64,000 bases of DNA from Anaerolineae bacterium (GTDB taxonomy: Bacteria > Chloroflexota > Anaerolineae > Aggregatilineales > Aggregatilineaceae): positions 215,471-279,470 of the forward strand of contig JAHDWP010000001.1 in the NCBI GenBank assembly GCA_023382715.1, in the 5' to 3' direction. This document shows, in pieces, positions 1 to 64,000 of the stretch. Numbering within the stretch: position 1 is the stretch's first letter; each line of letters begins with the position of its first letter. Made by a program: the position numbers and the translations under genes. The notes beneath the pieces are model-generated. The model ran no database searches. It had not been told where the DNA came from and worked only from the letters and a program-made list of their open reading frames with translations.

Positions 1-1
1 A

Positions 2-175
2 TACACGGAAATCTGGGTGAAGTTCGTGGTCGCGGGGCGCGGCGTGGACGCGAAAGCGGTCGAGCGCGCGATTGAACTGTCGCGCGATAAGTACTGTGGG
101 GCGGCGGCCACACTGCGCCACACCGCCCAGATTCACTACGATTATGTGATCCGGGAGGCAGACGAGGCTTCATGA
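2..175 (+). CDS. OsmC/Ohr-family protein, C-terminal fragment
   Basis: This is the 3' end of a gene that begins before the window. The last 57 codons read ...ELSRDKYCGAAATLR... and end at a TGA. The run 'DKYC' with a downstream aromatic/valine strand is typical of the second redox-active cysteine region of OsmC-like proteins, which reduce organic hydroperoxides with a pair of cysteines. Only the resolving-cysteine half can be seen, so the subfamily (OsmC, Ohr or YhfA-like) cannot be set. The stop overlaps the start of the next gene by an ATGA, so the two are probably translated from one message. Confidence 0.72.
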   Translation, partial: YTEIWVKFVVAGRGVDAKAVERAIELSRDKYCGAAATLRHTAQIHYDYVIREADEAS

Positions 176-774
176 AGCGCGACGATGCCTGGCAGCTCGT
201 GACGGACTGGACGGCTTCGGAGAGCCTGCGGCACCACATGCTGGCCGTCGAAGCCGCCATGCGCGCCTACGCCCGCCGTTTTGGCGAGGACGAGGACTTG
301 TGGGGCGTGGTGGGGCTGCTGCACGACTTCGATTACGAGCGCCACCCCGACATGACCGCCGCCGATGGGCACCCCTTCACCGGGATGCGAGTCCTGCGCG
401 AGCAGGGGGTGGACGAGGCGATCATCCGCGCCATCGCCGCGCACGCTTCTGAACGGACGGGCGTCCAGCCGGAAAGCGCGCTGGAGAAAACGCTGGTCGC
501 AGTGGACGAGCTGACCGGCTTCCTGACGGCTGTGGCTCTTGTGCGGCCCACGAGGGACATCCGCGAGGTCACGCAAGTCAGCTCGGTGCGCAAGAAGTGG
601 AAGGATCGCAGCTTTGCCGCCGCCGTGCATCGCGAAGAGATCGCTGACGCCGCGCAGGCGCTCGGCGTTGACCTGTGGGCGGAGCATGTGCCCCTGGTGC
701 TGGAGGCAATGCAGGGAATCGCGGCGGAGCTGGGCCTCGACGGGCGCGCGGCAGGCCCCCAGAACGCGCCATAA
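172..774 (+). CDS. HD-domain metal-dependent phosphohydrolase
   Basis: A 200-residue protein with the core of an HD fold. A histidine pair lies at residues 21-22 (LRHHM), the HD doublet is in GLLHDFDYE at about 51-52, and further histidines (HPFTG near 67, AAHAS near 91) sit where the family places metal ligands. Stand-alone HD proteins of this size hydrolyse nucleotides or related phosphoesters; the substrate cannot be read from the sequence. The start ATG overlaps the stop of the OsmC-like gene upstream (ATGA), which indicates translational coupling. The last 15 residues look unstructured. About 160 bases downstream there is a separate promoter for secD, so this gene probably ends its own transcript. 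Confidence 0.8.
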   Translation: MKRDDAWQLVTDWTASESLRHHMLAVEAAMRAYARRFGEDEDLWGVVGLLHDFDYERHPDMTAADGHPFTGMRVLREQGVDEAIIRAIAAHASERTGVQPESALEKTLVAVDELTGFLTAVALVRPTRDIREVTQVSSVRKKWKDRSFAAAVHREEIADAAQALGVDLWAEHVPLVLEAMQGIAAELGLDGRAAGPQNAP

Positions 775-853
775 GCGTTGCCCCTTTCTCCACAAGCAGG
801 ACAAGGGGAGCAGTCCGCCTTGTCGGGCTGGCGACTCCCACCGATGAACTGCC

Positions 854-887
854 CCCGTAGGGGCGTATAGCCCTACGCCCCTGCGGG
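854..887. repeat. 14-bp stem hairpin upstream of the secD promoter
   Basis: CCCGTAGGGGCGTA (854-867) can pair with TACGCCCCTGCGGG (874-887) across a six-base loop, with one G-T wobble. There is no T-run after it on either strand, so it is not a classic terminator. It could be a REP-like element or could protect the 3' end of the OsmC-HD transcript. Confidence 0.6.
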
Positions 888-937
888 CGAACTGACGCGC
901 GGCGTATTTTGACGCAATTGCCCCGCTCAAATCGCAC

Positions 938-966
938 TTGCCAAGCGCCACTGCCCTCGTTATCAT
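938..966 (+). promoter_or_regulatory. Sigma-70 type promoter for secDF
   Basis: TTGCCA (938-943), a 17-base spacer, then TATCAT (961-966). It lies about 97 bases before the secD start codon, and no other gene intervenes. The spacing is ideal and four of six bases match in the -35 box and five of six in the -10 box. Confidence 0.62.
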
Positions 967-1062
967 CACCGGGTTTGGGATCAGTATCCTGGCCCGGTAC
1001 TGGACCGGGCACGCCTGCCGGACGTCCTGTCCGGCGCATCTCCGTCTGAGAGGAACCCCACT

Positions 1063-2517
1063 ATGCGAGCGTATCGCCTCTGGATCGTTGTCATCCTGGC
1101 GGTCGCCGTGCTCTCTGCCTGGATGAGCCTGAGCGACCCGCACATTAACTTCCTGGGCATCAATCGAAAGGTGCACGTCGTGCAGGGCCTCGATCTGCAA
1201 GGCGGCTCGCGCGTGCTGCTCCAGGTGTCGCCGGGCACCAAGTATGACGACGACACGGTTGTGCAGGCGGTTAAGAACGTTGAGCGGCGCGTCAATGGGC
1301 TGGGCGTGACCGAGGCCGTCGTGCAGCGCCAGGGCGAAGACCGGATCATCGTGGAGCTGCCCGGCGTGCGTGAGCAGGCTGTGGCATTCGATTCGATCAA
1401 GTCCACCGGCCTGCTGGAGTTCGTGGATTTCTCGGCGGTGACGGCGGACTTGCCCGAAGGCGCGTGTATCCTGACCACCGAACAGGTCACTCTGGCTGAG
1501 GCACGCTTGCCAGAGGGGGCGACGCCACCGGCGTATACAGACTATACGTGCAGCAGCGAGGACATACTGAATCCCACCGAAGAGCCGGCGCTGCTGCAAA
1601 ACGGGCAGCCCTACCGGACGATCATGACCGGCGCAGGCCTGGCCGATGCCGCGGCAACCACGCAGGGCACGATTGGCACGCAGTGGATGGTCAACTTCGT
1701 GCTGCGCGAGGGCGGCGACCGGGTGAAGGACTTCGAGACCTACGTCGCCAACAACCCGAATCGCTCGATGGCTATCGTGCTGGACGGGCGCCTGCTGTCG
1801 TACCCCACCATCCAGGCCGGGCTTTCGGATGCGGCGCGGGCGGGGACGATGGACGGCGGCATCATCACGGGGGCATTCACACGCGACGAGGCGCGAATCC
1901 TCGCCGCGCAGTTGAAGTACGGCGCGCTGCCAGTTCCGCTGGACATCATCGCCTTCGACACGATTGGCCCCTCGCTGGGCGAGATCTCGGTGGAGCGGTC
2001 CATCCGGGCGGGCATCATCGGCGTGATCACCGTGCTGGTCTTCATGCTGGTCTACTACCGGGTGCCGGGCATCGCGGCGGACCTGGCGCTGCTGTTGTTC
2101 ATCGCCATCAACTTCGCGCTCTACAAGTTCATCCCGGTCACTCTCAGCCTGCCGGCCATTGCTGGCTTCCTGATCTCGATTGGCACGGCGGTGGATGGCA
2201 ACATCCTCATCTTCGAGCGCATGAAAGAAGAGCTGCGCAAGGGGCGTCCGGCGGATCGGGCGATCGAGGCGGGATTCGAGCGGGCGTGGACTTCCATCCG
2301 CGACTCGAATATCTCGACGATCATCATCACGATCATCCTGTACTTCTTCGGCAACGCCTTCGGCGCCAGCTCGGTGCAGGGCTTTGCGATCACGTTGGGG
2401 ATGGGCCTGGTGATCAACCTGTTCACGGCGGTGATTGCCACGCGGACCTTTCTGCATACTATTGTGCTGGTGGCCGGCGATCAACTGCGCGCCCGCCCCA
2501 GGCTGCTCGGCGTGTAG
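1063..2517 (+). CDS. secD: Protein translocase subunit SecD
   Basis: SecD pairs with SecF at the SecYEG channel and uses the proton-motive force to finish export of proteins across the cytoplasmic membrane. The 484-residue product has an N-terminal membrane segment (about 5-23), the family motif LDLQGGSRV at 43-51, a large extracytoplasmic P1 region, and a five-segment C-terminal membrane bundle starting near residue 310. The loop TAVDGNILIFER near 375-390 carries the conserved aspartate of transmembrane helix 4. secF follows 21 bases downstream with its own ribosome site (AGGGAG), so the two form an operon. The P1 domain is shorter than in E. coli SecD (615 residues), as is usual outside proteobacteria. 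Confidence 0.97.
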   Translation: MRAYRLWIVVILAVAVLSAWMSLSDPHINFLGINRKVHVVQGLDLQGGSRVLLQVSPGTKYDDDTVVQAVKNVERRVNGLGVTEAVVQRQGEDRIIVELPGVREQAVAFDSIKSTGLLEFVDFSAVTADLPEGACILTTEQVTLAEARLPEGATPPAYTDYTCSSEDILNPTEEPALLQNGQPYRTIMTGAGLADAAATTQGTIGTQWMVNFVLREGGDRVKDFETYVANNPNRSMAIVLDGRLLSYPTIQAGLSDAARAGTMDGGIITGAFTRDEARILAAQLKYGALPVPLDIIAFDTIGPSLGEISVERSIRAGIIGVITVLVFMLVYYRVPGIAADLALLLFIAINFALYKFIPVTLSLPAIAGFLISIGTAVDGNILIFERMKEELRKGRPADRAIEAGFERAWTSIRDSNISTIIITIILYFFGNAFGASSVQGFAITLGMGLVINLFTAVIATRTFLHTIVLVAGDQLRARPRLLGV

Positions 2518-2538
2518 GCGCACCAAAGGGAGATACGC

Positions 2539-3564
2539 ATGTTTAACTTCGCAGAGCGACGTCACCTGTTCTTCCTGATCTCGGCGCTGATCATCATTCC
2601 GGGCGTGATCGCCATGGTGATCTCCATGCTGGAAAATGGCAGCCCCGTACGCCTGAGCATTGACTTCACCGGCGGTACGCTGATGGAGCTTTCGCTGGTG
2701 GACAACGTCAGCGAGCAGACGGTGCGCGACACGCTGGCAGACTTTGGGCTTTCGGATTACATCGTGCAGCGGCTCGATCCGATCTCCGCAGATTCCATCG
2801 TGGGCGCTCATGACGAAGCGGGCAGCCGCTGGCAGCTTCGCTTCGAGGAGACGGAGCGCATTGATGAACTCAAAGCGTTCATGCGTGATCCATCGCGGCT
2901 GGGCGAATTCTGGTCTCCTGAGTCTGTCGAAAATGACCCAACCCGTGAAGCGGCGCTGACGACGAGCAGCGTCTCGGCGACGGTGGGCAAGGAAGTGACA
3001 CGGGCGGCGTTTCTGGCGACGCTGGCCGTGGCGGTCATCGTGCTGGGCTTCATCGTCCTGGCGTTCCGCCGCGTCCCGCACTCGTTCCGCTATGGGGCGT
3101 GCGCCATCGTCAAGATGTTCCACGACATCCTGGTCATCATGGGCCTGATGTCCATCCTGGGGCTGCTCTTTGGCTGGGAAGCCGATGCGCTGTTCCTGAC
3201 CGCCGTGCTGACGGTGGTCGGCTACTCGGTGCAGGATGTGATCGTCGTCTTCGACCGCATCCGCGAGAACACACCGAAGTATCGCGGCGAGGATTTCGAG
3301 ACGATCGTCAATCGCAGCGTGCTGGAGACAATGCACCGCTCGCTGGCGACGCAGCTCAACGCCATGTTCGTCATGGTGGCCATCCTGCTGTTCGGCGGCG
3401 AGACGATCCGGCACTTCATTTTCATCATGCTGATCGGGCTGATGAGCGGCACGTACTCGTCCATCTTCAACGCCGTGCCGCTGCTGGTGGCGTGGGAGAA
3501 GGGCGAGATACCCTTCGTGAACCGCGAGGCGCGGCGCCGCCGGCATAGTGAGATGTCGGCGTAG
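2539..3564 (+). CDS. secF: Protein translocase subunit SecF
   Basis: A 341-residue partner of SecD. The motif IDFTGGTLMEL lies at 41-51, just after the first membrane helix (about 9-30). The C-terminal half has five membrane segments with the signature GYSVQDVIVVFDRIREN near 228-244, where the family usually has GYSxNDTIVVFDR; the aspartate is kept, while Asn is replaced by Gln. The protein works in the membrane with SecD to pull secreted chains outward. A strong hairpin terminator follows 30 bases after the stop, closing the secDF operon. Confidence 0.97.
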   Translation: MFNFAERRHLFFLISALIIIPGVIAMVISMLENGSPVRLSIDFTGGTLMELSLVDNVSEQTVRDTLADFGLSDYIVQRLDPISADSIVGAHDEAGSRWQLRFEETERIDELKAFMRDPSRLGEFWSPESVENDPTREAALTTSSVSATVGKEVTRAAFLATLAVAVIVLGFIVLAFRRVPHSFRYGACAIVKMFHDILVIMGLMSILGLLFGWEADALFLTAVLTVVGYSVQDVIVVFDRIRENTPKYRGEDFETIVNRSVLETMHRSLATQLNAMFVMVAILLFGGETIRHFIFIMLIGLMSGTYSSIFNAVPLLVAWEKGEIPFVNREARRRRHSEMSA

Positions 3565-3593
3565 TCGATCGCCCGCTGGGTGGAGAAAAGCGC

Positions 3594-3627
3594 GCGAGGA
3601 CGCTGAACAGGCGTCCTCGCTGTGTTT
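3594..3627. terminator. Bidirectional intrinsic terminator between secF and the LLM gene
   Basis: GCGAGGACGC (3594-3603) pairs perfectly with GCGTCCTCGC (3611-3620) around a seven-base loop. On the plus strand it is followed by TGTGTTT; on the minus strand by a CTTTTCT tract. It lies between two convergent genes and can serve both. Confidence 0.85.
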
Positions 3628-3650
3628 GATGAAGCGGGCGGTGCGCGGGG

Positions 3651-4517
3651 TTAGCTGAGCGCCGCTTTGAAGCTGGTCACAGCCGCGATGTGATCGGCGA
3701 CTGTCTCCAGGCCGGCCTTCATGGTGTTGACGCAGACGTGCGTGGCGCCGAGCGCCCGCCAGCCCGCGAGATAGGCATCCCAGGTGGGGCGCGGCTGGCG
3801 CGCCAGGGTGATGCGCACATCAATGCCGAACTGCGCCGGGTCGCGGCCCTCGGCGGCCAGGTATTCGCGCAGCCGCGCGACCAGCGGCGCGCTCTGTTCA
3901 GGATCGAGGCCGGACGGCATCCAACCCGCACCAAAGCGGGCCATGCGCCGCAGGACGGGATCAGCGGCCCCGCCAAACCACAGCGGAATCGGGCGCTGGA
4001 CGGGCAGCGGATTGATGCCCAGGTTGCGGACGGTGTGATAGGCCCCCTCGAACGTCACCAGAGGCTCTGTCCAGAGGGCGCGCAGCAGGGCGAGCTGCTC
4101 GTCCATACGCCTGCCGCGCGTGGCGAAGTCGTAGCCGACGCCGCGCATCTCCGCCTCGTTCCACCCGGCAGCGACTCCCAGGCGCAGCCGCCCGCCGGAG
4201 AGAATGTCCACTTCGGCGGCCTGCTTGGCGACCAGGGGGGTGTTGCGCTGGGGCAGAATGAGGATGCCGGTGGCAAACGTGAGGCGCGTGGTGAGCGCCG
4301 CCAGGTAGCCGAACAGCACCAGCGGCTCGTGGAACTGGTCGCGAAAGGTGTAGGTGAAGTGCCGCCCATCGGGGTAATCCGCCGGGTCGGCGCCCAGCAC
4401 GTGCTCATACGTGAGCAGATAATCGTAGCCCAGGCCCTCGACGGCCTGAACGAAGTCGCGGATGACCAGCGGGTCGCTGCCGATCTCGGTCTGGGGGAAG
4501 ACGACGCCTAGCTTCAT
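3651..4517 (-). CDS. LLM-class (F420-dependent type) oxidoreductase
   Basis: A 288-residue luciferase-like monooxygenase fold protein. The start MKLGVVFPQTEIG, the strand LTFATGILILPQRNTP, the block AAEVDILSGGRLRLGVAAGWNE and the region RPIPLWFGG all match the F420-binding LLM family (the TIGR03619-like group). Such enzymes use deazaflavin F420 or FMN to oxidise or reduce small molecules; the substrate is unknown. An AGGAGAG site lies six bases before the ATG. The gene follows mutL by 33 bases on the same strand and probably shares its transcript, although a functional link is not evident. It ends at the bidirectional terminator shared with secF. Confidence 0.9.
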   Translation of the reverse strand: MKLGVVFPQTEIGSDPLVIRDFVQAVEGLGYDYLLTYEHVLGADPADYPDGRHFTYTFRDQFHEPLVLFGYLAALTTRLTFATGILILPQRNTPLVAKQAAEVDILSGGRLRLGVAAGWNEAEMRGVGYDFATRGRRMDEQLALLRALWTEPLVTFEGAYHTVRNLGINPLPVQRPIPLWFGGAADPVLRRMARFGAGWMPSGLDPEQSAPLVARLREYLAAEGRDPAQFGIDVRITLARQPRPTWDAYLAGWRALGATHVCVNTMKAGLETVADHIAAVTSFKAALS

Positions 4518-4550
4518 CGGTTGCTCTCCTGGCGGGTTGATCGCAGGCGC

Positions 4551-6398
4551 TCAGGTGCGTCCGAACAGACGGGTCAGCTCGCCGGCGCTGATGTGCAGCA
4601 TGGTGGGGCGTCCGTGCGGGCAGGTGTGCGGCGACTCGCAGCGCTCCAATTGCCCGATGAGGGCCTGCATTTCGGCGAAGCTGAGCAGTTGGCCTGCTTT
4701 CACTGCCGCCGCCTTGCACACGCGGCGGACAAGGCGCGCTTCCAGTTCGGCTGCGCCGGGCGGCGCGCCAGATTCCAGGTCTTCGACCAGGCCGCGCAGC
4801 ACTTCGGCAGGGTCGTGCCCGGCGAGCAGAGCGGGCACGGCGCGCACGCGGAAGGTGCTCGTGCCGAAGGGTTCCAGGGCGAAGCCGAGAGCCTCCAGCG
4901 CAGCGAGATTCTCCTCGACGAGCGAGGCCGCCGCCCCCGACAGCTCGACGGTGGTTGCCGGCAAAGCCTGTTGGGCGACGGGCTGCATGGCGGCCTGGCG
5001 AGCCATAAACTCCTCGTACAGGATGCGCTCGTGGGCGGCGTGCTGGTCAACCAGGTACAGCCCTGCCGGGCCTTCGGCGACGATGTAAGCGGCGCCCACC
5101 TGCCCGACAACGCGCAGGATGGGCAGCGTGCGCGGGCGTTGCGGCCCCTGCGGCCCGGCGGGAATGGCGGTGGGGTCGGCGGGGGCGTCGTGCCGGGCGA
5201 CCGGCGCAGAATCCGCCGGCAGCGCGTGGCGGGCGTGACGGCCCGCGTCGAAGGCGCGCAATTCCAGGCGAAGCTGTTCTTCTCCTGGTAGCAGGGGGCG
5301 GCTCGCTGACTTGTCGGGAGCATTGCCGTGCTCGGCGGCAGACCAGCCGGAGTCGCGGGCGGAAGCGAACATGCCATCCACTGGCGGCACAGGAGCCTGG
5401 CCGACCACTGCCTGGCGGACGGCACGCTGCACTGCCGAGAACACAGCATCGGGCGCGCGGAAGCGCACTTCCGCCTTGGTGGGATGCACGTTCACGTCCA
5501 CTTCTTCGGGCGGCAGCGCGATCAGCAGGACGGCCAGGGGATAGCGCCCCTGGGGGATGAGCGTATGATAGGCCTGGATGACAGCGTAGGACAGGCTTTG
5601 ATCGGCAATGGCGCGCCCGTTGACGAAGAGCACGATATGGCCCCGGTTGGCGCGGTTGAGCGCGGGCGCAGAGACGAAGCCATAGACTTCGATGGGCGGC
5701 AGGTCGGGGCGCGCGGGGGGCAGTGGGCTGACTTCGAGCATGTCGCGGAAGCTGTCCAGCCCAAACGCCTCGACCAGCACATCGGCCAGGTCGCCGCTGC
5801 CCGTGCTGTGGAACTGCTCGCGCCCTTCCTGGATCAGTTGGAAGCGGATGTGCGGGTAGGCCAGCGCGTAACGGGTGACCAGTTGGGTGATATGGCGACG
5901 CTCGGTGCTCTCCGACTTGAGGAACTTGAGGCGGGCGGGCGTGTTGTAGAACAGGTTCTCGACCTCGACGACCGTGCCGATCGGAGCGCCTGCGGGGCGC
6001 TCGGCGCGCAGCTCGCCGCCCTCGACGAGCACTTCGGTGCCGACCTGCTCCTCGTGATAGCGCGTGATCAGCCGCGTACGGCTGACGGCGGCGATGCTGG
6101 CCACGGCCTCTCCGCGAAAGCCCAGCGTGGTGATGGCGCTGAGGTCGTCCACCGTGCGCAGCTTGCTGGTTGAGTGGCGGGCGAAGGCGAGCGCAGCCTC
6201 GTGCGAGGGGATGCCGACGCCGTCATCGCTGACGCGGATGAGGCGCTGCCCGCCGCGCTCGATCTCGATGACGATGGAAGCTGCGCCCGCGTCAATGGCG
6301 TTTTCCAGCAGCTCCTTGACGACCGAGGCCGGGCGCTCCACCACCTCACCGGCGGCGATCTGCGCGGCGACTACGTCCGATAAGACCTGGATAGGCAT
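4551..6398 (-). CDS. mutL: DNA mismatch repair endonuclease MutL
   Basis: A 615-residue MutL. The N-terminal GHKL ATPase has ERPASVVKELLENAIDAGA near 22-40, DDGVGIPSHEA and TLGFRGEA, then NLFYNTPARLKFLKS. A Pro/Arg-rich linker spans roughly 340-430. The C-terminal domain carries the metal-endonuclease motif DQHAAHERILYEE starting at residue 451, the CKAAAVKAGQ helix and the zinc-site motif CPHGRP. So this is the nicking type of MutL found in bacteria without MutH. It acts after MutS recognises a mismatch. No mutS is in the window. It is the first gene of a two-gene minus-strand unit with the LLM oxidoreductase; I see no convincing promoter for it. Confidence 0.97.
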   Translation of the reverse strand: MPIQVLSDVVAAQIAAGEVVERPASVVKELLENAIDAGAASIVIEIERGGQRLIRVSDDGVGIPSHEAALAFARHSTSKLRTVDDLSAITTLGFRGEAVASIAAVSRTRLITRYHEEQVGTEVLVEGGELRAERPAGAPIGTVVEVENLFYNTPARLKFLKSESTERRHITQLVTRYALAYPHIRFQLIQEGREQFHSTGSGDLADVLVEAFGLDSFRDMLEVSPLPPARPDLPPIEVYGFVSAPALNRANRGHIVLFVNGRAIADQSLSYAVIQAYHTLIPQGRYPLAVLLIALPPEEVDVNVHPTKAEVRFRAPDAVFSAVQRAVRQAVVGQAPVPPVDGMFASARDSGWSAAEHGNAPDKSASRPLLPGEEQLRLELRAFDAGRHARHALPADSAPVARHDAPADPTAIPAGPQGPQRPRTLPILRVVGQVGAAYIVAEGPAGLYLVDQHAAHERILYEEFMARQAAMQPVAQQALPATTVELSGAAASLVEENLAALEALGFALEPFGTSTFRVRAVPALLAGHDPAEVLRGLVEDLESGAPPGAAELEARLVRRVCKAAAVKAGQLLSFAEMQALIGQLERCESPHTCPHGRPTMLHISAGELTRLFGRT

Positions 6399-6542
6399 GG
6401 GGTGCGCGTGCGCTCCTGGGCTGCCCGGCGAAATGACCCGTGATGAGGGGGGATTATATCACCGGGGGAAGGGCCGAACAACGCGCGCGCTTGGAGGAGG
6501 TGCGTGCAAAGATTGTCAGCGACTCGTTTGACACGGAGACAT

Positions 6543-6687
6543 TGACCTCACCCCCCGCCTCGCTGCGCTCGGCTTGCCCCCTCTCCATCTGCGTGGAGAG
6601 GGGGCGGTGAGGCGCGTCAGCGCCGAGCGGGGGTGAGGTAAATCAGGGCGCAGCAGAGCAGCGCCCCTAGCGCCTGACGGGTTTTGC
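6543..6687. repeat. Palindromic intergenic repeat, family A, copy 1 (full length)
   Basis: Two halves that are imperfect inverted copies (ACCTCACCCCC... and ...GGGGGTGAGGT) flank a perfect 11-bp stem, GCCCCCTCTCC (6576-6586) with GGAGAGGGGGC (6595-6605). The right part, 6604-6687, recurs at 17789-17872 with the same length and, by my count, seven mismatches in 84 bases. It also holds a small inner hairpin, GGGCGC/GCGCCC. It lies 24 bases before the -35 box of the tRNA-Thr promoter. No open frame is present, so it resembles a MITE or REP-type element. With its flanks it fills the 355-base gap between mutL and the tRNA. Confidence 0.78.
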
Positions 6688-6710
6688 GCGCGCGCTACAG
6701 CGAATTGCTC

Positions 6711-6739
6711 TTGTCAGTGGGGGCAGGGGCTGCTATAAT
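6711..6739 (+). promoter_or_regulatory. Strong sigma-70 promoter for tRNA-Thr (and udk)
   Basis: TTGTCA (6711-6716), 17 bases, TGC then TATAAT (6734-6739), an extended -10. The tRNA begins 15 bases after the -10 box. Confidence 0.85.
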
Positions 6740-6753
6740 GCCCCTTAGTCGTC

Positions 6754-6826
6754 GCCACCCTAGCTCAATCGGCAGAGCAAACGCTTCGTAAGCGTTAGGT
6801 TAAGGGTTCAACTCCCTTGGGTGGCT
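6754..6826 (+). tRNA. tRNA-Thr (anticodon CGT)
   Basis: The cloverleaf is complete: acceptor GCCACCC with GGGTGGC, D stem GCTC/GAGC, anticodon stem AACGC/GCGTT with loop TTCGTAA (anticodon CGT, reading ACG), T stem AAGGG/CCCTT with loop TTCAACT, and discriminator T. CCA is not encoded; the next bases are CTG. It lies directly under an extended -10 promoter and 70 bases before udk. Confidence 0.95.
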
Positions 6827-6896
6827 CTGTGCATGAGTGCCCCAGTGCGAAAACTGCGGGCATTTCTTTTAGCTGTCCGAGGTCGGGGAGGCTCCC

Positions 6897-7565
6897 ATGG
6901 CCGGGACGCAAGGCCCCATCAATCCGGTTACTATTGGCGTGGCGGGCGGGACGGGAGCGGGCAAGACCACCGTCTCGCGGGCCATCCTGGACCGCGCGGG
7001 CACTGAAAACATCGCCTATCTCGAGCACGACGCCTACTACAAAGACCTCCGCGACATTCCCTTTGCCGACAGCCAGGCGATCAACTTCGATCACCCCGAT
7101 ACGCTGGAGACCGCGTTACTCATCCAGCACATCTTGCAGTTGAAGCGGGGAGAGCCAGCCGCCGTCCCCAGGTACGACTTCACGACCAATCGCCGCCTGA
7201 GCGAGGTCACGGTGGTTTATCCCCAACCGATCATCCTGGTGGAAGGGATTCTGATCTTCGCCGAGCCGGAATTGCGCAAGCTGTTCGATGTGCGTATCTT
7301 CGTAGATACGGACCCGGACATCCGCTTCATCCGCCGGCTGAAGCGCGACCTGGCGGAGCGCGGGCGCACGGTCGAGTCGGTCATTGAGCAGTATCTGGGC
7401 AGCGTGCGCCCGATGCACCTGGATTTTGTCGAGCCGAGCAAGCGCTATGCGGACGTGATCATTCCCGAAGGGGGCCTGAATCTGGTGGCGATTGACATGG
7501 TGGCCGCGCGTATTCGCAGCATGCTTGACAGCCCGTCATTGCGTTCCAGCCTGCTGCGCCGGTGA
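6897..7565 (+). CDS. udk: Uridine kinase
   Basis: A 222-residue P-loop kinase that phosphorylates uridine and cytidine in pyrimidine salvage. The Walker A motif GGTGAGKTT is at 17-25. EHDAYYKD at about 44-51 and the block YDFTTNRR, the lid element RFIRRLKRDLAERGR and the segment VEPSKRYADVIIPEGG are all typical of uridine kinases. The length fits the family (about 210). GGGGAGG sits five bases before the ATG. The only promoter in sight is the strong one of tRNA-Thr upstream, so the message may begin as tRNA read-through. A VTT membrane protein follows on the same strand. Confidence 0.95.
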   Translation: MAGTQGPINPVTIGVAGGTGAGKTTVSRAILDRAGTENIAYLEHDAYYKDLRDIPFADSQAINFDHPDTLETALLIQHILQLKRGEPAAVPRYDFTTNRRLSEVTVVYPQPIILVEGILIFAEPELRKLFDVRIFVDTDPDIRFIRRLKRDLAERGRTVESVIEQYLGSVRPMHLDFVEPSKRYADVIIPEGGLNLVAIDMVAARIRSMLDSPSLRSSLLRR

Positions 7566-7640
7566 ACCGCCATGCCGGTTCGAGAGCATATTACCCACCG
7601 CGAGCGACAGTCACTTGCCCAGGGCCGTGAGAAGGACTCC

Positions 7641-8210
7641 ATGAAACCAGCGCAGCCCTACCGACCATCGAAGCTATCATGGGTGTTACGCGGAGCCGGA
7701 CTCGCGGGCATCATCCTGTTCACTATCGCCGTGGCCACACATCGCGACCGTTTGCAGGAGTTCTCCACGCTCGGTTATGCGGGCGCATTCCTGGCTATGC
7801 TGGCCAGCAATGCCACGCTCGTGCTGCCTGCGCCGGGGCTGATCATCGTGTTTGTGCTGGGCAGCACGCTCAACCCCGTGCTGGTGGGCGCGGCGGCGGC
7901 GCTGGGCGCTGCGCTGGGGGAGATGACCGGTTACTTCACCGGCTATGCAGGGCTGGCGCTGGTGGATGAGTCCGGCGTGGCGCTCCGTATCCGGGGCTGG
8001 ATGAATCGCAATGGTCCGCTGACGATCTTCGCCCTGAGCGCGATTCCCAACCCGTTCTTCGATCTGGCAGGGTTGATGGCCGGGGCAGGGCGGATGCCCG
8101 TCTGGAAGTTCCTGAGCGTGGCATTCCTGGGCAAGACTCTCCAGGCGACCTGCATTGCCCTGGCTGGGGCATTGTCGCTGGGGTGGGTGGAGCAGCTGCT
8201 TACCCACTGA
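7641..8210 (+). CDS. VTT/DedA-like integral membrane protein
   Basis: I chose the ATG at 7641 because GAGAAGGA lies just before it; an upstream in-frame ATG at 7572 would add 23 polar residues. The 189-residue product is very hydrophobic, with four or five membrane spans. The segment ASNATLVLPAPGLI, the glycine/alanine-rich re-entrant stretch ALGAALGEMTGYFTGY, and the LSAIPNPFFDLAGLMAGAGR block resemble the VTT (SNARE-associated, DedA) fold, a group of lipid-scrambling or flipping proteins. The short form here is close to the YqaA branch. Exact substrate is unknown. It follows udk by 75 bases and probably shares its message; no terminator is obvious between them. Confidence 0.82.
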   Translation: MKPAQPYRPSKLSWVLRGAGLAGIILFTIAVATHRDRLQEFSTLGYAGAFLAMLASNATLVLPAPGLIIVFVLGSTLNPVLVGAAAALGAALGEMTGYFTGYAGLALVDESGVALRIRGWMNRNGPLTIFALSAIPNPFFDLAGLMAGAGRMPVWKFLSVAFLGKTLQATCIALAGALSLGWVEQLLTH

Positions 8211-8315
8211 CTCGCCGGATGGGGCGGGGCCAGGCGCTTCTAGGGGGATGCCCGCAGCGCCGCTGCACATAGCAGATTCAGCACAGCTCAGGGCGTGCCG
8301 CGCGGGAACTCACCG

Positions 8316-8344
8316 TTGACGCTGGCGAGGGTGGGAGCTATACT
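8316..8344 (+). promoter_or_regulatory. Promoter of the T-box leader
   Basis: TTGACG (8316-8321), a 17-base spacer, TATACT (8339-8344). It is one of the best promoters in the window and lies just before the T-box stem I, predicting a start near 8351. Confidence 0.82.
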
Positions 8345-8350
8345 GGCTTC

Positions 8351-8611
8351 CTTGAACGACCGCGACGGAGAGGAGTACGCGGCACGGCGCTGGCAGAGAG
8401 TGTGAGCCACTGGCTGCAAGCTCACACAGCAGCCCACCGCGGAAGGTCGCTCCTGAGTTGGCCCGCTGAACGGCGCTGGGTGGCCGCTAGGCGTGTCCGG
8501 GCGCGCCCGTTAACGCGCGAATGAGTGCCAGGCAGCCGCAGCGTTGCCTGGAAACAAGGTGGTACCGCGAAAGAGCGCTCTTTCGTCCTTGCTGTGGCGA
8601 GAGGGCGTTTT
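8351..8611 (+). promoter_or_regulatory. T-box riboswitch leader, valine specifier (GTC)
   Basis: T-box leaders sense uncharged tRNA and then prevent termination. Here stem I begins with GACGGAG and the AGTA bulge (8374-8377), with an AGAGAG/GTGAGC distal part. On the 3' side, the specifier region reads GAAGGTCG, giving codon GTC (8446-8448), closed by CTCC pairing with GGAG. The T-box proper, AAGGTGGTACCGCG, is at 8556-8569; its TGGT bulge fits an ACCA tRNA end, as in tRNA-Val. A terminator follows, CGCTCTTTCG (8576-8585) with GCGAGAGGGCG (8597-8607) and then TTTT. The specifier agrees with valS, which is the second gene downstream. This element with its promoter fills the 418-base gap after the VTT gene. 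Confidence 0.93.
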
Positions 8612-8628
8612 GTGTTGTCGGAGATGTG

Positions 8629-9396
8629 ATGAGCCAAAACAACGATACCAACGTATTTTACGACGCGGTGGCCGATGACTATCACCTGTGGTATCGCGAC
8701 TGGGAAGCCGAGCTGGAGCGCGAGGGGCTGCATCTGCGGCGTTACTTCCGCGAGCACGGCGTGCAAACGGTGCTCGACGCTTCGTGCGGGCCGGGCACGC
8801 AGAGCGTGGCGCTGGCCGGGCTGGGCTTCACCGTCACGGCGGCGGATCCCAGCGCCGGGCTGCTGGCCCGCGCCCGGCAGCTTGCTGCGGAGAACGGCGT
8901 GGAAGAGCAGATTGCCTTTGTGCAGTCAGATTTTCACCATCTGCTCAGCCATGTCAGCGGCCCATTCGACGCGGTGATCACCAAAGGGAATGCGATCCCG
9001 CATCTGCTGCGCGACGAGCAGATCGAGGAGGCGCTGCTCATCTTTTACGAATTGCTGCGCCCTGGTGGGCTGCTGCTCATCGGGATGCGCGATTTCGAGT
9101 CGCTGCTGGATGACCGCCCCCGCTTGCTGCCGGGGCAGGTGCACGACGGCCCGGAAGAGCAGGTGATCACCTTCGATGTGTGGGATTGGGATGATGGCCC
9201 GCCGGTCACGGTGATCTACAACCGGTTCATTGTGCGCGGCGGGGGCACAGCCTATCGCGTGAGCAAGTACCCGGTCAAATATCGGGCGTTGACGACGGCG
9301 GAAGTCGAGGTTGTGCTGTCCGAAGTGGGTTTCGAGTATCTCAGCACGCAGCGCGACCGTTGGGAAGTGATCATGACGGCTATCAAGCCCAAATAG
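8629..9396 (+). CDS. Class I SAM-dependent methyltransferase
   Basis: A 255-residue protein; the ATG at 8629 has GGAG five bases before it and lies just past the T-box terminator. An earlier in-frame ATG at 8521 falls inside the leader RNA and is rejected. The SAM-binding motif I is VLDASCGPGTQS at about 48-59, followed by the acidic strand end TAADPS near 70 and the post-motif ITKGNAIPHLL. The N-terminal FYDAVADDYHLWYRDW and the overall layout resemble glycine/sarcosine-type N-methyltransferases, but the substrate cannot be named. Its position as first gene after a valine T-box, before valS, means its expression should rise when tRNA-Val is uncharged. Whether that is functional or a passenger effect is open. 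Confidence 0.85.
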   Translation: MSQNNDTNVFYDAVADDYHLWYRDWEAELEREGLHLRRYFREHGVQTVLDASCGPGTQSVALAGLGFTVTAADPSAGLLARARQLAAENGVEEQIAFVQSDFHHLLSHVSGPFDAVITKGNAIPHLLRDEQIEEALLIFYELLRPGGLLLIGMRDFESLLDDRPRLLPGQVHDGPEEQVITFDVWDWDDGPPVTVIYNRFIVRGGGTAYRVSKYPVKYRALTTAEVEVVLSEVGFEYLSTQRDRWEVIMTAIKPK

Positions 9397-9591
9397 GCGG
9401 GCCGATGTGCCGGTTGGGCGTGTCGCAGAGCGAGGAAAAGGGGGTGATCCGCCGTGTCACTGGTTGTTGACGGAGGGAGCGTTGGCAGTGCTGGCGCGCA
9501 CTGGAAGCGCCCGCGGTGCGATTCTCCCGCGCACCCCACTGATTTAGCCGGCAGTCTCTTTTAGCGTGGAATTGGCGCAGATGAGGACACC

Positions 9592-12228
9592 ATGACTACA
9601 GAAATGCCCAAGACATTCGATTTCACCGAGGCTGAGCCTCGGCTTTACCGCTGGTGGGAAGAGAACGGCTGGTTCAAGCCGGAGGTACACCCCGAGGCCA
9701 GGCCGTTCGTGATCAGCATCCCGCCGCCCAACGTGACCGGCGCGCTGCACAACGGTCATGCCATGTTTGTCAGCCTGGAAGACCTGATGATTCGCTATGA
9801 GCGGATGCGCGGGCGGGCGGCGCTGTGGGTGCCTGGCTCTGATCATGCGGGCATTGCTACGCAGCTTCAGATCGAGAACATGCTGCGCGAGGAAGGCACC
9901 AGCCGCGAGGAGGTGGGCCGCGAGGAATTCCTGCGTCGCACGTGGGAATGGAAGCGCAAATACGGCGGGCGGATTGTCGAGCAACTGCGGCGGCTGGGGG
10001 CAAGCTGCGACTGGGATCGCGAGCGTTTCACGCTCGATGAGGGGCTTTCGCGCGCCGTGCGTGAAGCATTCGTCACCCTGTGGGAACAGGGACTGATCTA
10101 TCGCGGACAGCGCCTGATCAACTGGTCGCCGGGCTTGCAGACAGCCGTCAGCGACCTAGAGGTGGAGCGCGAAGAAGAGCAGGGGCACCTCTATTACTTC
10201 AACTACCCGCTGGAAGGCGGCGGCAGCATCCCGGTGGCGACGACGCGCCCGGAGACGATCCTGGGGGATACGGCGGTGGCCGTACACCCCGACGATGAGC
10301 GCTACCGGCGTTTCATCGGGCGGCAGGCGCTGGTGCCCATGCTCAACCGGCCCATCCCGGTCATCGCCGACGAGTATGTGGATCGCGAATTTGGCACGGG
10401 CGCGCTGAAGATCACGCCCGGCCACGATCCGGCGGACTACGAGATTGGCCAGCGGCACGGCCTGGAGCTGGTCAACATCATGAACAAGAATGCGACGCTC
10501 AACGAGAACGCCGGCCCTTACAGCGGGCTGGACCGTTTCGCGGCGCGCGAAAAGCTGTGGGCTGACATGGAACGGGCGGGCATGACCCTGCGCGTGGAGC
10601 CTCACCGGCACATTGTGCCGCGCTCGCAGCGCGGCGGCGAAGTGGTGGAGCCGCTGGTCAGTGAGCAGTGGTTCGTCAGGATTCAACCGCTGGCCGAGAA
10701 AGCGATTGAGGTGGTTCGCGACGGGCGAATCACCATCGTGCCGGCGCACTTCGAGCGCGTGTACTTCAACTGGCTGGAGAACATCCAGGACTGGTGCATC
10801 AGCCGCCAGTTGTGGTGGGGGCACCGCATCCCGGCCTGGCACTGCGCCGGCTGCGGCGAGATCACGGTGGCGCGCGAGGATCCCATCGCCTGCGCGCACT
10901 GTGGCAGCGCGGCCATCGAGCAGGACCCGGACGTGCTGGATACATGGTTCAGCAGTGGGCTGTGGCCGTTCAGCACGCTCGGCTGGCCGGATGACACGCC
11001 CGATCTGCGCCGCTACTACCCGACCGACATCATGGAGACGGGCTACGACATCCTGTTCTTCTGGGTGGTGCGCATGATCATGATGGGGTTGTGGTTTACG
11101 GGCGAGATCCCCTTCCACACGGTCTACCTGCACGGGCTGGTGCGCGACGAGCACGGGCGCAAGATGAGCAAGACCTACGGGAACGTGCTCGATCCGCTGG
11201 ACATTGCGGCGAAGTACGGCACGGACGCCCTGCGCTTCACGCTGCTGACCGGCAGCGCGCCGGGCAACGACATGAACCTGGCCGAGAGCCGCATTGAGTA
11301 TCACCGCAATTTCGGCAACAAGCTGTGGCAGATGGCGCGCTTCGCGTGGTCGAATCTGGAAGGATATGCGCCGCGCCCGGAGCCGCAGCAGGCCGGGCTT
11401 GACCTGCCCAGCCGCTGGATTCTCAGCCGACTGGCTGGCCTGGTGAGCAATGTGCAGCGCCTGTTCGATGCGTACCAGTACGGTGAGGCGGGGCGACAGA
11501 TGCTCGACTTCCTGTGGAGCGAGTTCGCCGACTGGTATGTGGAGATCAGCAAGAACGCGCTGTATGGCGGCGACGTGGCACGGCGTGAACAGACGCTCGA
11601 CGTGCTGGTTTACGTCCTCAACGCCGGGCTGCGGCTGCTGCACCCGTACATGCCCTATATCACTGAGGAGATTTGGAGCTATCTGCCAACCGGCGGCGGC
11701 TCGCTCATTCTCGCCCAGTGGCCCGTCGCGAATGACGCCTTGCTGGACGCCGGAGCGGAAGAGCAGTTCGCCGTCCTGATGGACCTGGTGCGCGGCATCC
11801 GCAACGCGCGAGCCGAGCACAAGGTCGAGCCGGCGCAGCGCATCAGCGCCCTGATTGACGCGGGGAGTCAGCGCGCGCTGATCGAGGCACATGCCGATCT
11901 TTTCGCGCGGTTGTGCAACGTGGGCAGCGTGGCGCTGCTTGATCCTGGCGCGAGCGCGCCCGGCCAGGCAGCGACTGTCGTGGCGGCGGATGTGACCGTG
12001 TACCTGCCGCTGGCTGACCTGATAGACCTGGACGCTGAGCGCGAGCGCCTGCGGCGGGAACTGGCGAACCTCGATCAGCAGATGGGACGCACGACCGCGC
12101 TGCTGGATAACGAGAGCTTCGTCGGCAAGGCCAGGCCGGACATCGTGCAGCGCGAGCGCGACAAGTTGGAAGCGCTGGCAGCCAGCCGGCGCGCCGTCGA
12201 AGAACGGCTGGGGGCGCTGGGAGACTGA
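9592..12228 (+). CDS. valS: Valyl-tRNA synthetase
   Basis: An 878-residue class I synthetase that charges tRNA-Val in the cytoplasm. The HIGH-type motif is HNGH at 53-56 within PPPNVTGALHNGH, the editing-domain block VATTRPETILGDTAVAVHP follows near 214, and the second signature is KMSKT at about 524-528 (the family usually has KMSKS). The C-terminal tail, rich in Glu, Arg and Leu (DLDAERERLRRELANLDQ), forms the family's coiled-coil arm. There are zinc-ribbon-like cysteines (HCAGCGEI, CAHCG) near 420-440. GAGG lies six bases before the ATG. The 195-base space after the methyltransferase gene has no clear promoter, so valS is probably expressed from the valine T-box promoter. Confidence 0.98.
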   Translation: MTTEMPKTFDFTEAEPRLYRWWEENGWFKPEVHPEARPFVISIPPPNVTGALHNGHAMFVSLEDLMIRYERMRGRAALWVPGSDHAGIATQLQIENMLREEGTSREEVGREEFLRRTWEWKRKYGGRIVEQLRRLGASCDWDRERFTLDEGLSRAVREAFVTLWEQGLIYRGQRLINWSPGLQTAVSDLEVEREEEQGHLYYFNYPLEGGGSIPVATTRPETILGDTAVAVHPDDERYRRFIGRQALVPMLNRPIPVIADEYVDREFGTGALKITPGHDPADYEIGQRHGLELVNIMNKNATLNENAGPYSGLDRFAAREKLWADMERAGMTLRVEPHRHIVPRSQRGGEVVEPLVSEQWFVRIQPLAEKAIEVVRDGRITIVPAHFERVYFNWLENIQDWCISRQLWWGHRIPAWHCAGCGEITVAREDPIACAHCGSAAIEQDPDVLDTWFSSGLWPFSTLGWPDDTPDLRRYYPTDIMETGYDILFFWVVRMIMMGLWFTGEIPFHTVYLHGLVRDEHGRKMSKTYGNVLDPLDIAAKYGTDALRFTLLTGSAPGNDMNLAESRIEYHRNFGNKLWQMARFAWSNLEGYAPRPEPQQAGLDLPSRWILSRLAGLVSNVQRLFDAYQYGEAGRQMLDFLWSEFADWYVEISKNALYGGDVARREQTLDVLVYVLNAGLRLLHPYMPYITEEIWSYLPTGGGSLILAQWPVANDALLDAGAEEQFAVLMDLVRGIRNARAEHKVEPAQRISALIDAGSQRALIEAHADLFARLCNVGSVALLDPGASAPGQAATVVAADVTVYLPLADLIDLDAERERLRRELANLDQQMGRTTALLDNESFVGKARPDIVQRERDKLEALAASRRAVEERLGALGD

Positions 12229-12258
12229 AGGATCGGGTGAGGCCGGATAGCAGCGCAG

Positions 12259-12297
12259 CGCGGGCACCTGTGCACGGTGAGAGGTGACCGCGTTTCG
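12259..12297 (+). terminator. Terminator after valS
   Basis: CGCGGGCACCT (12259-12269) pairs with AGGTGACCGCG (12282-12292) with one internal mismatch, followed by TTTCG. It lies 30 bases after the valS stop. Confidence 0.6.
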
Positions 12298-12318
12298 TTG
12301 GCCAGAGAGGCGCCAGGC

Positions 12319-12549
12319 TTATAGCTCGGACGGGTGCTGCGTTGCGAGCAGGAACAACGCCCGGCCTGCCCGCTTCGCTTCGCGGCGAACCTGCGCGTCC
12401 GGGTCGTTGAAGTAGAGCGTTTCGAGGGCGGGGAGCGCTTCTGTGGCCTCAAGCTGCACCAGCTCGGCGATGCTGCGCAGCCGAATCTCCGGGTTCTTGT
12501 CTTCCAGGCGGGCCAGGTGGTAGGCGATCAACCGGTCATTGGTAGTCAC
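12319..12549 (-). CDS. Small HEAT-repeat protein
   Basis: A 76-residue protein if translation begins at the GTG at 12549, which has GAGG nine bases upstream; an ATG nine bases earlier (12558) would touch that same GAGG directly and is less likely. The body reads as one and a half HEAT-like helical repeats: PEIRLRSIAELVQL, then EALPALETLYFND, then AQVRREAKRAGRALF. Such repeats mediate protein contacts; no catalytic residues are seen and the partner is unknown. It is convergent with valS and transcribed on its own from a promoter at 12618-12647. Confidence 0.66.
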   Translation of the reverse strand: MTTNDRLIAYHLARLEDKNPEIRLRSIAELVQLEATEALPALETLYFNDPDAQVRREAKRAGRALFLLATQHPSEL

Positions 12550-12617
12550 GGCGCGCATCCTCGTCGCGTGGCACAGTCCGGCGCCCGGCAGGGCAGCGCA
12601 CCGCCGGGCCAAGCATC

Positions 12618-12647
12618 AGTATAGCAGCGGGCGCGCATCTGCACCAA
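12618..12647 (-). promoter_or_regulatory. Promoter of the HEAT-repeat gene
   Basis: Read on the minus strand: TTGGTG (12647-12642), 18 bases, TATACT (12623-12618). It lies about 70 bases before the chosen GTG. Confidence 0.55.
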
Positions 12648-12716
12648 ATGGCAGCGCGCTGCGCGGGCTGACCGGACAGCCGGGCGAAACTTCGGCGCAA
12701 ACCCGATGCGCGGCGA

Positions 12717-12746
12717 TTGGATAAATAAGAGAGCATTCTGTATAAT
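12717..12746 (+). promoter_or_regulatory. Promoter of the GNAT-like gene
   Basis: TTGGAT (12717-12722), 18 bases, TATAAT (12741-12746), 45 bases before the TTG start codon. It diverges from the HEAT-gene promoter 70 bases away. Confidence 0.68.
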
Positions 12747-12791
12747 TGAGAATGTGTTGTCTGGGGCTACGTTGCAGGGGAGCAAGCGATT

Positions 12792-13856
12792 TTGAGGATC
12801 ACGCTATACGAGCACGAGGCGATTCTGCGCGAGCATCGGGCGGAGTGGAATGAGCTGCTGACGGACAGCGCAGCCAACCAGATTTTTCTGACGAGCGAGT
12901 GGCAAAGCGCCTGGTGGGAGGCGTACCATCCGGGCCGGCTGTGCGTGCTCGTCGTGCGCGATGATGCGGGGCGCTGGATGGGCATTGCGCCCTGGTTCAT
13001 TGACACCAGCCCTGAGGGGCGGCGAACGGTGCGCACGGTCGGCTGTGTGGACGTGACTGACTATCTCGATATCGTGGCGCGGCGCGGGCACGAAGCGCCC
13101 ACCTTCGAGGCGCTCGCGCGCTGGGTGGCGGAGCATACCGACGCCTTCGATGAGATCATGCTGTGCAACATCCCGGAGTCTTCGCTTGCGCTCCAGGCGA
13201 TGCCCCAGGCGGCTGAGGCGCAGGGGTTGGCGAGCACGGTGCGCTTGCAGGAAGTCTGCCCGATCGTCCGGCTGCCAGAGACTTTCGCCAAGTATGTGAG
13301 CAGCCTGGACAAGAAGAACCGGCATGAGTTGCGGCGCAAGCTGCGGCGGGCGGCTGATGAGGTGGGGTGGTATATCGTCGGGCCGGAGCACGATCTGGAC
13401 GAGGAACTGGCGCGCTTCATGGCGCTGATGGCGGCCAGCAGCGGGCAGAAAGCGGCGTTTCTGAACGATGCGCAGAACCGGCGCTTCTTTGAGCTGATGG
13501 TGCCCTTGATGGCCGAGCGAGGCTGGCTACAGCTTGCTTTTCTGACGGTGCACGGCGAGCGTGCGGCGGCGTATCTCAATTTTGTCTACGACCAGCGAGT
13601 GCTGGTGTACAATTCCGGGCTGGCGCCGAGCGCTTTCGGCCATCTCAGCCCAGGCATTGTGCTGCTGGGACGCTTGATCGAATACGCCATCGAGCAGGGC
13701 TTCCACACGTTCGACTTCCTGCGCGGCGACGAGCCGTACAAGTACGACATGGGCGGGCAGGATACGGGCGTGTACCAGCTTATGATCACCGCGCCCGGCA
13801 GTAAGCTGGAGCCGGAGAAGGTGATGGGCGCGAGCGGCCCGCCCTATCCGCCGTAG
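12792..13856 (+). CDS. GNAT-superfamily acyltransferase, CelD/BcsL-like
   Basis: A 354-residue protein starting with TTG; AGGGGAG nine bases upstream supports it, and no ATG fits the N-terminal strand. The layout is that of the double-GNAT 'Acetyltransf_6' (CelD/BcsL) proteins: an N-terminal half with NQIFLTSEWQSAWWEAY, and a C-terminal half with LDKKNRHELRRKLRRA near 175 and AYLNFVYDQRVLVYNSG and FHTFDFLRGDEPYKYDMG near 260-320. Relatives act in capsule, cellulose or FemAB-like aminoacyl transfer to the cell wall. The acceptor is not identifiable. It has its own promoter and its last 13 bases overlap the 3' end of a convergent gene. Confidence 0.8.
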   Translation: MRITLYEHEAILREHRAEWNELLTDSAANQIFLTSEWQSAWWEAYHPGRLCVLVVRDDAGRWMGIAPWFIDTSPEGRRTVRTVGCVDVTDYLDIVARRGHEAPTFEALARWVAEHTDAFDEIMLCNIPESSLALQAMPQAAEAQGLASTVRLQEVCPIVRLPETFAKYVSSLDKKNRHELRRKLRRAADEVGWYIVGPEHDLDEELARFMALMAASSGQKAAFLNDAQNRRFFELMVPLMAERGWLQLAFLTVHGERAAAYLNFVYDQRVLVYNSGLAPSAFGHLSPGIVLLGRLIEYAIEQGFHTFDFLRGDEPYKYDMGGQDTGVYQLMITAPGSKLEPEKVMGASGPPYPP

Positions 13857-14167
13857 GAGCCAACGGTGTTGATCGTCTCGGCACTGATGTAGGGCTTCTT
13901 CTCTTCAAGATTGAACAGTGCCTCGTCCTCGCTGAGGGTGGTCTGCCCCTGGTGGTAGAGGACGTTGTTGAAGGCGTCGAAACGATAGCGGCGGTCTACC
14001 CAGCCGTAGTAAGGGTGGTAGAACACGACGTTGAACTGCAGCGAGTCGTTTTGGAGCACGGGCGTATCGCTGACCAGCCACACGGGCGCGTACTGCTGCA
14101 AGTGAGAGATCGCTTTGGCGTCGCGCAGCTCGCGCATACGCTGAATGCGTTCATCGAGATTCGTCAT
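13844..14167 (-). CDS. Conserved-looking hypothetical protein, 107 residues
   Basis: I do not recognise it. From the ATG at 14167 the product starts MTNLDERIQRMRELRDAK, a charged helix, then a beta-rich stretch with many aromatics (LQFNVVFYHPYYGWVDRRYRFD) and an acidic/aromatic tail ending in GSYGG. There is no signal peptide or membrane span. A longer open frame upstream runs over the non-coding region before 14167 and has no support. The stop lies inside the last codons of the convergent GNAT-like gene (13-base overlap). Codon use looks normal for the window, which supports a real gene. Confidence 0.62.
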   Translation of the reverse strand: MTNLDERIQRMRELRDAKAISHLQQYAPVWLVSDTPVLQNDSLQFNVVFYHPYYGWVDRRYRFDAFNNVLYHQGQTTLSEDEALFNLEEKKPYISAETINTVGSYGG

Positions 14168-14250
14168 CAGCAACCTCGCTCGACGATGCGTCCCCGGAAA
14201 GTAGCCCCTATTGTACTCGACAGGCGGCGGATAGGGTAGTCGCGGTCCGC

Positions 14251-14283
14251 CAAAAGAAACGCACCTGCTGCCGAGACAGGTGC
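14251..14283 (-). terminator. Intrinsic terminator, minus strand
   Basis: GCACCTG (14283-14277, minus) pairs with CAGGTGC (14267-14261) around nine bases, followed on the minus strand by GTTTCTTTTG. It ends the transcript of the small gene at 14328-14531. Confidence 0.75.
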
Positions 14284-14327
14284 GCGGTGTAGGGCGGCAT
14301 TTCCCCAGAAGTGAACGGACTGAACGC

Positions 14328-14531
14328 TCAATGGGCAGCGCCAGCCGGCCCGCGCTGCTCGCCCTCTGCCAGTGAGACGGCGCGGTTGCCGACGATCTTA
14401 AGCTGAGCGCCCGGCTGAACAAGAAATCCTGGATTAGTGATGACGCGCACGATGCGGCGCTCGACGCTGACATCGGCCCAGCCGCGTCCGACTCGGATGA
14501 CGCGACCGATCTGCTCGTGTGTCGTCTGCAT
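14328..14531 (-). CDS. Small beta-barrel-like protein, 67 residues
   Basis: The ATG at 14531 has GAGGAGG nine bases upstream, so the longer open frame is not used. The product is short, basic in the middle and made of alternating hydrophobic strands: QIGRVIRVGRGWADVSVE, RRIVRVITNPGFLVQPGAQLKIVGNRAVSLA. This resembles an OB or NfeD-type barrel, or a KOW-like RNA-binding fold, but the family is not certain. No signal or membrane segment. It has its own extended -10 promoter and a good terminator, so it is a single-gene unit, which is notable for such a small protein. Confidence 0.7.
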   Translation of the reverse strand: MQTTHEQIGRVIRVGRGWADVSVERRIVRVITNPGFLVQPGAQLKIVGNRAVSLAEGEQRGPAGAAH

Positions 14532-14662
14532 GGTCACTCGCCTCCTCTCAGCCTGTGCCAGGCTATGATGCTTGATCCCCTGTGCAGTGAACGAGCCTGA
14601 CGAGCGGTGGCAGAGTCGGCGGCCCGGCACGCAGCCGAACCCTTCGCTAACCTTATTGAAAT

Positions 14663-14671
14663 ATTATAGCA
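14663..14671 (-). promoter_or_regulatory. Extended -10 promoter of the 67-residue gene
   Basis: On the minus strand TGC then TATAAT. No good -35 box is seen at 16-18 bases, which is usual for extended -10 promoters. Confidence 0.6.
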
Positions 14672-14697
14672 CGGTTTGAGTCGAGTCGTGCTGCGCG

Positions 14698-14728
14698 TTT
14701 CGCTCTGGAGGGTGGCGCTCTGTATAAT
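14698..14728 (+). promoter_or_regulatory. Probable promoter of purB
   Basis: A perfect TATAAT at 14723-14728, 47 bases before the purB ATG. The best -35 candidate is TTTCGC at 14698-14703 with a 19-base spacer, which is weak. Confidence 0.5.
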
Positions 14729-14775
14729 GGGGGCGCAATTCGCCGGGCGGTAGGAACGGGATTACCAGGTGGACT

Positions 14776-16209
14776 ATGAGCGAATCTTCCAGTTTTGACC
14801 ACAGCGTATACCTTTCGCCGTTCACCTGGCGTTATGGCTCAGACGCTATGCGCCGCGTGTGGAGCCTGCTGAACCAGCGGCGGCTATGGCGACAGGTGTG
14901 GGTGGCCCTGGCCCAGGCTCAGGCGGAACTGGGCATCGTGTCAGCGGAAGCGGCGGCAGACCTGGCGGCGCACGCTGAGGATGTTGACCTGGAGCGAGCG
15001 CGGGCTATTGAGGCGGAGACGCACCACGACCTGGTGGCCGAACTGCGCACATTCGCGGAGCAGTGCCCGGTGGGTGGGGGTATCCTGCACCTGGGCGCGA
15101 CGAGCGCGGATATTCAGGACAATGCCGACGCGCTGCGGCTTGGCGCGGCGCTCGACCTGGTGGTTGAAGAACTTGCACGCCTGCTGGAGACGCTGGCGGA
15201 GGCCATCGAGCGGTGGGCGGACACAATCTGCATGGGCTATACACATATTCAGCCGGCTGAGCCAACGACTGTGGGCTACCGGCTGGCGCAGTATGCCCAG
15301 GACCTGCTGACCGATTGGGAAGAGCTGCGCCGTGTCCGGGCGGGGCTGCGCGGCAAGGGCATCAAGGGCGCGGTGGGCACGGGTGCGTCGTATGCCGAAC
15401 TGCTGCGCGGATCGGGGCACTCGGTGGCCGACCTGGAGGGGCGGGTGATGGCCCGCCTGGGACTGGCTGCCTTCCCGGTTGCCACACAGACCTATCCGCG
15501 CAAGCAGGACTGGCTGGTGCTCAATGCGCTGGCCGGATTGGCGGGCAGCCTGCATAAGCTGATGCTCGATCTGCGCATCCTCCAGTCTCCTGCAATAGGC
15601 GAGTGGGCGGAGCCGTTTCGCGAGAAGCAGGTCGGCTCGTCGGCCATGCCCTTCAAGCGCAACCCGATCACGGCGGAGAAGGTTGATAGCCTGGCGCGTT
15701 GGGTGGCGGCCCTGCCGCGCGTGGCGTGGGATAACGCGGCGCTGGCAGTGCTGGAACGGACGCTTGACGACTCGGCCAACCGGCGGGTGATGCTGGCGGA
15801 AGCGTTCCTGGCCGTTGACGAGATTGTGAAGGCGAGCGCCAGCGTGCTGGGCGACCTGCGCCTCTTCCCGGACGTGATCGCGCGCAATCTCGCAGTCTTT
15901 GGCGCGTTCGCTGCCGTCGAGCGCGTGCTGATGGCGCTGGTCAGCGCGGGCGCTGACCGGCAGGAGATGCACGAACGATTGCGCCAGCACAGCCTGGCGG
16001 CCTGGGCGGAGATGAACCGGACAGGGCACAACCCCTTGTGCGAATTGCTGGGCCGGGACGAGACGATCGCGTGGTACATTGGAGCGGCGCGTATTGGCGA
16101 GTTGATGGAGGTCTCTCCACACATTGGCGACGCGCCGCAGTGGGCGCGCCGCCTGGCGCAACTGATCCGCGCGCAGTTGGAGCAGCGCGAGCGCGGTGGG
16201 GGCGCGTGA
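14776..16209 (+). CDS. purB: Adenylosuccinate lyase
   Basis: A 477-residue member of the fumarase/aspartase superfamily. It removes fumarate from SAICAR and from adenylosuccinate, two steps of purine synthesis. Visible signatures are ETHHDLVAELRTFAE near 79-93, the catalytic-histidine block GATSADIQDNADALR near 114-128, YTHIQPAEPTTVGYR near 155, and the mobile-loop signature GSSAMPFKRNPITAEK near 290, where most relatives have His in place of Phe. The order of domains and the length are normal for PurB of the B. subtilis type with a small C-terminal extension. purH follows 37 bases after the stop, so the two make a purine operon. Confidence 0.95.
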   Translation: MSESSSFDHSVYLSPFTWRYGSDAMRRVWSLLNQRRLWRQVWVALAQAQAELGIVSAEAAADLAAHAEDVDLERARAIEAETHHDLVAELRTFAEQCPVGGGILHLGATSADIQDNADALRLGAALDLVVEELARLLETLAEAIERWADTICMGYTHIQPAEPTTVGYRLAQYAQDLLTDWEELRRVRAGLRGKGIKGAVGTGASYAELLRGSGHSVADLEGRVMARLGLAAFPVATQTYPRKQDWLVLNALAGLAGSLHKLMLDLRILQSPAIGEWAEPFREKQVGSSAMPFKRNPITAEKVDSLARWVAALPRVAWDNAALAVLERTLDDSANRRVMLAEAFLAVDEIVKASASVLGDLRLFPDVIARNLAVFGAFAAVERVLMALVSAGADRQEMHERLRQHSLAAWAEMNRTGHNPLCELLGRDETIAWYIGAARIGELMEVSPHIGDAPQWARRLAQLIRAQLEQRERGGGA

Positions 16210-16246
16210 CGTCGGCTCGCTACATCAGACGAGGGATGGTAGGTTC

Positions 16247-17782
16247 ATGCCACGAGCATTGATCAGCGTTTACGACAAGACGGGCCTGGTAGACTTGGCG
16301 CGGGGTCTGACCGAGTTGGGCTGGGACGTGGTGGCCAGCGGGGGCACCGCGCGGGCGCTGGAAATGGCCGGCGTGCCCACGACGCCGGTGGAACGGGTGA
16401 CTCAGGCCCCAGAGATGCTGGACGGGCGGGTCAAGACGCTGCATCCGGCGCTTCATGCCGGGATTCTGGCGCGCGACGCGCTGGAGGATATGGAGGTGCT
16501 GCGCCAGCACGGGTATGCCCCGATTGATCTGGTGGTGTGCAGCCTGTACCCGTTTCAGCGCACGGTTGCCCAACAGGGGATCGCCCTGGAAGAGGCCATC
16601 GAGCAGATTGACATTGGTGGCGTGGCGCTCGTGCGCGCGGCGGCGAAAAACTTTGCGCGAGTGGCGGTGATCACGGATGCGGCGGACTACGCGGGCGTGC
16701 TGGCGATGCTGCGCGAGACGGGGCGGGTGAGCGAGCCGATGCGCCGCTGGCTGGCGGTCAAGGCGTTTCGCCTGACGCGCGATTATGACACGGCGATTCA
16801 CGCCTACCTGACGCGCGAGCTTGGCCCTGCAGAGAGCGACTCCTTGCCGGAGGTGCTGTCGCTGGGGCTGACGCGCGTTCAGGAGTTGCGCTACGGGGAA
16901 AATGCGCATCAGCGGGCGGGGCTGTACACGGCGGAACCGGGCGGATCGCCTTTGGGGGGCGAGGTGCTCGGCGGCAAGGCGTTGTCGTACAACAACCTGC
17001 TCGACCTGGACTCGGCGTGGCAGGCGGTGAGCATGTTCAAAGGCCCGACGGTCGTCATCGTCAAACACCTGACGCCGACGGGCATCGCCTCGGCTCAGAC
17101 CGTCGCCGAGGCGTTCCCGCTGGCGCTGGAGTCCGATCCAGTGGCGGCGTTTGGCGGGGTGCTGGCGGCCAATCGCACGGTGGATGAGGCGTTCGTGGAG
17201 GCGCTGGGGTCGCTTTTTGTAGAAGCGATCGCCGCGCCCGATTTCACGCCGGTAGCTCAGCAATTGCTGGCAGAAGGCCGGCGCAATTGCCGGTTGGTGT
17301 GCATCCCGGAGCAGGGGCCGGGGCCGCGCCTGGAGATGCGCAGCGTCGGCGGCGGGCTGCTGATTCAGGAGACCGATCAGGGCGATCCGGAGGGCACGGC
17401 GTGGCAGATCGTCTCGGCGCGCCGCCCTACAGCGGACGAGCTGCAGGCGATGCGCTTCGCCTGGAAGGCGGTGCAGCACGTCAAGAGCAACGCGATTGTG
17501 CTGGCGACAGAGTCAGCTACGGTAGGGATCGGCGGCGGGCTGCCCAGCCGGGTGGACGCGACGCGCCTGGCGGTGAGCAAGGCGGGCGAGCGCGCTCGCG
17601 GCGCGGCGCTGGCCTCTGACGCCTTCTTCCCATTCCCGGACGCGGTGCAGATCGCCGCCGAGGCGGGAGTGGCCTGCATCGTGCAGCCGGGCGGATCGGT
17701 GCGCGATCAGGAGGTAGTCGAGGCGGTGAACGCGGCGGGCATGGCGCTGGTGTTCACCGGCGTGCGCCATTTCCGCCATTGA
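16247..17782 (+). CDS. purH: Bifunctional AICAR transformylase / IMP cyclohydrolase
   Basis: A 511-residue enzyme for the last two steps to IMP. The start at 16247 gives the family N-terminus PRALISVYDKTGLVDLARGL; an earlier in-frame ATG at 16196 lies inside purB and is rejected. The N-terminal cyclohydrolase has GGTARALEMAGVPTTPV, GRVKTLHPALHAGIL and IDIGGVALVRAAAKN. The C-terminal transformylase has ELRYGENAHQ and the catalytic Lys-His pair in VIVKHLTPTGIAS near 283, where most PurH proteins read KHANPCG. DAFFPFPDAVQIAAEAGV near the end is typical. The stop is followed by the second copy of repeat family A. Confidence 0.96.
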   Translation: MPRALISVYDKTGLVDLARGLTELGWDVVASGGTARALEMAGVPTTPVERVTQAPEMLDGRVKTLHPALHAGILARDALEDMEVLRQHGYAPIDLVVCSLYPFQRTVAQQGIALEEAIEQIDIGGVALVRAAAKNFARVAVITDAADYAGVLAMLRETGRVSEPMRRWLAVKAFRLTRDYDTAIHAYLTRELGPAESDSLPEVLSLGLTRVQELRYGENAHQRAGLYTAEPGGSPLGGEVLGGKALSYNNLLDLDSAWQAVSMFKGPTVVIVKHLTPTGIASAQTVAEAFPLALESDPVAAFGGVLAANRTVDEAFVEALGSLFVEAIAAPDFTPVAQQLLAEGRRNCRLVCIPEQGPGPRLEMRSVGGGLLIQETDQGDPEGTAWQIVSARRPTADELQAMRFAWKAVQHVKSNAIVLATESATVGIGGGLPSRVDATRLAVSKAGERARGAALASDAFFPFPDAVQIAAEAGVACIVQPGGSVRDQEVVEAVNAAGMALVFTGVRHFRH

Positions 17783-17788
17783 GTGACG

Positions 17789-17872
17789 GCGGCGAGGCGC
17801 GTCAGCGACGAGCGGGGGTGAGGTAAACCAGGGCGCAGCAGGGCAGCGCCCCTACCGCCTGACGGATTTTGC
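17789..17872. repeat. Palindromic intergenic repeat, family A, copy 2 (right half only)
   Basis: It aligns without gaps to 6604-6687, with seven mismatches by my count in 84 bases, and includes the same inner hairpin (GGGCGC...GCGCCC). The left half and the GC-rich central stem of copy 1 are missing here. As in copy 1, it ends about 25 bases before a TTGTC-type -35 box. Confidence 0.8.
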
Positions 17873-17896
17873 ACGCATCCCTGTGGAACCAATGAC

Positions 17897-17925
17897 TTGT
17901 CTCCTGGCGCAGATAGTGCCATAAT
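17897..17925 (+). promoter_or_regulatory. Promoter of the sugar-ABC ATPase gene
   Basis: TTGTCT (17897-17902), a 17-base spacer, CATAAT (17920-17925). The start codon is 72 bases further on. Confidence 0.7.
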
Positions 17926-17997
17926 AGGGGGCATTAAGGTGCATTATTTGCCGCATCTGGACGTTTTATGAGTCAGTGAACATATGGGAGGAACCCC

Positions 17998-19101
17998 GTG
18001 GCGAGCGTGACCTACCGCAATGTAACGAAGCGTTGGGGCGATGTTGAGGCCGTCAAGGACCTCAATATCGAGATCCCTGACGGTGAGTTCCTGGTATTCG
18101 TGGGGCCGTCCGGCTGCGGCAAGTCAACGAGCTTGCGTATGCTGGCCGGTTTGGAGGAGATCACCGAGGGCGAGATTCTGATCGGGGACCGCGTCGTCAA
18201 CAATGTCGCCCCCAAAGATCGCGATATCGCCATGGTGTTCCAGAGCTATGCTCTGTACCCGCATATGACCGTATACGACAACATGGCCTTCGGCCTGCGC
18301 CTGCGCCACACGCCCAAGCAGGTCATTGACGAGCGTGTGCGCCAGACAGCGGCCAGCTTGGGCATTGAGCAACTGCTCGACCGTCGCCCGCGCCAGTTGT
18401 CGGGTGGGCAGCGCCAGCGCGTGGCCGTGGGCCGCGCGATTGTGCGTGAGCCAGCGGTCTTCTTGCTGGACGAGCCGCTCTCGAACCTGGACGCCAAGCT
18501 GCGCGTTGAAGCGCGCACGTTCATCAGCAAGCTGCACCAGCGGCTGGGCACCACCTTCATCTACGTGACGCACGACCAGGTGGAAGCCATGACCATGGGC
18601 GAGCGCATCGCGGTGCTGAACGCCGGGCGTCTGATGCAGATTGACACGCCGACCGCCCTGTACGACCACCCCGATAACGTCTTTGTGGCGGGATTCATCG
18701 GCAGCCCGTCCATGAACTTCTTCGACAACAGCGAGCTGGTCGAGCGGAACGGCAAGATGGTTGTGGACACGGGATACTTTCAGGTGGAAGTGCCGGCGGA
18801 TCGCCAGCAGGCCTATCGGCCCCACCTGGGCAAAAGGGTTGTGTTCGGCATTCGCCCTGAGAACATCGCCCACCCGGATTACCCGGCACCTGGCATCGTG
18901 CCCTCGCTCATTGAGGCGAATATTGACGTGGTCGAAGAGATGGGCCACGAGAAGATCGTTTACCTGGAAGAGGGCGGCAAGACATTCCTGGCGCGGATGG
19001 ATCCGCGCGCTGACGTGCATGTGGGCCAGCGCACCGGTGCGTTGCTGAACATGGCCGTGATGCATCTCTTCGACGCGGAGACAGAACAGGCACTGAAGTA
19101 G
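17998..19101 (+). CDS. Sugar-type ABC transporter ATP-binding protein (UgpC/MsmK/MalK-like)
   Basis: A 367-residue ATPase starting with GTG, with GGGAGGA at good distance. Walker A GPSGCGKST is at 36-44, the signature LSGGQRQRV near 134-142, Walker B VFLLDEPLSNLDAKLR near 155-170, and the switch histidine in YVTHDQVEAM. The C-terminal regulatory TOBE domain (residues about 240-367) includes FGIRPENI, typical of ATPases for carbohydrate or glycerol-3-phosphate import. It acts on the inner face of the membrane. No permease or binding protein is next to it, so it is an orphan subunit that may serve several importers, as MsmK does in streptococci. It has its own promoter and terminator. Confidence 0.93.
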   Translation: MASVTYRNVTKRWGDVEAVKDLNIEIPDGEFLVFVGPSGCGKSTSLRMLAGLEEITEGEILIGDRVVNNVAPKDRDIAMVFQSYALYPHMTVYDNMAFGLRLRHTPKQVIDERVRQTAASLGIEQLLDRRPRQLSGGQRQRVAVGRAIVREPAVFLLDEPLSNLDAKLRVEARTFISKLHQRLGTTFIYVTHDQVEAMTMGERIAVLNAGRLMQIDTPTALYDHPDNVFVAGFIGSPSMNFFDNSELVERNGKMVVDTGYFQVEVPADRQQAYRPHLGKRVVFGIRPENIAHPDYPAPGIVPSLIEANIDVVEEMGHEKIVYLEEGGKTFLARMDPRADVHVGQRTGALLNMAVMHLFDAETEQALK

Positions 19102-19153
19102 CTTTGTGTCCAGCCAGTGCTAGCCGGAAGTCTCTATAGATTGCTGAAGTCAG

Positions 19154-19187
19154 GACCGTCTGTGGGCATTCCAGACGGTCTCTTGCT
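19154..19187 (+). terminator. Intrinsic terminator after the ABC ATPase
   Basis: GACCGTCTG (19154-19162) pairs perfectly with CAGACGGTC (19172-19180), followed by TCTTGCT. It lies 53 bases after the stop. Confidence 0.75.
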
Positions 19188-19335
19188 GCCTGGTCGGCGG
19201 TATGCCAGCCGCGGGTGGGGGATGGCTGCACTGTCGCAGGGGCGCGAGTCGGCGTAGACTACACGCTGAACGCTGGCGCCCTGTCTGTGCGCTCGCGCAG
19301 CGCGCAGCCGGATGCAACCGAAGCGGGGAGTGCCG

Positions 19336-21426
19336 ATGGCCGATACGACTTTGACCACCTGGCGTCGTGCGTGGTGCGCTGTCCAGGCTGTGCCGCTGCT
19401 GCCTGTTGCCGGTCTGTACCTCATAATGCGCGGGCAGTGGCTGTGGTTCGAGCACCTGGATACAGTCCGCCCTGGCGGCGTCCCAGTGATGCTGGGCATT
19501 GGGTTGCTGCTGCTCGGTATGCGCAAGGGCGCGCCCGGCCTGACGGCATTCCCCCCGTTCGGGGAGGGAACACAGGCCGCTGGCTGGCGATTGGGATGGC
19601 GGGCGCTGCTGATCGTGGTGGGGCTGGCCGTGTGCGTGGTCACGGGGCTGCGCGCGGTGGAGGAGACGCGGAATGCCTGGACTCTGCTGGCGATGTGGGC
19701 TGGGGGCATCGCGCTCACCACTGCCGGCTGTGTGCCCTGGCAGGCAGCGCGTGCCTGGGGGGCGATGGTGCGCGCAAGCTGGCACGACGAGCGCCGCACA
19801 TGGCTGCTCATCGGGCTGCTGTTGCTGGTGAGCCTGGCCGCGCGGACGATTGACCTGGAGACAGTGCCCTTTATCCTGTCCAGCGACGACGCGCAGTTCG
19901 CCCAGGAGGCGGTGCACCTGAAGGACGACCGTGGCTGGAACTACAACCCATTCCAGATGGGGATGTGGCACCATCCGCGCATCGTGCACACGCTGATGGC
20001 GGTGAGCATCGAGGCGCTGGGGCAGACTGCGACAGCGGCGCGCCTTCCCTGGGCGATCTTCGGCGCGCTGACGGTGCCAGCCACCTATCTGCTGGCGCGG
20101 CGCCTGTTCGACGCGCGCGTGGGGTGGTGTGCCGCGCTGATCGTGGCGACGCTGCCGGTGCACCTGCTGTTCAGCCGCATAGCGATGGACATGACCGGGG
20201 ACGGACTGTTCATGGCGCTGACGTTTGCGTTTCTGGCGCGGGCACTGCGGGAGAATGATCTGCTGGAAGCGGCACTGGCCGGCCTGTGCCTGGGGTTATC
20301 GCAGTACTTCTATTTCGCGGGGCGGATCGCGGCGCTGGTGGTGCTCGGCTGGCTGGTGGTCTATGCGCTGTACAACTGGCGCGCCCTGTGGCAGCGGTGG
20401 GGCGTCATCCTGACGCTGGCCATCGTGGCGGCGGGCGTGGTGTTCCCCAATCTGTATGCGGTGTATGATGACAAGGAGCGCCCCCTCAACCCGCGCCTGG
20501 CTCATGTCAGCATCTGGGCGACGGGCAACCTGCAAGGAGCAGTGGACCGCGGGGAACTCAAGGGGTATCTGGTGGATCAGTCGCAAAAGGCGTTCCTGGG
20601 CTATGTGCACTTCCAGGACGAGAGCGACGTGTATGGTCGCTATCACCCGCTGCTGGGCTGGTATGCGGGCGTACCTTTCCTGGTTGGCGTGGCGGTGGTA
20701 GCGCGGAAGTGGCGCGATCCGCGCTTTCTGCTGCTGGCGGGGTGGATCACGGGCACGGCATTTCTGGGCGGGTTTCTGCTGGTAGACCCGCCGCACTTCC
20801 CGCGCTACGTCAACGCGATTCCGGCGCTGGCAAGCGTGGCCGGGCTGGGCATGGTCTGGTTTGCGCAGAAGATGGTGGATGGCGCCGCTGCGCTGTGGAC
20901 GCTGTTGGGGCGAAAGGTGCGGGCCGGGCGCGGCGCGTGGGCGCGCTACGCGCTGCCGGTCGGCCTGGCGCTGGTGCTCGCCGTGGCCAACCAGCTCTCG
21001 TTCAGCTTTGGATATCTACCCAGGACTCCGGAAATTCTGTATGGCGAAGCGACGCGCCAGCTCAATGACGCGGTAGAGATACTGGACACGTTCGAGGGCC
21101 GCTATGCGGTGTGGCGGTTCTCCACCCTGGAGCTGGACCTCAACGGAACCAGCCTGCTGTATTACCTGACGCCGGAAAACGCCGGCAGGGAGTATACTGA
21201 AGACCTGCGCGGCTGGCGCGACGTGCTTGCGCCAGGGCCTACGGCGTTTGTGATCGCGTCTGGGCGGATGAATGAAGTGATCCGCGTTTTGATGAGTCTG
21301 TTTCCTGGCGGAGAACTGCATCAGTATGACAACGAGCGCACCGGTGTCCCGCTGCTCTACGTGTATTTCGCGGATGTCCCGGATGTGACGGATGATAGCG
21401 GGAATGGCCAGGATAGCGACGCCTGA
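19336..21426 (+). CDS. GT39-family glycosyltransferase (ArnT/PMT-like membrane protein)
   Basis: I place the start at the ATG at 19336, which has GGGGAG six bases before it, giving 696 residues; an ATG 24 bases earlier is possible. The first half has several membrane spans, then the motif LETVPFILSSDDAQFAQEA, whose acidic pair in the first outer loop is the catalytic mark of Dol-P-Man/undecaprenyl-phosphate sugar transferases. RLPWAIFGALTVPATYLLARRLF and the repeated hydrophobic blocks that follow are typical of the PMT_2 domain. The C-terminal 180 residues form a soluble outer domain. Such proteins add sugars from a lipid carrier to proteins or lipids on the outer face. The acceptor is unknown. 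Confidence 0.85.
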   Translation: MADTTLTTWRRAWCAVQAVPLLPVAGLYLIMRGQWLWFEHLDTVRPGGVPVMLGIGLLLLGMRKGAPGLTAFPPFGEGTQAAGWRLGWRALLIVVGLAVCVVTGLRAVEETRNAWTLLAMWAGGIALTTAGCVPWQAARAWGAMVRASWHDERRTWLLIGLLLLVSLAARTIDLETVPFILSSDDAQFAQEAVHLKDDRGWNYNPFQMGMWHHPRIVHTLMAVSIEALGQTATAARLPWAIFGALTVPATYLLARRLFDARVGWCAALIVATLPVHLLFSRIAMDMTGDGLFMALTFAFLARALRENDLLEAALAGLCLGLSQYFYFAGRIAALVVLGWLVVYALYNWRALWQRWGVILTLAIVAAGVVFPNLYAVYDDKERPLNPRLAHVSIWATGNLQGAVDRGELKGYLVDQSQKAFLGYVHFQDESDVYGRYHPLLGWYAGVPFLVGVAVVARKWRDPRFLLLAGWITGTAFLGGFLLVDPPHFPRYVNAIPALASVAGLGMVWFAQKMVDGAAALWTLLGRKVRAGRGAWARYALPVGLALVLAVANQLSFSFGYLPRTPEILYGEATRQLNDAVEILDTFEGRYAVWRFSTLELDLNGTSLLYYLTPENAGREYTEDLRGWRDVLAPGPTAFVIASGRMNEVIRVLMSLFPGGELHQYDNERTGVPLLYVYFADVPDVTDDSGNGQDSDA

Positions 21427-21570
21427 GCCAACCCCGGACGGCGCTGACAGCGCCTTGCCTGACAGAAAATTGACGCTGGCCCGCGGCAGCGCGTGACCTC
21501 GATAGATTTCAGCGGCGGGTCGCGCGGTGCCGATTCGTTATCCAGGTGATTGGGGACTAGCCAGAGAGAG

Positions 21571-23916
21571 ATGGCCATGGTCGGCGACTCAGCAAGCGGA
21601 GATGCTCACGAGCAGGCCCTGTTCCTGAGCGCAGCACTCGAAGCCGAGCGCGAGCGCCTGGCAACTGTCCAGAACTCGATCCGGCGCGTGTTGGCCATGC
21701 CCAATCTGCGGTCTGGCCTCGCCGAAATGAGCCGCGCGCTGCGGGCCGTCGGCTGGCGCGAAATCATCGTCACACTGCTGGACGAAGAGGGTCAGCCGCG
21801 GACACGGCTGGTTGGCGGGGAGCCTGTCCCGGTGGACGCGGGTACGCCTGTCCTGCCAAGCGGACTCTGGAGTCGGTTCCAGGATGGCGCGCTCGAATCA
21901 TGCCGGGTGGGTGGAACCTATGTCGTTGAGCGTCACTGCGCTGCTGAAGTTGTTGGAGAGGAGCGCGCCCCGGTTGTCTTCGCCCCGCTCAATGTGGGCT
22001 TCGGCTCGCCGGTGGGCGTGATTCAGGTTATCGGAGAGACCGGCGACGAGCACTTCTCGCCAGACCTGCTGAGGCCGCTGGATATCCTGGCTGCACAGGC
22101 TGCGTATATGGTCGAGAATGCCCGTCTGCTGGCGCGGGCATCGCAGTCGGCAGAGGCCCTGGAAGAGCAGGTTGAAGAGCTGTCCATGATTCACCGGGCA
22201 GATCGCGAACTGAGCGCGCACCTCAACCTGGAGCGCGTCATGCGGCTGACGATGGATTGGGCGCTGCGGCGTACCGAGGCGGATACCGGCCTGCTGATGT
22301 TGATGACCGATGACGGTACGGGGCTGGTGCCGTACATCGTTATGGGGCACGTGGATCGCGCGCTGTTTCCGCACGATGCTCACAATCCGCTGCCGCTGAC
22401 GGCGGGCACCATCGGCCTGGCCGGGCGCTTCGGCGCGACGCAGTATGTGCCCGATGCGCAGGAAGATGCCGAGCGCATCCCTTTCATCCCTGGCGCGCGC
22501 GCTCATGTCTCCGTGCCGCTGCGGATGCGGGGCGAGGTGCTGGGAGTGATCACTCTGGCGGCGGTGAAGTCGGGGGTCTTCGACGAGGATGTGGTCGCCT
22601 TCCTGGAACGGTTGGGCAGGCGGGCAGCGGTGGCGCTTGACAACGCCCGCCTGTATCGTCAGACCGAACAGCTTGCCAGCGATATGGCGGCGCTTTACAA
22701 CGCAGGCCGCACCATCACCTCAACGCTCAACCGCGATGAGATTCTGCGCCGGATCGCGCGGGCCATGAGCGAGACGCTCGAATGCTCCAGCGCCGTCATC
22801 TTCGACTACAAGCCGGAGACTCAGGAAGTGCAGGTGCTCGCTGTCCATCGCGCCGATCCGGACGCCACTGCGGGTGAAAGCCTGCCCCCGCTGAAACACA
22901 CGTATCCCCTGGCATCCTATCCGGCTTTCCAGACGGTGGTGGAGCAGCAGCATTCGCTGGCCCTGCGCGCCGATGACCTTTCCCTGACGTACATGGACCG
23001 GGCGCACCTGCTGACGGGACACCTGCACTCGATGGTGCTCGTGCCGCTTGTGGCGCAGGAAGAACTGATGGGCGTGGCCGCGCTCATCGAGGGGCGGCAT
23101 CCCCGCGTGTTCACAGCCAACGAAGTCTACAAAGCGGAGGCGCTGGCCGGACAGGCGGCGATTGCGCTGCGCCAATCCCTGCTCTTCAGCGAGATTCAGG
23201 AGCTTGAAACGCTGAAGACCGAGATGATACGCATGGCCTCTCACGACCTGCGCAATCCCCTGAACAACATCATGGGCTACACCGAGCTGCTGGCGATGAG
23301 TCTGGAGAAATCGGGTGTAACCGTTGCTCAGCGGATGTACCTGGAGAATCTGCGCAGCAGCAGCGAGACAATGCGCGTGCTGCTGGAGGACTTGCTGACC
23401 CTGGAGCGCATTGAAAGTGAGCGCATGACGGAATGGCAGTCCTTTGACCTGGCGAGCCTGGTGGTGGAGGTGGTCGAAAGCCAGCTTGCCGGGGCAAAGC
23501 TGAAGCAGCAAGTGCTGAGTCTGGAGCGGGGGGACGAGGCGCTCGCTGTGCAGGGGAGTATCACTCATCTGCGACAGGCTATCGCGAACCTGGTGAGCAA
23601 TGCGATCAAGTACACGCCCGAAGGCGGGCACATCGTGGTCTCGGTGAGCCAGGAGCAGGGGCGGGTGGCCGTCAGCGTGAAAGACGACGGGTATGGCATC
23701 TCGCCCGCGCGCCAGGCGCGCATCTTCGAGCGGTTCTATCGCGCGCGCGAGCCTGGGACGGAGCACGTGAGCGGCACCGGTTTGGGGCTGAGCCTGGTCA
23801 AGACTGTCGTTGAGCGCCACGAGGGGCGCGTATGGTTCTCCAGCATCCCCGGCGAGGGCAGCGTCTTCGGGTTCTGGCTGCCAGCGACACCCCGGCTCAG
23901 GGGCGGTGGTGCCTAG
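21571..23916 (+). CDS. Sensor histidine kinase with three GAF domains
   Basis: A 781-residue soluble sensor. I chose the ATG at 21571; a second ATG at 21577 is equally good, and the TTG at 21550 has no ribosome site. Three GAF-like modules fill residues about 15-180, 195-360 and 375-530, each ending near a helix that leads to the next. The dimerisation domain has the phospho-histidine at about 558 in ASHDLRNPLNN. The ATPase has the N box NLVSNAIKY near 673, the G1 box KDDGYGIS, and the G2 box GTGLGLSL near 735. No membrane span or receiver domain is present, and no response regulator is nearby. The stop overlaps a convergent stop in the palindrome CTAG. Confidence 0.94.
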   Translation: MAMVGDSASGDAHEQALFLSAALEAERERLATVQNSIRRVLAMPNLRSGLAEMSRALRAVGWREIIVTLLDEEGQPRTRLVGGEPVPVDAGTPVLPSGLWSRFQDGALESCRVGGTYVVERHCAAEVVGEERAPVVFAPLNVGFGSPVGVIQVIGETGDEHFSPDLLRPLDILAAQAAYMVENARLLARASQSAEALEEQVEELSMIHRADRELSAHLNLERVMRLTMDWALRRTEADTGLLMLMTDDGTGLVPYIVMGHVDRALFPHDAHNPLPLTAGTIGLAGRFGATQYVPDAQEDAERIPFIPGARAHVSVPLRMRGEVLGVITLAAVKSGVFDEDVVAFLERLGRRAAVALDNARLYRQTEQLASDMAALYNAGRTITSTLNRDEILRRIARAMSETLECSSAVIFDYKPETQEVQVLAVHRADPDATAGESLPPLKHTYPLASYPAFQTVVEQQHSLALRADDLSLTYMDRAHLLTGHLHSMVLVPLVAQEELMGVAALIEGRHPRVFTANEVYKAEALAGQAAIALRQSLLFSEIQELETLKTEMIRMASHDLRNPLNNIMGYTELLAMSLEKSGVTVAQRMYLENLRSSSETMRVLLEDLLTLERIESERMTEWQSFDLASLVVEVVESQLAGAKLKQQVLSLERGDEALAVQGSITHLRQAIANLVSNAIKYTPEGGHIVVSVSQEQGRVAVSVKDDGYGISPARQARIFERFYRAREPGTEHVSGTGLGLSLVKTVVERHEGRVWFSSIPGEGSVFGFWLPATPRLRGGGA

Positions 23917-24494
23917 CCCTGGCCAGAGGGGGCGCAGTCATACTCGCGCACGGTGGGGTTGCTGTCGCCGCTGTGGAAGGCGACCGACCAGCAGGGCAGG
24001 CCCGGCGTGAAGCTGGTTTCGGGCAGTCGCACGGCGATCGAGAGGCTGGCGAGCGGCGGATCGGCATCGCTGAACACGTAGCTGGCTGTGCCGCCGTCCT
24101 GCTCCAGCGTGAGCGTATAGCTGCGCGCCAGGTCTCGTGCGGCGAGTAGGTGCCCGGCGAGCGTGGCGCGGCGGGATGACTCCTCCAGGGTGAAGGTCAG
24201 CGGCCCCTCCAGGAGAACGCGGCCCCCACACAGGTCGAGCGCAACGGTTGCTGTGCTATGGGGCGCGAGGATCAGGCTGTCGCCAGCCTGGAGGCGTACC
24301 TCAGTCGTGTCCTGGGGGTCGAGTGGCTGGGGGCGCTGGTGAGGCCGGGCGCGCTGCACGTCCCCACTGATCCCCACCAGCGTGGCTGGCACGCTCACCT
24401 TGTAGGCGAAGAGCAGCCCGGTGGCTACTGCTGCCACCGCGCTGAGCAGCACTAACCCCAGCGCGAGCGCAATTCCCCACGTGCGACGTTCCAT
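23913..24494 (-). CDS. Membrane-anchored FecR-like hypothetical protein
   Basis: 193 residues from the ATG at 24494. The protein has a short basic start (MERRTWG), one membrane helix at about 8-30, and an outer domain of mostly beta strands. The stretch VGISGDVQRAR ... TTEVRLQAGDSLILAPHSTATVALDLCGGRVLLEGPLTF resembles the FecR-type barrel that is common in anchored envelope proteins. A Cys pair (near 88 and 169, with one more near 187) could form a disulfide outside. No catalytic motif is visible. It lies downstream of nothing on its strand except the 133-base gap after the L,D-transpeptidase gene. Function unknown. Confidence 0.66.
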   Translation of the reverse strand: MERRTWGIALALGLVLLSAVAAVATGLLFAYKVSVPATLVGISGDVQRARPHQRPQPLDPQDTTEVRLQAGDSLILAPHSTATVALDLCGGRVLLEGPLTFTLEESSRRATLAGHLLAARDLARSYTLTLEQDGGTASYVFSDADPPLASLSIAVRLPETSFTPGLPCWSVAFHSGDSNPTVREYDCAPSGQG

Positions 24495-24627
24495 GATCAG
24501 GCGGCGTCCCCCGACGCGATGGCCAACGATACGCCTGAAATCATAGTTCAGCGGGAGCGAAAAAGAAAGCGGAGCACGCTGTTGAAGCCGTGCTCCGCGC
24601 AACTCGTCAGGGACTCTCGCCGGGCGG

Positions 24628-25788
24628 CTAACGGCGCGCCCAGGCGGGCAGATCGCGGCGATAGGTGCCGCTGCTGTAGACGTATACCCAGGCGTCCTGA
24701 TATTCTTCAGGGGCCGTCCACTCATACAGCCACCAGGCGTCCATGATTGACATGTTGACGCAGCCGCGACTCTGGCGATAGCCGAAGCGATCGTGCCAAT
24801 AGGTGCCGTGCAGGCCGATATCGCCGTCGAAGTACATCACGTAGGGCACTTCTTCGATATAGTAGAATTGGGGCTGACCGGCGAACCCACTCATCCGCGT
24901 GGCCTCGTAGCGATCGTAAATCTTAAACAGCCCTTCTCGCGTGTTCGTCTTCGGCAGGCCCGAAGAGATCAGGGTAGCGAAGACTATCCGCTCGCCTTCG
25001 TAGGCGACAGCGATCTGCTCGTACAGGTCTATGGCGATCCAGCGATCGCGCTCTCCCACCCCTTCTGGACGTGGGATAGACTTGACGGTGGCAACGCGAA
25101 TCTGCTGAACCCACTGGCCGGGGCCGACGAGGTACCACTCCCAGCCATTGGCGTACTCGACGCCGTAAATGTTCATCAGCGTGTAGCGCGGGATGACTTC
25201 GGCGGATTTGTCTGGGGGGCCGCCGGGATAGCGGCTGGGCCGGGCCTCGGCGAGCATCCAGGCGAAGGAACGCTTGGGTTGAACGCTGATCTCCACGCCG
25301 GAGAACTTAGACACATCCGCCCAGGTGATGTGATCTTTGGCGACCCACTGCCCGTAGTTGATCTGGATGAAGCCGTCCTGCTCGTTGATGACTGTCACGT
25401 AGTTGTAACCAGCCGCCAGCTCGCCGATGGGATTGCCGTTGGGCGCGTCATAGATGATCACGTGGCCGACCATGCGCCGGTAGGCGCGCGTCCAGACGAC
25501 CTCTTCCTGATAGGGGACGTGAACCACATCCGGGTAGGGATGGGCGGTCATTTCGGCTTCTGCGGCGCGCAATTCGACCGCGCTCATGCCGGGATGCTCC
25601 ACGCAATCATCCGGCAACTGCGGCGTCTCGCCTTCGGGCGTGGCGGCGATGGCCGCCGCAATGCGCTCCGCGCAGCTTTCGTCGCGCCGGTCGCCGGGGA
25701 ATGCGAAAGCAACCGGGGCGCTGGACACTTCCAAAGCCAGGCCAATAAGCACAACCAGTGAAACAAGCAGCGTTTGCCAGGTTCTCAT
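24628..25788 (-). CDS. L,D-transpeptidase (YkuD domain), exported
   Basis: A 386-residue secreted protein. A signal peptide covers about residues 1-30 (MRTWQTLLVSLVVLIGLALE...). The middle (about 110-230) has SH3-like strands. The YkuD catalytic domain fills about 245-375; its motif is HGTYWHDRF at about 325-333 and SRGCVNMS near 339-346, with the nucleophile Cys. Most relatives read SHGCV, so a His to Arg change is present just before Gly-Cys. The enzyme makes 3-3 cross-links in peptidoglycan or attaches proteins to it. It has its own good promoter and is divergent from the MacB-like pair. Confidence 0.92.
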   Translation of the reverse strand: MRTWQTLLVSLVVLIGLALEVSSAPVAFAFPGDRRDESCAERIAAAIAATPEGETPQLPDDCVEHPGMSAVELRAAEAEMTAHPYPDVVHVPYQEEVVWTRAYRRMVGHVIIYDAPNGNPIGELAAGYNYVTVINEQDGFIQINYGQWVAKDHITWADVSKFSGVEISVQPKRSFAWMLAEARPSRYPGGPPDKSAEVIPRYTLMNIYGVEYANGWEWYLVGPGQWVQQIRVATVKSIPRPEGVGERDRWIAIDLYEQIAVAYEGERIVFATLISSGLPKTNTREGLFKIYDRYEATRMSGFAGQPQFYYIEEVPYVMYFDGDIGLHGTYWHDRFGYRQSRGCVNMSIMDAWWLYEWTAPEEYQDAWVYVYSSGTYRRDLPAWARR

Positions 25789-25822
25789 CAGGACTCATCC
25801 TCACCAGCGGAATTCTTGACAG

Positions 25823-25851
25823 AGCATAGCAACGTTTGGCGCGAGGGTCAA
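25823..25851 (-). promoter_or_regulatory. Promoter of the L,D-transpeptidase gene
   Basis: On the minus strand TTGACC (25851-25846), 17 bases, TATGCT (25828-25823), 35 bases before the ATG. Confidence 0.7.
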
Positions 25852-25997
25852 CGGTCATTCGGGCGGCGCAGGGCAGGCGTGGGGCAGGCGAGTCGGTGTG
25901 GCAACTGGTGAGGGGATGGGCTATAACTCTGGCGCGGCTTCGCACAGGATCGCGCCTGGCCTGGCCGGGCGACGCAGTACACGAGGGATGGCACGCA

Positions 25998-26693
25998 ATG
26001 GGCCATGCGAACGGGAACCCGCGAGCGGTGTTGCGGGCGACCGACCTGACTAAGGACTTCACCCTGGGGAGCGTGATCGTCCACGCCCTGCGTGGCGTGA
26101 CGCTCACCATCTACGAGCGCGAGATGATCGGCGTGGTCGGCCCGTCCGGCAGCGGCAAGAGCACGCTGCTGGGGCTGATCGGCGGGCTGGACAGGGCCAC
26201 GTCCGGGCGGATCGAGATTGACGGCATTGACATCACCGATATGGGCGAGGGGCGGCTGACAGAGGTGCGCAACGAGCGGATCGGGTTCATTTTCCAGTTC
26301 TTCAACCTCATCCCCACGCTGACGGCGCTCGAAAACGTGGCGCTGCCGATCCAGTTCGCCCGCCGCCCGCGCTTCGACCCGGAACAGCGCGCGCGGGAGC
26401 TGCTCGACCTGCTGGGCCTGGCCGACCGGTTGCACCATCGTCCGATGGAGCTTTCGGGCGGGCAGCAGCAGCGCGTAGCCATTGCGCGGGCGCTGGCCAA
26501 CAATCCCCCGCTGTTGCTGGCCGACGAGCCAACCGGCAACCTGGACTCGGAGGCGTCGGCGGTGGTCATTCGGGCGCTGCGCGACGTGTCACGCGAGACG
26601 GGCACGACGGTTGTGCTGGTGACGCATGATCCGGCGCTGGCCGGGCAGATGGATCGCGTGGTGGCGCTGGCCGATGGGCGCATTGTCGGGTGA
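25998..26693 (+). CDS. MacB/LolD-type ABC transporter ATP-binding protein
   Basis: 231 residues from the ATG at 25998 (GAGGGA nine bases upstream); a longer open frame from 25836 has no such support and the extra residues do not match the family. Walker A GPSGSGKST is at 48-56, Q-loop FQFFNLIPTLTALENV, signature LSGGQQQRV near 152, Walker B LLLADEPTGNLD near 172, switch VTHDPALA. The sequence TGNLDSE is the mark of the MacB/LolD/FtsE group, which power mechanotransmission rather than substrate pumping. The large FtsX-like permease starts 19 bases after its stop and must be its partner. Confidence 0.94.
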   Translation: MGHANGNPRAVLRATDLTKDFTLGSVIVHALRGVTLTIYEREMIGVVGPSGSGKSTLLGLIGGLDRATSGRIEIDGIDITDMGEGRLTEVRNERIGFIFQFFNLIPTLTALENVALPIQFARRPRFDPEQRARELLDLLGLADRLHHRPMELSGGQQQRVAIARALANNPPLLLADEPTGNLDSEASAVVIRALRDVSRETGTTVVLVTHDPALAGQMDRVVALADGRIVG

Positions 26694-26711
26694 GCCGGGC
26701 GAGATAGCGTG

Positions 26712-29700
26712 ATGGGTGATTTGCAGGCTATGGTGAACGGCGCGGCCCGCTTGCTGCGCTTCGCCGTCAAGCACTCGCTGCGCGATATGGGGCGCAACCG
26801 GGCGCGGACGGTCTTCGCCCTGGTGTGCGTGGCCACGGGGGTGAGCGCTATCGTCGCGCTGCGGTCGCTGGCTTTCATGGTTGGCGACGAGCTGACGACG
26901 AACCTGGCGCAGATAAATCGCGGGGATATCCGGCTCTACGCGACGCGCGCTGTGCCGGAGCTGATCGAGCTGAGCGCCCAGGACTTCCCGGTGTTCACGC
27001 AGCGAACGGTGAGCCTGCTTCGCGCCTGGGCTGCGCGCGAAGATGTGGCAGTGTCGTTCGCGCGGCTGTCCGAGGTGCGGCCCCTGCGGCTTGTGGCGGA
27101 TGGCCAGGAGCGCACCGCGCAAACCGTGCTGTCGCTCTACGTTGAGACGGCGATCTACCCTTATTACGATGCGATCGTGCTGCGCGAGCCGGCAGACGTG
27201 ACTCTGGGCGATCTCTTCGCGCGGCACAGCGCGGCAAGCGGGACGCTGGACGATCCGCGCCCGATCGTCATCTCGACCGGGCTGACGCGCAGCGTGGGCA
27301 TGGGGCTGGGCCTGGGCGACGTCGTCCGCCTCGGCGCGGCGGAGGTCTATTACGTCGTGCGCGGCATCACCCCGGCGACTGCCGAGACAGTGCTGACGCT
27401 GCCCCAGGCGGCGTTCCTGGGCACCTACGTGTATCTGCCCCTGGAAGACCTGGCGCTGGGCGGAGAAGCGCCCTTGCCCGACCAGGTCTTCGTCAAGGTG
27501 CCGCTCGGACAGGATATTGCTGAGACTGAGGCAAGTCTGGTCGCCTACCTGCAGGAGCAGACTGGCGCTGAGACCGACCTGGAACAGGAGCTGGCCCGCG
27601 CCACCGTGCCCGAACTGGCCGAAGACAACGCCGACGTAGCCGACACCATAGACGACCTGATCCTGGTCATTGGGCTGTCATCCCTGCTCATCGGCGGGAT
27701 CGGCATTGTCAATACCATGCTGGTCGTCGTCAACCGGCGGATGCTGGAGATCGCCGTGCTGAAGACGCTGGGGCTGAAGGCGTACCGGGTGACGCTGTTG
27801 TTCCTGGTGGAGGCGCTGCTGCTGGGAATCGTTGGCAGCGCCATCGGGGTGGGGGTGGGGGTGGCGCTCAGCTACCTGGTGCGCGGCGTCGGGGAAGAGG
27901 CGTTCGCGCTGACGCTGGAGTGGCGCCTGTACCCGGCGGCGATGGGCAGCGGGCTATTCCTCGGCGTGCTGATCACGGCGCTGTTTGGCTTTATGCCCAC
28001 GCTGATCGCCGGGCAGGTGCGGCCGGCTATGGTGCTGCGTCCCAACGAGGCGGAAATGCCGGCGGCGGGCCTGATTCAGACGCTGCTGACGTTGCTGGTG
28101 ATGATCGCCGTGCTGGGGGCGCTGGTCGGCTCCGTTGTGGGCGGATCGTTCGCGGTGGGGCCGGTGATCATGATCGCCGGGGCCGGCGCGCTGATCGGGC
28201 TGTTCGCGGGGATCATCGCTGCCAATAGGCGGCGCTCTATACCGGTGGGAGGCCGGCGCCGCCTGCGCCATTGGTTAGGGCCGGTGGCGTGGCTCATCGT
28301 GCAGTTGTACGGCGCGCTGGCCATCGGCGCGGCGCTGGCTTCGGGCGTGCTACTCATCGTTGCGGCCATCTGGCGACCATTCGGGCTGGGCGACGCCGAC
28401 TTGCCGGATACCATCGTGGAGGCGGCGCGCGCGGGCGAGTGGGCCTGGGCGCTGGCCTGGGCGCTGCTGGCCGGTATAGTAGCCAGGGCGGTATGGCGGC
28501 ACGCGGGCCGGGCGGCGCGGACTATTGCGCTGGCGGCGCTGGGCCTGACGGTAGGCGGCGCGCTGGGCGCGGGGGGCAGCCTCGCCCTGGAGCGCGTGGC
28601 TGGCGGGACGGGGGTGTGGCGCTGGCTGGCTTCTGTGTCCACCGGCATCGTGCTCGTCGAGGGCGCCATCGCGCTGCTGTCGGCCATTTACGTGGGGTAC
28701 TGGCTGCTGGTGTGGGGCGTGGCGCGGCTGCGCCCGGTCGCCATGAGCGGCATCACCAGCGGCCTGATGGTGGGGCTGGTTGGCGGCCTGGGGGCAATTG
28801 CTTCGCTGGTGGGACGCGCGGCACTGGTGGGCGCGCTGGCGCTGATCATGGCCGGGTGGCTGATGACACGGGCCAGGCGCCTAGCGGCCACGCCTGAAGC
28901 TGGTGCGCAGGACGGGAGAGCGCCGACGAATACAGGCCGAACGCTCATTGCCTACCGGCAGGCTGATCCCGCGCGGCACCTGGCAGCTATGCTGCTCGGC
29001 GCGGCGGCAGTAGTGGGCAGCATCCTGCTGGTGGACATCGCGGATGGCGGCGGGGCGTGGCTCATCGCGCTCACGGTCCTGGTTGTCTTCTGCGCCTGGT
29101 GGCTGCTGCTGGCGCGCAGCTATAGCGCCGACGGGCGCCTGATTCTGCGCGAGATGGCCGGGCGGCGGACGCGCGTGGCGCTGACCTTGCTGGGGCTAAG
29201 CGTCGGGGTGGCCGGGCTGAGCCTCGTCTCGCTGACGGCGGGGGCTGTCAGTCATCTGCTGGAGTTCCAGCTTGGCGAGGCGGTTGAGGGTAATCTGCTG
29301 ATCGGCGATCCTTCTGCTGCGCACCGGGAGGAAGTCGCCGCGACGCTGGACGCTGCCGAAGGCGTGCTGAGTTATTCGCAGGTCACCACCTATCGCGCGG
29401 TGCTCATCTCGCGCAATGGCGAGCCGGTGCGGACTGGCCCACACTTTGGCAGGGATGAAGGCCCCAGCGAGGAGGGCCGGGCCGAGCCAGTGGAGGGCGG
29501 CATCTCGCTGGGGATCATCGAGCGCGAATCGCTGAGCGACATGCCGCGCTATAAGATGATCAGCGGGCGCGCGCTCGCCCCTGGTGATGAGGGCCAGCAC
29601 CGGATCATGCTGCGCGCGTCGCTCGTCACCGAGCACATGGGCATCCAGGCGGGCGACCGGCTGCAATTCCTCTTCCGCAACCAACCGGGCGATGCCGACG

Positions 29701-30362
29701 ATGTGCTGATGCAGTTCCAGGTGATCGGCGTCATCTCGCGGCAGTCGGAGCAGACGGGGCTGGAGGGAGTGGGCAATCTGTCGGTGCTGCCGCCAGGAGT
29801 GCTGCCGGACTCGGTGATGCCAGAGGGCACGGCCACAATTGCGCTGATTGACGAGAGTGATGACCGTTTCATGGATCACGTGCTGGTGGCTCTGGCGGAT
29901 GTCCCTGGCGTGATCGTTTTCGAGCTAAGTGTGTTGACGCAGCTTGCTCAGAATCTGCTGGATCAACTGAACGCGATTCCGACGCTGGTCGCGTGGCTGG
30001 CGCTGGTGGCGGGCACGGCGATCATCGCCAACACAGTGGCGCTGGCCACGCAGGAACGCCGCCGGACTATCGCGGTGATGAAGGCGATGGGCCTGAAGGG
30101 CTGGCGGGCGCTGGCGATGCTGCTCGTCGAGAACGGGCTGATCGGGCTGCTGGCCGGGCTGATCGGCACGGGCGTTGGGCTGCTGGTGACGGTTGTGGTC
30201 GTGCTGGCCGGGCCTGCGCCCGGCGACCTGCAGCGCGTGATTGAGTTCGAGACGATGGGCTGGCTGGTGCTCATGGCGGTGGCGGTGGCTATCGGCGCGG
30301 CGCTGCTTTCGGCCTGGACAGCGATCCGCGAGCAGCCGTTGAACGTGCTGCGCTACGAGTGA
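26712..30362 (+). CDS. Giant FtsX/MacB-like ABC permease (tandem-fused)
   Basis: A 1216-residue membrane protein; a GTG one codon earlier (26709) is possible. It holds two FtsX-type permease modules in one chain. The first has a start helix near 15-60, an outer MacB-type domain to about 290, and a four-helix FtsX bundle with GGIGIVNTMLVVVNRR near 330-345. A middle section of about 400 residues is strongly hydrophobic with many extra membrane spans. The second module begins near 800 (LREMAGRRTRVALTLLGLSVGVAGLSL), has an outer domain at 850-1060, and ends in a second FtsX bundle with TVALATQERRRTIAVMKAMGLKG. Such fusions occur for lipoprotein or peptide exporters. Substrate unknown. Confidence 0.9.
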   Translation: MGDLQAMVNGAARLLRFAVKHSLRDMGRNRARTVFALVCVATGVSAIVALRSLAFMVGDELTTNLAQINRGDIRLYATRAVPELIELSAQDFPVFTQRTVSLLRAWAAREDVAVSFARLSEVRPLRLVADGQERTAQTVLSLYVETAIYPYYDAIVLREPADVTLGDLFARHSAASGTLDDPRPIVISTGLTRSVGMGLGLGDVVRLGAAEVYYVVRGITPATAETVLTLPQAAFLGTYVYLPLEDLALGGEAPLPDQVFVKVPLGQDIAETEASLVAYLQEQTGAETDLEQELARATVPELAEDNADVADTIDDLILVIGLSSLLIGGIGIVNTMLVVVNRRMLEIAVLKTLGLKAYRVTLLFLVEALLLGIVGSAIGVGVGVALSYLVRGVGEEAFALTLEWRLYPAAMGSGLFLGVLITALFGFMPTLIAGQVRPAMVLRPNEAEMPAAGLIQTLLTLLVMIAVLGALVGSVVGGSFAVGPVIMIAGAGALIGLFAGIIAANRRRSIPVGGRRRLRHWLGPVAWLIVQLYGALAIGAALASGVLLIVAAIWRPFGLGDADLPDTIVEAARAGEWAWALAWALLAGIVARAVWRHAGRAARTIALAALGLTVGGALGAGGSLALERVAGGTGVWRWLASVSTGIVLVEGAIALLSAIYVGYWLLVWGVARLRPVAMSGITSGLMVGLVGGLGAIASLVGRAALVGALALIMAGWLMTRARRLAATPEAGAQDGRAPTNTGRTLIAYRQADPARHLAAMLLGAAAVVGSILLVDIADGGGAWLIALTVLVVFCAWWLLLARSYSADGRLILREMAGRRTRVALTLLGLSVGVAGLSLVSLTAGAVSHLLEFQLGEAVEGNLLIGDPSAAHREEVAATLDAAEGVLSYSQVTTYRAVLISRNGEPVRTGPHFGRDEGPSEEGRAEPVEGGISLGIIERESLSDMPRYKMISGRALAPGDEGQHRIMLRASLVTEHMGIQAGDRLQFLFRNQPGDADDVLMQFQVIGVISRQSEQTGLEGVGNLSVLPPGVLPDSVMPEGTATIALIDESDDRFMDHVLVALADVPGVIVFELSVLTQLAQNLLDQLNAIPTLVAWLALVAGTAIIANTVALATQERRRTIAVMKAMGLKGWRALAMLLVENGLIGLLAGLIGTGVGLLVTVVVVLAGPAPGDLQRVIEFETMGWLVLMAVAVAIGAALLSAWTAIREQPLNVLRYE

Positions 30363-30370
30363 GCTGCCGG

Positions 30371-31540
30371 TCAACCGATGCGCGCGCCGCTGGCGTGATC
30401 GAAGAAGTAGAGGTGTTCGGGTGGGAAGCGCAGATGGAGCAGGTCGCCTGGCTCGGCCCGCGTGCTAAGCGGCGCCCGGACGGTGCAGCGCTGGCCGGAG
30501 ACTGTGACATAGACCAATTGGCTCTGCTGGGAAAGGATCAGCTCGGTGAACTCCACGCGGGCCGCGATGCCGTGATCGTCCAGCGTGATGTTTTCGGGGC
30601 GAATCCCCAGCCAGACGGCCTGCCCCTGGCGCAAACCCGGCCTGATGGACGACACCTGAAATCCCAGGCCCTCCCAGGCGCTGCTGAAGACGTGGCCCAG
30701 GAAGAGATTCATCGGCGGCGTGCCGAAGAACTGGGCGACGAAGGCGTTCACTGGCGCTTCGTAGAGGGCGTGCGCGGTGCCGACCTGCTCGATCTTCCCG
30801 GCGCGCATGATGGCGATACGGTGCGCCAGGGCGATGGCCTCGGCCTGGTCGTGCGTCACGTAGACAGACGTGATCTGGTAGTGGCGCAGCAGGCGGTTGA
30901 GCTGTAGGCGCGTGTCCACGCGCAGCTTGGCGTCGAGGTTGGACAGCGGCTCGTCGAAGAGGAAGAGCTTCGGCTCGCGGGCCAGGCAGCGGGCCACAGC
31001 GACGCGCTGCTGCTCACCGCCGGACAGAGTCGGCGGCTTGCGGCTGAGCAGGTGGGTGACCTCAATGCCCATCACCTCGACGATGTGGCGGATGCGCTCC
31101 GGAATCTTCTCCGGCTGGTGGCGCACGATGTCGTAGAACCCGATGTTCTCGCGCGCTTCCATGTGCGGGTAGAGGGCGTAGGTCTGGAAGACCATGCCGA
31201 TGCCTCGCTCGGCGATGGGGATAGCCTGGATGGGCACGCCGTCGTAGCTGATCTCGCCACTGTCGGGCTTTAGCAGGCCGGCGATGACTTTGAGGAGGGT
31301 GGTCTTGCCGCAGCCCGACGGGCCGAGCACGCTCAGCGTCTCGCCGTTGCGAACGGTCAGCGACAGATCATCCAGCGCCAGGCTGCGGTCGGGGGGTTCC
31401 TGCGCGGCTCGCCGGCGATCTGTATTCTGGGTGCGGCTGGCGTCGAAGATGCGCGCTGTTGGCATCGCAGCCCGCCCCGGATCGGGCAGTTCCTGGGGGC
31501 CGAAGCGCTTGCTGACATGGCGCAGGACAATGGTCGGCAT
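30371..31540 (-). CDS. Second orphan sugar-type ABC ATPase with an N-terminal insertion
   Basis: 389 residues. Walker A GPSGCGKTT lies at 73-81, later than normal (about 36-44), because about 35 extra residues (roughly 16-51, rich in Pro, Arg, Gln and Asp) sit between the first strand MPTIVLRHVSKRFG and the strand ALDDLSLTVRNGE. Signature LSGGEQQRV, Walker B FLFDEPLSNLDAKLR and YVTHDQAEA are normal. The C-terminal TOBE region has LGIRPENI. The family is the MalK/UgpC carbohydrate importer ATPases. No permease or solute-binding gene is adjacent; the GT2 gene lies just upstream on the same strand. It may serve distant importers. The insertion lies at the dimer-facing edge, but its effect is unknown. 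Confidence 0.9.
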   Translation of the reverse strand: MPTIVLRHVSKRFGPQELPDPGRAAMPTARIFDASRTQNTDRRRAAQEPPDRSLALDDLSLTVRNGETLSVLGPSGCGKTTLLKVIAGLLKPDSGEISYDGVPIQAIPIAERGIGMVFQTYALYPHMEARENIGFYDIVRHQPEKIPERIRHIVEVMGIEVTHLLSRKPPTLSGGEQQRVAVARCLAREPKLFLFDEPLSNLDAKLRVDTRLQLNRLLRHYQITSVYVTHDQAEAIALAHRIAIMRAGKIEQVGTAHALYEAPVNAFVAQFFGTPPMNLFLGHVFSSAWEGLGFQVSSIRPGLRQGQAVWLGIRPENITLDDHGIAARVEFTELILSQQSQLVYVTVSGQRCTVRAPLSTRAEPGDLLHLRFPPEHLYFFDHASGARIG

Positions 31541-31570
31541 GAGGCTGGCTGACCTGCGGGCAGCGCGGTG

Positions 31571-32482
31571 CTAATCGCGCTCGTCGAACATGAGCAGCGC
31601 CCGGATGGAGTGCAGGATGATCCCGGTGAACAGCGTCTGGATGCCGATGATCGCCAGCAGAATGCTGATCAGGGCGGTGCCGACGGCCAGGGTCTGGTAA
31701 TCGTTGTAGCGGTCCACAACGAGGACGCCGAGGGCCAGCCCCAACACCAGGATGAGCAGGCCGGGCACGCCGAAGAAGATCAGTGGGCGGTGCTGGCTGA
31801 CCAGCACCAGGATGCCATTGACCACCTGGAGGCCGTGACCAAAGGGGTTGCGCTTGGGACGCTCGGCATAGGTCACGCTGACGGGGACTTCCTGGATGGA
31901 TAGGCCGTGCTGCTGAGCCAGGAATTGCATCTCGGATTCCAGCGAGAAGCCCCCTTCGGGCCGGAACGCGAGCGTCTCCAGGGCGCGCCGCGAGAGGGCG
32001 CGAAAGCCGCTTTGGGAGTCGGTGATGGCGACGCCGGAGGCCAGGTTGGTAGCCAGGGTGAGAGCGCGCTGACCCCAGGTGCGCCAGCGAGGAATGTGGC
32101 TGCGCACGTCGAGAAAACGCGAGCCGACGACCACATCGGCAGTCCCCGCTTCAACAGGGGCGAGCAGGGCGGGAATCTCGGCGGGGTCGTGCTGGCCGTC
32201 GGCGTCAATGAGCACGACGAGGGCGGCCTTCATCTCGCGCGCCCGGCGCAGCCCGGTGTTGACGGCCTGGGCTTTGCCGAGGTTACGCTCGTGACGGATG
32301 ATGAGGGCGCCTGCCTGCTCGGCGACGGCGGCGGTCTGGTCGTGCGAGCCGTCATCCACGACGATCACCTGGTCCACGTAGCGGCGGGTCTTGAGCACGA
32401 CGCTGCCGATGAAGCGGTCTTCGTTCAGCGCGGCGATGACCGCCACGCGCGGAGAGGTCTGCGGATCGGTTGGATGTTCCAC
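31571..32482 (-). CDS. GT2-family glycosyltransferase, DPM1/GtrB-like
   Basis: A 303-residue enzyme with an N-terminal nucleotide-sugar domain and two C-terminal membrane helices (about 233-254 and 265-288). The donor-binding motifs are VIVVDDGSHD at 39-48 and LIDADGQHDP at 91-100, whose DxD binds metal and the sugar nucleotide. The tail LFTGIILHSIRALLMF is typical of polyprenyl-phosphate glucosyl/mannosyltransferases, which load a sugar onto undecaprenyl phosphate on the inner membrane face. This matches the GT39-type enzyme at 19.3 kb, which would use such a donor. It precedes the ABC ATPase by 30 bases on the same strand and is divergent from the LCP gene. Confidence 0.92.
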   Translation of the reverse strand: MEHPTDPQTSPRVAVIAALNEDRFIGSVVLKTRRYVDQVIVVDDGSHDQTAAVAEQAGALIIRHERNLGKAQAVNTGLRRAREMKAALVVLIDADGQHDPAEIPALLAPVEAGTADVVVGSRFLDVRSHIPRWRTWGQRALTLATNLASGVAITDSQSGFRALSRRALETLAFRPEGGFSLESEMQFLAQQHGLSIQEVPVSVTYAERPKRNPFGHGLQVVNGILVLVSQHRPLIFFGVPGLLILVLGLALGVLVVDRYNDYQTLAVGTALISILLAIIGIQTLFTGIILHSIRALLMFDERD

Positions 32483-32648
32483 GGCCTGTCAGGTCTCTTG
32501 GGGTGTGTGCTGCTCACCTGCTGCGCTTGCTCGTCGGTCTGCAAGCATTGTAACACGTTCTCCGCCGCCTGGCAGACCACTGCTGATGGGTCGTAGTGCA
32601 GGCGTAGGGGAGCGGGCGCTTGGCGAGTGATGCAGTGCGATGCATTTC

Positions 32649-32657
32649 TGGTATACT
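32649..32657 (+). promoter_or_regulatory. Extended -10 promoter of the LCP gene
   Basis: TGG then TATACT, 38 bases before the ATG. There is no good -35 box. Confidence 0.55.
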
Positions 32658-32695
32658 TGCCGCTCTGTGTTCGGCGGATTGTGGGTGAGGGAACT

Positions 32696-34642
32696 ATGCG
32701 GACGGTTGCTCGCGCGCTGCGCCTGGTTGTGAACAGCGCGATTCTCCTGGTGGTGCTACTGAGTGTGGCCGTGTACATAGTGTACGCGGCGAACGGCATC
32801 CTCGATGAGGTGGAAGCCCGCGACCGGCGTGCGGATTACGATGGCCCTATTGCCAGCACGGCGACGGCGATTGTGAGCCGCCTGACGGCGCAGGCGGCAG
32901 TGGAGGACGGCCCGGCCCCACAAAGCGCGGCAAGCGCCGAGGCTACTCAGGCGACGCAAGACACGCCAATACCGACCCTGACTGCGACTGAGCCACCCCC
33001 TACGGAGTTCCCGACGCTGACGCCAAGCAGCACCGCGACGGCGAGCATCACGCCCTCGCTGACGCGCACGCCGCGCCCAACCGCTGAGCGGATGCTGGCG
33101 GCGACGGCGACGCCCGTCCCACCGACCGCAACCCCAACCGTGCCGCCCACAATGACGCCGATTCCCACTAACACGCCGCGCGTGCTGCCGCCGACGCCGA
33201 TTCCGACCAACACGCCACGCCCCTCGCTGATCGCGCCGGCGGATGGCGAGACCGAGATCGTGCACGTCAGCCTGACGCCGACTCCCCTGCTGCCGACGGC
33301 GACGCCCACCTTCACGCCGACGCCTACCCTCACGCCGACGATCACCATCACGCCCACGCCAACCTACGTGATCGAGGGGACCTACGCGGTGCCTGTGCTG
33401 ACGCCGATCGTGCCGATTCCAGAGCGGGTGCCGCTGCTGGACACCGATCCCGATGTGGTCAATTTCCTGCTGCTGGGCAGCGACACGAGCGGGGGCGGCG
33501 TGGGGCGCACCGATGTGGTCATCATCGTGTCGGTGAACAAGCGCGTGGGGTCGGTGGCGATGTGGCACGTGCCGCGCGATCTGCTTGTCTATATCCCGAA
33601 CCACACGATGGAGCGCATCAACCTGGCTTTTGCGCTGGGCGAGTCGAGCGGATTTCCCGGTGGCGGCTTCGGCCTGATGCAGGAGACGATCCTGTACAAC
33701 TTCGGCATGGAGATCGAGCATTTCGCCCGCGTGGACTTCGACGATTTCATGCGCATTGTCAAGGAGTTGGGCGGCCTGCAGATCAGCGTTGACTGCGCGA
33801 TTGCCGACTGGCGGCTGAAATCGCCGGAGCTGGATCAGGCGGTTGAGGATAACTGGGAATACTACACGCTGCCCATTGGCCGCCAGCAACTCGACCCGTA
33901 TATGGCGCTGTGGTACGTGCGCAGCCGCATGAGCACCAGCGACCTGGATCGCGGGCGGCGCCAGATAGACGCGCTGCGCGCCATGTGGTACCAGGCGCGC
34001 GAGCAGGGACTCTTCTCGCAGGTGACGCAACTGTGGCCGGAAGCGGTGGAGGTCGTGCAGACTGACATGACGCTGACGGATGTCCTGGCGATGGTGCCGC
34101 TGGCGGTGAGCCTGGACATGAGCAGCATTGCCCGCTATGCCGGGACGCGCGGGGTGCATTACATTCCTTTCCGAACGCCGGACGATGGCCGCGACGTGAC
34201 GCTGCCCAACCGGGATACGCTTGTCCCGCTCATTCAGGACTTCCTGACCCCGCCTACAGCCAACCGGCTGGGGCGCGGAACGGTGAATGTTGTGGTGCAG
34301 GATGCCTCCGGCTACGGCATTGGCTTCGACCGGGTGGCCGTAGACCGGCTGGCCTGGGAAGGGTTCGCTGCCAGCATTGACTCCTCGCGCGCTGAGAGGC
34401 CGCGCGATCTGTCCCTGATCTACGACTACACCGGTCAGACGAAAGGCAGCGCGCTGGACGATCTGCGGCGGGTGCTGCGCGTGGGAGAGGGCCAGGTCGT
34501 CGTGCAGCCCGATCCCAACCGGACGGCGGATTTTCGGGTGGAGATCGGCGGGGCGTACAACTCGTGCGTCTACGGCAGCGCGGCGGATGAGATTGGCGCA
34601 GGGCCACCAATCCCCACCGGCACCCCGCAGAACGTGGGGTAG
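32696..34642 (+). CDS. LCP (LytR-CpsA-Psr) family protein with LytR_C domain and Thr/Pro-rich linker
   Basis: 648 residues from the ATG at 32696 (GAGG six bases before). One membrane helix lies at about 8-33. Then follows a low-complexity stalk of about 170 residues (roughly 60-230) made of TPT, PTP and TNTP units. The LCP catalytic domain fills about 250-420 with LLLGSDTSGGGVGRTD, the arginine-rich phosphate-binding set MWHVPRDLLV and SRMSTSDLDRGRRQ. The LytR_C domain starts near 529 (VNVVVQDASGYG). LCP proteins move polymers from undecaprenyl pyrophosphate to peptidoglycan or protein on the outer face. The long stalk would carry the domain away from the membrane. The GT2 and GT39 genes nearby fit a glycopolymer pathway. 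Confidence 0.93.
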   Translation: MRTVARALRLVVNSAILLVVLLSVAVYIVYAANGILDEVEARDRRADYDGPIASTATAIVSRLTAQAAVEDGPAPQSAASAEATQATQDTPIPTLTATEPPPTEFPTLTPSSTATASITPSLTRTPRPTAERMLAATATPVPPTATPTVPPTMTPIPTNTPRVLPPTPIPTNTPRPSLIAPADGETEIVHVSLTPTPLLPTATPTFTPTPTLTPTITITPTPTYVIEGTYAVPVLTPIVPIPERVPLLDTDPDVVNFLLLGSDTSGGGVGRTDVVIIVSVNKRVGSVAMWHVPRDLLVYIPNHTMERINLAFALGESSGFPGGGFGLMQETILYNFGMEIEHFARVDFDDFMRIVKELGGLQISVDCAIADWRLKSPELDQAVEDNWEYYTLPIGRQQLDPYMALWYVRSRMSTSDLDRGRRQIDALRAMWYQAREQGLFSQVTQLWPEAVEVVQTDMTLTDVLAMVPLAVSLDMSSIARYAGTRGVHYIPFRTPDDGRDVTLPNRDTLVPLIQDFLTPPTANRLGRGTVNVVVQDASGYGIGFDRVAVDRLAWEGFAASIDSSRAERPRDLSLIYDYTGQTKGSALDDLRRVLRVGEGQVVVQPDPNRTADFRVEIGGAYNSCVYGSAADEIGAGPPIPTGTPQNVG

Positions 34643-34654
34643 CAGGCGGGGGCC

Positions 34655-35275
34655 TCAGGCGCTCGGCTCGTCGAGGCGGACGAGCGCAGCCTGCCCGGCG
34701 GTCAGGTGGGTGATGGCCGCTTCGAGCGGGGCGATCTGATCAAGCGGAAGCGTGGCGTAGACGGTGACCTCTGCCGCGAACTCCTCATCGGTGATCAGCG
34801 CCTGGTGCTCCGCGAGCAGCAGCTTGAGGCGCTCGTAAGCGCCATAGGGAACGGTGACGCCCACCGGCTGCTTCTCGACCTTCAGCTCGATAGGTAACGC
34901 GGCGATAGCTTCTTTGGCAGCTCCCCCATAGGCGCGCACCAGGCCGCCGGTGCCCAGCTTGGTGCCACCGAAGTAGCGCGTCACGACGATGACCGCGTCG
35001 CCGAGATCTGCGCCGCGCAGGACGGCCAGCACCGGCGGGCCGGCGGTGCCAGATGGCTCGCCATCATCGGACACTCCTTCGGTCACACTGCCCCCGTAGC
35101 CGACTTTGAAGGCATAGACGTGGTGGGTAGCGCCCGGCATCTCGTCGCGGACCGCCTGGATGAACTGCCTGGCCTCAGCGACCGTGTCCGCGCGGCCAAT
35201 GGTGGCGATGAAGCGCGAGTTGACGACGACGGTCTCAACGCGCGTTGTCTGGGCCGGGATTGGATACTTCGTCAT
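34655..35275 (-). CDS. yigZ: YigZ/IMPACT family protein
   Basis: A 206-residue protein of the UPF0029 family. The N-terminal IMPACT domain has VNSRFIATIGRADTVAEARQFI near 18-39, PGATHHVYAFKVG, and the glycine-rich VSDDGEPSGTAGPPVL and TRYFGGTKLGTGGLVRAYG, which are the family hallmarks. The C-terminal part is a small alpha/beta domain. Eukaryotic IMPACT regulates translation through GCN2; the bacterial role is not settled. Its start lies 41 bases inside the end of recJ, so it is the last gene of the recombination block and is probably translationally coupled. Confidence 0.95.
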   Translation of the reverse strand: MTKYPIPAQTTRVETVVVNSRFIATIGRADTVAEARQFIQAVRDEMPGATHHVYAFKVGYGGSVTEGVSDDGEPSGTAGPPVLAVLRGADLGDAVIVVTRYFGGTKLGTGGLVRAYGGAAKEAIAALPIELKVEKQPVGVTVPYGAYERLKLLLAEHQALITDEEFAAEVTVYATLPLDQIAPLEAAITHLTAGQAALVRLDEPSA

Positions 35276-37619
35276 CGGATTCCCCTTCGAGCAACTGCTC
35301 TGGCGCAGCCCGGCGGAAGTAGGCGCGGTAGGCCGCCGTCTCGTCTACGTGGGCGGCAAAGGCGCTGAGTAAGGTGCTGTCGCCCTCGACGAGGGGGCTG
35401 GCCCCGCCTGTCAGCGCCAGGTTGCCGGCGGAGTCCTCGCGCCAGTCCAGCGCGCCACGAGAATGCAGGTAGCGCAAAGCCAGCCGAACGGTCTCCGGCG
35501 GTTGGGCGACGGCCTCGGCCAGCGCGCGGATCGTGGTGTCTCCCTCTTCGCGGTTGATGATAAACCTGGACAGCTCGATCAGGCGGCGCAGCACAGCGTC
35601 GCGGCTGACGAGCAACGGGTCGGCGCCGATCAGCACGATGCGCACTGGCTTCACTGTACGCAGCGCATCCGACAGGGCCTGCGGGCTGCTGGGAGCGGTG
35701 AAGATGACGAGCGTCTCGCCCGGCTGAAGCGAGGACAGCGGCAGCCCCGGCGACTCTGCCCGGCGATACCCTTCGGCCCAGACGACCGCCTGAGGGTATC
35801 TATGCTGGATGTCGGTCAGCGCTGCCAATGCCTGGGCAGGGTAGGGGGACTCGCGCCGATCCACGACGGGCCGCGCGGGAGTCTGCGCTATGACGGGCGC
35901 GGAGGGCGAGGGCCGATAGTCTCGCAGGGTAAGCTGCAATTCCGGCTTGTCGCGATAAGCGCTGATCTGCACCTGAAACGCCAGGTCGAACAGGCCGGCG
36001 GGCAGGGCGGCGCTGGCGCTGTCCCACCAGAGCACTCTCTGGCGCACGCCTTCCTCGTCGCGCACTGTAAGCTGGCGGTGCGCTCCCTCGCGCCCCAGAG
36101 TCGTGGCGCTGTCCAACAGCAGCCGCTCACTGACCAGAGTGGGGCGCGGGTTTCCTTCACCGAAGGGGGCCAGGCGCTCGATGTCACGGGCCAGGTCGAG
36201 CGTCACCTCGCGCAGGGAAAGCACTGCGTCAATGGGCAGGCGGGATTCTGCGAGTGGAGCGGGCTGGGCCGCCAGCGCGTCGGACAGGAGCCGGCGGAAG
36301 GCCGGGATATGATCGGCGGGCAGCGAGAGTCCCGCCGCGCCGGGATGTCCGCCGAAGGTGCGCAGCAGGCCGGCCAGGGAGGCGATGGCCGCGCTGATGT
36401 CGTAGCCGCCAAAGGAGCGAGCAGAGCCGCGCGCCGTGTCGCCGCTGAGAGTCAGCAGCACGACCGGGCGTGCGTATTGCTCGGCCAGGCGATTGGCGAC
36501 AATGCCGAGCAGCCCCGCGTGCCAGGCGGGAGAGGCCAGGACCAGGGCGCGCCATTCCAGCAGCGCCGGGTCCTGCTCGATCTGCGCCTGGGCCGCGGCC
36601 AGAATCTGGCGCTCGAACAGGCGGCGCTGGTTGTTGAGGGCCTCCAACTGCGATGCGAGCATCTGCGCCTGTGCTGGATCGGTCGTCGTCAACAGGTCAA
36701 CCCCCAGACGCGCATCGCTCAGGCGGCCCGCCGCGTTGAGGCGCGGGGCGATCTGGAAGGCGATGTCGGTCTCGGTGAGCGCGCCGGGGTCGAGCCGGGC
36801 GATTTCGCACAGGGCAGACAGGCCAGCGCGCTCCGCCTGGCGAAGCTGCGCCAGGCCGATCTGGAACAGGTAGCGGGTGTCGTCGCGCAGGGCGGCGACA
36901 TCGGCGACGATGCCCAGGGCGGCGAGATCGGCCTGCGGTGTGCCTGCTGCGGGGCGCTGGGCCGCGTCGAAGAGCGCCTCGACCAGCTTGTAGGCCACGC
37001 CCACGCCGGGCAGCGCGGCGAGCGGATGCGCGGGTGGCAGACGTTTGGGATTGAGCACGGCGTCGGCGGCGGGGAGGGCATCCGGCAGGTCATGGTGGTC
37101 GGTGATGATGACGGCGAGGCCGTTCTGCTTCGCATAGTCAACAGCCTCGTGTGCCGAGATCCCAGTGTCGCAGGTGAGCAGCAGGACGGGTGCGTGCTGG
37201 CTGATCTGCTCGGCCAGGGCAGGGAGGTGGACGCCGTGCGATTCCTCCAGGCGGTCGGGGATGTAGTAGGCGACCGTCGCGCCGAGGCTCTGCAAGGCAG
37301 TGATGAGCAGCGCGGTGGCCGTCTGCCCGTCCACGTCGAAGTCGCCCCAGACGAGGATCGTCTGGCGGTGGCGGATTGCCGCCTGGAGGAGCGCGATCGC
37401 GGCCTCCAGGTCTGGCAGGGCATCGGGCGGCGCGGGGCGATAGTGCTGCGGGTCGAGGAAGGCGCGGGCGGCGTCGGGCGTGGTGAGTCCGCGAGCGGCC
37501 AGCAGCGAGGCGACGAGCGGCGAGACGCTCAGCGCGCGGGCCAGGTCGTCGGAGACGGATTGCAGGGAGAGGGTCGCAGGCGGCTCCCAGATCAAGCGCT
37601 TCGCGTAGTCATTCACCAC
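35235..37619 (-). CDS. recJ: Single-stranded-DNA-specific exonuclease RecJ
   Basis: A 794-residue DHH-family 5'-3' exonuclease starting with GTG. The metal motifs GDFDVDG at 92-98, SHGVHLP near 128 and DHH at 174-176 (ITDHHDLPD) are intact, as is the DHHA1 block FGGHPGAAGLSLP near 410. Past the OB-like domain (ending near 560) there is an extra tail of about 230 residues with a helical, winged-helix-like segment (IRALAEAVAQPPETVRLALRYLHSRGALDW), similar in length to the long RecJ of Bacillus. The start is one base after the stop of the RecB-like nuclease gene upstream, and yigZ overlaps its end, so all three share a message. RecJ works with RecQ or RecFOR in gap and end repair. Confidence 0.96.
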   Translation of the reverse strand: MVNDYAKRLIWEPPATLSLQSVSDDLARALSVSPLVASLLAARGLTTPDAARAFLDPQHYRPAPPDALPDLEAAIALLQAAIRHRQTILVWGDFDVDGQTATALLITALQSLGATVAYYIPDRLEESHGVHLPALAEQISQHAPVLLLTCDTGISAHEAVDYAKQNGLAVIITDHHDLPDALPAADAVLNPKRLPPAHPLAALPGVGVAYKLVEALFDAAQRPAAGTPQADLAALGIVADVAALRDDTRYLFQIGLAQLRQAERAGLSALCEIARLDPGALTETDIAFQIAPRLNAAGRLSDARLGVDLLTTTDPAQAQMLASQLEALNNQRRLFERQILAAAQAQIEQDPALLEWRALVLASPAWHAGLLGIVANRLAEQYARPVVLLTLSGDTARGSARSFGGYDISAAIASLAGLLRTFGGHPGAAGLSLPADHIPAFRRLLSDALAAQPAPLAESRLPIDAVLSLREVTLDLARDIERLAPFGEGNPRPTLVSERLLLDSATTLGREGAHRQLTVRDEEGVRQRVLWWDSASAALPAGLFDLAFQVQISAYRDKPELQLTLRDYRPSPSAPVIAQTPARPVVDRRESPYPAQALAALTDIQHRYPQAVVWAEGYRRAESPGLPLSSLQPGETLVIFTAPSSPQALSDALRTVKPVRIVLIGADPLLVSRDAVLRRLIELSRFIINREEGDTTIRALAEAVAQPPETVRLALRYLHSRGALDWREDSAGNLALTGGASPLVEGDSTLLSAFAAHVDETAAYRAYFRRAAPEQLLEGESDDEVSNPGPDNAR

Positions 37620-37620
37620 C

Positions 37621-38466
37621 TCAGAAACCTACCTCACCTACATCCTCAAAATCCAAAACACCCCCCACAGCATCCCATAAATCCTCTCCCCCCTCAAACT
37701 CGTCAAAGGCACCTGCGACAGTCCCCCGCCCGCACCGCGAGCGGAACTGACAGTGCTCGCACCGACGCACTTCAGCAGTCAACGGCCAGACTCTCTCCGC
37801 AGCCCTGCCTCGAATCTCCTGAAGCAGCCGCTCAAGACGAGCACCATGCTCCTGGTGCTGCTGGCGCGAGCAGGTGAACGTAACCGGCGAGTCAGGCTCC
37901 GCCGGAAACCAGTATATCATCGAGATCATCTCCGGCTCCAGCCAATCGCCCCACATACCCGGCCCCGCAGCAACCGCCAGATAAAGATACAGCACCGTCT
38001 GCATACGCGAAGCCAGCCAGTCCCGACGCAAAACATGCCAATGCGTCTTCCAATCGAAGATGGTCACACGCGCCCCTGGCTCGACAACCACAAGATCAAG
38101 CACTGCCATCGCCCGCGCGCCGAATAACTCAGCGGACAGATGCAGTTCCGGAAAGCGCGCGCCAGGCAGCATGTGCAGCTTCTCAAAGCCCAGATAAGCA
38201 TCCCACCAGGCCGACAACAAGAGATCGTCCGGCCCCGGCGCGATCTCGGCTGCGGGGAGTCCAAGCTGGTGACGCTCGACCAGGCGATGAAACTGCGCGC
38301 CCCGCCGCTTAAATGTCTCATACTCAGACTGCGGCTCTGTCACCATCGCCGGCCATTGCTGTCCCTGTACATAACGCAACTGAAAGCGCCGGGGGCAGTC
38401 TATATAGTCCTGCAAATTTGCCTGGCTGAACGTGAAGCCCTCTGGCAGCATCATCTCGATTGCCAT
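37621..38466 (-). CDS. Free-standing RecB-family (PD-(D/E)XK) nuclease with Fe-S-type cysteines
   Basis: A 281-residue nuclease. Near the start is CPRRF (Cys 24). H60 (RRGAQFHRLVERH) and the core D124 (AVLDLVVVE), D138-W-K140 (IFDWKTH) and the motif III QTVLYLY near 156 make a full RecB-type active site. Three more cysteines near 237-247 (CEHCQFRSRC) with Cys 24 match the Fe-S set of AddB and Cas4. The last 20 residues are acidic. Base composition differs from its neighbours: the plus strand of its 3' half is rich in C and A and poor in G. It abuts recJ (one base apart) and follows the UvrD-like helicase across a palindromic element. Cas4 is an alternative name for the fold, but no cas gene is present. 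Confidence 0.87.
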   Translation of the reverse strand: MAIEMMLPEGFTFSQANLQDYIDCPRRFQLRYVQGQQWPAMVTEPQSEYETFKRRGAQFHRLVERHQLGLPAAEIAPGPDDLLLSAWWDAYLGFEKLHMLPGARFPELHLSAELFGARAMAVLDLVVVEPGARVTIFDWKTHWHVLRRDWLASRMQTVLYLYLAVAAGPGMWGDWLEPEMISMIYWFPAEPDSPVTFTCSRQQHQEHGARLERLLQEIRGRAAERVWPLTAEVRRCEHCQFRSRCGRGTVAGAFDEFEGGEDLWDAVGGVLDFEDVGEVGF

Positions 38467-38496
38467 CTCATCCCTCCGCCGCTAATTCGTACACCT

Positions 38497-38647
38497 AGAG
38501 GCCGTTTGAGAAGTCGTGCGCTTGCCTTTGTCCCCCCCCATCCCAAGCCTCTCCCCCACAGGGACTTAGCGGGCGCGCTTCTCTCCCTTCCCCCCTCGTG
38601 GGGGAAGGGCCGGGGATGGGGGGCAAATAACTTCTCAGATGATCTCT
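38497..38647. repeat. MITE-like palindromic element, family B, copy 1
   Basis: A long imperfect palindrome. The outer arms are AGAG..TTTGAGAAGT (from 38497) and ACTTCTCA..CTCT (to 38647); inside are GTCCCCCCCCATCCC and GGGGATGGGGGGC, and a GC-rich centre with CCCCTC/GTGGGG. TGAGAAGT (38507-38514) and ACTTCTCA (38630-38637) are perfect inverted ends. There is no open frame. It fills the 180-base space between the helicase and nuclease genes; its right end touches the helicase stop codon. A partial relative lies at 55394-55520. Confidence 0.72.
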
Positions 38648-40989
38648 TATCCCTCTCCATACTCGTTGTAGGTGCCCAGGTGGATCAGGGGTAAAGCCGG
38701 TGGGTTTTCAAAGGACGCGCCCTTGTGCGCGTAACGACCGGAGTTCCAGGAGACGATCAACTCGTGCCTGGCCCGCGTGATGCCCACGTAAAACAGGCGC
38801 AACCGCTCGCGCGCACGCTCGACCCGTGCCTCCAGCGTCGCCACGCCCTCCTCATAGGCGGGCAGCGCGCCAACCAGATAGTCCAACTGGGCGAGCAGCT
38901 CCGCCTCCAGATTCAGCCGGGCCATGCTGCCGTCGGCAGAGAAGCGGGTGAACTGCCGCTCGGCAATGTAGCGGTCGTAGGGCATCCCCGACGGGAAGTC
39001 ATAGCCGCTGACGGCCAACAGGTAGACTCGATCCCATTCCAGGCCCTTGGCGGCGTGCATGGTGGCGATGGTCACAACGCCCGGCTTGGGCACATAGCCG
39101 ATCTCGCTATCGTCAAAGCCGAGAAAGCGCCGCTTGTTCTCGTTGATGCTTTTTAGCTCTTCAGCGAACTGAGCCAGCCGCCAGTCGGGATGGCTGGCAG
39201 CCAGCGCGCGCAGCGTCGTGGCGACTTTGTGACCCAGGGCGAGGTCCGCTGGCGCAGCGAACACGTCCTGGGCAATGGTCAGGATCACCTGGTCAATGGG
39301 GAGGTCCGTGCCCTGGAGCCAACGCCTGATGCCCGTCTGGAAGCGGGCCAGCTCCTCACCAACCCAGGCGTAATCGGGCGCGAATTCCGGCAGAACCAGT
39401 GCCGCGCCGGGGTCGCGCGGCCACAGAAATTCCTCGACCGTTGTGGCGGAGGCGAAGTAGCGAGTCAGCGTGGCGGTGGTGGCGGTGTCGGCGGTGACAA
39501 GCTCGCGCCGCTCGTCGGAAAGCTGCGCCCAGAAGGCCTTCTTGAGCTTCTTAGGGTGGGTAGGCTCGCAGAGATATTCCAGGATGTCTAGCAGCCGCCT
39601 CACTGACTGGCGCGTGCGCATTGAGCTGCGCAGCAGCTCCTCGAAAGGGACGTCCTTGTGATCCTTGCGCAGCTTCTCGGCCAGGGCGAAGCCGCGATTG
39701 TTGTCCGGCACGAGCACGGCGACGGTCTCCTGGGGGACCTGGGGCGCATCCTGCCCGAAGTCCAGCAAGGGATGCTCGGCCCCTGAGATGACGTATTCCA
39801 ACTCGGCTGATGCGCTGATCTTTTCATTGGGCCGGTAACGCAGTTCGATGTGGCAGACATCGTCCGGCGGGTTCGGGTCGGGGTCGTCTTCTTCGGTGGG
39901 GTGAATGATGCCGCGCACCGGGCCGTGCGCCGCGCGTGGCTGGTATTCGAAGGTCGTCCTCAGCGCCGGGGCGGGATGATCTTCCGCCGTCCAGCGCACC
40001 AGCTCGTTAGCCAGATCGAGGATGGGCTGCGCCGAGCGGCCTGATACGGAAAGCGGCTTCTCGTCCACGTCTTCACGGTCGAGGAAGCGGCGCAGAAAGC
40101 CCGGATTGGCCGTGGTGAAGGTAGTGTAGATGGCCTGGTTGGGATCGCCAACGCGCACCCAGTTGCGCTCCCCGCTGAGCAGGCGGAGCATCTCCTCTTG
40201 CAGGCGCGAGCTGTCCTGGGCCTCATCCTCCAGGATATAGGGCCAGCGCTGGCGCAGCCGCTCCAGATACTCCGGCTCGCGCTCCAGCGCGTCCAGCGCC
40301 AGGCGGACGAGGTCGTCGAAGTCCACCGCGCCGCGATAGGCCAGGCTGCGCTGGTAGTCGGCATAGACGCTGAGCGCGAAGCGAGTCAGGCCGAGGCCGG
40401 TCCCCTCCGGCGGCAAGAGCGCGAGCAGATCGTCCGGCGCCCGGCGCAGGTCTTTGGCCTGCCTGATGAAGTTGCCGGCCAGTTGGGGCAGGATGCCCTC
40501 AAAGCTGTGCCACGCCCAACGGGAATCAACCTCTGGGTCGAGGTACTGCGCCAGAACGTCGCGCCACTCGGCCAGGCGCTGCGTCACGCTGTCACGCTGA
40601 ATCTCCTGCGACTCTTTCTCGTCGAGGATGAGGAAGTCGTCGGCCAGCCCGACGAGCGCCGGGCGCTCGTACACGATGTCGCGGGCGAGGCCGTGCAGCG
40701 TGCGCACCCGGTAGCCGATGTGCCCGATCAGCCCGTAGTCCTGGGTGAGAATCTGGGCAATGCGGGCACGGAAGCTGTTCACTGCCGAGTTGGTGTAGGT
40801 GACGACGAGCACCTCCTGATCTGGCTTCAGGCGGCTCCTGGAAATGAGCCGCGCCGCTAGGTGCGCCAGGGTGAAGGTCTTGCCGCTGCCGGGCACCGCC
40901 GCAATGCCCAGCTTGCCGCCGCTATAACTGTGCACGATGGCCTGCTGTTCGGGGCGCAGGCGGAAAGTTGGCTGGCTGTCGGGGGTCAT
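38647..40989 (-). CDS. UvrD/PcrA-like SF1 DNA helicase
   Basis: 780 residues with the complete SF1A helicase motif set: Walker A VPGSGKT near 33-39, motif Ia VVTYTNSAVNSF, Walker B YILEDEAQD near 250, motif III VRVGDPNQAIYTTF, motif V ATMHAAKGLEWDRVYLLAV, motif VI LRLFYVGITRARHELIVS. It unwinds DNA from ends or gaps with ATP. There is no nuclease domain on its C-terminus, unlike AddA or RecB. The start ATG overlaps the stop of the AddB-like gene (ATGA), so the two are made together. The nuclease gene next in line would supply the missing activity. Confidence 0.95.
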   Translation of the reverse strand: MTPDSQPTFRLRPEQQAIVHSYSGGKLGIAAVPGSGKTFTLAHLAARLISRSRLKPDQEVLVVTYTNSAVNSFRARIAQILTQDYGLIGHIGYRVRTLHGLARDIVYERPALVGLADDFLILDEKESQEIQRDSVTQRLAEWRDVLAQYLDPEVDSRWAWHSFEGILPQLAGNFIRQAKDLRRAPDDLLALLPPEGTGLGLTRFALSVYADYQRSLAYRGAVDFDDLVRLALDALEREPEYLERLRQRWPYILEDEAQDSSRLQEEMLRLLSGERNWVRVGDPNQAIYTTFTTANPGFLRRFLDREDVDEKPLSVSGRSAQPILDLANELVRWTAEDHPAPALRTTFEYQPRAAHGPVRGIIHPTEEDDPDPNPPDDVCHIELRYRPNEKISASAELEYVISGAEHPLLDFGQDAPQVPQETVAVLVPDNNRGFALAEKLRKDHKDVPFEELLRSSMRTRQSVRRLLDILEYLCEPTHPKKLKKAFWAQLSDERRELVTADTATTATLTRYFASATTVEEFLWPRDPGAALVLPEFAPDYAWVGEELARFQTGIRRWLQGTDLPIDQVILTIAQDVFAAPADLALGHKVATTLRALAASHPDWRLAQFAEELKSINENKRRFLGFDDSEIGYVPKPGVVTIATMHAAKGLEWDRVYLLAVSGYDFPSGMPYDRYIAERQFTRFSADGSMARLNLEAELLAQLDYLVGALPAYEEGVATLEARVERARERLRLFYVGITRARHELIVSWNSGRYAHKGASFENPPALPLIHLGTYNEYGEG

Positions 40990-43055
40990 GGCTGTGTCCC
41001 AAGAGATGCCTGGCGAAGCTGCTGGAGGATGCGCAGCAGTGGGCCGCGCTGTTCGTAACCCTGCTCGCCCAGCTCGGCGATGGCGGCGTAGACATGCCGC
41101 CGGCAGCGCCGCAGCAAGCCCAGCAGCAGCCGGCGCAGCGCGTCATCGCGGGCGGCAACCTCCATCTGGTCGGTCCAGACCTGGCCCGGCGGGCACTCCC
41201 TGGCAAGCACGTAGGGATGGGTGAGGGGCTGTTCCAGGCGCTCCCACCAGGTGCTGCTGCCCACATCCAGCCAAAACTGGTAGTCCACCCAGCGGTTGCG
41301 CATCAGGAAAGTGTAGGCGGGCGCGAGAAAGACCGCGTCCTGCTGCTCATCGCGCCAGCTTGTCAGGTAGAGCGCAGCCAGCAGACCCTGCTGCACCAGG
41401 GTGAAGTAGTCGCGCAGCACGTCGTCCCAGCCGTCCACTGCGCCGTCCGGGTAGAGCGTCTGGCGGAACTTGCGCGCAGACGCGACCAGCTCGGCGATGA
41501 TACGCCCCGCCTCGGCGTCACTGTGAAAGCCGAAGTCGGGCTGCGACAGCACTTCGCCAAAGAGGCGGCTGAAGAAGTGATCGGGCGGGATGTCGCCGGA
41601 GTCCGTCTGACGATAGGCATCCAGCCAGGCGCGCAAGCGCTCGTAACGCTTGCCGGCCACGTAGGTGATGCGCTGCTGCGTGGCAGACTGGATGCGGTCG
41701 AACGAGCCAAGCTCAGGCTGGCCGGGTCGGTATACAATCTGGGCCAGCAGCCAGGCGCGCACCGGGTCAAGCCCGGCGATGGAGCGGCTGAGCGCGTCGG
41801 CTACGTCCTGCACGGGCGGGGCGATGCCCCAGTGCGGATGAGCCAGCGCCATCCAGGTGAGCATGACGCGCGCCTGCGGCTCTTCGCGCAGCGCGCGCGA
41901 TGGGCGGTGCGAGACTGTAGCAATGCCGTGCTCGTCCAGCCGCGTCGTGAGGGCGAAACGCAGGGAATCGCTCATGAAAGGGGCGACTATCACGATCTCG
42001 CGCGGCGGCACCCCGGCCTGGACCAGCCCCGCGATCCCCGCCACGGCCCAGTCCACCATCTGCGGGAAGAAGCGCGCTGAATGCACAGTGAGCACCTGGT
42101 CAAGCGATACAGCGGCGAGGGCAGCCGGTGCTGCTGCCTGGGGAACGATCGCCGAGGACAGCGCCTCGGCAAAGGACACCATCTCCGGGGGCGCAACAAC
42201 CGGCTCGCGCCACTCCTCGCGCTCGTCGGCCAGCTCGGCCAGCGTGCGCATCTCGGCAGGGGCCGCGCCGAGGAAACGCCGCACACCGCCATCGGTGTCG
42301 TAGAGCAGCAGGGCGGACTCCAGCCCCGGCAGCAGCCAGCGGATGAAGTCCCCGACAGCCGAGAACTCCTCATCCAGGTTGTCCGCCACCAGGTGGCGAT
42401 AGTGGCTGCGCAGGTAGCGGACGTAGAGCGGCTCGCTGAGCAGGGTTCTGGTGAACACCTCGATCTGTAGCGAGAAATCGAGCAGACTGTAGTGCAGGCA
42501 GTGCTCGCGGAACTGGCGGGCCACATCCAGGCAGGCACGATAGACCGGCGGGCGGCTGGAATGGCGGTCGCCCCAGGCGGCGATGAGCCGGTCGGCCACT
42601 TCGTCGAGCGGAAGCTGGCTGACGGCTGCCTTCGAGAGGTTGTCGAGCGTCTGGCGCATGATGGCAAACGGGCTGATACTGATGCTGTCGAAGACGCCGG
42701 TTCGCTGCGCATCGAGCACAAGGCGGGCCATGAAGTACTGCGCCGTCTCGACGGTGAGAAAGAGGGGATCCAGCCCCGGCTGGGCAAAGCCAGCACGCTC
42801 AGCGACGAGCGGCCAGAAAGTCTCCAGGCTGCGCCGGGCCAGGCCGCCCAGGGTCACCACGTCAATGCTGGTGCCAGATGGCCACGCCGGATCGGTAAAA
42901 GCGCGCGCGTAGGGCCAGCCGAGCGCCCGCTGCGGCACCAGCACCAGCATCTCGTCACCGCGCGCGCCGGCGTCGAGCAGGTCACGCACGTGCTGGATCG
43001 CGCGGGTTGTCTTGCCGACACCAGCCGGCCCTTCGATGAAGCGTGTGAAAGGCAT
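40986..43055 (-). CDS. AddB-like P-loop protein (UvrD-superfamily, no nuclease domain)
   Basis: 689 residues from the ATG at 43055, which has AGGTGG eight bases upstream. Walker A GPAGVGKTT is at 9-17 and a Walker B-like LVADNLDEE lies near 225-233. The block VLTVHSARFFPQMVDWAVAGI and REIVIVAPFMSDSLRFALTTRLDEHGI resemble motifs III-IV of AddB/UvrD-like proteins. Later helicase motifs V and VI are not recognisable, so unwinding activity is doubtful. The C-terminal 250 residues have no visible nuclease motif or cysteine cluster, unlike true AddB. It is the first gene of the block and overlaps the UvrD-like gene by four bases. A Chi-like sensor or bridging subunit is a possible role, by analogy with AddB; this is inference. 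Confidence 0.75.
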   Translation of the reverse strand: MPFTRFIEGPAGVGKTTRAIQHVRDLLDAGARGDEMLVLVPQRALGWPYARAFTDPAWPSGTSIDVVTLGGLARRSLETFWPLVAERAGFAQPGLDPLFLTVETAQYFMARLVLDAQRTGVFDSISISPFAIMRQTLDNLSKAAVSQLPLDEVADRLIAAWGDRHSSRPPVYRACLDVARQFREHCLHYSLLDFSLQIEVFTRTLLSEPLYVRYLRSHYRHLVADNLDEEFSAVGDFIRWLLPGLESALLLYDTDGGVRRFLGAAPAEMRTLAELADEREEWREPVVAPPEMVSFAEALSSAIVPQAAAPAALAAVSLDQVLTVHSARFFPQMVDWAVAGIAGLVQAGVPPREIVIVAPFMSDSLRFALTTRLDEHGIATVSHRPSRALREEPQARVMLTWMALAHPHWGIAPPVQDVADALSRSIAGLDPVRAWLLAQIVYRPGQPELGSFDRIQSATQQRITYVAGKRYERLRAWLDAYRQTDSGDIPPDHFFSRLFGEVLSQPDFGFHSDAEAGRIIAELVASARKFRQTLYPDGAVDGWDDVLRDYFTLVQQGLLAALYLTSWRDEQQDAVFLAPAYTFLMRNRWVDYQFWLDVGSSTWWERLEQPLTHPYVLARECPPGQVWTDQMEVAARDDALRRLLLGLLRRCRRHVYAAIAELGEQGYEQRGPLLRILQQLRQASLGTQP

Positions 43056-43074
43056 GAGACGCACCACCTGCCGT

Positions 43075-43104
43075 GAACAAACACTTGTTCTGGCGAGTAT
43101 ACCA
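43075..43104 (-). promoter_or_regulatory. Extended -10 promoter with an overlapping operator-like inverted repeat
   Basis: On the minus strand TGG then TATACT (43104-43096). The predicted start falls near 43089, inside GAACAA-ACAC-TTGTTC (43075-43090), a perfect 6+6 inverted repeat. GAAC...GTTC half-sites are the core of LexA boxes in many Gram-positive bacteria, although the usual spacing is four bases, not eight. It controls the AddB-like/UvrD-like genes. Confidence 0.6.
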
Positions 43105-43217
43105 CAGGCGCAGGCCAGGACGAGTTCTGCTTTCAGCTTTTCGACAGGGCGCGCCGTGCCCCGCTAAGATCGCGCTGACACCCGGCACGCCGCACGTCTG
43201 AGGAGGAGACCCCACCC

Positions 43218-45707
43218 GTGAGCCGTCGCCGTACCCAGGAGCTACCTGGCGGCCTGCGCCCAGAAGACCTCCCCCAGTGGATGCGCAAGACGCGCCGCGA
43301 GGTGGACAGCCTGATCCCAGTCCTGGCACTGATCGGTGCGCTGGTCATCCCGCTGCTGATCGCACCAGGCTGGCCGGTCACGGTGGGGACACAGCAGCAG
43401 ATCGCCCGCACCGTGGAGATGTCGGACGCGCTCCAGGCAGGCATTCTGTACCCGCGCTGGGCGCCCGACTTCTACTACGGGTACGGTTCGCCGCTGTGGA
43501 ACTATCGCGCGCCCCTGCCGCACTGGCTGACCGGACTCCACCGCGTGCTGCTGCAAACCAGCTCGCAGACGAGCCTCAAGACGATCATGGGGCTAACGCT
43601 GGCGCTGGGCGGCCTGGGCATCTTCTCGTTCGCACGACGGCGCTGGGGGGTGCTGGCTGGCACGCTGGCGACGCTGGGATTTCTGCTGAACCCGCAGATG
43701 ATCTGGGATCTGCCGCTGGTGGAAGGCGATCTGGGTGCGATGATCGCGGTGAGCGCATTCGCGGGCGCCCTGTGGGGCTTTGAGCGCGCCCTGGCCAGCG
43801 GGCGCGCCAGGGACGTGGGCAGGGCGGCGCTGCTGGCTGCGCTGGTCTGGCTGGCGCACACGCCGCTGAATATCATCCTGGCGGCGCTGTTGCTGGGGTG
43901 GATCGCCTGGGTCGGGGGGTTGAAGATCATCCCTCGCGCTGCGGTGCGGCGGGCGCTGGCCGCCTGGCTGTTGGGAGCATTGCTGAGCGCTGTCTACCTG
44001 GTGCCGGCGTGGTGGGAGCGCGACCTGGTGCGGTGGCACGCGGCGACCGAATGGCCGTCGGCCAACTGGCAGCCTGTCTCGCCTGCTGCGCTCCTGGCCT
44101 TGCCGCCCCGTGTGGACCTGAGCGCGGTCAACCCGCCCGGCACGGAGGCCATCGGTGTGGCGATCTGGGCGCTGGCGCTCGCGGCCATCCTGGTGGCGCT
44201 GGCCTGGGATTGGCGGCACACTCCGCCGGTGCGGGTTGAGCAGCCGATCAGTCGGGGGGAAGCGTATCAGGCGCGGCTCGTGGCTGCCATGTCAACGCTG
44301 CCCGCAGCGCACGCGGAGATGATCTACTTCGCGCTGGCGGCACTGATCACGGGTTTGGCAGCAACGCGCATCGCGGAGCCACTCTGGACGCGCGTCCCCG
44401 CGTGGCTGGAGTTCTACCCGCGCGATCTGGTTGCCGTCTGTGCGGCGCTGTGCGCGCTGGTGATCGCCCAGCTTGGCTGGGTGCTGGATCGCACGCGGCG
44501 GGCGGTGGCAGCCCTCGGATTAGTCGGGTGCGCGAGCGCGCTCGTCGTTGGGGTGTTTCCGCTGCTGGTCACTCCGCAGTGGCCATCAGCACCGCCAACA
44601 GCAAGCGCGCTAGACCTCCTGCGCGACGAAGTGCGCGGCTATCTGTCGGCATCCCTGACTGATGGCTGGCTGCTGCCCCGCAGCATAACGGCGCTGCCGT
44701 CTCCGTCGCCGCAGGTGCTCTCGTCGTATCAGCTCGGCTATGTGGACAAGATCGCGCGCGAGCAACTGCCCGCCGCCACCCAGGTGGACGTGATCGCACA
44801 TTCGCCACAGGCTGAGCGCCTGGCCGTGAAGGCTCGCCGCCCCTTCACGTTGGTCCTGCACACGCTGTACTTCGCGGGATGGAAGGCCCTGCTGAATGAA
44901 CAGGCTCTGGTGGTGGACACCGAATCGTCCAGCGGACTGCTCACGCTCAAGGTCCCGGAGGGTGTGCACGATCTCTATGTGAAATTCGGGGGCAGCGGCG
45001 CGCGCGACGCCGGGCTTGGTCTGTCGGCTATGGCGCTCCTGTTGACCGGCGCGCTGCTCCTGCGGCGCGACCAGGCCCCTTCTGTGCAATCGCCGCCAGG
45101 CCCGGCCAGCACGATCCCGGTGATCGCGCTCGCTCCTCTGCTGGCGCTGGTCGCTCTGGGCGCGGCGTTTCCGCGCGCGCTGCCAGACCTGGTAGCACGG
45201 CGCTCGCCGCCGGGGATCGTCCAGCCCGCCGCTGCCCAGGTCCCGCGCGCGTTTCAGGGCGGCGTGGACCTGCTGTCTGTAGACGTTTCTGGCAAGGCGC
45301 GCCTGGCCCCGGGGGACGATCTCACCGTGCACCTGTACTGGCGCGCAACGCGGCCCGACCTGCCGGATTACCAGGCGGAGCTGCGGCTGGTGGCCGCTGA
45401 GGAACCGGGCTTCGCCCTGGTGAGCGCGGCGCACCGACACCCCGGCGGCATCCCCACCAGCCGGTGGTCGCTCTGGCCGCTGCTGCGCCGGTACGTGCGC
45501 GACTCCTACTACCTGCGCATCCCCGATGACGCGCCGGGGGGCGAATATTACTTCGTGGTGCGCCTCGGCCCGTGCAGCAGCGCGAGTATTGCCCCGTGCC
45601 CGCCGGTCACGCCGTTGTTCGTGACTGACGGGCGCGGGAGCAGCATGGGCAACCAGGCGATTATCCCGCAGATGATCCGCATCAGCGGCCCGGCGAGCAG
45701 CCGGTGA
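43218..45707 (+). CDS. PTPS-related large integral membrane protein
   Basis: 829 residues starting with GTG; the strong AGGAGGAG nine bases before it supports that start. The protein has about 10 membrane spans. The motif TQQQIARTVEMSDALQAGILYPRWAPDFYYG followed by PLPHW near 60-100 is typical of the family named after 6-pyruvoyl-tetrahydropterin synthase (PTPS-related), found mostly in Chloroflexota and related phyla and thought to be a GT-C-like membrane enzyme. The C-terminal 250 residues are a soluble, beta-rich outer domain. The name is historical; no pterin chemistry is implied. It is divergent from the AddB-like gene. Confidence 0.78.
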   Translation: MSRRRTQELPGGLRPEDLPQWMRKTRREVDSLIPVLALIGALVIPLLIAPGWPVTVGTQQQIARTVEMSDALQAGILYPRWAPDFYYGYGSPLWNYRAPLPHWLTGLHRVLLQTSSQTSLKTIMGLTLALGGLGIFSFARRRWGVLAGTLATLGFLLNPQMIWDLPLVEGDLGAMIAVSAFAGALWGFERALASGRARDVGRAALLAALVWLAHTPLNIILAALLLGWIAWVGGLKIIPRAAVRRALAAWLLGALLSAVYLVPAWWERDLVRWHAATEWPSANWQPVSPAALLALPPRVDLSAVNPPGTEAIGVAIWALALAAILVALAWDWRHTPPVRVEQPISRGEAYQARLVAAMSTLPAAHAEMIYFALAALITGLAATRIAEPLWTRVPAWLEFYPRDLVAVCAALCALVIAQLGWVLDRTRRAVAALGLVGCASALVVGVFPLLVTPQWPSAPPTASALDLLRDEVRGYLSASLTDGWLLPRSITALPSPSPQVLSSYQLGYVDKIAREQLPAATQVDVIAHSPQAERLAVKARRPFTLVLHTLYFAGWKALLNEQALVVDTESSSGLLTLKVPEGVHDLYVKFGGSGARDAGLGLSAMALLLTGALLLRRDQAPSVQSPPGPASTIPVIALAPLLALVALGAAFPRALPDLVARRSPPGIVQPAAAQVPRAFQGGVDLLSVDVSGKARLAPGDDLTVHLYWRATRPDLPDYQAELRLVAAEEPGFALVSAAHRHPGGIPTSRWSLWPLLRRYVRDSYYLRIPDDAPGGEYYFVVRLGPCSSASIAPCPPVTPLFVTDGRGSSMGNQAIIPQMIRISGPASSR

Positions 45708-45743
45708 TCCAGGCCGAGCCGAGCAGAGGATGTCGGCCATCCC

Positions 45744-45771
45744 TTGCGCGTTCGGGTGTGCAGCGTATAAT
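45744..45771 (+). promoter_or_regulatory. Promoter of the TPR/URO-D/rsmD unit
   Basis: TTGCGC (45744-45749), 16 bases, TATAAT (45766-45771), 80 bases before the TPR gene. Confidence 0.6.
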
Positions 45772-45851
45772 CTCGTGCAAATGTGCCCGCGTTTTCATCG
45801 CCTAACGGTTTGCGGGCGAGCCGATTAGCGAGCCACTCCCCGGAGAGAATG

Positions 45852-46160
45852 ATGGACCCCAAAGAGATCAAGGCGCGAGTCGATCAGGCGTGGAAGATGC
45901 ACTACGCCGGCAATAATGATGCTGCTATCGAACAGTTTGAGCGTATTCTGGCTGAAGCTGCTGATTCCCTCGATGCCTATTGGGGAATCGCGCTGTGTTA
46001 CCGCAAGACAGGCAACAAGGAGAAATCCCTGGAGGCGTTCCAGAAAGCTGCCGATCTCATCGCCAAAGGTGCTCAGACGGACGATGAGGAGAAGGAGCGC
46101 CACTTCATGCTGCAGCGCATGGTGAAGCAGCAGATCGAGCAGATGGCTGATTTCCTCTAG
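45852..46160 (+). CDS. Small TPR-repeat protein, 102 residues
   Basis: The start at 45852 (second of two adjacent ATGs) has GGAGAG at suitable distance. The product has two TPR-like helical hairpins: VDQAWKMHYAGNNDAAIEQFERILAEA near 9-35 and DAYWGIALCYRKTGNKEKSLEAFQKAADLI near 41-70, then a charged helix. TPR proteins hold protein complexes together; the partner is unknown. The next gene on the strand starts 37 bases later. Own promoter at 45744-45771. Confidence 0.85.
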   Translation: MDPKEIKARVDQAWKMHYAGNNDAAIEQFERILAEAADSLDAYWGIALCYRKTGNKEKSLEAFQKAADLIAKGAQTDDEEKERHFMLQRMVKQQIEQMADFL

Positions 46161-46197
46161 CCCCTCTCGAAGCCAGCCATTTCTGAAGGGATCTGAT

Positions 46198-47190
46198 ATG
46201 CCTCTGAGCAAACGCGAGCGCCTGGAGAGGGCGGTCGCCGGAGAAGAGATCGATCGCGTGCCCGTCGCTTTGTGGCGGCACTGGCCGGGCGACGATCAGC
46301 GAGCCGTTGACCTAGCGGAAGCGACCATCGCCTTCCAGCGCCAGTGGGACTTCGATTTTATCAAGGTTACACCTGCCAGCAGCTTTTGCGTGACGGACTA
46401 CGGCGTGCAAGATCGCTGGCAGGGCAACCTGGAAGGGACGCGGGAGTACGTGCGCCATGTGGTGCAGCGGTCGCTGGACTGGACGGAGCTGCGCGTGCTC
46501 GATCCTTCGCGGGGCGCGCTGGGGCGGCAGCTTGAGGTGCTGCGGCAGATCAAGGGCGCGTTCGGCGACGACGTGCCCTTCATCCAGACGATCTTCAGCC
46601 CGCTGGCTCAGGCCAAGAACATCGCAGGCCGCGAGCTGCTGATCGAGCACCTGCGCACCGCGCCCGACCGCCTGAAAACCGGCCTCAACACGATCACCGA
46701 GAGCACGCTGCGCTTCATAGATGCTATGCGCCGCAGCGGAGTCTCCGGCATCTTCTACGCCATCCAACATGCTTCGCACACCGTGATGAGCGAAGACGAA
46801 TACCGCGAGTTTGGCCGTCCCTACGATCTGCAGATTCTGGGGGCGCTGCCAGATACCTGGTGGTTCAACATGGTGCATCTGCACGGCCAGGCCCCCATGT
46901 TCGACCTGATCGCCGACTACCCGATCCAGACCATCAACTGGCACGACCGGGAATGCGGGCTGAGCCTGGCCGAAGGCAAGCTCCGCTTTGGCGGCGCGGT
47001 CAGCGGCGGCCTGGGGCGGTGGAACCCGATGCACAACGGCACGCCGGTAGAGGTGCGCACCCAGGCCCGCGAAGCCATCGAGCAGACGCATGGGCGGCGC
47101 TTCATCCTCTCGACGGGCTGCGTCATCATGACCACCACGCCCCAGTCGAATATCCGCGCCGTGCGCGAAGTGGTCGAAGCCAAGCCCTAA
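46198..47190 (+). CDS. Uroporphyrinogen decarboxylase-family protein
   Basis: A 330-residue TIM-barrel of the URO-D superfamily. The start MPLSKRERLERAVAGEEIDRVPVALW is typical, as is FDFIKVTPASSFCVTDYG near 55 (where true HemE has the LxxFSDIL-type motif) and the end region LSTGCVIMTTTPQSNIRAV, whose GC motif resembles the cobalamin-dependent methyltransferases (MtaA-like). True HemE residues are not conserved, so this is more likely a methylcobamide transfer or related enzyme. Substrate unknown. AAGGGATC precedes the ATG. rsmD starts 14 bases after its stop, so they share a transcript without an obvious functional link. Confidence 0.82.
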   Translation: MPLSKRERLERAVAGEEIDRVPVALWRHWPGDDQRAVDLAEATIAFQRQWDFDFIKVTPASSFCVTDYGVQDRWQGNLEGTREYVRHVVQRSLDWTELRVLDPSRGALGRQLEVLRQIKGAFGDDVPFIQTIFSPLAQAKNIAGRELLIEHLRTAPDRLKTGLNTITESTLRFIDAMRRSGVSGIFYAIQHASHTVMSEDEYREFGRPYDLQILGALPDTWWFNMVHLHGQAPMFDLIADYPIQTINWHDRECGLSLAEGKLRFGGAVSGGLGRWNPMHNGTPVEVRTQAREAIEQTHGRRFILSTGCVIMTTTPQSNIRAVREVVEAKP

Positions 47191-47204
47191 TCCGGGAGCA
47201 GATC

Positions 47205-47792
47205 GTGCCGATTCGGGTGATTGCGGGCGCAGCGAAAGGCCGCCGGCTGAAGATGGTGCCCGGCGATACCACGCGGCCTGTCATGGATCGCGTCAAAGAA
47301 GCGCTGTTCAATATCCTGGGGCGGGGCATTGTCGGCAGTTCCTTCCTCGACCTGTTCGCCGGCACCGGCTCTGTGGGGATCGAGGCGCTGAGTCGCGGGG
47401 CCGGGCGCGTGGTGTTCATTGACAGGCATCCGCTGGCGATCCGCACTATTCACGAAAACCTGGAACGCACGCGCCTGGCAGACCGGGCCGAAGTGCTGCG
47501 CGCCGACTCGCTCGTCTATCTGCGACACCCCCGCCCAGAGGCCTTCGAGTACGTCTACGTGGCCCCGCCGCAATACAAGGGGGTGTGGAAAGAGGTGCTG
47601 CTGGCGCTGGACGAGAACCGGGCGCACCTCCAGCCGGAGGGCGTGGTCATCGTGCAGATTGATCCGCACGAGCGCGAAGAGGTCAGCCTGCGCGCGCTGC
47701 GCCCGTATGATGAGCGGGTCTACGGCAAGACGATGTTGTGGTTTTTCGAGCACGATGCAGACGAGGAGAGTGCGCCCAACAGAAGCGGGTGA
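47205..47792 (+). CDS. rsmD: 16S rRNA (guanine-N2)-methyltransferase RsmD-like
   Basis: 195 residues from the GTG at 47205 with GGGAG seven bases before it. The N-terminus IRVIAGAAKGRRLKMVPGD and the TRPVMDRVKEALFNILG block are hallmarks of RsmD (modifies G966 of 16S rRNA). The SAM motif FLDLFAGTGSVGIEALSRGA is normal. The catalytic DPPY/F motif reads APPQY (in VYVAPPQYKG near 120), with the Asp replaced by Ala. In RsmD-like enzymes the Asp/Asn of this motif contacts the exocyclic amine, so loss is unusual, unless it is a lineage-specific variant. It is the last gene of the TPR/URO-D unit. Confidence 0.88.
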   Translation: MPIRVIAGAAKGRRLKMVPGDTTRPVMDRVKEALFNILGRGIVGSSFLDLFAGTGSVGIEALSRGAGRVVFIDRHPLAIRTIHENLERTRLADRAEVLRADSLVYLRHPRPEAFEYVYVAPPQYKGVWKEVLLALDENRAHLQPEGVVIVQIDPHEREEVSLRALRPYDERVYGKTMLWFFEHDADEESAPNRSG

Positions 47793-47816
47793 CGGCGCAC
47801 GAAGCCATAAGAAGCC

Positions 47817-47836
47817 GCGCGAGTCACGACTCGCGC
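47817..47836. terminator. Palindromic hairpin centred on the cca stop codon
   Basis: GCGCGAGTC (47817-47825) and GACTCGCGC (47828-47836) are perfect inverted copies separated by two bases. The cca stop (47826-47824, minus) lies in the centre. It sits between the convergent rsmD and cca genes and may act as a bidirectional 3'-end hairpin; no T-run follows. Confidence 0.45.
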
Positions 47837-49338
47837 GCGTCGAGGAGGCGCCTGGCCCAGTCCAGCGCCTCTTCTTTGTTGGTGATGTGCCCTTCGACCT
47901 GAGCCTCTGTGATCTTCTCAAGCAGCTCCCCCAGCAGCGGGCCGGGTTCCAGGCGCAGATGATGCAGCAAGTCGCGCCCGGTGACCAGGGCAGGGGGCGC
48001 AACCTCGGTGTCGTAGCGGTCGAAGTAGCCTTCCAGCAGGCGGTGGATGTGCTCCAGGTAGTGCACCCAGTCACGTGTGTCAAGCGCCAGGCCATAGGTG
48101 GCCAGGTAGTCGGCCATCGCCAGCAGACATATATCTATCCCTGCGCGATCCGTATCGCGCCAGAAGCGATGCACAGCGCGCTTGCTGACTGGCTCACCGC
48201 TGTACAGCCACAGGGGGCGCATGTGATGGCGGACAATGGTCTCCAGGCGCGCGATCTCTTCGTTGCTCAGGCGCAAAGCAGCCGCCCGCCGCTCGGCAAT
48301 GGCCGCGCCGATCTGCTCGTGCTGAGGGAAGGCAGGCGTCTCAGGATAGTGGCTGGCCCCGCTGCGCATTGATTCTGGCTTGCCGCTGTCGTGGAGCAGC
48401 GCCGCCAGCGCCAGCAGCGCCGGGTGAGCGTGCTGGCCGGCCCACTGCGCAGCCAGGTGCTCGGCTAACTGCACGCGATAGCGCGCCAGGGCGAAGGCGA
48501 TCAGGCCGAGCTGGGCATTGGCGGCTTCGGCGGCGGATGGTGCAGTCAGCAGGCGCACGATGGCTGCCAGACGCTCTACCACAGCCAGCGTGTGCCGCCA
48601 GACGTCGTACCGATGCGGAGGCGGCTGGGCGATGCCGATCAGAGACTCGGCTTCCGGGACGACCTGGGCCAATAAGCCAAGCTGCTGAAGCGCCGCCAGG
48701 CCCGCCGCAGGTCTGGCAGTGCTCAGAATGGCGAAGAACTCGTCGCGGATGCGCTCCGCCGAGCAGCGCGCCAGGTGCGGCGCGGCGGCGCGCACCGCCT
48801 GGCGGGTCGCCGGTTCGATCAGCAGGCCGAAGGTCAGACTCAGGCGGATGGCGCGCAGGCTGCGCACGGGATCGTCGGCGAGGGCTTCTGGCGTGCACAT
48901 GCGCAGACGGCGGGCCTGCAGGTCGTCCAGGCCGCCGAGCGGGTCAATGATGTGCTGAAGGTCGCCCCCCAGCGAGACAGCCATCGCGTTGACCGTGAAA
49001 TCGCGCAGCGTCAGGTCGGCCAGCAGGTCTGCGCCACGATACTGCGCCACGTCAATGGTGATGTTTTCGTCCTGCCAGACGATCAGGGCGCGCCCTACGC
49101 CCCGCTGCGCATCGAGCGGATAGTACGCGCCGCGCAGGGCGTTGGCGATCCGTCGCGCCAGCGGTCGGCCATCGGACGGGGCTGCCAGGTCGAGGTCTTT
49201 GAGGGGGCGATGCAGAAAGGCGTCGCGCACGGCGCCGCCCACAATATGGACTGGCGCACGGGGCAGCAGCGCCTGAAGGCGCTCGACGATTGGCGGCCAG
49301 AACAGGGGGCGTCCCGGTGCGACGGGAGCGAGACTCAC
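47824..49338 (-). CDS. cca: CCA tRNA nucleotidyltransferase / poly(A) polymerase-type, with HD domain
   Basis: 504 residues starting at GTG, directly after the hpt stop (TAAGTG). The class II nucleotidyltransferase head has GGAVRD at 34-39 and KDLDLA at 47-52, where the aspartates bind metal, followed by DFTVNAMAVSLGG and RLRMCTPEALADDPVRSLRAIRLS. A middle tRNA-binding helical section follows, then an HD domain (LLHDSGKP near 317; HHMRP near 370), as in the E. coli type. It adds or repairs the CCA end of tRNAs. The tRNAs visible in this window carry no encoded CCA, consistent with the need for this enzyme. It closes a five-gene minus-strand operon. Confidence 0.92.
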   Translation of the reverse strand: MSLAPVAPGRPLFWPPIVERLQALLPRAPVHIVGGAVRDAFLHRPLKDLDLAAPSDGRPLARRIANALRGAYYPLDAQRGVGRALIVWQDENITIDVAQYRGADLLADLTLRDFTVNAMAVSLGGDLQHIIDPLGGLDDLQARRLRMCTPEALADDPVRSLRAIRLSLTFGLLIEPATRQAVRAAAPHLARCSAERIRDEFFAILSTARPAAGLAALQQLGLLAQVVPEAESLIGIAQPPPHRYDVWRHTLAVVERLAAIVRLLTAPSAAEAANAQLGLIAFALARYRVQLAEHLAAQWAGQHAHPALLALAALLHDSGKPESMRSGASHYPETPAFPQHEQIGAAIAERRAAALRLSNEEIARLETIVRHHMRPLWLYSGEPVSKRAVHRFWRDTDRAGIDICLLAMADYLATYGLALDTRDWVHYLEHIHRLLEGYFDRYDTEVAPPALVTGRDLLHHLRLEPGPLLGELLEKITEAQVEGHITNKEEALDWARRLLDARES

Positions 49339-49902
49339 TTAGGAGGCTCCCACCTGACTGTTCGGCTTGCAGACGCCGATGAAAGGCAGGTTGCGGAAGT
49401 GTTCGTCCAGGTCTAGCCCATAGCCGAACACGAACTTGTCGGGAATTTCGAAGCCGACGTAGTCCAGATCGATGTGGACAAGGCGGCGACTGGGCTTGCT
49501 GAGCAGGGTGCAAATCTTGACGCTGGCTGGCTCGCGCGTCGCCAGGATGTTGAGGATGTACTGAAGCGTGTGCCCGCTGTCTACGATATCCTCGACGACA
49601 ATGATGTGCTTGCCAGCGATGTCCTGGCGCAGGTCCATGTCAATGCGCACGCGCCCCGATGATTCGCGCGCGCCGCTGCCATAGCTGGCGATGGCCATGA
49701 AGTCAATGCTGTGAGGGAAGTCGAGGTGCCGCATGAGATCGCTCAGGAACAGCACGCCCCCTTTCAGGATGCAGACGAGGAGCACATCGGGCACCGCCGC
49801 GTAATCAGCGCTGATCTCGCGGCCAAGCTCCGCCACTCGCGCTTGCAGGGTCTCGCTGTCGATCAGGACTTCCTGGAGATAGCGTTCATAGGGTTTCTGC
49901 AT
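49339..49902 (-). CDS. hpt: Hypoxanthine phosphoribosyltransferase
   Basis: 187 residues from the ATG at 49902 (MQKPYERYLQEVLI, which fits the family start). The open frame reaches back to an ATG at 49953 that overlaps the previous stop (ATGA), adding 17 residues; either start could be used. Motifs: the strand and loop LLVCILKGGVLFLSDLMRHL, the PRPP-binding IIVVEDIVDSGHTL near 98-111 and FVFGYGLDLDEHFRNLP near the end. It salvages hypoxanthine and guanine with PRPP, joining purB and purH at 15-18 kb in purine supply. cca follows without any gap. Confidence 0.95.
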   Translation of the reverse strand: MQKPYERYLQEVLIDSETLQARVAELGREISADYAAVPDVLLVCILKGGVLFLSDLMRHLDFPHSIDFMAIASYGSGARESSGRVRIDMDLRQDIAGKHIIVVEDIVDSGHTLQYILNILATREPASVKICTLLSKPSRRLVHIDLDYVGFEIPDKFVFGYGLDLDEHFRNLPFIGVCKPNSQVGAS

Positions 49903-49949
49903 GGGTTTCTCGCGCTCGGCTCGTCTGGGAAATATCAGGTTGGGCGGGG

Positions 49950-50531
49950 TCAATGAAGTCGCTGAGTCTCGTCCTTACGGTCGGGCCGCGAACGCTGGGT
50001 GAGCAGGCTGCGTGATGAGGTCGCGCTCAGCCCTATCAGCCAGTCCGCCACGGTCTGGTGAAGACGCTCGGTCAGCCGGATGTCCGCAGAAAGCTGGCGC
50101 ACCATCTCCAGCGAGGCTTGCACGGTCTTGCGAATAAGAGGCAGGTCCTGGGCTGCTGCCTCGCTCAGGGAGCGCAGGGCAGGGCTGACGATCTCGTCCA
50201 CTGACAGGCGTTCGTACTGCTCCGGGGCGTCCGCCGGGTAGAGTCCCGCTATGTCAATGTCATACTCGTCCAGCAGCATCCTCACCACGCGGTCGCGCAC
50301 GTCATCGCGCTGCTGGCGTAAGGCCAACAGGCGCGTGAGCAGATCGTCAGCGACCGCGCGCAGCAAGTCCACGCGCGGCGGGCGACTCGTGATCTGCGCT
50401 TCCATGAACGCGATGAACCCCGTGTCCTCGCCGCGCGTCAGGCAGCGCTCGATCGTCTCGACTGCCTCAATCCACAACATCTGGTCGTCAGAGGATACCA
50501 TTGGGTGCTGGACGAAAAAATGCTCGAACAT
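49950..50531 (-). CDS. Hypothetical protein in the hpt operon
   Basis: 193 residues from the ATG at 50531, whose first base is the last base of the previous stop (TGATG). I do not recognise it. It is mostly helical and acidic to neutral (MLWIEAVETIERCLTRGED, SLSEAAAQDLPLIRKTVQASLEMVRQL), with no signal peptide, membrane span or cysteine cluster. A basic, Ser/Arg-rich tail (LTQRSRPDRKDETQR) closes it. The dense overlap with DUF971 and hpt suggests co-translation. Confidence 0.72.
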   Translation of the reverse strand: MFEHFFVQHPMVSSDDQMLWIEAVETIERCLTRGEDTGFIAFMEAQITSRPPRVDLLRAVADDLLTRLLALRQQRDDVRDRVVRMLLDEYDIDIAGLYPADAPEQYERLSVDEIVSPALRSLSEAAAQDLPLIRKTVQASLEMVRQLSADIRLTERLHQTVADWLIGLSATSSRSLLTQRSRPDRKDETQRLH

Positions 50532-50863
50532 CAACGAGTCTCTGGCGGGCACAGGCGATAAAGATAGTCCCAGGTGTAGATGCCGGTGTGATGTCCGTCG
50601 CTCCAGTAGAACTGGAGCGCATAATTGCCGACAATCTCAAGGCGTTCGGCTGTATAGGGCCGATCAGGGACCAGATCGAGCAGATTGTCAGGATCGCCCT
50701 GCGGCCCCATGTTCGCGTGCCCGCCCCGGCACTCGGCACAGGGACAGGCCATGCGCAGGGGGCCAACAGGGTAGCGGCATGTCCGGCCATCCGACCACTG
50801 GATGACCAGTTCATTGGCCGACTGGTGGAGTGTGATGTCAGTTGGGAAGACCGTAGCCATCAT
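50531..50863 (-). CDS. DUF971 (GBBH-like N-terminal domain) protein
   Basis: A 110-residue protein. The pattern FPTDITLHQSANELVIQWSDG, then CRYPVGPLRMACPCAECRGG near 28-48, with three cysteines (CPC..C), and the tail NYALQFYWSDGHHTGIYTW are the hallmarks of DUF971 (the N-terminal domain of gamma-butyrobetaine hydroxylases). Stand-alone DUF971 proteins have been linked to iron-sulfur or metal handling, but the role is unsettled. Its start overlaps the stop of the HhH gene by four bases (ATGA), and its own stop touches the next start, so it is tightly coupled in the operon. Confidence 0.93.
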   Translation of the reverse strand: MMATVFPTDITLHQSANELVIQWSDGRTCRYPVGPLRMACPCAECRGGHANMGPQGDPDNLLDLVPDRPYTAERLEIVGNYALQFYWSDGHHTGIYTWDYLYRLCPPETR

Positions 50864-51294
50864 TTCTTTCCGGCGGATGCGGCGAGCTGCTGCGCCTGGC
50901 CGATCCAGTCATTGTTGCGAATGCGCTGCGCGCGCGCAGTGGCGAACGGCGCCAGCCGCTCAGAGAGCGTTTCGGGAGTCAGAGCAGCCAGTTGAGCGAA
51001 CTGGGTGATCCCGGCATTCTGCAAGGCCTGGGCGAAGTACGGCCCGATGTCCTTGATCGTGGTGAAATCATCGGCCTGCTGACTGGTGGACGGGGAATTC
51101 TCAAGGTCAATCTGGTCCAGCGGTAACGCGATCTCGGCGACCGGTTCTGCCACGGCGTCGTGCGTGCGCGAGCGGACAACGAAGCGCTCGGCGATCTTGC
51201 CGCGCTTGCTCTCGCGGAGCAGGAGCCACCCCACCACCGCGCTGACACCGAGACCAGCGCCGAGCACAGTCAGGTTTCTCACTGTTTTGACCAT
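50860..51294 (-). CDS. Membrane-anchored helix-hairpin-helix protein
   Basis: 144 residues from the ATG at 51294; the longer frame upstream has no support. One membrane helix spans about 8-26 (LTVLGAGLGVSAVVGWLLL). A flexible basic segment follows, then a helix-hairpin-helix pair near 75-140: TTIKDIGPYFAQALQNAGITQFAQLA with the GxG-type hairpin (IGP), and a second helix set ending in ARAQRIRNNDWIGQAQQLA. HhH motifs bind DNA or other proteins without sequence preference. Combined with a membrane anchor, it might tether nucleic acid or complexes at the membrane. It is the first gene of the hpt operon. Confidence 0.75.
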   Translation of the reverse strand: MVKTVRNLTVLGAGLGVSAVVGWLLLRESKRGKIAERFVVRSRTHDAVAEPVAEIALPLDQIDLENSPSTSQQADDFTTIKDIGPYFAQALQNAGITQFAQLAALTPETLSERLAPFATARAQRIRNNDWIGQAQQLAASAGKK

Positions 51295-51392
51295 GATGAT
51301 ACTCTCACAAAGCTCATTTGGCGCAGCCAGGGGCGGCTGTCGCAGGTCACGGCGCGGAACGTGCGGCAGCGGAAGTCCTGGGATTGGGCAGT

Positions 51393-51422
51393 ATTGTAGC
51401 AGCAGAGGGCGAGGGTGTCCAA
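51393..51422 (-). promoter_or_regulatory. Promoter of the HhH-DUF971-hpt-cca operon
   Basis: On the minus strand TTGGAC (51422-51417), 18 bases, TACAAT (51398-51393), about 100 bases before the first gene. Confidence 0.55.
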
Positions 51423-51572
51423 TCTGGCGCGGCGACGCCGAGCGGGGCAAGCTCAAGCAGGGCGCAGCCGGGTGACACGGGCAGGGTGAAAGTCCGGTAA
51501 GCATAATAGATAAGTGTTTCGCAGCGGTTGATGCAGAACGATCGTAAGCCAGGGAAACCAAGGCATTAGCGC

Positions 51573-51601
51573 TTGCCCTATCGTCCATCATCTCCTATAC
51601 T
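51573..51601 (+). promoter_or_regulatory. Promoter of the BTAD regulator gene
   Basis: TTGCCC (51573-51578), 17 bases, TATACT (51596-51601), 38 bases before the ATG. It diverges from the HhH-operon promoter. The 344-base space 51295-51638 otherwise holds no gene I can support. Confidence 0.68.
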
Positions 51602-51638
51602 ATGGCATAGACAACCTGTTACCATACAGAGGCCGAAA

Positions 51639-52913
51639 ATGGAACTAAACGATCTGGTGGCTCGTGCCCTTCAGGCTGTTCGGGAACGTGGGGCGGAAGC
51701 AAGGGTGGTGCTCCTCCACCCGGCCAGCCGCTATCGCTCCATGGTCGTCGCTCAACTCATGAATCTGACGGGCGAACCCGTCTTCTACTACGCGATGGGG
51801 CCGGACGATGTTGATGTGCGCTCGTTTCTCTCTGGCATCACGCACGATCTGGCCAACCAGCACCCGACCTTTGGCCGGCATGTCAACCTGGCGCAGTCCG
51901 ATCCCAGCCTGCAACTGACCGACCTCCTCAGGGCATTCGTGGCCGACATCGGCGACCTGTCCGGCGAGCCATTCACGCTGATCCTGGATGAGTACGATCG
52001 CACAGACGGGGCCGATGATATTCAGTGGTTTGTCGAGCAGGCGATTCTCCATGCCCCCGCCTACTGCCGCATCGTGATCAACAGCCGCACGCTGCCGCGC
52101 CTGCCCTGGATCTCGCTGATCGCCCAGAAGAAAGCGGTCATTCTGCGAGATGAACAGCTTGTGACCAGCAATTTCTACGATATGCGCGAGAGCGGCGGCC
52201 AGATGCAGCTCAAGATGAGCGCGCTCGGCCCCGGCTATGTCTACATAGACGGCGAGGCGATCAGCACGTGGGAAGGGCACCTGCCGCGCCTGCTGTTCTT
52301 CTTCGCCCTCGACCGCCCGGTTGTCACCCGTTCAGAGATCTGCCAGGCATTCTGGCCCGATCTTGAAAACGACCAGGCAGTGAACGTCTTCCACGTGACC
52401 AAGCGCCGCCTGCACAAAGCCCTCGATTTCGACGTGCTCGTTCATGATGGGGGCTACTACCGCATCAACCCAGAGGTAGCTATTCAGCACGATGTCGCGG
52501 AGTTCGTGAGCGCGCTCGTGCGCGGGCGGATGCCAGAGACCGAGGACAAGGCGAGCGCATGGCAGCAAGCCATCGATCTGTATCGCGGGCCGTTCCTCCA
52601 GGGGCACAGCGATCAGTGGATTGTCATGCGGCGCGCGCAATACCAGCAGGGCTACCTGGAAGCGCTCAGCGAGATGGCGCGCATTCGCCTGGCCGAGGGA
52701 CGCCAGGAGCACGCGCTCGGCCTGCTGCTGCGCGCCGTCGGCGAGAACGATCGCTACGAGCCGATTCATCGCCAGATCATGCAGCTTTACGCGGACCTGG
52801 GGCGGCGCAGCGAAGCGGCAGCGCATTACCAGAAGCTGCTGGATCAGCTCAAGCAGGAGGGCAGGACGCCCGAAGCCGCGACCCAGGCGCTTTATGCCGC
52901 CATCATAACCTGA
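51639..52913 (+). CDS. BTAD-domain transcriptional regulator with a degenerate NTPase domain
   Basis: 424 residues from the ATG at 51639 (AGAGG six bases upstream). The N-terminal 190 residues resemble the MalT/LuxR-type (STAND) ATPase: LTLILDEYDRTD with a Walker B-like acidic pair, and VINSRTLPRLPW near 140. But the position of Walker A reads HPASRYRSM instead of GxxGxGK[ST], so nucleotide binding is probably lost. The C-terminal part has a winged-helix-like segment (RSEICQAFWPDLENDQAVNVFHVTKRRL) and a BTAD tetratricopeptide-like domain (residues about 300-424). Such proteins are transcription activators in Chloroflexota and Actinobacteria. Target unknown. Confidence 0.84.
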   Translation: MELNDLVARALQAVRERGAEARVVLLHPASRYRSMVVAQLMNLTGEPVFYYAMGPDDVDVRSFLSGITHDLANQHPTFGRHVNLAQSDPSLQLTDLLRAFVADIGDLSGEPFTLILDEYDRTDGADDIQWFVEQAILHAPAYCRIVINSRTLPRLPWISLIAQKKAVILRDEQLVTSNFYDMRESGGQMQLKMSALGPGYVYIDGEAISTWEGHLPRLLFFFALDRPVVTRSEICQAFWPDLENDQAVNVFHVTKRRLHKALDFDVLVHDGGYYRINPEVAIQHDVAEFVSALVRGRMPETEDKASAWQQAIDLYRGPFLQGHSDQWIVMRRAQYQQGYLEALSEMARIRLAEGRQEHALGLLLRAVGENDRYEPIHRQIMQLYADLGRRSEAAAHYQKLLDQLKQEGRTPEAATQALYAAIIT

Positions 52914-52955
52914 CTTGTCGGCGCTGGCGCAAGCCAGAAGACCAACCATTCACGC

Positions 52956-52984
52956 ACAAGCCCGCTCTATGCGGGCTTGTTGGC
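52956..52984. terminator. Intrinsic terminator after the BTAD gene
   Basis: ACAAGCCCGC (52956-52965) pairs perfectly with GCGGGCTTGT (52971-52980) around TCTAT, then TGG. It sits between convergent BTAD and tRNA-Arg transcripts and can serve both, although a T-run is short. Confidence 0.75.
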
Positions 52985-53001
52985 GTGTAGGGTAGAGCAG
53001 A

Positions 53002-53074
53002 CGCCCCTGGAGGGACTCGAACCCCCGACCGTCTGCTTAGAAGGCAGTTGCTCTGTCCGCTGAGCTACAGGGGC
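53002..53074 (-). tRNA. tRNA-Arg (anticodon TCT)
   Basis: Acceptor GCCCCTG with CAGGGGC, D stem GCTC/GAGC, anticodon loop CTTCTAA (anticodon TCT, reading AGA/AGG), T loop TTCGAGT, discriminator G. The first pair of the anticodon stem is A-A, a small flaw. CCA is not encoded. It lies at the end of the two-hypothetical-gene unit. Confidence 0.92.
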
Positions 53075-53141
53075 ATGGTGGTCATTGTACGGTGCGCGGC
53101 GGGCGGCGTCAACCCTCGCTCCAGGCTGGCGTGTTCAGGGC

Positions 53142-53585
53142 CTACGCGCCCTCCATGAACGGGCGCACGCCCTTGTAGACGGTTGTGCCCGCCAGGGTGC
53201 GCAGAATGGTCATGGGTGGGCGACCGATGCGCTCGCTCAACTCCTGCGGGGTGAGGGGGGTGTTGCCGTTGGCCAGGAACGCGCGAAAGACGGCATCCAC
53301 CAACGACAGGTGCGGATTGATGAAGTCCGGCTGCTGACTCGCCTCGTGGATGGCCCGCTGCAAAGCGTCCACCTTGCCGACTTCCGCCGTGACCGGATCT
53401 ATCCAGTCCACGTCTTCCGTCTGGCGGTGCTGCATGAAGAACTCGCGCTGCTCCGGCGGCAGGTGGCTCAGCAAATACACGCGAAGATCGCGCCCTTCAC
53501 GCTCCCACCATTCGTAGTCCACATGGAACTTGGTGTCGAGCGTGGGCTTCACCCGCTTACTGGCAACGCTGATCGAGGAATTCAC
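53142..53585 (-). CDS. Hypothetical protein, 147 residues
   Basis: It starts with GTG, with AGGAAAGG close before. I do not recognise it. The sequence has a basic N-terminus (SSISVASKRVKPTLDTKFHVDYEWW), an acidic central helix (HLPPEQREFFMQHRQTEDVDWIDP) and a C-terminal helical stretch resembling a winged helix (LTPQELSERIGRPPMTILRTLAG) with a DNA-binding look. No membrane segment. The 541-residue neighbour upstream is on the same strand 33 bases away, and tRNA-Arg(TCT) follows 68 bases downstream. Confidence 0.72.
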   Translation of the reverse strand: MNSSISVASKRVKPTLDTKFHVDYEWWEREGRDLRVYLLSHLPPEQREFFMQHRQTEDVDWIDPVTAEVGKVDALQRAIHEASQQPDFINPHLSLVDAVFRAFLANGNTPLTPQELSERIGRPPMTILRTLAGTTVYKGVRPFMEGA

Positions 53586-53617
53586 AGCCTTTCCTTAACT
53601 TTGGGACATGCCCAGGC

Positions 53618-55213
53618 TCAAACGAGGCGCCAGTATGGTCCTCCGACATGCTCAAAGTCCGCATTCGAGACTAGCGTGGCGAAAATCGGGCCGGGCGGGC
53701 AGCGGCGCAGCACGTTGACGGCGCTGTAGAGAGTCTTGGCATGGACTGTCCGCTGCGGAGCCAGCTTCGCCAGCTCGCCCATCAGCTCGCGCATGAGATC
53801 GGCCAGGCCGCGCTGCGGCTTGTCCGTCGAGATCCACAGCGCATCAATGGCCTTGAGATCGTCGGCACCCAGAACAGTCAGATCGTCGTACTCAGCGCCG
53901 ATGGCGCGCTTGTGGTTTTCGATTTGCAGCCGGTTGCCTGGCCCAGCCATCGCCAGCCGAATCCACTCGGTGCGCGGGCGATGGGCGTGAAAATCCACGA
54001 TCACGCGCGAAGGATCGTCGGTGCGCTTGACCATGATGTACGCCCCGACCGGCAGGCGGTGGCGGCGGTAGAAATCGGCGAGTCCGTATACGTAACGATG
54101 CTCGCGGACGACCCAGCCGGACATCTCTTCGCCCGTCTGCCCGTCCACCAGCGTCATCAGGATGCGCGGTGCCTCATATGCCGTTGGGAACATGTGGCGC
54201 AAATGCGAGTTCAGCGGCAGCGTCCCGGTGCGGCGATGGGGGAAGTTAAGACTGAATGTGACCGAATCAGCGGGCGAAGCCGGTGAGCGCAGATTGGACA
54301 GCTCGTCATCTAGCTCAAACTCAAGCTGAGCCAGCTCATTGGTCAGCAGTCGCCAATCGTACTCGATGGGTTTGTAACGCAGGCGCTCTGGCACGCTGAG
54401 CACTTCGGGCGGCTCCATGCCGCGCAGGCACCACTTCACGCGCCCCGCCGGGCCAACCTCATCGAAGCGCTCGTCGTGGAACATGGCGTAGTCCAGCGAG
54501 AACGCTTGCAGGCGGCGGTTGATCTCGGCGGGCAGGCCGATCTCCTTGATGATCTGCTCGGTCTCCAGCGGGCCGCCGCCGCGCATATCCAGCACAGCTT
54601 CTGCCAGATGCAAGTGAGCGATCGTCACATCGGCCAGCAGCGACTTGAGGAACCAGCGCCCAGCGAAGTAAACCGCATCTGGCTCCTTGCGCAGCCGCTC
54701 TTCGACCAGGTAAACAACATCATCGCCGTAGCTGCGCAGGATGGCTTTCACGTCAGCATCCGTGGCGGGCGGCGTCTGGGTATCGGCGCTGAAGTCAAGG
54801 TTGAGACTGTGCGGCGTCTGCAGAGAGCTGGCGAACTCACGCAACTCGCCGTTTTCGAAGCGAACCTGAATAACCATGAATGAGCCGTGTTCGGGGTTGT
54901 TGCCTGGGCGAGTGCCGGTCACTTCTCCGATAGCGTAGTTCATGGCAGGAAAGATAAGCGACTGCCCAACCTGGTAGGCGTCCCTGGGCTGGAAGATCTC
55001 GCCGCGCTGAATCTGGCGGCGCAGCAGTTGCGCTTCTCGCTCGATGCGGAAGGCGATCAGCCGACTGGCCAGTTCTTCGCTGGAAAGGGGTTTCTCGCCT
55101 TCAAGGAAGACATTGAAGAGGAACTCAATGTCTTCATCAGTGATCTCGAAGTGCTCAGTCCAATAATGCTCAGTGGCAGTCTGGTATCGAAGCAATGCTA
55201 TCCCTGTGGTCAT
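53618..55213 (-). CDS. Large hypothetical protein of unknown family
   Basis: 531 residues from the ATG at 55213. The longer GTG at 55243 lies only about five bases after the predicted transcription start, so it would need leaderless translation. No family is recognised. The protein is soluble, with a helical N-terminus (TEHYWTEHFEITDEDIEFLFNVFLEG), a winged-helix-like SEELASRLIAFRIERE near 55, a beta-rich middle (VTGTRPGNNPEHGSFMVIQVRFENG, which looks like a barrel), and a C-terminal DLMRELMGELAKLAPQRTVHAKTLYSAVNVLRRC. No catalytic motif is clear. It has an excellent promoter, pairs with the 147-residue gene, and both look lineage-specific. Confidence 0.75.
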   Translation of the reverse strand: MTTGIALLRYQTATEHYWTEHFEITDEDIEFLFNVFLEGEKPLSSEELASRLIAFRIEREAQLLRRQIQRGEIFQPRDAYQVGQSLIFPAMNYAIGEVTGTRPGNNPEHGSFMVIQVRFENGELREFASSLQTPHSLNLDFSADTQTPPATDADVKAILRSYGDDVVYLVEERLRKEPDAVYFAGRWFLKSLLADVTIAHLHLAEAVLDMRGGGPLETEQIIKEIGLPAEINRRLQAFSLDYAMFHDERFDEVGPAGRVKWCLRGMEPPEVLSVPERLRYKPIEYDWRLLTNELAQLEFELDDELSNLRSPASPADSVTFSLNFPHRRTGTLPLNSHLRHMFPTAYEAPRILMTLVDGQTGEEMSGWVVREHRYVYGLADFYRRHRLPVGAYIMVKRTDDPSRVIVDFHAHRPRTEWIRLAMAGPGNRLQIENHKRAIGAEYDDLTVLGADDLKAIDALWISTDKPQRGLADLMRELMGELAKLAPQRTVHAKTLYSAVNVLRRCPPGPIFATLVSNADFEHVGGPYWRLV

Positions 55214-55254
55214 TCGCAGAGCGGTGAGCCGCGTCCGATTCACGGCAACTGATG

Positions 55255-55283
55255 ATTATAGGCCAAGAGAAGGCGCTTGGCAA
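55255..55283 (-). promoter_or_regulatory. Strong promoter of the two-hypothetical-gene unit
   Basis: On the minus strand TTGCCA (55283-55278), exactly 17 bases, TATAAT (55260-55255). Predicted start near 55248. Confidence 0.78.
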
Positions 55284-55393
55284 GGATGTCAGGCCAGGAC
55301 AATCGCCTCAGAACCTGCCGCGCCTCCCCTGATAGATTTTGCTCGCACCCTGCTGGCCGGGGTCTACGGACAGCCTGTTGCCAGGGGAAGCCC

Positions 55394-55520
55394 AGAGACC
55401 CTTTGAGAAGCTGTTTTCCCCCACCCCCAAGCTCCTTCCTCCTTGCGGGGGAGGGGCTTGAAAGCCGCGCTTCTCCCTTCCCCCCTCGGTCCCCCTCTGG
55501 CCCTGCTGGAGGGGGACGAT
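55394..55520. repeat. Palindromic element, family B, copy 2 (diverged)
   Basis: It shares with copy 1 (38497-38647) the start AGAGNCC(G/C)TTTGAGAAG, a CCCCCACCCCCAAGC-type block, and the stretch CGCGCTTCTCCCTTCCCCCCTCG. The right arm is changed to CCCCCTCT...GGAGGGGG. No open frame. It lies in the 450-base space between the large hypothetical gene (minus) and the P-type ATPase gene (plus). Confidence 0.6.
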
Positions 55521-55666
55521 CTGGCGATTGCCTGGCAACTCGTTCGTGGCCCTGTTGGCCCGAAGTGCTGCATACCGACGCGGATCGTGTTACTATGGCG
55601 CAGTGATCGCTTTCACAAGTGTCCGACAATCCTGGCGCAACTGCCGACAGAGGATCAGGCCCACGC

Positions 55667-58468
55667 ATGGCTGCTTCACGACTTGACCACCCCTGGCACG
55701 CACTCTCGGTGACCGAAACGCTGCAACTCCTCCAGACTGACCAGGGCAGAGGGTTGACGCCGCAGGAGGCCAGCGACCGTCTTGCTCGGACAGGCCCCAA
55801 TGCGCTGCGCGAACAACCGCGCCCGACGTTCTGGCAGCGATTGCTTGCCCAGTTCCAGAGCTTCGTCATCTACGTCCTGATCTTCGCGGCGCTGCTTTCG
55901 GCGGCGCTCGGCGACTGGATCGAAGCGGTGGTCATCCTGGCAATCGTCGTGCTGAACGCGACGCTGGGGGTGATCCAGGAGGGCAAGGCCGAGGAGTCAT
56001 TGGCGGCGCTGCGCAAGCTGGCTTCGCCGGAAGCTACTGTCATCCGGGGCGGCTTCCAGCAGACTATCCCGTCCAGCCAGCTTGTCCCCGGCGACATTGT
56101 CGTCCTGGAGGCTGGCAACTACATCCCGGCAGACGTGCGCCTGATCCAGGCAGTCAATCTGAAGGTGGACGAATCCTCGCTGACCGGAGAGTCGGTGCCG
56201 GTTGAGAAACGGGCCGATGTTGTGCTGGCCGCCGACACGATCATCGGCGATCAGGCGAACAGGGGTTATATGGCCACCACCGTGACTTATGGCCGGGGCA
56301 AGGCGGTTGTCGTCGCCACGGGCATGGCGACGGAGATCGGCAAGATCGCCGATATGATCCAGTCCACTCAGGACGAGACCACACCGCTTCAGCAGCGGCT
56401 CGACGAGCTGGGGCGCACGCTGAGCATCGCTGCGCTGGCGATCTGCCTGCTGGTCGGCGTGGTGATCTTCGCGCGCGAAATCTCGTCGGACGAGTTCACG
56501 CTGGGCAGCGCGCTGGAAGACTCGCTGCTGACGGCGGTAGCCCTGGCCATCGCCGCCGTGCCGGAAGGGCTGCCGGCCATCGTGACGATCAACCTGGCGA
56601 TTGGGATGCGCGAGATGATCCGGCGCAATGCCCTGATCCGTCGCTTGCCGGCGGTCGAGACGCTGGGCAGTGCGTCGGCGATCTGCTCGGACAAGACGGG
56701 CACGCTCACCCAGAACCAGATGACCGCGGTCAGGCTCTATGTGGACGGCCAGACAATCGTGGTGAGCGGCAGCGGATATACCCCCGAAGGGGCGTTCTAT
56801 CGCGAGAGCGCGCCGTTCGATCCGCTGACGACAGCGGATGCTCACCGGCTGCTCTTGGGCGGGCTGCTGGCCAGCGATGCCCGGCTGGAAGTGCTGGGCG
56901 GGGAAGGGCTTGGCGCGGGCAACGGAGGTGAGCGCGGTTACCGTATGGTGGGCGATCCGACCGAAGGCGCGCTGGTCACTGTCGCGGCGAAAGCGCGCCT
57001 GTGGCGCGCTGAGGTGGAGCACGAGTACCCGCGCGTCAACGAGATTCCCTTCGACTCGGTGCGCAAGCGCATGAGCACCGTGCACCGCACGCCCAATGGC
57101 TCTGGCTACCTTGCCTTCATCAAAGGCGCGCCGGAGATTGTGCTGGAGCATTGCGAGACCATAGTCTGCGGCGGCGAGACGCGCGCTCTCGACGCGGCCA
57201 GCCGCGCGGCGATTCTGCGGGCGAACCACGAATTCGCCGACGATGCGCTGCGCGTGCTGGCGGTGGCGCAGCGCAGCCTGACCGCCGTCCCTGATCCGCT
57301 CACACCAGACACCCTTGAAGACCATCTCACGTTCGTGGGGCTGATCGCCATGATTGACCCGGCGCGGCCCGAAGTGGCGGCGGCTATCGCCAGGGCGCGC
57401 CATGCAGGGATTCGCACGGTGATGGTGACGGGAGACTATCCTGACACCGCCCAGGCCATTGCCAGGGAGATCGGCTTGCTGCGCGAGGGGGGGCGCGTGC
57501 TGCGCGGCAGCGATATCGAGGGCCTCGACCCCGGCGAATTGGCCGCGCAGATCGAGGATGTGGACGTGTTCGCCCGCGTCTCGCCAGAGCACAAGGTGCG
57601 CATCGTGGAGGCTTTCCGGGCGCGCGGCCATGTGGTAGCGATGACAGGCGACGGCATCAACGACGCGCCGGCGCTGAAGAGAGCGAGCATTGGCGTAGCG
57701 ATGGGCATCACCGGCACCGATGTCTCGAAAGAGACCGCCGATATGGTGCTCACCGACGACAACTACGTGAGCATCGTCTCCGCGGTGGAGCAGGGGCGCG
57801 TAATCTATTCGAACATCCGCAAGTTCGTCTTCTTCCTGCTAAGCTGCAACCTGGCTGAGATCGCGGTTATCTTCCTGGCGACGCTGGCGGGCACGCCCAC
57901 GCCGCTGACACCGATCCAGTTGTTGTGGCTCAATCTGCTCACAGATGGCGCGCCGGCGCTGGCCCTGGGCGTGGAGAAGGGCGACCCAGACATCATGGAC
58001 AGCCCGCCGCGCCCGGCGCGCGAGCCGATCATCAACCGCGACATGCGCATCGGGATCATTGTACAAACCATCATGAAGACTGCGGCGACACTGACAGCTT
58101 TCGCCATAGGCCATCATCTGCAGCCCGGTGACGGCTGGGCGCTGGCGCGCACGATGGCCTTCGTCACGTTGTCGCTGTCCGAGTTGACGCGGGCTTATAC
58201 GGCGCGCTCTGAGCTTTACGCGCTGCACAGGATCGGCTTCTTCACCAATCGGTTCATGCAATATGCGGTGGCGGCGTCGCTGGTGCTGCTGCTGGCTGTG
58301 CTGTATACCCCCTTCCTGCAGGAGATATTCGACACGGTGACGCTCTCGGCGACGCACTGGCTGTATGCGATCCCGCTCATCCTGCTGCCGTCGGTCGCTG
58401 CTGAGCTGACCAAAGTGTACCTGCGCTATCTGCACCGCGTGGAGCGTGCCCAGGTAACAACCGCCTGA
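55667..58468 (+). CDS. P-type cation-transporting ATPase, calcium/P2-type
   Basis: 933 residues from the ATG at 55667; a GTG at 55619 is in frame but no better supported. The N-terminal region WHALSVTETLQLLQ..GLTPQEASDRL is the cation-ATPase N domain. Key sites: TGES at 173-176, DKTGTLT with the phosphorylated Asp at about 342, KGAPEIVL in the nucleotide domain, GDGIND near 661, the membrane-helix-4 motif VPEGLPAIV and the helix-6 region LLWLNLLTDGAPALALG. This set fits the SERCA/PMCA-like P2 group, which exports Ca2+ (or Na+) from the cytoplasm; the ion cannot be set for certain. Ten membrane spans are expected. A hairpin terminator follows. Confidence 0.94.
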   Translation: MAASRLDHPWHALSVTETLQLLQTDQGRGLTPQEASDRLARTGPNALREQPRPTFWQRLLAQFQSFVIYVLIFAALLSAALGDWIEAVVILAIVVLNATLGVIQEGKAEESLAALRKLASPEATVIRGGFQQTIPSSQLVPGDIVVLEAGNYIPADVRLIQAVNLKVDESSLTGESVPVEKRADVVLAADTIIGDQANRGYMATTVTYGRGKAVVVATGMATEIGKIADMIQSTQDETTPLQQRLDELGRTLSIAALAICLLVGVVIFAREISSDEFTLGSALEDSLLTAVALAIAAVPEGLPAIVTINLAIGMREMIRRNALIRRLPAVETLGSASAICSDKTGTLTQNQMTAVRLYVDGQTIVVSGSGYTPEGAFYRESAPFDPLTTADAHRLLLGGLLASDARLEVLGGEGLGAGNGGERGYRMVGDPTEGALVTVAAKARLWRAEVEHEYPRVNEIPFDSVRKRMSTVHRTPNGSGYLAFIKGAPEIVLEHCETIVCGGETRALDAASRAAILRANHEFADDALRVLAVAQRSLTAVPDPLTPDTLEDHLTFVGLIAMIDPARPEVAAAIARARHAGIRTVMVTGDYPDTAQAIAREIGLLREGGRVLRGSDIEGLDPGELAAQIEDVDVFARVSPEHKVRIVEAFRARGHVVAMTGDGINDAPALKRASIGVAMGITGTDVSKETADMVLTDDNYVSIVSAVEQGRVIYSNIRKFVFFLLSCNLAEIAVIFLATLAGTPTPLTPIQLLWLNLLTDGAPALALGVEKGDPDIMDSPPRPAREPIINRDMRIGIIVQTIMKTAATLTAFAIGHHLQPGDGWALARTMAFVTLSLSELTRAYTARSELYALHRIGFFTNRFMQYAVAASLVLLLAVLYTPFLQEIFDTVTLSATHWLYAIPLILLPSVAAELTKVYLRYLHRVERAQVTTA

Positions 58469-58488
58469 GCGTCAGGTACCAGAAACGC

Positions 58489-58518
58489 GAGCGTCGCGTG
58501 TGGGGATGCGCGACGCTC
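58489..58518. terminator. Hairpin between the P-type ATPase and the zinc-ribbon gene
   Basis: GAGCGTCGCG (58489-58498) with CGCGACGCTC (58509-58518), a perfect 10-bp stem. On the minus strand it is followed by GCGTTTCT. It suits the 3' ends of two convergent transcripts. The rest of 58519-58698 shows an AT-rich patch (58558-58592) and another hairpin, with no gene seen. Confidence 0.65.
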
Positions 58519-58698
58519 TAGCGGGTGGGGTGGTGGGATGTCCTTTACGGACTCTTGAGGTAAGTATAAAAAACTTGTAACGATTTGTCAAGCCCCATTT
58601 GCGCGGTGCAGGGCGCGCGGGGCGCATTCCAGAATTCTGGCGAGTCTGCCAGGCGCAGAGGCGTCGCCTGGCTGCGCCTTCGACGAGCAGATTCCTCG

Positions 58699-59424
58699 TC
58701 AGCCAGAGGCGTGCAGCGCCAGATAGTCTATGACGGTGACCACAAGCTGCGGATCGGCCTCGTCCTCCGTGTAAACGCCCGCGTATTGCAGCCACCGACT
58801 TGAATCGCGCACGACGACCAGCCAATGCCGATCGTTGTACAAGGCGCGCTCAACGGCTGCCAGATCATGCGCCCACAGGAGGCGCTGCCCCAACAGGTGC
58901 AGGCGCTGTGTGCTCACGCAACACCTGCCGGAATCCAGCATTTGCCCTCGGTTGGAGCGGGCAAAGAAGCCGGCCCGCGAGATCTCGCGCAGGGTGACGG
59001 TGGACAATTCGAACAACATCATTTCATGGGGGTGGAGCGCCACCGCTGCACAGAAGGGCGCGGGGTCTATCCACGAGAAATCCCCGGCTTCGGCCTGGCG
59101 CACCCGCAGGCGCTGCGCGAAGCCGCTCCGGCTGATCTCCAGAGCAACCGGAGCGTCCAGCCACTCCCCTTTGCCGTAATGAACGTCCATGTAGTAATAG
59201 CGCGAGTCGTGGTTGGTGCGCCGATAGCGGATGCGCCAGGAATCGGCGCGCCGGGGATCGTAGTCCAGCTCGGCCACGGAGCGGCAGTGACTGCAACGCA
59301 GGAGCAGGCGCGCGCTCGCCGGATCGAGGAAGCTCCGCCTTTCGGCCAGGGATGTAGTGCCCTCACGATGACAGTAAAGGCACCCTTCGAGCGGGGGGAT
59401 CAGCGGGCGAGGCTCGCCATTCAC
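58699..59424 (-). CDS. Zinc-ribbon hypothetical protein downstream of trpS
   Basis: 241 residues starting with GTG; GAGGGAG six bases before supports it. The N-terminus holds two Cys pairs, CLYCHREG near 15-22 and CSHCRSVAELDYDP near 43-56, spaced like a zinc ribbon. The rest is a mixed alpha/beta sequence with many Arg and aromatic residues (RIRYRRTNHDSRYYYMDVHYGKGEW) and one late strand set (DRHWLVVVRDSSRWLQYAGVY). I do not recognise a known domain beyond the ribbon. It follows trpS by 18 bases and is co-transcribed. A nucleic-acid role is plausible only because of the ribbon. Confidence 0.72.
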   Translation of the reverse strand: MNGEPRPLIPPLEGCLYCHREGTTSLAERRSFLDPASARLLLRCSHCRSVAELDYDPRRADSWRIRYRRTNHDSRYYYMDVHYGKGEWLDAPVALEISRSGFAQRLRVRQAEAGDFSWIDPAPFCAAVALHPHEMMLFELSTVTLREISRAGFFARSNRGQMLDSGRCCVSTQRLHLLGQRLLWAHDLAAVERALYNDRHWLVVVRDSSRWLQYAGVYTEDEADPQLVVTVIDYLALHASG

Positions 59425-59442
59425 GGCAACTCCCTCACCGAA

Positions 59443-60474
59443 TTAGTCTGGCGGCATGAGAAATCCCATGTTCTCTCGTGCCCGCGCGAACGTGGCTTTG
59501 GCTACCAGGCTGGCGCGCTGCGCACCCTGGGCCAGCAGCTCGTCAATGAAATGCCCGTCGCTGGTCAGTTCCCGGTAGCGCTGCTGAATGGGCTGTAACG
59601 CAGCGTTGACAACTTCGGCCACCTGCTTCTTCAGATCGCCATAGCCGCGCGCCTGGGCGAAGTGGGCCTCAATCGCTTCGCGCGTTTCGCCGGTGAAAGC
59701 CTCGTAGATCTCCAGCAGATTGTTCACTCCGGCCTTCTCCGGGTCATCGCTGAAACGGATGTCGCGGCCCGAATCGGTCACGGCGCGCATGATCTTCTTG
59801 CTGGCGCGATCGGGCGGATCGAGGAGATAGACCGCATGGTATTCGGATTCAGTCAGGCTCTTGCTCATCTTGGCCAGCGGATCGTCCAGCCCCTTGATCC
59901 GCGCACCCGAAGGTGGAATCATCGCTTCGGGGACGGTGAACGTCTCTCCGAACAAGTTATTGAAACGCTGGGCGATGTCGCGTGTCAGTTCGAGATGCTG
60001 GCGCTGATCGCCCCCCACCGGCACGACGTCGGTCTGATAAAGCAGGATGTCCGCGGCCATCAGCACCGGATAGTCCAGCAGCCCGGTCGCCACCGAGTCA
60101 GCCTGCTGGCGGGCGGCTTTATCCTTGAACTGCGTCATGCGATTCAGCCAGCCGAGTGGCGTGACGCAATTGAGCAGCCAGGTCAGCTCGCTGTGCGCCG
60201 GAACGTGCGACTGGACGAACACGGTCGAAATGGCGGGATCGATCCCGCAGGCCAGGTACAGCGCGGCGACCTCGCGGGTCTTGGCGCGCAGCTCAGCCGG
60301 ATCGTAGGGCACGGTGATCGCGTGCAGGTCCACCACACAGAAGAAACTCTCGTAATGGTGCTGCTCGCGCGTCCACTGCTGGAGCGCACCAACATAGTTG
60401 CCGATCGTCAGGCTGCCCGACGGCTGCACGCCAGAGAATACGCGCTTACGCTGTTTCGAACTGGACACACTCAT
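59443..60474 (-). CDS. trpS: Tryptophanyl-tRNA synthetase
   Basis: A 343-residue class Ic synthetase that charges tRNA-Trp. The HIGH-type motif is TIGN at 23-26 (PSGSLTIGNYVGAL) and the KMSKS motif is intact (AKMSKSLTESE near 202). Other marks are YPVLMAADILLYQTDVVPVGGDQ near 135 and the tRNA anticodon region near the end. Length is normal for the family. It has a good promoter of its own, so tRNA-Arg(TCG) upstream is a separate unit. The zinc-ribbon gene follows. Confidence 0.97.
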   Translation of the reverse strand: MSVSSSKQRKRVFSGVQPSGSLTIGNYVGALQQWTREQHHYESFFCVVDLHAITVPYDPAELRAKTREVAALYLACGIDPAISTVFVQSHVPAHSELTWLLNCVTPLGWLNRMTQFKDKAARQQADSVATGLLDYPVLMAADILLYQTDVVPVGGDQRQHLELTRDIAQRFNNLFGETFTVPEAMIPPSGARIKGLDDPLAKMSKSLTESEYHAVYLLDPPDRASKKIMRAVTDSGRDIRFSDDPEKAGVNNLLEIYEAFTGETREAIEAHFAQARGYGDLKKQVAEVVNAALQPIQQRYRELTSDGHFIDELLAQGAQRASLVAKATFARARENMGFLMPPD

Positions 60475-60525
60475 TAAGAGACTGCCTTATGCGGGTACGG
60501 TGAGATTGTCACACTGACGAGAGGA

Positions 60526-60554
60526 ATTCTAGCACCAGGCCAGAGGGCAGGCAA
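60526..60554 (-). promoter_or_regulatory. Promoter of trpS
   Basis: On the minus strand TTGCCT (60554-60549), 17 bases, TGC then TAGAAT (60531-60526), an extended -10. It lies 51 bases before the ATG. Confidence 0.7.
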
Positions 60555-60605
60555 CCCTCACGAGAATGACGCAGCCAGCGCTTTTCTACGCTGGCTGATC
60601 GCAGA

Positions 60606-60678
60606 TACCGCCGGCAGGACTCGAACCCGCGACGCCTAGTTCCGAAGACTAGCGCTCTGTCCACTGAGCTACGGCGGC
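60606..60678 (-). tRNA. tRNA-Arg (anticodon TCG)
   Basis: Acceptor GCCGCCG with CGGCGGT (the first pair is G-T), D stem GCTC/GAGC, anticodon stem CTAGT/ACTAG with loop CTTCGGA (anticodon TCG, reading CGA/CGG), T loop TTCGAGT, discriminator A. CCA is not encoded. It lies between smpB and trpS. Confidence 0.94.
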
Positions 60679-60768
60679 CTGTCTCTCCAAATCATAACAG
60701 CGCCTGGCTCAGCGCGCCAGATTGAGCGCCTGAGTGGGCGCCGGGTCACGGAGCGCGCATAACGGGCG

Positions 60769-61227
60769 CTAGTCGCGGTCGCGCAGCGAGCGCTCGATCT
60801 GGCGCTGACTGTCGCGCTTGCGCAGAGCTTCGCGCTTGTCGTACTGGCGCTTGCCGCGCGCCAGGGCGATCTCCACTTTGGCCCGCCCGCGCACCAGGTA
60901 AAGCTGAGTCGGGATCAGGGTCAGTCCCTTCTCCTGGACGCGGGCGAGAATCCGCTCGATCTCCTTGCGGTGCAGCAGCAGCTTGCGCGGGCGCAGCGGA
61001 TCGTGCCCATAGCGGCCCGCCTGGTCGTAGGAGGAGATGTGCGTGTTGATCAGCCACAGCTCGCCATCGCGCGGGAGGATATACCCCTCGCGTAGGTTGA
61101 CATGCCCGGCGCGGATGGATTTGATCTCAGAGCCGGTGAGGACCAGCCCGGCCTCAAATGCATCCAGCAATTCATAATCGTGCCGCGCTTTGCGGTTGGT
61201 CGAGATAACCTTGCGGTTTTCGCTCAC
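60769..61227 (-). CDS. smpB: SsrA-binding protein SmpB
   Basis: A 152-residue OB-fold protein that binds tmRNA to rescue stalled ribosomes. It starts with GTG (AGGTGA six bases before). The sequence has NRKARHDYELLDAFEAGLVLTGSEIKSIRAGHVNLREGY, and INTHISSY, then RPRKLLLHRKEIERI, all family hallmarks. The basic tail RKRDSQRQIERSLRDRD is the helix that enters the mRNA channel. The tmRNA gene itself (ssrA) is not in the window. It follows the S41 protease gene by 13 bases, on the same transcript. Confidence 0.97.
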   Translation of the reverse strand: MSENRKVISTNRKARHDYELLDAFEAGLVLTGSEIKSIRAGHVNLREGYILPRDGELWLINTHISSYDQAGRYGHDPLRPRKLLLHRKEIERILARVQEKGLTLIPTQLYLVRGRAKVEIALARGKRQYDKREALRKRDSQRQIERSLRDRD

Positions 61228-61240
61228 AGTGAGTCACCTA

Positions 61241-62482
61241 TCATTCCAGCGCCTGAGCTTCCGGCTCAGCGCTGTCTGCGCTCTGCGTCAAATACGCCAG
61301 GGCCGCCGCGGTGAAGGGATCGTCCTCAGCGGCGGCGGCGGAGTCGTCCACAGTCACGTCGGGGATGAGGCCCTGATCCTGGATGGGCGTCTCGTCGGGC
61401 GTGAACCACAGGGCGACCGTCACATGCACCTGCGAACCGCCCGGCAGGTCATGGACGTGCTGCACCGATCCCTTGCCGAAGCTGGGCTGGCCGATGAGCG
61501 CGGCGCGCCCCCGATCCTGCAGCGCCCCGGCCACAACCTCGGATGCGCTGGCGCTCCCGCCATCTATGAGCACGACGAGCGGGATGTCTTCGGCGATCTG
61601 ACCCGCCTGGGAGCGATAGGTCGAGCGGCGCCCTTTCCGGTCTTGCTGGGTGACGATCACGCCTTCGTCGAGGAACAGGTCGCTCACGCTCACCGCCTGG
61701 TCGAGCAACCCCCCAGGATTGCCGCGCAGGTCGAGGATCAGCCCGGTCACGCCCTGCTCGATCAGCGTCTCGATCTCCGCTTCGAGCAGCTCGGTGGCCC
61801 GATCGTTGAAGGTGTACAGACGCACATAGCCAAAGCTGCCAAGCGTATCAGTGATGACGGTGGGCAGCTCGACGCGGGCGCGTGTGATGGTCACCGTGAA
61901 GCGCGAGCCATCGGCAGGCCGATACACGGCGAGGGTCACCTGGCTGTCCACCTTGCCGCGCAGCCGCCCGACGGCAGCTTCCAAAGTCCAGCCGGCAATG
62001 GAGACACCATCCACCTCTTCGATCACGTCCTGAGCCAGCAGGCCGGCCTCTTTGGCTGGGAACCCTGAGAACAGGGCGGTGATCGTCAACTGGCCATCGG
62101 CGTCCAGGCCCACATAGGCGCCGATGCCGCCGAACTCCCCGGCGAGAGTTTGCCGGTCGTAGGCCGCTGCCTGGGGTGGGGCGAAAAAGGTATAGCGGTC
62201 TCCGGCTGCGGAAAGAAGCCCCTGTGCAGCGCCGTAGATCAGCGCCTGGTCGGCGGGCAGCTCGTAGTAGTACTCGTCTTCGAGGATGGTCCAGCTTTGC
62301 CAGAACAGGTCAAACTCGTCCGTGTTGTGCGGCGAATCCATTTGATCGGCGAACCAGACTCCGCCAACGAACGCGACCCCAGCGATAAGCGCTGCGGCGA
62401 ATAGGAGCTGAGTCCGCAGCGGTGAGGCGAGGCGCTTCGCCGGGGCAGGGGGGGAATCGTCGCCTGACTTATGGACGAGCAT
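61241..62482 (-). CDS. S41-family C-terminal processing protease, downstream copy
   Basis: 413 residues: an N-terminal membrane anchor (about 24-45, LLFAAALIAGVAFVGGVWF), a PDZ domain near 115-195 (FGGIGAYVGLDADGQLTITALFSGFPAKEAGLL), and the S41 domain with the Ser-Lys dyad: the serine in GSASASEVVAG near 320 and the lysine in GKGSVQ near 345. Such CTP/Tsp-type proteases cut proteins at their C-termini outside the membrane. It follows another S41 gene (62532) by 49 bases and is followed by smpB. The two S41 proteins are similar in layout and probably arose by tandem duplication. Confidence 0.95.
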   Translation of the reverse strand: MLVHKSGDDSPPAPAKRLASPLRTQLLFAAALIAGVAFVGGVWFADQMDSPHNTDEFDLFWQSWTILEDEYYYELPADQALIYGAAQGLLSAAGDRYTFFAPPQAAAYDRQTLAGEFGGIGAYVGLDADGQLTITALFSGFPAKEAGLLAQDVIEEVDGVSIAGWTLEAAVGRLRGKVDSQVTLAVYRPADGSRFTVTITRARVELPTVITDTLGSFGYVRLYTFNDRATELLEAEIETLIEQGVTGLILDLRGNPGGLLDQAVSVSDLFLDEGVIVTQQDRKGRRSTYRSQAGQIAEDIPLVVLIDGGSASASEVVAGALQDRGRAALIGQPSFGKGSVQHVHDLPGGSQVHVTVALWFTPDETPIQDQGLIPDVTVDDSAAAAEDDPFTAAALAYLTQSADSAEPEAQALE

Positions 62483-62531
62483 GGAGTACCGCCTCCCATC
62501 TGGATGTCAGTTTTGCTGCTGTGCGCGCCGT

Positions 62532-63743
62532 CTAGCGGGCGGCCTGGGCGCGGGATGCCGTCAGATAGCGGATAGCTTCGCCCAGTTCGACATCGCGCCC
62601 GTCTTCCGCCGGGATCATGGCGATGTCGGGCGCGAGACCCTGGCCGTCCAGGGCCGCGCGCGCGGGGGTGAACCATTCGGCAGAGGTGATGTGGATGGAC
62701 GACCCATCAGCCAGGCGGAAGATGAGCTGCACCGATCCCTTGCCGTAAGTTTTCTGGCCGATGAGGATACCCCGCCCCCGGTCGCGGAGGGCGCCGGCCA
62801 CCAGTTCGGCGGCGCTGGCCGTGCCCTGATCCACCAGCACCACCAGCGGCTGACCGAGCGCTGCGCCGCCCGGCGTGGCGAGTGTCTCCGTCTCGCCGTT
62901 TCGCGTGCGCTCGTAGAAGACCACGCCGCCGTCCAGGAATTCGGACGCCACCGCCACCGACTCCTGCAGCAAGCCGCCGGAGTTGCCGCGCAGGTCGAGG
63001 ATCAGCCCTGCAACGCCCTGCGTCTCGAGATCGGCCAGAGCGGCGCGCAGCTCTTCCGGCGTGCGCGCAGTGAAGCGGATGATCTGCACGTAGCCCAGGT
63101 CGGGGGCCTCGTGCAGCACGCGCCAGACAACCGAGGGCACCATCACCACCTCAAAGGCGACGAAGACGTCGCGCGCGGTCGCGGCGTCGGGCTGGCGCAC
63201 GGTCACCGTCACGCCGCGCCCTTCGCCGACCTCGCCGCGCAGCATTCGATCTACCACATCCAGGCGTTCCTGCGGGGAAATTGGCGCGCCGTCTACTGCC
63301 AGCAGCAAGTCACCATCGGCGATGCCCGCGCGGGCCGCCGGGCCATCACGAAACGGGAAGAGCACCAGGTCGCCGCGCTCGTCGCGCCTGACCTGCACGC
63401 CGATACCGCCGTATTGGCCGGCCAGCACTTCGGACTCGTTCTGGGCGACCGGCGGATCGATGAAAAAGGTGAAGGGATCGCTGAGCGCGCCCAGGTAGCC
63501 CCGTATGGCCGCGTACTCCATCTCCGCGTGGGGCGGAAGCACGCGCAGGTAATTCTGCTCCAGCAGATGCTCCACTTCTTCGAGCAGGCCAAATGGCGCG
63601 GCGCTACGCTCCTGAGCAGTGGCGGGCACGCGGTCGCGCAGCACGAACCCGGCGAAGAAGGCCGTTCCCAGCAGAGCGCCGAGCAGCGCGCCACGCGCCA
63701 GGGCGTTCGCCAGGCGGCGTCTGAAGGAAGCAGGATGTTTCAT
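62532..63743 (-). CDS. S41-family C-terminal processing protease, upstream copy
   Basis: 403 residues with the same plan: a basic N-terminus and one membrane helix (about 12-33, ALARGALLGALLGTAFFAGFVL), a PDZ domain near 105-180 (YGGIGVQVRRDERGDLVLFPFRDGPAARAG), then the S41 domain. The serine motif reads GTASAAELVAG: the middle serine of the usual SASAS is kept, and the lysine is in GKGSVQLIF. Both catalytic residues are therefore present. GGAGAG lies 11 bases before the ATG. It is the first gene of the S41-S41-smpB unit; no strong promoter is visible within 100 bases. Confidence 0.95.
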   Translation of the reverse strand: MKHPASFRRRLANALARGALLGALLGTAFFAGFVLRDRVPATAQERSAAPFGLLEEVEHLLEQNYLRVLPPHAEMEYAAIRGYLGALSDPFTFFIDPPVAQNESEVLAGQYGGIGVQVRRDERGDLVLFPFRDGPAARAGIADGDLLLAVDGAPISPQERLDVVDRMLRGEVGEGRGVTVTVRQPDAATARDVFVAFEVVMVPSVVWRVLHEAPDLGYVQIIRFTARTPEELRAALADLETQGVAGLILDLRGNSGGLLQESVAVASEFLDGGVVFYERTRNGETETLATPGGAALGQPLVVLVDQGTASAAELVAGALRDRGRGILIGQKTYGKGSVQLIFRLADGSSIHITSAEWFTPARAALDGQGLAPDIAMIPAEDGRDVELGEAIRYLTASRAQAAR

Positions 63744-63895
63744 GGGTCGCGTTCTCTCTCCAGGTCACACCGGAATTCTAGCATACAATCCGGCAGAGTC
63801 TATGCCCGCCACTACCCCGATTGGCACAGAGCCATTATCATTACCGCACTGAGCGTAATCTTAGAGAAACTGGATGGCGCGTAACGTGGTGATTG

Positions 63896-63990
63896 GCGGT
63901 TAGTTTTTGGTGATTGGGGATTGGGTATTGGAAAGCGGGCCGGTTGCGAGCGCGCTCTGCCAACAACCGAGCAGCAGCCCACAACCGGCC
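63896..63990. repeat. Low-complexity GT-rich tract and inverted repeat at the window end
   Basis: 63894-63932 repeats GGTGATTGG-type units with slight changes. After it, GGCCGGTTG (63938-63946) and CAACCGGCC (63982-63990) form a perfect 9-bp inverted repeat with a 35-base loop, then ATTGTTT. No gene is seen in 63744-64000 beyond this. Confidence 0.55.
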
Positions 63991-64000
63991 ATTGTTTAAC

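Follow-up and report, generated by a model that had tools for sequence, protein, structure and literature searches.

Bacterial DNA-end resection is taught as the work of fused helicase-nucleases (RecBCD, AddAB and AdnAB) or of the RecQ/RecJ route. The 64,000-nucleotide stretch of Anaerolineae DNA analysed here (the window) raises the question of whether the parts of such a machine can also be encoded, and work together, as separate polypeptides. Four repair genes and a yigZ gene had been described on one strand of the window, and all five were found there, on the minus strand:

40986..43055, minus strand: AddB-like predicted pseudo-helicase, 689 aa, ATG start at 43055
38647..40989, minus strand: UvrD/AddA-type SF1A motor, 780 aa, without a nuclease tail
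37621..38466, minus strand: free RecB/AddB/AdnA-type PD-(D/E)XK nuclease, 281 aa, four conserved cysteines (putative Fe-S)
35235..37619, minus strand: RecJ 5′-3′ ssDNA exonuclease, 794 aa, with a C-terminal extension
34655..35275, minus strand: yigZ/IMPACT-family gene at the end of the operon

The close packing noted for these genes proved real on re-checking. The AddB-like and UvrD-like genes share a 4-base ATGA overlap, recJ lies one base from the nuclease stop, and yigZ overlaps recJ by 41 bases. An alternative upstream GTG start is possible for the AddB-like gene at 43067. The spacer between the uvrD-like and nuclease genes (window positions 38467-38646) is 180 bases long; in relatives the distance between matched ends is mostly -2 to 105. 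Within it lies an extended, imperfect inverted repeat (CCCCCATCCCCGGCCCTTCCCCCACGAGGGGGGAAGGG...GGGATGGGGGGGG; fold z-score -3.6), which is possibly a small dispersed palindromic element.

An AF2 model of the AddB-like protein (pLDDT 90.6) spans the whole UvrD/AddB/AdnB core. In fold searches it matched UvrD, with Z values up to 29.8; AdnB, with Z 25.1 and an rmsd of 4.0 over 610 residues; the stretch 2-696 of AddB, with Z 22-23; and also AdnA 21-711. The chain stops at the point equivalent to AddB 696, with no C-terminal Fe-S nuclease following it. Across an alignment of 33 relatives, Walker A is kept, with G14 and K15 invariant; Walker B/motif II reads D-N-x-E-E instead of D-E-x-D (94-100%), motif III has degenerated, and neither motif V nor motif VI is present. 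Since this pattern is conserved across relatives, it points to a conserved pseudo-helicase and not to a decaying helicase. The protein is thus a predicted inactive SF1 helicase with Walker A only, the arrangement that characterises AddB, and the initial annotation was right that it lacks both the late helicase motifs and a nuclease tail. The curated AddB models were not passed: ADDB_N gave 16.1 bits against a Pfam cut-off of 26.6, and no NCBIfam model, TIGR02773 included, matched, whereas the Anaerolineae's own AddB reaches 39.2 bits with ADDB_N, above the cut-off. In profile comparisons, UvrD-nuclease fusion proteins are its closer relatives (E 9e-22), the AddB of the class itself matching at E 9e-13.

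The UvrD-like protein matched PF00580 (164 bits) and UvrD_C, and a Pfam/NCBIfam scan detected no nuclease domain, in agreement with the earlier observation that it lacks a RecB-type tail. SF1A motifs I, II (DEAQD), III, V and VI are nearly 100% conserved in 17 motor relatives, and the profile matches AddA (E 6e-42) and PcrA (E 1e-39). The motor motifs of an AddA/RecB protein are therefore complete, but the fused C-terminal RecB nuclease domain is absent, and the chain, at 780 aa, falls short of the 1132-1265 aa that most AddA frames reach in relatives.

The nuclease is found on its own chain, as had been proposed. The free protein matched PDDEXK_1 (PF12705) with 78.4 bits, and residues H60, E107, D124, D138-x-K140, Q156 and Y160 are invariant in 20 of 20 relatives, as are all four cysteines of the set recognised earlier (C24, C236, C239 and C245). 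Its AlphaFold model (pLDDT 84) best fits the nuclease domain of AdnA (residues 781-1039; Z 17.8 with an rmsd of 3.0 over 226), followed by the AddB nuclease domain 777-1134 (Z 14.9) and, near the AddB value, by Argonaute-associated Cas4 proteins (Z 14); Cas4 (Z 11.4) and RecB (Z 10) score clearly lower. The conserved H..D..DxK, QxxxY and C...CxxCx5C set, together with the nearest fold, places it among the AddB/AdnA-type Fe-S nucleases. Cas4 identity was rejected on this fold ranking and on the score with the Cas4 model TIGR00372 (24.2 bits against a cut-off of 65), and TM0106 identity was likewise rejected on scores and fold. The cysteine spacing, CxxCx5C, differs from the CxxxCx5C of Anaerolineae AddB, and by profile the nuclease is nearer to UvrD-nuclease fusion proteins than to that AddB. 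Because their folds match AddB 2-696 and the AddB/AdnA nuclease domains, respectively, the AddB-like protein and the nuclease together correspond to one AddB/AdnA. It is the AddA/AdnB nuclease for which the set has no counterpart.

RecJ scored 482 bits with TIGR00644 (cut-off 396.9) and has DHH, DHHA1 and OB domains, followed by a C-terminal extension of about 225 aa (residues ~568-794; window 35235-35918) with no Pfam match. This extension is common to the module-linked RecJs and absent from an AddAB-linked RecJ of 607 aa. Both forms occur in one genome, G431, where the 607-aa RecJ lies beside AddAB and an 849-aa RecJ beside the module nuclease. The AddAB pair that adjoins the short RecJ there (L137:4868-14404) is intact and has unusually long frames (1581 + 1376 aa). 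YigZ (TIGR00257, 174 bits) follows recJ in near relatives, is linked in only part of the order and is absent from most distant loci and from the Salinibacter cassette described below; it is probably not a functional part of the module.

Taken together, we propose, with a probability of roughly 0.6, that the four genes encode a distinct one-nuclease DNA-end resection machine of the AddAB/AdnAB class, built of separate polypeptides. In AddAB the 5′ strand is the substrate of the AddB nuclease and the 3′ strand that of the AddA nuclease, and the AddB/RecC pseudo-helicases scan single-stranded DNA beside one SF1A motor (PMC4824097). By analogy, we infer a physical complex, a defined strand polarity and a role in double-strand-break repair. 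The UvrD-like protein would be the single motor, unwinding the duplex end 3′-5′ as AddA/AdnB do, without their nuclease. The AddB-like protein may act as a clamp or ssDNA scanner, taking the place of the N-terminal portion of AddB/AdnA. The nuclease domain of AddB/AdnA would have its counterpart in the free Fe-S-type nuclease, which, by homology, would cut the 5′-ended strand; the dedicated RecJ with its extension would degrade that strand further, leaving 3′ overhangs for RecA. With the AddA/AdnB-type 3′-strand nuclease missing, such a machine would need no Chi switch to spare the 3′ strand.

The module is probably a distinct, so far unstudied repair machine. A bolder reading, which we offer tentatively and hold to be possible rather than probable, makes it a further resection class beside RecBCD, AddAB and AdnAB. 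It would then be an obligate complex of several polypeptides with one nuclease and an integral RecJ, specific to the 5′ strand and thereby in no need of a Chi switch, and mobile between phyla as a cassette. If the proposed machine is real, its combination of separate AddAB parts, a single nuclease activity and RecJ would form a bridge between the fused complexes and the RecQ/RecJ routes, and, its proteins being separate, the parts played by pseudo-helicase, motor and either nuclease could be probed by simple omission.

The neighbourhood check suggested with the initial annotation was run, and the arrangement addB-uvrD-nuc-recJ was found repeatedly, both within the order and throughout the class. 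The AddB-like protein was present in 55 of 61 relatives, and in almost all relatives addB and uvrD either overlap or directly adjoin. Among 80 named loci, addB is followed downstream by uvrD in 64 cases, by nuc in 44 and by recJ in 32; contig ends account for many of the missing genes. With the order kept across the class and the whole cassette present in another phylum, the gene set is far beyond chance. A profile search for the AddB-like protein was positive in 33 of 41 Anaerolineae genomes and in 0 of 260 other Chloroflexota genomes; those weak single-sequence matches in the latter that were opened are UvrD-family helicase frames, not members of the AddB-like family.

Linkage within the set is uneven, and this is one ground for an alternative in which related repair factors act separately, the AddB-like and UvrD-like proteins as a helicase pair (for example at stalled forks) and the nuclease and RecJ as a 5′-end trimming pair. 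In linkage the set falls into two sub-units, addB-uvrD and nuc-recJ, which are parted in several families, and nuc-recJ adjacency is kept far from addB-uvrD in genomes G124, G431 and G375. In 101 Anaerolineae genomes of at least 95% completeness, the AddB-like protein was found in 66, the motor in 65 and the nuclease in 58. Eight genomes with the AddB-like protein have no nuclease; in at least two (G413 and G396) the module lies at a contig end, and in one genus-level clade (G204, G346 and G418) the AddB-like protein and motor are present and the nuclease is seemingly absent, so the nuclease may not be essential. Against separate action, neither motor nor nuclease was ever found without the AddB-like protein in these 101 genomes. 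Co-occurrence with it gave Fisher p values of ~1e-26 (motor) and ~1e-19 (nuclease), shared ancestry being ignored. The coupling exceeds mere linkage, because it holds where the genes lie far apart: in G387 they occupy three sites at about 0.2, 1.0 and 2.2 Mb along one contig, and they are unlinked in G100, G431 and G063 as well. All four genes also stand together in Salinibacter, and the folds of the AddB-like protein and the nuclease complement each other as the N-terminal and nuclease parts of AddB/AdnA. Separately acting pairs are therefore, in our view, unlikely.

A scan of genome contigs yielded, as its 80 nearest relatives, sequences titled nearly all Anaerolineae or Chloroflexi. Phyla beyond Chloroflexota were sampled through plasmids by tblastn, which returned one near full-length relative, on plasmid pSR56 of Salinibacter ruber M8 (Rhodothermota). 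pSR56 holds the complete four-gene cassette in the same order, comprising a hypothetical protein (the AddB-like protein, 38% identity over 98%), an ATP-dependent helicase (37%), a PD-(D/E)XK nuclease (37.5%) and recJ (41%), with the Walker A, DNxEE, PD-(D/E)XK and cysteine motifs preserved. The module has thus been transferred between phyla as a cassette. As the cassette includes recJ, it ties recJ to the unit independently of the chromosomal neighbourhood, in line with the membership of RecJ claimed earlier; RecJ itself being near-universal, its place in the unit is supported by linkage and by this plasmid. Among the 25 best plasmid RecJ matches, the pSR56 protein, which shares the C-terminal extension, is alone in covering 90% of the query, most of the others ending near residue 571. 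In a RecJ mini-tree the outgroups were too few for the plasmid copy to be placed. A second plasmid match, from Ilyobacter, was set aside: it is UvrD-like with 23% identity and has no nuclease or recJ alongside.

pSR56 is rich in restriction-modification and toxin-antitoxin genes, a setting that would suit a defence system for the degradation of invading DNA (taken broadly, of the Gabija or RecBCD kind), in place of housekeeping recombination repair. The best PADLOC matches for the motor are also Gabija GajB UvrD helicases. These GajB-like matches are, however, confined to the helicase-fold proteins of the operon; neither GajA (an OLD-type nuclease) nor any other PADLOC component was found among its proteins, and Gabija identity was rejected for want of GajA; the PcrA and AddA profiles fit the motor as well or better. 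Neither IMG/VR nor a collection of 50,697 phage records contained a relative, on which a phage or viral origin was rejected. The module is single-copy and occurs in most Anaerolineae families, and in a tree of the AddB-like protein 10 of 12 multi-member families are monophyletic, one with low support, a pattern that fits vertical descent within Anaerolineae. We consider a defence function improbable.

The window's genome is 98.6% complete, and domain searches for an intact addAB, recBCD or adnAB elsewhere in it, named earlier as evidence that would count against the proposal, found no fused or intact AddA, AddB, RecB, RecBCD or AdnA/B. PF12705 occurs only in the module nuclease and a TM0106-like protein, and the clear UvrD-family matches are limited to PcrA, RecD2, the module motor, a GajB-like helicase and a short helicase. 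Anaerolinea thermolimosa has no long PF12705 (AddAB-type nuclease) frame. In both genomes there is thus an apparent gap that the module fills.

Elsewhere in the class, AddAB-type pairs consist of PDDEXK_1 frames of ~1000-1150 aa adjoining frames of ~1150-1260 aa. They score 317-373 bits with AddA TIGR02785 and 85-180 bits with AddB TIGR02773, which is below the strict curated cut-offs, and are full length and adjacent. Such pairs share a genome with the split set, also in relatives from the window's order; examples are G025, G031, G054, G063 and two genomes of the window's own family. Counted as long PF12705 frames, only some of them verified by NCBIfam, AddAB occurs in 23 of the 66 genomes that have the split set and in 12 of the 35 that lack it (p = 1.0). 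Because AddAB occurs independently, the split set neither replaces nor requires it, and with intact AddAB in about one third of genomes the split machine need not be the main end-resection enzyme. The anticipated absence of addAB/recBCD from genomes with the split set accordingly holds for the window's genome and fails for the 23 of 66 that carry AddAB.

The same observations speak against the suggestion, made in the initial annotation, of an AddAB-type machine broken into parts. A literal fission of a normal AddAB that replaced the original would account for the joint coverage of an AddB/AdnA by two chains and for the lack of AddAB in the window's genome, but we reject it as very improbable given the co-existence of independent AddAB pairs, the closer profile match of both chains to UvrD-nuclease fusions than to the class AddB, the ADDB_N scores on either side of the cut-off and the differing cysteine spacing. 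On this evidence, the split set is a parallel, paralogous machine and not a fissioned or derived AddAB.

The proposed one-nuclease machine can be set beside several known systems. With AddAB (RexAB) it shares one SF1A motor, one inactive helicase with Walker A only and an Fe-S-type nuclease of the AddB kind; it differs in that these are three separate polypeptides with a nuclease-free motor, and in that its AddB-like protein falls below the AddB family cut-offs; the set also co-exists with real AddAB and is linked to a dedicated RecJ. Mycobacterial AdnAB resembles it in its UvrD-like subunits, in the AdnA nuclease domain as best fold for the free nuclease and in the fit of the AddB-like protein to AdnB and AdnA 21-711. 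AdnA and AdnB, however, each carry a fused nuclease, whereas the split set has one nuclease in all, on its own protein, and so falls outside AdnAB. As in RecQ-RecJ/RecFOR resection, RecJ would resect the 5′ strand after helicase unwinding, and RecO is present in the window's genome; what sets the module RecJ apart is its linkage to a second nuclease and a motor of the AddAB class, together with a C-terminal extension of its own.

UvrD-Cas4 fusions, linked to defence, and unfused uvrD/cas4-like gene pairs have been described in Clostridiales (PMC5704561). The unfused operon pair is the nearest published precedent beside AddAB and AdnAB, in that it combines a UvrD-family helicase with a Cas4/AddB-type Fe-S nuclease; it differs in that the excerpt of that report mentions neither an AddB-like pseudo-helicase nor recJ (PMC5704561). 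A search of the open-access literature, which leaves subscription journals mostly uncovered, turned up no description of this gene set, of a divided AddAB from Chloroflexota or of pSR56.

Three further features were observed. A short UvrD/GajB-like helicase elsewhere in the window's genome (~555 aa; L009:1384-3051) is a possible defence gene. Upstream of the cassette, pSR56 carries some 20 tandem copies of a 120-base unit (L309:1-2350). Finally, Chloroflexota encode proteins of 930-990 aa in which a UvrD helicase is fused to a nuclease and which have Cas4-like cysteines (L141:5555-8413, L289:353-3313, L290:1087-3960 and L291:6039-8834), and such fusions are the nearest profile relatives of both helicase-fold proteins of the module as well as of its nuclease.
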